Positions 1 to 19,160 of a stretch of DNA of 19,160 nucleotides are shown piece by piece. The notes beneath the pieces were generated by a model. It had not been told where the DNA came from. It was given only the letters and a program-made list of their open reading frames with translations, and searched no databases. The translations under genes and the position numbers were made by a program. Origin of the DNA: Pseudomonadota bacterium (GTDB taxonomy: Bacteria > Desulfobacterota > Syntrophobacteria > Syntrophobacterales > Syntrophobacteraceae); NCBI GenBank assembly GCA_023416335.1, contig JAEZHY010000255.1:1-19160 (forward strand). Direction: 5' to 3'. Numbering within the stretch: position 1 is the first letter of the stretch; the number at the start of each line of letters is the position of its first letter.

Positions 1-585
1 CCGGACGTTTACATGGGCCCGGTAATTTCGAAGGAAGCAAAGGAAAAGATCGAACGCTATATCGATATCGGGATCAAGGAAGGTGCCAAGCTGATCCTTG
101 ACGGCCGCAATCCGCAAGTCCCCGATAAGAACAAGAACGGCTACTTCGTAGGTCCCACGGTTTTTGTCGATGTGGAGCCGACCATGAGGATCGCGAAGGA
201 AGAGATCTTCGGGCCGGTGGTTTCCCTTGTCCGTGTTGACGATATGTACCAGGCACTTGCGCAGATCCGGAACCAGGAATTCGGCAATGGCGCCTGCATT
301 TTTACACAGAACCTCTATTACACGGAGAAGTTCATCCAGGAAGCCAATGTCGGCATGGTGGGAGTAAACGTCGGTGTTTGCGCTCCTCATCCCTATCTGC
401 CGTTCGGGGGCATCAAGGATTCGCTGCTCGGTACGGATAAGGTCCAGGGCAAGGGCGGGATCGATTTCTTTACTCAGGGCAAAGTCGCGACCATACGCTT
501 CGAGGCCCCGGAGGGGAAAGGCGAACCCCAGGGCGTCGAAAGGTGTCCGAATACGGGCGCTGTTCGAAGCTGCGTGGCGCAATAA
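1..585 (+). CDS. Aldehyde dehydrogenase, MmsA (methylmalonate-semialdehyde dehydrogenase) family, C-terminal part
   Basis: The reading frame is open from base 1, so the gene starts upstream and only about the last 194 residues are seen. The block KEEIFGPVVSLVRV is the conserved aldehyde-dehydrogenase segment that follows the catalytic region. The end, with GMVGVNVGV, a PFGGIKDS-like turn and GIDFFTQGKVATIRF, matches the C terminus of CoA-acylating methylmalonate-semialdehyde dehydrogenases rather than classical NAD aldehyde dehydrogenases. The catalytic cysteine and the nucleotide-binding residues lie outside the window. Family members oxidise a semialdehyde to an acyl-CoA or acid in the cytoplasm. 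The gene ends 61 bases before an ABC importer on the same strand, so it probably processes something derived from the imported compound. The exact substrate (malonate semialdehyde, methylmalonate semialdehyde, sulfoacetaldehyde or other) cannot be read from this fragment. Confidence 0.85.
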   Translation, partial: PDVYMGPVISKEAKEKIERYIDIGIKEGAKLILDGRNPQVPDKNKNGYFVGPTVFVDVEPTMRIAKEEIFGPVVSLVRVDDMYQALAQIRNQEFGNGACIFTQNLYYTEKFIQEANVGMVGVNVGVCAPHPYLPFGGIKDSLLGTDKVQGKGGIDFFTQGKVATIRFEAPEGKGEPQGVERCPNTGAVRSCVAQ

Positions 586-646
586 TCGGCAGAGGTTTTA
601 ATCAATTATTTCAGACGGATCGGTTCGATCGACAACGGGTGAAGAT

Positions 647-1456
647 ATGGGCAATGGTGTGGCTGGTGCCGGCAGTTTGAAGACGACGGAGACATCGACC
701 GAAGCGGGCAATGGGGACAACGGAATGAAGATCCGGGTTGAGAACCTGACCAAATGCTTCGGTGATTTGACGGTCCTCGATGACATCTCGTTTAACGTCG
801 CCCGCGGCGAATTCCTGAGCATAGTGGGTCCAACCGGGTGCGGGAAAACCACCTTCCTGAACTGCCTGTCGAAACTTTTGCCCACGACGAAGGGGAACAT
901 CCTCATCGACGGAGAGGAAGCCAACCCGAAGAAGCACAATGTCTCGTTTGTCTTCCAGGAGCCTACATGCATGCCGTGGAGGACGGTGAAGGAGAATGTG
1001 GCTTACGGGATGGAGGTAAAGAAGTTCCCGAAGGACAAGTTGGAGTCGAGACTCAAATACATTCTGGACCTGGTAGGTCTGTCTGATACGGCAAACCTCT
1101 ATCCAAACCAGGTTTCGGCCAGTATGGAGCAGCGAATCGCAGTCGCGCGGGCTTTTGCGGTGGACCCTGATTTGCTGCTGATGGATGAGCCTTACGGCCA
1201 ACTGGACGTGAAACTCCGTTATTACCTGGAAGACGAACTGGTCCGTCTGTGGCAGACATTGAACTCGACCGTCGTATTCGTAACGCACAACATTGAAGAG
1301 GCAGTCTATGTTGCTGAGAGGATTCTCATTCTGAGCAACAAACCCACCAAGATCAAGGCGGAGATACGAGTTGACCTGCCCCGTCCGAGGAGCCTGATAG
1401 ATCCGAAATTCGTGGAAATCAGAAAGCAGGTCACCGAATTGATCAGGTGGTGGTAG
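647..1456 (+). CDS. ABC importer ATPase 1 (TauB/SsuB-like), with degenerate signature motif
   Basis: This is a cytoplasmic ATP-binding subunit of a nitrate/sulfonate/taurine-type importer, 269 residues. Walker A is GPTGCGKTT at residues 61-69, the Q-loop glutamine is Q104, Walker B ends in D180-E181, the D-loop is GQLD, and the H-loop histidine is H214 (codon 1286-1288). The signature motif, normally LSGGQ or LSGGM, is VSASM here (VSASMEQ at residues 156-162, bases 1112-1132), so both glycines are gone. Residues 1-26 are a Gly/Ala/Thr-rich extension before the family's usual start; the in-frame ATG at 725 (MKIRVENL), preceded by GGGGAC, is an equally good start. It is the first importer gene after the dehydrogenase and lies 125 bases before the binding-protein gene. 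The family call is firm; the substrate is unknown. Confidence 0.9.
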   Translation: MGNGVAGAGSLKTTETSTEAGNGDNGMKIRVENLTKCFGDLTVLDDISFNVARGEFLSIVGPTGCGKTTFLNCLSKLLPTTKGNILIDGEEANPKKHNVSFVFQEPTCMPWRTVKENVAYGMEVKKFPKDKLESRLKYILDLVGLSDTANLYPNQVSASMEQRIAVARAFAVDPDLLLMDEPYGQLDVKLRYYLEDELVRLWQTLNSTVVFVTHNIEEAVYVAERILILSNKPTKIKAEIRVDLPRPRSLIDPKFVEIRKQVTELIRWW

Positions 1457-1581
1457 CGCTAAGAATTCTAAGGATTCCCCCGGAGAGGAAATCGGAGAGG
1501 AGGTGGGACTGACAGCCGGCAGGTTTTCATAAACTGGTGCTCAAGTTGAATGTTTGCGGGACTCAAATTTAAGGAGCTGAA

Positions 1582-2646
1582 ATGAAGAAGCTGGTTTTGG
1601 CGGGGATATTGGTTCTTGGTGCTATGTTTCTGTTGTCGGGTCTAGGACCTGCAATGGCGGCCGACAAAGTGATCAAGTTGAATACGTGCTGGATGCCCGA
1701 GCACGAGACCTTCATCCCCTGGCTCGCCAAGGAAAAGGGATGGGATAAAGAAGAAGGTCTCGAACTCAATCTGCTCTATTTTGAATCGGGTATGGCTCAG
1801 CTCGAAGCGCTTCCCGCGAAGCAGTGGGTCCTCGGCGGTACGGGTGGAACGCCGATGGTTATGGGAGCTGCACGTTACGGCGCTCAAATGATCGGTATCG
1901 GCAATGACGAGTCGCTGACAAACGTCGTTATGGTTCGCCCCGACAGCCCGATGCTCAAAACGAAGGGTTTCAATCCGAAGAACCCCGAAGTTTTCGGCAG
2001 CCCCGAGCTGATCAAGGGCAAGACGATTCTCGTAACGACGGTATCTTCCGCTCACTTCGCCCTGAGCAACTGGCTCAAAGTTTTCGGTCTTAAGGACAGC
2101 GACGTAGTCATCAAGAATATGGACCAGGCCCAGGCCGTGGCGGCTTTCGAGTCCGGCATCGGCGACGCGGTTGTTCTGTGGGCCCCCCACATGTACTCGG
2201 GTCTGAAAAAGGGCTGGAAGATCGCCGGCAACGTATCCACAAGCGGTGCCGGTCTTCCGATCGTGCTGATCGGCGACAAGGATTTCTGCGAGAAGAATCC
2301 TGAGACGGTTGCCAAGTTCCTCAAAGTTTTCTTCAAGGGTATAGATTATCTGAAGAGCACGCCGGTCGACCAGGTTGTTCCGCAGTACCAGAAGTTCATG
2401 AAAGACTGGTGCGGTCTGGATATGACCCCCGAGATGTGCAAGCAGGACATAGAAATGCATCCGGTTTTCACGCTCGCCGAACAGGTGAAGATGTTTAACG
2501 ACAACGTTCCCGAGAAGTGGGAACTTGGGGTTCTGAGCTTCTTTACCGAGCAGGGAAGACTCAAGAAGGAAGATGCCGACAAGGTCCTGAAGGACGGCAA
2601 GCTCAACTTCATTACCGACAAGTACATCAAGATGATCGCGAAGTAA
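1582..2646 (+). CDS. Periplasmic substrate-binding protein, NMT1/TauA/SsuA-like
   Basis: The 354-residue product starts with a clear signal peptide: a KK n-region, a hydrophobic core at residues 5-22, and a cleavage site after AMA at residues 24-26. The mature part has the two-lobe pattern of the NMT1/TauA group: an early segment ending in a Trp-Met-Pro-Glu substrate-pocket stretch, GGTGGTP near residue 86, and later an exclusion-type segment where the sequence recurs to the first lobe. AAGGAG at 1571-1576 sits six bases before the ATG, so the start is well supported. Its job is to deliver a small solute to the two permeases encoded just downstream. Related proteins bind taurine, alkanesulfonates, nitrate, cyanate or thiamine precursors. 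Nothing visible here decides among these, although the neighbouring dehydrogenase points to an organic compound. Confidence 0.9.
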   Translation: MKKLVLAGILVLGAMFLLSGLGPAMAADKVIKLNTCWMPEHETFIPWLAKEKGWDKEEGLELNLLYFESGMAQLEALPAKQWVLGGTGGTPMVMGAARYGAQMIGIGNDESLTNVVMVRPDSPMLKTKGFNPKNPEVFGSPELIKGKTILVTTVSSAHFALSNWLKVFGLKDSDVVIKNMDQAQAVAAFESGIGDAVVLWAPHMYSGLKKGWKIAGNVSTSGAGLPIVLIGDKDFCEKNPETVAKFLKVFFKGIDYLKSTPVDQVVPQYQKFMKDWCGLDMTPEMCKQDIEMHPVFTLAEQVKMFNDNVPEKWELGVLSFFTEQGRLKKEDADKVLKDGKLNFITDKYIKMIAK

Positions 2647-2751
2647 GTCCACGGTAATAACGCTCGACCCAAGTCAACGCTACACAGGGGGCCGGGTCTG
2701 ACCCGGTCCCCGACCCGATCCAGTAATATCAGCCAGATAGTGGGGATAAGT

Positions 2752-3546
2752 ATGGCTTACGAACAGGTCAAAGTTGAGACACCGCTGGTTCTGCGAATCC
2801 TGCCTGTAGCCAGCATCGTTTTGTTCTTTGCGGTGTGGCAGGCAATTGTGGAACTCGAGATTGTTCCAAACACGATGCTGGCTTCGCCTACCCAGGTTGC
2901 GGTCCTGTTCTGGGAGAAGCTGTTTGAAGCGAATCCCGACGGTGCCGTTCTGTCGACTCATGCCTGGGTGAGCATCCAGGAAGCTTTTACCGGATTCTTT
3001 CTCAGCCTTGCGGTGGGTATCCCCCTTGGGTTACTGATGGGTTGGTTCACGGTTGCGGAAGGTCTGGCCAGGCCGATTTTCGAACTCATCAGGCCTATTC
3101 CGCCGGTTGCATGGATCCCCCTGACGATATTCTGGTTCGGAATCGGGATTCCCGGGAAAGTCTTCATCATTTGGCTTTCGGGAATTGTCCCATGCGTTAT
3201 CAATTCATATGTGGGCGTCCGGATGACGAATCCCACCTTGATCCAGATGGCCAGGACCTACGGGGCGACCGATTGGGAGATTTTCAAGAAAATCTGCATT
3301 CCATCGGCACTGCCAATGGTTTTCGGCGCAATGACCATATCTCAGGCGTATTGCTGGACCACTCTTGTCGGCGCGGAATACCTCGCAGCCGACCAGGGGC
3401 TCGGCTATCTCATTACAATGGGACGTCGGCTTGCCAGTCCGCCGATGGTTGTACTCGGAATGATCTGTGTCGGTCTAACCGGTGTTGCCATCGGGATAGT
3501 AATTGAAAAAGTTGAAAAACGGCTCCTCGCCGGGATCAGGAGATAG
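2752..3546 (+). CDS. ABC importer permease 1 (SsuC/TauC-like)
   Basis: This inner-membrane subunit has 264 residues from the ATG at 2752. A GTG 12 bases earlier is in frame but has no ribosome site, whereas GGGGA at 2742-2746 fits the ATG with a five-base gap. The first membrane helix is near residues 13-33, followed by several more. The stretch RPIPPVAWIPL near 114-124, then an FWFG turn, is characteristic of the SsuC/TauC group. The EAA loop that contacts the ATPase is at about residues 166-188, with the conserved glycine at G171. Its stop is only five bases before the second permease gene, suggesting translational coupling. With permease 2 it probably forms a heterodimeric channel. Confidence 0.92.
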   Translation: MAYEQVKVETPLVLRILPVASIVLFFAVWQAIVELEIVPNTMLASPTQVAVLFWEKLFEANPDGAVLSTHAWVSIQEAFTGFFLSLAVGIPLGLLMGWFTVAEGLARPIFELIRPIPPVAWIPLTIFWFGIGIPGKVFIIWLSGIVPCVINSYVGVRMTNPTLIQMARTYGATDWEIFKKICIPSALPMVFGAMTISQAYCWTTLVGAEYLAADQGLGYLITMGRRLASPPMVVLGMICVGLTGVAIGIVIEKVEKRLLAGIRR

Positions 3547-3551
3547 CTGAA

Positions 3552-4403
3552 ATGACTGTCGGAACCTCCAGCATTGCCAATGAAATTCAACTGGAAGTCA
3601 AGGAAAGGCGACCTTTTTCCATTATCGCACTTATTAAAAACCGCTGGTTCCTCTATGTGGTTTCGCTTGTCGCTTTCTTTGGAATCTGGAAGTACGTAGA
3701 CTACACCAAGATCCTCGGCAACGGCATAGCCGCACCGGACGCGGTGGTCGTGCAGATCTATATGCTCCTGACGGATACGATTGCCGGCAAATCCCTGTGG
3801 GGACACATCTGGGCCAGTACCTACCGGGTCCTTATCGGATTTTCCATCGCATCCGTTATTGCTGTTCCTCTTGGAATTCTGATGGCGCTCAACAGATACA
3901 TCAACGCGATCGTAAAACCGGTTTTCGACCTTCTTAAGCCCATGCCGCCCTTTGCCTGGATATCCTGTGCCATTCTCTGGTTCGGCATCGATGAGCCCTC
4001 GAAAATATTCATCATCGTCGTCGGAACTTTTGTGCCCTGCCTTTTGAATTCCTACATGGGCATTCGGCTGATAGAACCGCAACTTTACGACGTCATCCGG
4101 ATGCTTGGAGGAAACCGCCGGGATGAAATCCTTCAGGTCGGCTTTCCCGCTGCATTTCCCGCCATCTTCGCCGGGTTGCAGATTTCCGTGAGCATTGCGT
4201 GGACATGCGTGCTTTCGGCCGAACTGGTCAGTGCGCGGTCCGGGCTCGGCTTCATCATTATCCAGGGAATGCAGTTGTCCAGGCCGGCGCTTGTTCTTGC
4301 TGGCATGGTCGTTCTTGCTTTCGTTGCCTGGGGAACGACTCTGCTCGTGACCGGGCTGGAGAAAGTCCTTTGCCCCTGGAAACGTGAAGCGGTCCAGATG
4401 TAG
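3552..4403 (+). CDS. ABC importer permease 2 (SsuC/TauC-like)
   Basis: The second inner-membrane subunit has 283 residues. AGGAG at about 3538-3542, inside the end of permease 1, supports the ATG at 3552. A charged cytoplasmic N-terminal segment of about 30 residues precedes the first helix near residues 32-48. The family stretch LLKPMPPFAWISC appears near 127-139, followed by ILWFG. The EAA loop lies near 180-203 with the conserved glycine at G186, but its sequence differs a good deal from that of permease 1. Two non-identical permeases and two non-identical ATPases in one operon suggest a fully heteromeric transporter rather than the usual homodimers of this family. Confidence 0.92.
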   Translation: MTVGTSSIANEIQLEVKERRPFSIIALIKNRWFLYVVSLVAFFGIWKYVDYTKILGNGIAAPDAVVVQIYMLLTDTIAGKSLWGHIWASTYRVLIGFSIASVIAVPLGILMALNRYINAIVKPVFDLLKPMPPFAWISCAILWFGIDEPSKIFIIVVGTFVPCLLNSYMGIRLIEPQLYDVIRMLGGNRRDEILQVGFPAAFPAIFAGLQISVSIAWTCVLSAELVSARSGLGFIIIQGMQLSRPALVLAGMVVLAFVAWGTTLLVTGLEKVLCPWKREAVQM

Positions 4404-4450
4404 CGGACACCGGCTTTTGGATACCGAAATTTCATAAGAGGAACATCGCA

Positions 4451-5221
4451 GTGGATACGAACAACGGGTATAAGATCGTCTGCAACAACATAAGCAAGAC
4501 CTTCATCCAGAAAGGGACGCAACGGGTTCACGTCCTCGAGGACGTAAGCGTGAGCGTCCGAAAGAACGAATTTCTCGTCATACTGGGGCCGGGGCAGTCC
4601 GGGAAAAGCACTCTCCTCAGAATCATCGCCGGGCTGGAAGTTCCGACGAAAGGGGACGTATACCTCGACGGAGCGGAAGTCAGCGGACCCGGCGCGGACC
4701 GCGGACTCGTCTTCCAAAGCTACATGCTCTTTCCGTGGAAAACCGTCCTGGGCAACGTGGAACTCGGTCCGAAACTGCGCGGAGTTCCTAAAGCTGAAAG
4801 GCGGGATATCGCAAGGCACTACATCGAGCTGGTCGGGCTGAAAGGTTTTGAAAACCACTATCCACATCAGCTCAGCGGCGGCATGAAACAACGTGTCGGC
4901 ATAGCGAGAGCTTATTCTAACAGTCCCGAAGTAATGCTGCTCGATGAGCCTTTCGGACAACTCGATGCGCAAACGCGGTATTTCATGGAAAAGGAGACCG
5001 CACGCATCTGGGAAACGGAAAAGAGAACCGTTCTCTTTGTGACGAACAATATAGAAGAGGCTATTTTTCTCGGAGACCGAATCATTTCTCTCAAAGGAAA
5101 GCTTCCGGGGCGCATGCATGAAACTTATGAGGTCAATTTGCCGCGTCCCCGCGAACATACTGAAATGGAGTTTCTCCGGTTAAGGCACGAAATTACGGAA
5201 GCTTCCGAACTGACTTTGTAA
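4451..5221 (+). CDS. ABC importer ATPase 2 (TauB/SsuB-like), H-loop histidine replaced by asparagine
   Basis: This is the second ATP-binding subunit of the importer, 256 residues from a GTG start preceded by AAGAGGAA. Walker A is GPGQSGKST at residues 46-54, the Q-loop glutamine is Q89, the signature motif LSGGMKQ at 141-147 is canonical, and Walker B ends in D165-E166. The H-loop, which should read FVTHN, reads FVTNN: residue 199 is Asn (AAC at 5045-5047), where ATPase 1 has CAC. That histidine normally contacts the ATP gamma phosphate and is needed for hydrolysis in most ABC proteins. The defect complements the degenerate signature of ATPase 1. The gene lies 47 bases after permease 2 and is the last gene of the transporter run. 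Confidence 0.92.
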   Translation: MDTNNGYKIVCNNISKTFIQKGTQRVHVLEDVSVSVRKNEFLVILGPGQSGKSTLLRIIAGLEVPTKGDVYLDGAEVSGPGADRGLVFQSYMLFPWKTVLGNVELGPKLRGVPKAERRDIARHYIELVGLKGFENHYPHQLSGGMKQRVGIARAYSNSPEVMLLDEPFGQLDAQTRYFMEKETARIWETEKRTVLFVTNNIEEAIFLGDRIISLKGKLPGRMHETYEVNLPRPREHTEMEFLRLRHEITEASELTL

Positions 5222-5349
5222 GCTGATATTGGTGAATTTCGCGTATTTGTATGCCAGTGAAATAGACGCGAGAGGAAATGTTTGCAATGTGAGCCGATTT
5301 CAGGGATATATGCGGTAGTCCTCGATTCAAAGGACATATGAATTCAAAT

Positions 5350-5370
5350 CTGCCTCACAGAGCAGTTTTT
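5350..5370 (+). terminator. Possible weak terminator after the importer operon
   Basis: CTGCcTC-aca-GAGCAG forms a short stem with one bulged base and is followed by TTTTT at 5366-5370. It lies 130 bases after the ATPase 2 stop and 146 bases before the regulator. The stem is short, so this is only a candidate. It is bracketed by an inverted repeat, ATTCAAAT at 5342-5349 and ATTTGAAT at 5376-5383. Confidence 0.3.
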
Positions 5371-5474
5371 GCAAAATTTGAATCATGAAGGTACAGAAGC
5401 AGTAATAGGCGGACCACCGTGCAAGGGACTTGCCGGTGTCGGCGAGTCTCTGATGCAAGTTCTGAGAATTTTTC

Positions 5475-5489
5475 TGGTATATTCTCCAG
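5475..5489 (+). promoter_or_regulatory. Candidate extended -10 promoter with overlapping palindrome, upstream of the GntR gene
   Basis: TGGTATATT at 5475-5483 reads as an extended -10 element (TGn followed by TATATT). No convincing -35 was found, which is tolerable for the extended class. The element is embedded in CTGG-N8-CCAG (5474-5489), which could be an operator for the regulator itself. The predicted transcript would start near 5490, about 27 bases before the ATG. Confidence 0.3.
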
Positions 5490-5516
5490 CGGTGGGAACC
5501 GAAACCGGATTGAATC

Positions 5517-6269
5517 ATGATCAATGTTAAGTCATTACGTGAGCAGGTGTACGAGTTTCTCAGGCAGGAACTGAGCAGCGGAAATCTTCTTCCGGGTATG
5601 CCCATCAATCTGAACGAGATCAGCCACCGGCTCAGAATCAGCAAGACTCCTTTGCGGGATGCAATACTTCAGTTGGAGCAGGAGGGATTCGTAACAATTG
5701 CCCCCCGGAGCGGTGTTTTTGTAAACGAACTTACTCTCGATGCAATACGTCACTGCTACGAAATGGCAGGCGGCCTCGAGATGTCCGTGCTGTTGTATAA
5801 TCTCGAAAAGATCGATGAAAATAGAATCGCCAAAATGAAGTGGCTCAATTCGGGATTGATGAGTGTCGTCGAGCGTAAGGATTTCGACACGCTCTATGAT
5901 ATGAACCTGGCTTTTCATAACGTTTTTCTGGATCTGTCCGACAACATCAAGCTGCACAGAATCCTGGATGCCGCGAAGCAGCGGCTCTACGATTTCCCGA
6001 GGCGCGGCTATATCGTTGATTGGGAGCTGGCGAACTGCAAGGAGCATGAACTGCTGATCGATGCGATCGAGAAGCGCGATCGGGCTCAACTGCAGGCTGT
6101 ATGGCTGGAAAAGCACTGGAGTTTCAGCTACCAGGAGGAATTTATCCGCCAGTTCTATTTCCCTGAAGGACAGGAGGTTTGCTCGCCGGCAGCCGACCAG
6201 ATGACTGCTAATGGGCTCAGAGAGCGGAAAAAGCCCAGAAGAAGAATTGCAAGATCGATTCTGCTGTAA
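5517..6269 (+). CDS. GntR-family transcriptional regulator, FadR/FCD subfamily
   Basis: The 250-residue protein has an N-terminal winged helix at about residues 5-70. The recognition region around ISHRLRISKTPLRDAI and the wing with APRSGVFVNEL are typical of GntR proteins. The rest is the all-helical FCD ligand domain; likely metal or ligand contacts are D128/N130, H134, H177 and H200. A basic tail of about 30 residues (RKKPRRR) extends beyond the domain. Proteins of this group usually repress or activate adjacent catabolic genes in response to an organic acid. The position directly after the importer, on the same strand, suggests it controls the dehydrogenase/importer operon, but no operator has been demonstrated. 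The ribosome site before ATG 5517 is weak. Confidence 0.9.
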   Translation: MINVKSLREQVYEFLRQELSSGNLLPGMPINLNEISHRLRISKTPLRDAILQLEQEGFVTIAPRSGVFVNELTLDAIRHCYEMAGGLEMSVLLYNLEKIDENRIAKMKWLNSGLMSVVERKDFDTLYDMNLAFHNVFLDLSDNIKLHRILDAAKQRLYDFPRRGYIVDWELANCKEHELLIDAIEKRDRAQLQAVWLEKHWSFSYQEEFIRQFYFPEGQEVCSPAADQMTANGLRERKKPRRRIARSILL

Positions 6270-6983
6270 TTTTTTCTGAGGTCGAAAGACACGATCTCGG
6301 CCTGATGAACACGCTCAAAACCAGACGCTTTAATTCCTACATGTAACTGCCCGGCAGATCAAATCCTTTGACGGTACGATTGAAGTTCGCTCCGGATTCC
6401 GCTGTCTTTTTCCTTTGTCGATTCAATTATTGGTGAGGTCAGTAAGCCGGTTGGGTTCACTTTCAGATGAATCGTGGAGATCCCAAACAGCGAGAGGGGT
6501 TCCTCCGTGCCCAGACCGTGATAGAGAGCGTCAGGCCGGTGAATGCCTGAATGCACGATTGCTGCCGAACCGGTCTTCGGTTGAGCTTTAAGCCCCCACC
6601 CTTCAAGTATCCCCCGTTTGACTCGAAAGAAACTTTATCTATCCCTCTTTGGTAAGCGGCCAAGCAATAATCGATCAAGCCTCCATTACCGGGAATCAAT
6701 ACCGGTTGATGCATGCCGCCCATTCTTGCGGCAGCCGCCCAATATCTTCCTGACCGGGAATTCTGGCTAACTCGGCGCGATTGTTAAGGCAACGCCGATT
6801 CCATCAGGTCTGGAGGATGAATCAGATTATTATTGGTTGCTACCGTTTGGGTCTCCTTGCTCCAACTGGACAATATCTTTCCTCCCCACTCATCAGCCCC
6901 CTTTGCGATAGCGGGAGCCGGCATATCAAGGCGGGCCTTTTTCTTGGCTTCGGAGGAGATACCAAATTGGGGTCCGTTTAAGA
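6270..6983. other. Gene-poor interval, possibly decayed sequence
   Basis: About 0.7 kb lies between the regulator and the end of the transglutaminase-like gene. Two overlapping minus-strand frames stay open here (6359-6634 without an ATG, and 6463-6723 with 86 codons), but neither has a ribosome site, a recognisable motif or protein-like composition throughout. A small imperfect hairpin, GAGGTCG/CGATCTC, follows the regulator stop without a T run. No tRNA, insertion-sequence end or repeat array was seen. The interval may contain remnants of a lost gene. Confidence 0.4.
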
Positions 6984-8003
6984 CTACCTTGCCTTAAATG
7001 AAATTCGGTATTTGAATGCATCAGGTGCGTACCAGTCGATTGTTTTGCCTCCGACTTGCGCGAAAGGATATCCGAAATTGTTAAGCGGCTCTCCCGCCCG
7101 GGGCGGGTTCAACTCGATATCGCGGCCGGTCGAGAGTTTAATTCGATACTGGTCTATTCCGCCCCAGAAGTACTCCCTGTAACCTGAAAGTTTGGGATCA
7201 TTCGGTCCTATATTTTCAACAAGCCTTGCTTTCAGAACATCGGCGGGGTCGACGGGCACCCAGCCGTAGCCTGGGACCAGGAACTCGGCCCAACAGTGCT
7301 GATAGCCGGTGATATCCTCTTCCGCTATTCTGCCGAGCCTGATCCCGAATACTTCCCTTGCCGGCACATTCGCAGCGCGGCACAAAGCTATAAAAACCGA
7401 TGAAATATCGGTGCATTTGCCTTTCGGATCCGCCAGTAGCGCGCAAACGTTCCCCTGTCCGCACCCGCGCACATTCGGATCACGCGCCATGTTGTCGCAG
7501 ATCCAGTCGTAAATTGCCCTGGCTTTCGCGGCTGAGGATGTTTTCCCTTGTGTTATCCTGTCCACCAGTTTTTTCACTTCGCCATCAATTGGCCCGCGGC
7601 TCGTCGGGACGAGATAGGGGCTGTAATCGGAGGCATCCCAACGGCCCTCTTTTGCCGGAATGTCTTTTCTGGCGACTTCCAGCCTTTCTGCCGTGAATGA
7701 GAGCACCATTTTCCTGTCTCCAGTTTTGGCGTCCCAATATGCATAAAGGATAGGATTGCCATTAATTCGGTCGGTATAGACGGCCGAGGAAGTGAAAGTT
7801 CCGGAGACTTTTATGTCGCTTATGAGCTGATCGGAATCAGAGACGGGGTAAGGCACCCAGAGCTTTGCTTCCTGCCCTGTTCCGTGGGCGGAAAGGTCAA
7901 AGCTCATAGAAACCGTACCCGAGCAACCTGCGGGCCAGGTGGGAACAGGCAATAAAACAGACCAGATCAGCATGACCAAAACGGAGAAAAAAATTCTTTT
8001 CAT
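6984..8003 (-). CDS. Secreted transglutaminase-like (papain-fold) protein
   Basis: The 339-residue product begins with a signal peptide (MKR, then a hydrophobic stretch at residues 4-19, ending around WPA at 23-25). GGAGA five bases before the ATG supports the start. The middle holds a transglutaminase-core domain with all three catalytic positions: C197 in GKCTDISSVF, H236 in YQHCWAEF, and D252 in VPVDPAD. A beta-rich segment at about residues 30-130 precedes it. Such bacterial proteins act in the periplasm or outside as proteases, amidases or cross-linking enzymes; the substrate here is unknown. Seven cysteines in the mature part (including C181, C187, C197, C208 and C237) leave room for disulfides or metal binding. 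The gene is transcribed alone, against the direction of its neighbours, so there is no operon to suggest a role. Confidence 0.85.
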   Translation of the reverse strand: MKRIFFSVLVMLIWSVLLPVPTWPAGCSGTVSMSFDLSAHGTGQEAKLWVPYPVSDSDQLISDIKVSGTFTSSAVYTDRINGNPILYAYWDAKTGDRKMVLSFTAERLEVARKDIPAKEGRWDASDYSPYLVPTSRGPIDGEVKKLVDRITQGKTSSAAKARAIYDWICDNMARDPNVRGCGQGNVCALLADPKGKCTDISSVFIALCRAANVPAREVFGIRLGRIAEEDITGYQHCWAEFLVPGYGWVPVDPADVLKARLVENIGPNDPKLSGYREYFWGGIDQYRIKLSTGRDIELNPPRAGEPLNNFGYPFAQVGGKTIDWYAPDAFKYRISFKAR

Positions 8004-8644
8004 AGGTCTCCAATGTTAGGGCGAATTTGGGTCAACTTTAAGGGGGCAGCGTCGCACAGTCGCGGTCAATAACATAGGAAATTAGAATAAAGCAAATCGG
8101 AAAACTCGATGTAGATCACCCAGATCATCGACAGGAAAAGAAGCATCCTGAACGAGGTCATTTCGGACTATGTTGTGACTGCCAGTTCTTCAACTGGGAA
8201 GGCTCCTACGCAGCCGAGAAGAAATTCCCTCCCACGCCACAGGGCGGCATACATCGAACTGAGTGCTGCGATAATCGGAATCTTCGTGAACAAAAAGACA
8301 AAGGTTGCTTACTAGTTCGAATATCAAACTCTCCCCCGTCCATGGTCCAGTTCCCTTTTCTTTATGACAGAGGACCGGATCAAACCAATTAACATACCGC
8401 ATAAATCCGCATTTGAATGTCTGAGGCGACTTGGGGTAGGCTCAGACCCATTGTTGGGCGACCTCCTATCGGGCCGGAGTCGCCGGATTCCGCGCAATGA
8501 AAGAATCGGAACTCCTCCAAATCCCGACTATATCGAGCTATTGAGGAAATCAAAGGGGCGCAGGCTCCTTCGACGACTGTCCCGCAGTGAGTTCAGTGAA
8601 GGGAAAAGGGTGCTCGCGGCACTTACGACATAGCTGATGTTTTG
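8004..8644. other. Intergenic interval with two weak open frames
   Basis: About 0.64 kb lies upstream of both the transglutaminase-like gene and the activator. A plus-strand frame is open for 104 codons from 8078 to 8392, with a cysteine cluster (GLCCDCQFFNWEG, later ECCDN), but it has no ATG, GTG or TTG start. An 89-codon frame from ATG 8364 to 8633 follows in another frame, with no ribosome site and an Arg/Leu-rich product that I do not recognise. Together they could be remains of a small gene, but chance openness is just as likely. A six-bp stem with a CTTC loop occurs at 8182-8197. Confidence 0.3.
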
Positions 8645-8674
8645 TTGAGCGGAGAATACGCCCCGTGTTATATT
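8645..8674 (+). promoter_or_regulatory. Sigma-70-type promoter for the AlgB-like activator
   Basis: TTGAGC at 8645-8650 and TATATT at 8669-8674 are separated by 18 bases. Transcription would start near 8681, about 80 bases before the ATG at 8761. This position rules against an in-frame GTG at 8665, which would lie within the promoter. Confidence 0.5.
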
Positions 8675-8760
8675 CGTGTAATGTTGCGATTAATGGGTTG
8701 CAAAAGGCTAAATGTCTTCTTTTTCATCAACCGGCGGGCACGGTTCTCTGGTTTGAATCG

Positions 8761-10104
8761 ATGAAGGATAGCGCTCTAAATATTCTCGTCGTGGACGACG
8801 AATTAAACATACGCAAGACGTTGTCGATGTGCCTTGAAGCGGGCGGGCACAGGGTCGTGGCCGTAAGTAATTTCGAAGACGCGGTTACTGAAGCGACGAG
8901 AAAATCCTTTGACCTCGCCTTTGTAGACCTCCGACTGGGGACCGCAAGCGGGCTCGATCTGATACCCGCCCTGCTGGCCGCTACTCCCTGGCTCAAAATC
9001 GTTGTAATTACGGCCTATGCTTCCATCGAATCGACCGTTGAAGCAATGAGGCGGGGTGCCGCGGATTATCTTCCCAAGCCGTTTACCCCCGCACAGGTGG
9101 AACTGGCAACCCGCAAGGTCGTCGAAGTTCGTTCCCTGGAAGAAAAGATTGCCGTCCTGCAGGAGGACGTTAGCAGGGCTCATCCCGAGGCCGACTTCTC
9201 AACGAGGAGTCATGTCATGCAGCGGGCGGTGAACTTCGCCCGGCAGGTTGCACCCACGGACTCGACAATTCTCCTCCGCGGGGAAAGCGGAACCGGGAAA
9301 ACCCTGTTTGCGCGTGCGATTCACTCATGGAGCAGGCGGGCCGGAAGGCCTATAGCCGTGGTGTCATGTCCTTCGCTTTCTCCTGAACTGCTTGAAAGCG
9401 AGTTGTTTGGGCACGTCAGGGGAGCATTCACGGGCGCGGTGCGTGAAAATCCGGGACGGATTGCCGCATGTGAGGGCGGGACGCTTTTCCTCGACGAGAT
9501 CGGAGAACTGCCGTTGTCGCTCCAGCCCAAGCTACTGCGTTTTGTGCAGGACAGGGAATACGAGCGCATCGGCGATCATACGACCAGAAAGGCCGAAGTC
9601 AGAATCATTGCGGCTACGAATGCAGACCTGGAAAAGCATGTAAAAGAGGGCCTGTTCCGACAGGATCTTTTCTACAGATTAAACGTTTTTGAGGTTCAAC
9701 TCCCACCGCTCAGGGAACGTCCCGAGGATATCGTCCCCATGGCGGAGCGGTTTCTCTCCTTCTTTGGCAGGCAACGCCACCATGTTTTCCTGGGGTTCAG
9801 CGACGAGGCGCTCGAAGCGCTCAGACGATATTCATGGCCCGGGAACATACGTGAACTGCACAATGCTGTAGAACGGGCGGCGATTCTCTGCCCGGGAGAC
9901 CGTGTGGGAATCGAGTATCTGCCGCAGAACATAGCGGCTCCCGCTGCTGCTCCGTGTATTGGAGATCCCGTTAGCATCGATATTCTGGAAGAGCTGCACA
10001 TCCGCCGGATTCTCGCTTCCGCCAGATCGCTGCAGGAAGCTGCAGAAACACTGGGCATCGACCAGGCAACCCTCTGGAGGCGGCGGAAAAAATACGGAAT
10101 CTGA
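8761..10104 (+). CDS. Sigma-54-dependent response regulator, AlgB-like
   Basis: This cytoplasmic transcription activator has 447 residues in NtrC layout. The receiver domain spans about 1-120, with acidic pocket D12-D13, phosphoacceptor D56 (FVDLRLG), T84 and K106. The AAA+ domain spans about 148-385: Walker A GESGTGKT at 174-181, the sigma-54 contact loop GAFTGA at 221-226, Walker B ending D245-E246, and arginine-finger candidates R300 and R306. A Fis-type DNA-binding helix-turn-helix ends the protein (about 422-447, [17 protein letters not shown]). The overall sequence and the short linker resemble Pseudomonas AlgB closely. I start it at ATG 8761 because [14 protein letters not shown] is where receivers begin; an upstream GTG at 8665 would add 32 unrelated residues. 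It is followed by its likely partner kinase. All residues needed for sigma-54 activation are present. Confidence 0.93.
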
Positions 10105-10143
10105 GCTCCCGCATAATCCTTAGTCGGCTCTTCTTTACGAACA

Positions 10144-10156
10144 TTGCAAAGCGCAA
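10144..10156. promoter_or_regulatory. Candidate activator site 1, TTGC-N5-GCAA
   Basis: TTGCAAAGCGCAA is an inverted repeat with four-base arms and a five-base centre. It is the first of three copies of the same pattern between the activator and the kinase, about 255 bases upstream of the -24 element. Confidence 0.5.
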
Positions 10157-10175
10157 GGTTCCCGATTATGAGGCA

Positions 10176-10188
10176 TTGCATTCTGCAA
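10176..10188. promoter_or_regulatory. Candidate activator site 2, TTGC-N5-GCAA
   Basis: TTGCATTCTGCAA has the same arms and spacing as site 1 and starts 32 bases after it, about three helical turns. Two sites on the same DNA face suit cooperative binding of an NtrC-type activator. Confidence 0.5.
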
Positions 10189-10287
10189 GGCGAGCATTGT
10201 AGCGGAACCAGTGCTCCATAACCTGCCTGAAGAACACTCTCAACAGCCGGTCAGTTAAGATCTTCCTGTCCACCGCTTCCCAAAACA

Positions 10288-10300
10288 TTGCAAATTGCAA
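10288..10300. promoter_or_regulatory. Candidate activator site 3, TTGC-N5-GCAA
   Basis: TTGCAAATTGCAA is the most symmetric copy. Its centre is about 105 bases upstream of the -24 element, a common enhancer distance for sigma-54 promoters. Confidence 0.5.
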
Positions 10301-10398
10301 TTCCTCGTGATGCCAGTCCGGTAACCATCTCAGATCATAAATATCTTAGTGTCTTGAAATATGTATAAATTCCGATAGATAGAAATTATGAACAATGC

Positions 10399-10412
10399 GG
10401 CACGCGAATTGC
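10399..10412 (+). promoter_or_regulatory. Sigma-54 (-24/-12) promoter of the kinase operon
   Basis: GGCACGCGAATTGC matches the core consensus GGCACG-N4-TTGC at every fixed position, with exactly ten bases between the GG and GC dinucleotides. Transcription would begin near 10424, just ahead of the ribosome site at 10431 and the kinase ATG at 10446. The gene immediately upstream encodes a sigma-54 activator. Confidence 0.8.
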
Positions 10413-10445
10413 CTTAGCCAAAGACCGCAAAGGAGGTAACGAAAG

Positions 10446-12290
10446 ATGCTTGGTATCCGTGAAAAACTCTCTTTGGGGTTTGGCGGCCTGCTGCTCATTA
10501 TTATTGTCATCGGCATTAACAGCATTACTCAGCTTACCACCCTTGGGCATTCCATAGACGTTATCCTGAGAGAAAATTACAGGAGCGTGATTGCCGGCGA
10601 CCAGATGAAGGAAAGTCTCGAAAGAATGGACAGTGGCGCGCTCATTACACTCCTGGGCGACACGGGACAGGGTATGCGCCTCGTTTCAGTGAACGAAGCT
10701 CTCTTCAATGCGGCACTCGATGCCGAGTTGGACAACATCACCCTCCCCGGCGAAAAGGAGAAGGCGGAAGAAATCCGGGTTCTTTTCTCCAGGTACAGGG
10801 CGGCGCTTCACGAAGTGACCGATTTGACACTTGCGGATGAAAGCAGAAGACAGGCTTATTTCGTGAGACTCTTGCCACTTTTCAACCAGATCAAAGCCTC
10901 GGCTGAAGAGATCCTTCACATGAACCAGCAGAATATGATGGAGGCGAACGCAAACGCGAGGAGAACGGCAGGATGGTCGAAGCAGTATATGTATATCCTG
11001 CTGATCAGCGGAGGCATAGTAGCCGTGCTGTTCATTCTGTTTACCGGAAGATGGATACTCCTGCCCATCAATCGGCTCATCCGCTCCACGGACGAAATCA
11101 GTCGCGGAAATCTGGATCTCGTGGTTCAAACCTATTCGCAAGACGAAATAGGGCGTCTATCCACCGCCTTCAATGAGATGGCCTCAAGTCTGCGGCAGTT
11201 CCGGAGGAGTGAACAGACCAGGATGGAACTGATCCAGCGTTCGACACGACACGTATTCAACAGCCTCCCGGACGCGGTAGCCATACTGGACCCGGATGGG
11301 CGTGTGGAGGTGTCGACTCAGACTGCTTCCGAATTCTTTGGGCTCAGGGCAGAGGTCGGCATCAGGGATGTCCCCTTTGAGTGGCCGAACGAGCTTTTCA
11401 GGGAGGCCCTGGCGAGCAGACGCCCGGTCGAGCCTCTCGGGCGCAAAGCAATAATTCAGCAATTCATCAAGGGGGAGGAACATTTCTTTCGTCCGGGGGC
11501 GGTGCCTATCCTCGACCAGGAGAAGAACCCGACGGGAGTCATTTTGATCCTGAAAGACATAACCGTCCAGTTGCAGCAAAACGAACTGAAAGGTGGGGTC
11601 ATTTCAACCGTTTCTCACCAGTTGAAAACGCCCCTTACTGCTCTCCGAATGGCGGTCTATCTTCTTCTTGAGGAAAAGGTGGGGCAACTGACACCCAAAC
11701 AACGCGAACTGCTGACCGCGGCCAGAGATGAGAGCGATCGTCTCAGTTCAATATTGACCAGCCTCCTGGACATCAGCCGCATTGAGTTGGGAAAAGTGCA
11801 GATGGACTTTTTGCCCGTATCTCCTCATGCAATTGTGCTCGAGCAGGTGGAGGCAGCCCGGAGTGTGGCGCATGATCGCCGAATAGATGTGAGGATGAGT
11901 GTGCCCCATAATATTCCGGAAGTGATTGCAGATCCGTCGCGTATCGGCCACGTCCTGGCGAATCTTCTCTCCAATGCCCTCAAATACACCTCCCCGGGCG
12001 GCAAGATTACTATTTCAGTGGAGCCTCGCGGCGATATGGTCAGCTTCGCGATCTCGGACACTGGGGAAGGGATGGATTCAGAATACCTGGACCGGATATT
12101 TGAACATTTTTATCGCGTACCGGGACAGCCGGAGGTAGCGGGGGAAGGGTTGGGACTGGCCATTGCAAAAGAAATCGTTGAAGCGCACGGAGGGACGATA
12201 GGCGTGGAGAGTGAAAAAGGTAGAGGGAGCACTTTTACTTTTTCACTGAGAAAGGCCGAGACAGCAGCCGGGAAGGCCGGACGGAAGTGA
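10446..12290 (+). CDS. Membrane sensor histidine kinase, KinB-like (sensor-HAMP-PAS-HisKA-HATPase)
   Basis: The 614-residue inner-membrane kinase starts at an ATG preceded by a perfect AGGAGGT at 10431-10437. Membrane helices lie near residues 10-27 and 182-200 and flank a helical periplasmic sensor of about 150 residues. HAMP follows at about 200-252 and a PAS domain at about 265-375. The phosphoacceptor is H391 in STVSHQLKTPLTAL. The ATPase domain has the N box with N506 and N510 (NLLSNALKY), DTGEGM at 538-543 and GEGLGLAI at 567-574. The architecture matches Pseudomonas KinB, and the preceding gene is AlgB-like, so they are probably a cognate pair. It is the first gene of a run with the accessory sensor and kup, driven by the sigma-54 promoter. 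The signal sensed is unknown. Confidence 0.93.
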   Translation: MLGIREKLSLGFGGLLLIIIVIGINSITQLTTLGHSIDVILRENYRSVIAGDQMKESLERMDSGALITLLGDTGQGMRLVSVNEALFNAALDAELDNITLPGEKEKAEEIRVLFSRYRAALHEVTDLTLADESRRQAYFVRLLPLFNQIKASAEEILHMNQQNMMEANANARRTAGWSKQYMYILLISGGIVAVLFILFTGRWILLPINRLIRSTDEISRGNLDLVVQTYSQDEIGRLSTAFNEMASSLRQFRRSEQTRMELIQRSTRHVFNSLPDAVAILDPDGRVEVSTQTASEFFGLRAEVGIRDVPFEWPNELFREALASRRPVEPLGRKAIIQQFIKGEEHFFRPGAVPILDQEKNPTGVILILKDITVQLQQNELKGGVISTVSHQLKTPLTALRMAVYLLLEEKVGQLTPKQRELLTAARDESDRLSSILTSLLDISRIELGKVQMDFLPVSPHAIVLEQVEAARSVAHDRRIDVRMSVPHNIPEVIADPSRIGHVLANLLSNALKYTSPGGKITISVEPRGDMVSFAISDTGEGMDSEYLDRIFEHFYRVPGQPEVAGEGLGLAIAKEIVEAHGGTIGVESEKGRGSTFTFSLRKAETAAGKAGRK

Positions 12291-12338
12291 TGAGGGTTCC
12301 CGAAGCGATTTTTCCGTGCCGAAGGAGATTTTTCTAAA

Positions 12339-13265
12339 GTGAAGAAAACAAGCGAAAGAAAAGATGCAGCGTATCTGCTTGTCGGTTTTGCGTTGGCGGC
12401 TGTTCTGGGACTGAGCGTATGGGGAATAGTTCACTACAGGAACGGTAACTGGCTGACAACTAACTATGAGAAGGCACTCAAAGAAACCGAACTGGTAAGC
12501 TCGATGAAAACCAACCTGCTTGCATCTGCTGAAGCTGAAAAGAGTTCCGTCATGGCGGATACGGATGAGGACTCTCAGGCTTTTGCAGAGCAGTCGAAGA
12601 AAGCTGCGGATGCGGTCGATCGAGCGCGGCGGGAGATGTCGGCGTTGCTGAAAGCGGGGAACAGTCGGCCGGAAATGAATGCATTTGAACAGTTCAACAG
12701 CTGCTGGGAAAAACTCCGCGAAGTGGATGGGGAAATTCTTCCTCTAGCGGTGCAGAATACGAACCTGAAAGCCATGAGGCTTTCGTTCGTGCCGGCGGGT
12801 GAAGCAATAAAAGGAATGGAAGCGGCGTTGAACCAGTTGATGAATGCGAGCGGTTCGCTGCCCGTAGCCCTCCAGATAACGCGGCTCTGTTCTGTAGCTG
12901 AGGTGAATGCACTCAACATCTATTTGCTGCAGGCCCCACACATTGCAGAGACTGCGGATGCCGAGATGGACAGGATCGAAGCGTCTATGAAGCAGTATGA
13001 TGAGCAGGTAAACGGTGCACTTGAGGACCTCAGGTCGTTAGTGGACGAAGGGGGCAGGGCTTTGCTCAGCAAAGCCGAGGCTTCCTATGAGGAGTTCAGG
13101 AAGATAAATGCGCAGATAATCGACCTTTCGCGGAAAAACAGCAACATTCGGTCATTTGCCATATCCCTTGGCAGGAAGAGAAACGCGACCGCACAGTGCC
13201 TGGATGCTCTTTCGGGCCTGGAGAAAGCTGTGCAGGAGAGCATTACGTTCAAGGCAACACGATAA
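12339..13265 (+). CDS. Membrane-anchored four-helix-bundle (MCP-sensor-like) protein without output domain
   Basis: The 308-residue protein starts at GTG 12339, with AAGGAG eleven bases upstream. One membrane helix lies at about residues 11-32; the rest is predicted to be periplasmic and almost wholly helical, rich in Ala, Glu and Lys like the ligand-binding four-helix bundles of chemoreceptors. It has no HAMP, kinase or methylation domain. Two similar halves can be seen: the segment starting at FEQF near residue 116 (with the N-T-N-L..S pattern) recurs from YEEF near residue 250, a period of about 134 residues. It lies 48 bases after the kinase and 59 bases before kup, so it is probably co-transcribed. 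A role as accessory sensor for the kinase or a partner of Kup is an inference. I do not know a named gene for it. Confidence 0.75.
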   Translation: MKKTSERKDAAYLLVGFALAAVLGLSVWGIVHYRNGNWLTTNYEKALKETELVSSMKTNLLASAEAEKSSVMADTDEDSQAFAEQSKKAADAVDRARREMSALLKAGNSRPEMNAFEQFNSCWEKLREVDGEILPLAVQNTNLKAMRLSFVPAGEAIKGMEAALNQLMNASGSLPVALQITRLCSVAEVNALNIYLLQAPHIAETADAEMDRIEASMKQYDEQVNGALEDLRSLVDEGGRALLSKAEASYEEFRKINAQIIDLSRKNSNIRSFAISLGRKRNATAQCLDALSGLEKAVQESITFKATR

Positions 13266-13324
13266 TTCATACAAAAGCTGTGCTCGAACTGCTCTTTGGC
13301 GAGCAGAAACTGGAAAGGGTTCTC

Positions 13325-15301
13325 ATGTCTTTGTCATCCTCAGTACCTGAAGATACCTGCCGCGTCACTGAAGAAGCGAGTGCTGCAGGCTCGTTGGGTA
13401 CATCCGCTGCTGCTGATAAACCGGCGATTAACTCAAATCTCAGGAAAACCTTGGCTCTCGCTTTCGGCGCGCTTGGTGTTGTCTACGGGGACATCGGCAC
13501 CAGCCCGCTTTATGCGATCAAGGAATGCTTTCATGGGATGCACGCAATAGCTGTAAATTTTCAAAATGTCATAGGGGTGCTCTCGCTCGTTTTCTGGTCG
13601 CTCACTATGGTGGTATCCATAAAGTATGTCGGGTTCATTCTGCGCGCGGACAATAAAGGTGAGGGCGGTATCTATGCCCTCCTGGCGCTTGTGCCGATGG
13701 GAGCGAAGAAGTCCGCGAACAGGCTCAATGCCTGGATTATTCTGGCAGGGATATTTGGGGCCGCGTTGCTTTACGGGGATGGAGTGATCACTCCGGCAAT
13801 ATCGGTCCTGTCTGCGATCGAGGGCCTGGAGGTCGCGACAACAGCGGCGGCACCGGCGGTCATTCCTTTGACTTGCATCGTCCTCTTATTGTTGTTTTCG
13901 GTTCAACGGTTCGGTACTGCAAGCGTTGGCAAATTGTTCGGGCCGATAGTTCTAATATGGTTCGGAGTTATCGGAGTGCTGGGCTTAACCGAGGTTCTAA
14001 ATAATCCGCAAATACTCATGGCGGTTAATCCGATTCATGCAATTGAGTTTTTCCTTGTGAACAAGCTGCACGGGATGGTCGTACTGGGTTCCGTCGTCCT
14101 TTGCATAACAGGCGGTGAAGCCCTCTACGCCGATCTCGGGCACTTCGGAAGTAAAGCAATAAGAATATCGTGGCTCTCGATAGCCTTCCCCGCCCTGCTT
14201 CTTAATTACTTTGGACAAGGTGCTCTGCTCCTGGGGAACCCGGAGCTTGCCTCAAACCCTTTTTACGGTCTGGTGCCTCGGTCAATCCTGTTCCCGATGG
14301 TCGCTCTTTCAACAGTTGCCACAGTGATAGCCTCGCAGGCCATGATTTCCGGGGTCTTCTCGCTCACACAGCAGGCTGTACAACTGGGATTTCTTCCGCG
14401 CGTGCGCATTGTTCACACTTCGAGCGAGACCCGGGGACAGATCTATGTTCCGCACGTTTGTTGGGCTCTCATGTTCGCCTGCATCGGGCTGGTTCTGGTC
14501 TTCCGGGATTCCAGCAGACTTGCCGGAGCCTACGGAATTGCAGTTACGGCCACCATGGGAATTACATCCATACTCTATTTCTTCCTCATAGTGCGGGGAT
14601 GGAAGTGGGGGCTATGGAAGGCCGTCCCTCTCGTTGCCCTCTTCCTTGCTTTCGACCTTGCCTTCTTTGGAGCAAATCTCCTGAAACTCTTCGATGGCGG
14701 CTGGTTTACCATCGCAATTGCGATCTGCATTACGATAGCCATGATCACCTGGCGGGATGGCCGAGCAGCCCTTGCCCGAAGAATGCTTCAGACGCGGATG
14801 ATGATCGAGGAATTCGTAAAAGACGTCTCCTGTCAGCTGCCGCATCGAGTACCCGGGACGGCGGTTTTCCTGACCGTGTCCTCGGAGGTGACCCCTCTGG
14901 CTTTGCTCCATTTCTATAAGCATGCTCATGTTCTTCATGAAAAAGTCTTGCTGCTTTCCATAAAGTCGGTTGAGGAGCCCGTTATTCCCGGAAAAGAAAG
15001 GCTGCAAGTCGATGAGCTTGGGTGCGGTTTCTATCGCCTTGTTGCGTCATACGGATTCATGGAGAGACCAGATGTGCCGGAGATCATGCGTATTGCCTCA
15101 GGAAGCGGCTTAACGGCCGACCCATGTGCGACAACGTTCTTCCTCGGAAGGGAGACACTGCTCACGAGTGGTGAATCCGGGATGATGCTCTGGCGCAAGA
15201 ATTTCTTTGCCGCAATGTCGAGGAATGCCCAAAGTGCCATGGCCTACTTCAATATTCCTGTGGATCGCGTAGTTGAACTCGGTATCCAGGTGGCCTTCTG
15301 A
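13325..15301 (+). CDS. kup: Potassium uptake protein Kup (KUP/HAK/KT family)
   Basis: This is a low-affinity, proton-coupled K+ importer of the inner membrane, 658 residues with about twelve hydrophobic helices and a hydrophilic C-terminal domain of roughly 150 residues. The family hallmark GVVYGDIGTSPLYA is at residues 51-64, and GEGGIYALLAL and YGDGVITPAISVLSA follow at the expected places. GGAAAGGG at 13312-13319 supports the ATG at 13325; an in-frame GTG at 13196 would overlap the preceding gene by 70 bases and adds unrelated residues. The hydrophilic N terminus (about 38 residues) is longer than in E. coli Kup. It is the last gene of a run beginning at the sigma-54 promoter, which would put K+ uptake under the control of the two-component system. 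A strong hairpin follows the stop. Confidence 0.95.
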   Translation: MSLSSSVPEDTCRVTEEASAAGSLGTSAAADKPAINSNLRKTLALAFGALGVVYGDIGTSPLYAIKECFHGMHAIAVNFQNVIGVLSLVFWSLTMVVSIKYVGFILRADNKGEGGIYALLALVPMGAKKSANRLNAWIILAGIFGAALLYGDGVITPAISVLSAIEGLEVATTAAAPAVIPLTCIVLLLLFSVQRFGTASVGKLFGPIVLIWFGVIGVLGLTEVLNNPQILMAVNPIHAIEFFLVNKLHGMVVLGSVVLCITGGEALYADLGHFGSKAIRISWLSIAFPALLLNYFGQGALLLGNPELASNPFYGLVPRSILFPMVALSTVATVIASQAMISGVFSLTQQAVQLGFLPRVRIVHTSSETRGQIYVPHVCWALMFACIGLVLVFRDSSRLAGAYGIAVTATMGITSILYFFLIVRGWKWGLWKAVPLVALFLAFDLAFFGANLLKLFDGGWFTIAIAICITIAMITWRDGRAALARRMLQTRMMIEEFVKDVSCQLPHRVPGTAVFLTVSSEVTPLALLHFYKHAHVLHEKVLLLSIKSVEEPVIPGKERLQVDELGCGFYRLVASYGFMERPDVPEIMRIASGSGLTADPCATTFFLGRETLLTSGESGMMLWRKNFFAAMSRNAQSAMAYFNIPVDRVVELGIQVAF

Positions 15302-15335
15302 TTTAACTCTTCAAATTGTAATGCTGCATATGAAC

Positions 15336-15384
15336 AACAGGTCCCGTGGCAAGCGATTCGGACACTATCGCCATGGGACCTGTT
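15336..15384 (+). terminator. Large hairpin downstream of kup, possible transcript end or processing signal
   Basis: Arms AACAGGTCCCGTGGC (15336-15350) and GCCATGGGACCTGTT (15370-15384) pair over 15 bp with a single G-U pair and a 19-base loop. There is no T run on either strand, so it is not a standard intrinsic terminator; it could block exonucleases or assist rho-dependent ending. I see no gene in the rest of the 299 bases between kup and the AlkD gene. Confidence 0.5.
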
Positions 15385-15600
15385 CCTCCGCCGGCTGAGA
15401 GAGCATGCCTCGGGCCTCGCCTTCCGCGTAATTGACAACTCCCCTTGCCCTTATGTATGTTCGAACCAACGGACACGAGCAGCGGCGCATCCTGATGAGG
15501 TTTGTTACAAGGGGATGGACGCTGGGCACGATGAAGCTTGCCCAGCCTGCCGCCCCTGCCGTTTGCTCTATTGAATTTTCATGTGAGAGGCGGACAGAAT

Positions 15601-16332
15601 ATGAAGGTCAATGAAGTTCGTTCAAGGCTGCGGGAACTTGGAAACGAGGAGCACGCAAAGGGCCTGCAAAGATTCTTCAAGACGGGTCCCGGACAGTATG
15701 GAGAGGGAGACATCTTCATAGGGATTCGTGTGCCCGAAATGAGAAAAGTATTGAAGGAGTGCAGGGACCTGCCGGCCATGGAAGCGCTTCCTCTGCTGAG
15801 ATCGCCCATTCACGAGGAAAGACTGTTGGCGCTCCTCATTTTTGTCAGGGATTTCGGCAAAGGGGATGAATCCACCCGACGGCAAATCTATGACCTGTAC
15901 CTGGGGAACAGAAAGTATATCAATAACTGGGATCTCGTGGATCTGTCCGCGCCCAATATTGTCGGTATGTTCCTGGCCGAGCGGGATAAAACGCCTCTCT
16001 ATGAGCTGGCTGAATCGGAAGTCCTCTGGGACCGCAGAATAGCCGTGCTGGCAACATTCTACTTCATAAAATGCGGGGAGTTTTCAACTTCTTTTGAAAT
16101 CACGGAAATGTTGCTGGCGGATAAGGAAGACTTGATTCACAAGGCAACGGGGTGGATGCTTCGCGAGATCGGGAAGCGTGAGGAAGGAGCTGAAAAGGCG
16201 TTTTTGAATAAACACTGCCGCGTGATGCCGAGGACAATGCTGCGGTATGCGATAGAGAGGTTCCCGGAGCCCGAACGCAGGATGTACCTCAAGGGTACGG
16301 TTGACCTGAGGGAATCTGTTCACGCTTCGTGA
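15601..16332 (+). CDS. DNA alkylation repair enzyme, AlkD-like glycosylase
   Basis: The 243-residue protein is built of HEAT-like helical repeats, the fold of AlkC/AlkD DNA glycosylases that remove bulky or cationic alkylated bases such as N3- and N7-alkylpurines. The key positions are present: W110 and D114 in YINNWDLVDLSA (matching W109 and D113 of Bacillus cereus AlkD), R145/R146 in LWDRRIAV, and W185 in HKATGWMLREIGKR. The length fits the family. I start it at ATG 15601; an upstream in-frame ATG at 15538 adds 21 residues unrelated to the family. The gene stands alone and ends at a bidirectional terminator. Confidence 0.9.
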   Translation: MKVNEVRSRLRELGNEEHAKGLQRFFKTGPGQYGEGDIFIGIRVPEMRKVLKECRDLPAMEALPLLRSPIHEERLLALLIFVRDFGKGDESTRRQIYDLYLGNRKYINNWDLVDLSAPNIVGMFLAERDKTPLYELAESEVLWDRRIAVLATFYFIKCGEFSTSFEITEMLLADKEDLIHKATGWMLREIGKREEGAEKAFLNKHCRVMPRTMLRYAIERFPEPERRMYLKGTVDLRESVHAS

Positions 16333-16360
16333 TATGAATGCATGAAATCGGGATAAGATC

Positions 16361-16398
16361 AAAAACCCTGACGAGCGGTATGCCCGCCAGGGTTTTTT
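16361..16398. terminator. Bidirectional intrinsic terminator between convergent genes
   Basis: AAAAACCCTG at 16361-16370 pairs with CAGGGTTTTT at 16388-16397, with an inner GCGG/CCGC pairing. A T run leaves the stem on each strand. It serves the AlkD gene on the plus strand and the exported-protein gene on the minus strand. Confidence 0.9.
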
Positions 16399-16445
16399 GA
16401 CTCTGCATTTTGAATATTGATGCGCAGTCCCTGTTGGCAACCGGT

Positions 16446-17726
16446 CTAGTACGTAAGATCTACCTGCTTGCCAACCTGTTCGACCGGCTTGATCCCCAAC
16501 TTTGCCATTTCTTCTTTTGCCGGCTTGCTTGCGGTCCCGGTCAGCCACATTTCGTATTTCTTGAGCTTCGGGTTCATAGCCTTGTATGAAAGCATCGCGT
16601 CGGAAACTGCCTCAAGTGCGCTTTCCGTTTTGATGGTATCATCGAGAGGCATGGGAATTATTACGGTTCCATTGGATGCCCGTGCAAAGACGATAAGTCC
16701 GTAAGCGGTAATTTCCTCAATTGGAGCCACCTTCTTCTGGTAGTCTCTCATCGTTTCGGCCACGTACTGAAAGTAGAAGGCGGTCTCTTCATCTTCTGCG
16801 GGGAGGATATAGCGTATGAATGCATCACGTCCTTTGGCCCCGGACAAAGTTTCCAGCGCATTTACGATGACCGTTTCATGAGTGGGCGTGTAGCCGGGAG
16901 CGTCGAGAAAGCGATTGGCCAGGTCCTCGGAAATTCCCATTGCCGTCAGCTTCTCGGTATTTACCTGACGCAGCTTCTGCGGCGGATATTCTGCGAGGTA
17001 ATCGTTCAACTGCTGAGCCGTGGAGGTCATGGACACCGCGGTCACAGCGGGTCCGCCCACCGGCGTCAGTGCCGCCGAGACGGTCAGCGACCCCAGGGTG
17101 GCTGCCCAGGCCATGCCGTTCATTTCTTTCTGGAGCGCTTTGTTGCTGGTGTAGACATCCACTCCGAGCTTGTTGGCGAGCATTCTCTTGACCGAGGACA
17201 CGGCAAGAAGCTGTTCCACTTTGCTGTCCTCGCTCGGATTTGCCTTCTTTGTGACGGCTGTATTCACGTTCATGAAGAGCGCGGCAATGCCTTTGGGAAC
17301 GCCGCTTACAGTATCGACGGGGTCGGTAACCAGGTTGCGGCCGAATTCGATCGGCTGCATGGCAGCGGCCTTGATTCCGCCGAGGTAGGCTTCACCCTTC
17401 TTCGCTTCCTGCAGGGATGCAATAGCGCCGATTTCGCGGATCATTCTGCGGAGGGCGAAATCACCCGTTACTTCGAAAACGCCATAATCGGAATCCACGG
17501 TATAAATATGCATATACCCGGAGGAGATCACCCTGTCCCTTACCTTGAAATGCGGACCGGAAAGCAGTTCGGGCGGAAGAAGGTCTTTTGCTTCATAGGT
17601 TTTCGGCTGCTCGAACTGGACGGCGGGCGCGGCAGAAGCAATTGAAAACGGGACCAGAGCCGATGCCAGAACCGCGGTGAGCAGAAGGGCCTTCAAAGAG
17701 TTTTTGGGGCAAGATGCTTTGAACAT
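16446..17726 (-). CDS. Exported protein of unknown function
   Basis: The 426-residue protein starts at ATG 17726, with AAAGGAAG four bases upstream; an in-frame ATG at 17786 would add 20 residues ahead of the signal peptide. The signal peptide has a KASCPKNSLK n-region, a hydrophobic core at residues 11-25, and cleavage around SAA at 31-33. The mature protein has a moderately hydrophobic, Gly/Ala-rich stretch at about 206-233 that could insert into or contact a membrane, and otherwise mixed alpha/beta character. There are no cysteines after the signal peptide and no catalytic motif I recognise. It is monocistronic and convergent with the AlkD gene, sharing its terminator. I do not recognise the family, but the clean signal peptide, ribosome site and terminator make it a real gene. 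Confidence 0.8.
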   Translation of the reverse strand: MFKASCPKNSLKALLLTAVLASALVPFSIASAAPAVQFEQPKTYEAKDLLPPELLSGPHFKVRDRVISSGYMHIYTVDSDYGVFEVTGDFALRRMIREIGAIASLQEAKKGEAYLGGIKAAAMQPIEFGRNLVTDPVDTVSGVPKGIAALFMNVNTAVTKKANPSEDSKVEQLLAVSSVKRMLANKLGVDVYTSNKALQKEMNGMAWAATLGSLTVSAALTPVGGPAVTAVSMTSTAQQLNDYLAEYPPQKLRQVNTEKLTAMGISEDLANRFLDAPGYTPTHETVIVNALETLSGAKGRDAFIRYILPAEDEETAFYFQYVAETMRDYQKKVAPIEEITAYGLIVFARASNGTVIIPMPLDDTIKTESALEAVSDAMLSYKAMNPKLKKYEMWLTGTASKPAKEEMAKLGIKPVEQVGKQVDLTY

Positions 17727-18126
17727 GGACTTCCTTTCGGGTGTGGGGCTAATGGAGATGCTGTGATAAACACAGAGTCGATACAAACCGATTGGCGGCC
17801 CTGAGTGCGACTGGTGGTCCGAACGTCCTGGTCCCGGGAAGCACTTGGGTAGCTTGAGAGAGTGATTCCCTCACCTGTGTGCCCGATTCGCCGTCGAGCC
17901 TGCAAGACCGGTCGATTTCTCGATGGAACTCGCACCGTGAGTATATTCGGACTATCTTTGTCATCTCTTAAGAGATTTCGTCATCAGGGACTTCTGCTTA
18001 TGTGTTGTACTATTCACTGCTCCAAGTGCGTGTTACGATTGCCCGAAGGGCGAATGTAAGAGTCTGCTCGGCAGGTGCGAAAAGGGATATCAGGGCGCCC
18101 GCGTGGCCTTTCTTGTCAGGTTCAAA
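17727..18126. other. Intergenic region between divergent genes
   Basis: No gene is supported here. Two symmetric elements stand out: CTGTG-ATAAA-CACAG at 17761-17775, 35 bases from the exported-protein start, and the perfect 14-bp palindrome ATCTCTTAAGAGAT at 17963-17976. On the minus strand TATACT lies 20 bases downstream of TTAAGA within the palindrome, a poor but possible promoter spacing. A small GCCC-GAA-GGGC hairpin lies near 18040-18052. Confidence 0.35.
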
Positions 18127-18153
18127 TTGAAGTATTTGATTTTCAAATATAAT
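18127..18153 (+). promoter_or_regulatory. nadE promoter with overlapping 17-bp palindrome
   Basis: TATAAT at 18148-18153 is a perfect -10 box. TTGAAG at 18127-18132 is a partial -35 at 15 bases; reading ATTGAA one base earlier gives 16. TATTTGA-TTT-TCAAATA at 18133-18149 is a perfect inverted repeat that fills the spacer and overlaps the first bases of the -10 box, a classic repressor position. The predicted leader is about 65 bases. Confidence 0.55.
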
Positions 18154-18207
18154 ATGTATTCCTTTCAGACTTGATCGGCAGACATTTTAGAGCGGCATCT
18201 GGAAGAT

Positions 18208-18222
18208 ATGAAAGGAAATTGA
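18208..18222 (+). promoter_or_regulatory. Possible four-codon leader frame before nadE
   Basis: ATG-AAA-GGA-AAT-TGA ends two bases before the nadE ATG and contains the nadE ribosome site (AAAGGA). GGAAG lies just upstream of it. It may be chance or may couple translation. Confidence 0.2.
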
Positions 18223-18224
18223 GC

Positions 18225-19160
18225 ATGCGCATCGTAATGGGGCAAATCGATCCCTTTATCGGTGATTTTGAGGGCAATGCCGGCAAAATGTGCGATTTCA
18301 TAGCCAAGGCTAAGAAAAGCAACGCCGACCTCATAGTTTTTCCGGAGATGGCGATCATCGGTTATCCCCCGCGGGACCTCCTGGACAAGCGCGGGTTCGT
18401 TGCGGACAGTATCAGATACTGGGAACGTATCAGAGCTGCAAGTACCGGCATAGGTGTGATCTTCGGAGCGGTGTCATTCAACGAGGGAAGCGGAAAACCC
18501 TACCATAATGCGGCACTGTTCTATGAAGACGGAAAGCTGATCGCTTCCGCGAATAAAATGCTGCTGCCCTCCTATGACGTTTTCGATGAAGAGCGGTATT
18601 TCGAGCCCGGAAAAGCTCCGGTGTGGGTCGAATTTCGCGGAAAGAGAATCGGGCTTACGGTGTGCGAGGATATCTGGAATGTTACCGACTACCTGCCGCG
18701 TCCGCTCTACCATTGCGATCCCGTATGTGAGTTGCAAAAAGCCTCTATCGACCTTCTCATCAATATTTCGGCTTCACCTTACCATGTGGGAAAAGTTGCG
18801 CGGGCAAGCCGGCTTCTGCAGGGGCAGGCGAAGAACTCCGGAGCCAAGGTGATATATGTGAATCAGGTCGGCGGCAATGACGAATTGATCTTCCAGGGCC
18901 ACAGCATGGTCTGGGACGAATCCGGCAATCTGGTGGCGCGCGGAGCCGATTTTGCGGAGGACTTTATCGTATATGAAACAGAGGATCCCGGTGAACCGCT
19001 CCAGGCAAAAGAGAGCGATGCTGCGGGCGAAGTCATTGGCGCACTGACCCTCGGATTGCGGGATTACGCCCGCAAGTGTTCGTTTAAACAGGCCGTGGTG
19101 GGCTTGAGCGGCGGTATCGATTCCGCTCTTACAGTCTGCCTTGCTGTGCTTGCATTAGGT
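18225..19160 (+). CDS. nadE: Glutamine-dependent NAD+ synthetase, N-terminal part (runs off the window)
   Basis: The frame is open from ATG 18225 to the last base, 312 codons, with no stop. The enzyme makes NAD+ from nicotinate adenine dinucleotide, ATP and glutamine in the cytoplasm. Residues 1 to about 260 form the nitrilase-fold glutaminase domain, with triad E41 (VFPEMAIIGYPPRDLL), K111 (NKMLLPSYDVFDE) and C147 (LTVCEDIWN). The ammonia-dependent synthetase domain begins near residue 268, and its ATP PP-loop SGGIDS is at 295-300. AAAGGA about eight bases before the ATG supports the start. The missing C terminus should be a further 230 or so residues. The likely promoter and operator are described above. 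Confidence 0.95.
   Translation, partial: MRIVMGQIDPFIGDFEGNAGKMCDFIAKAKKSNADLIVFPEMAIIGYPPRDLLDKRGFVADSIRYWERIRAASTGIGVIFGAVSFNEGSGKPYHNAALFYEDGKLIASANKMLLPSYDVFDEERYFEPGKAPVWVEFRGKRIGLTVCEDIWNVTDYLPRPLYHCDPVCELQKASIDLLINISASPYHVGKVARASRLLQGQAKNSGAKVIYVNQVGGNDELIFQGHSMVWDESGNLVARGADFAEDFIVYETEDPGEPLQAKESDAAGEVIGALTLGLRDYARKCSFKQAVVGLSGGIDSALTVCLAVLALG

Follow-up and report, generated by a model that had tools for sequence, protein, structure and literature searches.

Complementary ATPases in a NitT/TauT-like importer operon suggest one consensus and one degenerate ATP site

Some ABC transporters retain an ATP site that is dead or slow; the reason, still an open question, has mostly been sought in exporters. 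The window analysed here, a stretch of 19,160 nucleotides from a bacterium of the Syntrophobacteraceae, raises this question for an importer: two ATPase genes lie there in one operon with one binding protein gene and two permease genes, all on the plus strand. ATPase 1 (A1; 647..1456) is an ABC ATPase of 269 amino acids, whose translation start may be the internal Met27. It is followed by an NMT1/SsuA-like substrate-binding protein (1582..2646) and by permease A (2740..3546, BPD_transp_1), both assigned by domain and family model matches. Permease B (3552..4403) is also a BPD_transp_1 protein, but model matches and comparison with relatives distinguish it from permease A. ATPase 2 (A2; 4451..5221) has a GTG start and 256 amino acids. 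Both ATPases match PF00005 (A1, 104.1 bits, 1.2e-29; A2, 103.4 bits, 2e-29; gathering cut-off, 25 bits). Together, an NMT1/SsuA-like binding protein, a BPD_transp_1 permease and an ABC ATPase in one operon identify a NitT/TauT-type importer.

The two ATPases differ from the consensus in complementary ways. A1 has a consensus Walker A (GPTGCGKTT, 827..853), a Walker B with its catalytic Glu (LLLMDEPY, 1172..1195) and an H-loop His214 (codon CAC, 1286..1288), but its signature reads VSASM (residues 156-160, 1112..1126) where LSGGM is expected, and both glycines are gone. A2 has a consensus LSGGM signature (residues 141-145, 4871..4885) and a Walker B that also carries the catalytic Glu (VMLLDEPF, 4931..4954), so that the DEP glutamate is intact in both proteins, but the H-loop holds Asn199 instead of His (codon AAC, 5045..5047). 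An earlier note on this DNA had described these features; we verified each residue that it names at its position, as well as the reading frames of both proteins. We found a third change beyond that note. The Walker A of A2 (GPGQSGKST, 4586..4612) has Gln49 (CAG, 4595-4597) at the position of the second glycine. As the Walker A of A2 is also non-consensus, the case for one degenerate site is stronger. When the sites are assigned by ABC architecture, the three changes share one composite ATP site.

This pattern is conserved. Among the A1 sequences (the query and the best 120 of 7964 matches), 121/121 carry Ser in place of the second glycine of the signature and retain the H-loop His; among the A2 sequences (the query and the best 120 of 7999), 121/121 have LSGGM, an H-loop Asn and the Walker A Gln. 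We then considered gene pairs, defined as two ATPase genes no more than 7 kb apart on the same strand; this is true of every pair by definition. Removing contained duplicates reduced 81 raw pairs to 62. In all 62, A1 lacks LSGG and has the H-loop His, and A2 has SGG; the A2 H-loop residue is Asn in 61 pairs and Ser in one, a count that is partly circular in that the A2 class rule demanded a non-His residue at this position. Every domain scoring above 337 bits with the A2 profile lacks the H-loop His. Two of the 62 pairs show a milder form of the pattern. By comparison, related ATPases of other importers from the same searches are all canonical, with SGG and His in 83/83. The canonical sequences have 67 columns that are at least 80% conserved; the A1/A2 family deviates at nine of these, and six of the nine lie within the ATP-site motifs, which hold 27 of the 67. 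The check that the earlier note had proposed, whether signature loss and H-loop change occur together in orthologues, thus gave a clear answer: they coincide in 62/62 pairs, once with Ser for Asn. The 121/121 sequences of each ATPase and the 62/62 pairs rule out a sequencing error or an isolated mutation. The noncanonical catalytic motifs, as assigned by ABC architecture, are limited to one composite site and conserved in orthologues.

The pair count excludes 21 single ATPases (4 A1 and 17 A2). The 17 A2 represent 16 places, of which 14 were retrieved again over a longer range and two lie in L001 and L002. Of the 16, 15 then entered the pair count; at the last (G077, L168) the contig ends before the expected A1. 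Three of the single A1 genes (L003, L109 and L110) lie near contig ends. The fourth (L014), which has the signature LLASM, is accompanied by an A2 fragment. A1 and A2 gene counts were equal in 26/27 genomes compared; the exception, G002, has two extra A1 genes, each about 3.3 kb or less from a contig start. Additionally, a permease A-like and a permease B-like gene share the operon at 19 of the loci L001-L023.

Among the sampled genomes, the family was found in the phyla to which the Desulfobacteraceae, Faecalicatena and Spirochaetales loci belong. It was found in 0/249 genomes of the Herbaspirillum phylum and 0/149 genomes of the Streptomyces phylum, empty results that alone prove nothing. 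In a survey of 398 genomes, 21 passed an E-value of 1e-95; matches below 340 bits turned out to be canonical, and seven genomes (G011, G577, G671, G519, G620, G467 and G408) had matches above 380 bits. In a survey of 297 genomes, 12 passed, of which G055 was canonical and G046 belonged to the mild branch. A further borderline match (G006:C5) was canonical on inspection. All matches in a plasmid search were below 60% identity and thus uninformative. At the level of sequence, the genes, their motifs, conservation, pairing and operon context are established, and the complementary pattern is retained across three bacterial phyla.

A quick tree of 37 of the 62 pairs and 26 of 28 diverse canonical sequences, which leaves out the short pairs L005, L007 and L162 and near relatives, placed A1 in a single clade, with an SH-aLRT support of 98, and gathered the 35 severe A2 in another (SH-aLRT 99). 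Over 35 pairs, A1 and A2 distances are correlated (r 0.75; 0/2000 permutations equally high). This fits joint inheritance, as expected, although shared descent contributes to it and not contact alone. A milder sister branch shows the same polarity, with LSAGM, a normal Walker A and the His-to-Asn change: the H-loop residue is Asn in 120/120 A2-type proteins among the matches listed, and 4/4 sister-branch loci are paired with a partner that has LSAGM or ISAGM and His. The mild branch may be an earlier stage on the same path. In the tree, the mild A2 lie beside A1 and away from the severe A2 (support 86); a topology with a single A2 clade that includes them is not rejected (AU p 0.32). The N-terminal half of the mild A2 (L091, L120) is closer to A1 and the C-terminal half closer to A2, which weakens their use as a clean intermediate. 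The mild A2 look like mosaics, resembling the outcome of gene conversion.

Based on these results, we think it very probable that the operon codes for a heteromeric importer of type I (NitT/TauT-like) in which one ATP site hydrolyses and the other is degenerate. What is known of ABC architecture leads us to infer an A1-A2 heterodimer with composite sites, only one of which hydrolyses ATP. The importer would consist of one binding protein, two permeases and the ATPase heterodimer. In a head-to-tail dimer, Walker A, Walker B and His214 of A1 would face the LSGGM of A2 and form a complete ATP site, while the Gln49-containing Walker A, the Walker B and Asn199 of A2 would face the VSASM of A1 and form the degenerate site. 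The earlier note had proposed such a dimer, with one consensus and one doubly altered site, and the joint change in 62/62 pairs supports it. In the most likely cycle, ATP bound at both sites would close the dimer, hydrolysis at a useful rate would occur at the consensus site only, and the degenerate site would retain its ATP and serve as a clamp. A single working ATP site thus probably drives the importer. As the Walker B Glu and the Walker A Lys of A2 are intact, the degenerate site may still hydrolyse slowly. A more tentative suggestion is that a whole lineage of type I importers in anaerobes may have evolved to save energy by spending one ATP per cargo, not two. In the A1/A2 family, the half-sites of an importer lie on two small separate genes, and severe, mild and canonical versions can be compared. 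Both the ATP spent per imported molecule and the function of the degenerate site can thereby be tested directly. Two natural A2-A1 fusions (P0003 and P0015) lack the A2 end and/or the A1 start; we discounted them as evidence for the heterodimer because a deletion or an assembly artefact is equally likely.

The altered motifs might instead be tolerated, with both composite sites hydrolysing ATP as in DppDF. The unaltered Walker A Lys and Walker B Glu of A2 would allow this. The part of PMC7756269 that deals with ABCC1 reports that the equivalent Asn (and Gln) exchange in the H-loop of NBS2 left transport wild-type-like, so N199 by itself need not abolish activity, and PMC12136057 reports that either single Glu-to-Gln mutant of DppABCDF still shows ATPase activity. 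However, tolerance alone fails to predict why the changes should be confined to one site in 62/62 pairs, with the other site consensus, and the canonical relatives have SGG and His without exception. We consider this explanation unlikely. To a similarly small degree, we would credit a regulatory role, in which the degenerate site, far from being a passive clamp, would gate the importer in response to ATP/ADP or some metabolite. The residues kept there are specific (Gln in Walker A, Asn in the H-loop, Ser for the second glycine), and their conservation makes the site seem to be under selection; against this role, domain and family model searches found no sensor domain on A1 or A2.

It is far less probable that A1 and A2 act apart as homodimers, perhaps each with its own permease pair. 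Relatives as a rule have one ATPase gene: 57/57 of the loci L024-L080 show a single such ATPase (above 150 bits) on the matched strand, and homodimers would be in keeping with this. However, an A1 homodimer would lack LSGG at both sites and an A2 homodimer would lack the H-loop His at both, and the two genes lie close together with matching counts per genome in all but one case.

The cargo of the one-site heterodimer that we prefer is probably an organosulfur compound, judging from neighbour genes in relatives. These are sulfoacetaldehyde acetyltransferase, alanine dehydrogenase and aminotransferase, which belong to taurine catabolism, or else sulfatases. Across 47 family loci, an Xsc cluster was present in three, an alanine dehydrogenase cluster in two and an aminotransferase cluster in nine. 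Within the 10-member clade of the window, the neighbours of members include genes for alanine dehydrogenase, a class III aminotransferase and Xsc (897.6 and 806.2 bits with TIGR03457, whose cut-off is 676.4), which suggests that taurine or a close relative is the most likely cargo in this branch. The binding protein scored 61.6 bits against the taurine equivalog model (cut-off 304.25), far short of a match, so the cargo assignment rests on the neighbours in relatives. The window itself has only the C-terminal part of an aldehyde dehydrogenase gene, truncated by the window edge (1..585, plus strand; PF00171). Its best NCBIfam match is MMSDH-like, under the cut-off, and it is 59% identical to an aldehyde dehydrogenase 5' of A1 in locus L003; it is a possible catabolic partner of the importer. 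A GntR-FCD regulator 3' of A2 (5517..6269, plus strand; domain and family model matches), with a 55% relative in locus L004, is a candidate regulator of the operon. The A1/A2 pair may serve as a marker for a likely taurine/organosulfate uptake system in anaerobes.

How does this importer compare with known systems? It resembles TauABC and SsuABC in its SsuA/NMT1-like binding protein, its TauC/SsuC-like permeases and its likely organosulfur cargo. However, TauABC and SsuABC have a single ATPase gene and a single permease gene, each with a homodimeric product, whereas the window operon has two of each, and its components score under the cut-off of every Tau and Ssu NCBIfam model listed. The best NCBIfam model of both ATPases is SaoA (NF040729), but they reach only 226.0 (A1) and 233.6 bits (A2) of the 360 required.

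The earlier note held that exporters can be asymmetric while importers of this type normally use an identical ATPase pair. This contrast is too strong. The closest solved relatives include importers with distinct chains, NrtC/NrtD and CmpC/CmpD: the nitrate transporter NrtBCD and the bicarbonate transporter CmpBCD (PDB 8wm7 and 9u9z) are the top solved relatives of A2, and for A1 two sugar-transport ATPases rank ahead of them. The window operon has two distinct ATPase genes, which may likewise supply two different chains to one complex. In the alignments, which covered CmpC, CmpD and NrtD, each of these chains has both SGG and His; A1 lacks the former and A2 the latter. The NrtC and CmpC chains are also much longer, at 665-690 residues compared with 269 and 256.

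The contrast is weakened further by RbsA and NupO, importers with one ATP site reported as degenerate by sequence in PMC11466899. They are type II systems with a fused double ATPase and another permease class, whereas the window has separate ATPase genes; their defects include the Walker A lysine, plus Walker B in NupO, whereas the window importer retains Lys and Glu and is altered in a Walker A glycine, the H-loop and the signature. Among exporters, ABCB2/B3 (TAP), ABCC7 (CFTR), TM287/288, ABCG5/G8 and Pdr5 combine one consensus and one degenerate site, according to PMC7756269. By that account, the Walker B Glu is typically altered in such exporters, with the exception of ABCG5/G8, which likewise joins signature and Walker A changes; in the window importer the Glu is kept. 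The literature searched, which also missed the NrtBCD and CmpABCD structure papers, did not name such asymmetry in NitT/TauT importers. In sum, degenerate sites in importers are already known from RbsA and NupO, and the A1/A2 family would add a different form of such a site.

Re-reading of both genes bore out the motifs that the earlier note had assigned to ATPase 1 (A1) and ATPase 2 (A2): VSASM instead of LSGGM in A1, and N199 instead of the H-loop histidine in A2. The motif series of A1 (647-1456) is GPTGCGKTT, FVFQEP, VSASM, LLLMDEPYGQLD and FVTHN; that of A2 (4451-5221) is GPGQSGKST, LVFQSY, LSGGM, VMLLDEPFGQLD and FVTNN. An additional change, absent from that note, is a glutamine in the A2 Walker A motif (GxxQxGK versus GxxGxGK). 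The Walker B glutamate is intact in both proteins. An SsuA/NMT1-like binding protein and two differing permeases are encoded between A1 and A2, with the end of an aldehyde dehydrogenase gene 5' of A1 and a GntR-FCD regulator 3' of A2. The window also holds a transglutaminase-like protein (PF01841; 6984-8003, minus strand) and, from our reading of consecutive ORFs at 8665-15301, a putative NtrC-type regulator, a histidine kinase, a sensor-like protein and a Kup-type potassium transporter.

According to a review, each site of an ABC dimer combines the Walker A and B motifs, Q-loop and H-loop of one chain with the signature of its partner (PMC7756269). Because ABC sites are composite, the A1 body and the A2 LSGGM would form a consensus site, and the A2 body (Q49, N199) and the A1 VSASM would form a site with all three changes. 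This assignment follows known ABC architecture. At the level of sequence, the complementary architecture of A1 and A2 is well supported; we infer from it an A1-A2 heterodimer and hydrolysis at one site.

The asymmetry is conserved. The genome scan covered at least 80 loci (L001-L023, importers with such mismatched ATPases, hereafter the family; L024-L080, other importers), and further loci came from longer fetches and from searches of 20, 297, 398, 198 and 9 genomes, some genomes being in more than one search. Among the 62 non-redundant A1/A2 pairs compared, signature loss and H-loop change, which the earlier note had proposed to follow across related operons, occurred together in every one. 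A1 had serine at the second signature glycine in 60 pairs and SAG in two, always with the histidine; A2 had SGG in all 62, with an H-loop asparagine in 61 and serine in one. The fourth Walker A position of A2 was Gln in 56, Gly in two, Leu, Glu and His in one each, and missing in one. DEP was present in all A1 and all A2. Canonical domains, from related ATPases of other importers, had SGG, His and Gly in 83/83. The 62 pairs are not independent, because many are close relatives; thinning at 75% identity and removal of three short pairs left 37. A2 and A1 were adjacent, in that order, in 43/62 pairs, and A1 lay >2 kb upstream of A2, as in the window, in 19/62. A1 and A2 gene counts were equal in 26 of 27 genomes, the exception (G002) having two extra A1 genes close to contig starts; one borderline match was examined for this count and proved canonical.

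Close homologues gave the same picture. In the A1 set (121 rows: the window's protein and the best 120 of 7964), the signature region was NQVSASMEQR in 98 rows and NQVSSSMEQR in 17, and all 121 had serine at the second glycine and kept the histidine. Three variants were seen in one row each: RTNGCGKTT, in which Walker A is disrupted, GPTGCGKPT and FVFHEP. In the A2 set (121 rows; best 120 of 7999), LSGGM, the H-loop Asn and the Walker A Gln were present in all rows, and the Walker B Asp was Tyr in one. Two single polypeptides, P0003 (448 aa) and P0015 (468 aa), have A2-like and A1-like halves with truncated junctions, which may reflect deletions or errors of assembly. An ATPase sequence of this bacterial family also occurs in a record assigned to the mayfly Ephemera danica (P0304), probably through contamination.

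Compared with 26 canonical rows, the family departs at 9 of 67 conserved columns (≥80%). A2 departs at the Walker A Gly and the H-loop. A1 departs at two positions after Walker A, both signature glycines, the residue after DEP (Tyr) and one position after the D-loop; at the D-loop departure A1 has Gln and A2 is mixed. Motif columns account for 6/9 departures versus 27/67 conserved columns. As the Tyr and the D-loop Gln sit in A1's own chain, not all departures belong to the degenerate site.

In a quick tree, A1 formed a single clade (SH-aLRT support 98), as did the 35 A2 with severe changes (99). A1 and A2 distances were correlated (r 0.75, 35 pairs; 0/2000 permutations as high). A sister branch (L091 2144-3724, L182 3349-4874, L191 5277-6836, L192 220-1797), whose matches include the names Desulfomonile tiedjei and Syntrophobacteraceae, has the same polarity and milder changes. 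Its A2-type ATPases had SGG and N in 120/120 and a fourth Walker A residue of Gly in 117 and Ser in three (best 120 of 6624, with a profile built from that branch); the partner had ISAGM or LSAGM with His in 4/4 loci. By similarity, one permease-like gene lies upstream in three of these four loci, and the fourth starts near a contig start. The tree placed the mild A2 beside A1 (86), and a single A2 clade including mild A2 was not rejected by the tree test. Mild A2 (L091 2144-2959, L120 1492-2259) are mosaic, the N-half closer to A1 and the C-half closer to A2, which suggests gene conversion between the paired genes.

The A2 profile was found in 11/297 genomes of the sample centred on a Desulfobacterota locus (one of the 11 from the mild branch), 7/398 for Bacillota and 12/198 for Spirochaetota; each sample takes the phylum of its central locus, and these three include genomes that supplied the profile. 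It was found in 0/249 genomes of the Pseudomonadota sample and 0/149 of the Actinomycetota sample, but an empty answer alone shows nothing. In all samples, scoring was limited to the few top-ranked candidates that a first look gave in each genome.

Cargo can be inferred from neighbouring genes, which were clustered over 47 family loci; in the window, the cut aldehyde dehydrogenase is the sole cargo-related neighbour seen. The taurine route consists of an aminotransferase, sulfoacetaldehyde acetyltransferase (Xsc) and alanine dehydrogenase, and the neighbours of the window's 10-row clade resemble it. Within that clade, L176 and L179 (Bacillota search) each encode a protein that exceeds the cut-off for Xsc, L175 has a third Xsc assigned by clustering, and alanine dehydrogenase passes its cut-off at L175 and L101. 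A class III aminotransferase cluster occurs in 9/47 loci (seven of the nine scanned). At L004, a protein resembling sulfoacetaldehyde reductase scored 463 bits, short of the cut-off of 700. Two sulfatase clusters (10/47 and 3/47 loci) are all from Clostridia or Spirochaetes. Sulfatases lie near the importer at L011, L014-L018, L020, L021, L023 and L102-L104, some with a sulfatase maturase (cluster in four loci) or TauE-family gene (three loci). The sulfatases lack a strongly hydrophobic N-terminus; one member of each of the two clusters was scanned. This setting suggests that these importers take up intact organosulfur compounds. The sulfatase loci are candidate uptake and desulfation units for sulfate esters. 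Another subgroup (L007-L010, L105, L108) has split transketolase genes and zinc-type dehydrogenases near the importer, joined in L007 and L008 by a LarA-like racemase. Sister-branch importers lie close to genes for corrinoid methyltransferases (L191, L194) or for a nitrilase (L182); thus, the asymmetry is not bound to one cargo.

In sum, type I importers contain a genuine, conserved asymmetric ATPase pair, of which we found no description in the literature searched. A review covers degenerate sites in exporters (PMC7756269), and sequence-based reports exist for RbsA and NupO (PMC11466899); the DppABCDF importer has two distinct ATPases, both active (PMC12136057). Unlike A1 and A2, CmpC, CmpD and NrtD retain SGG and the histidine.
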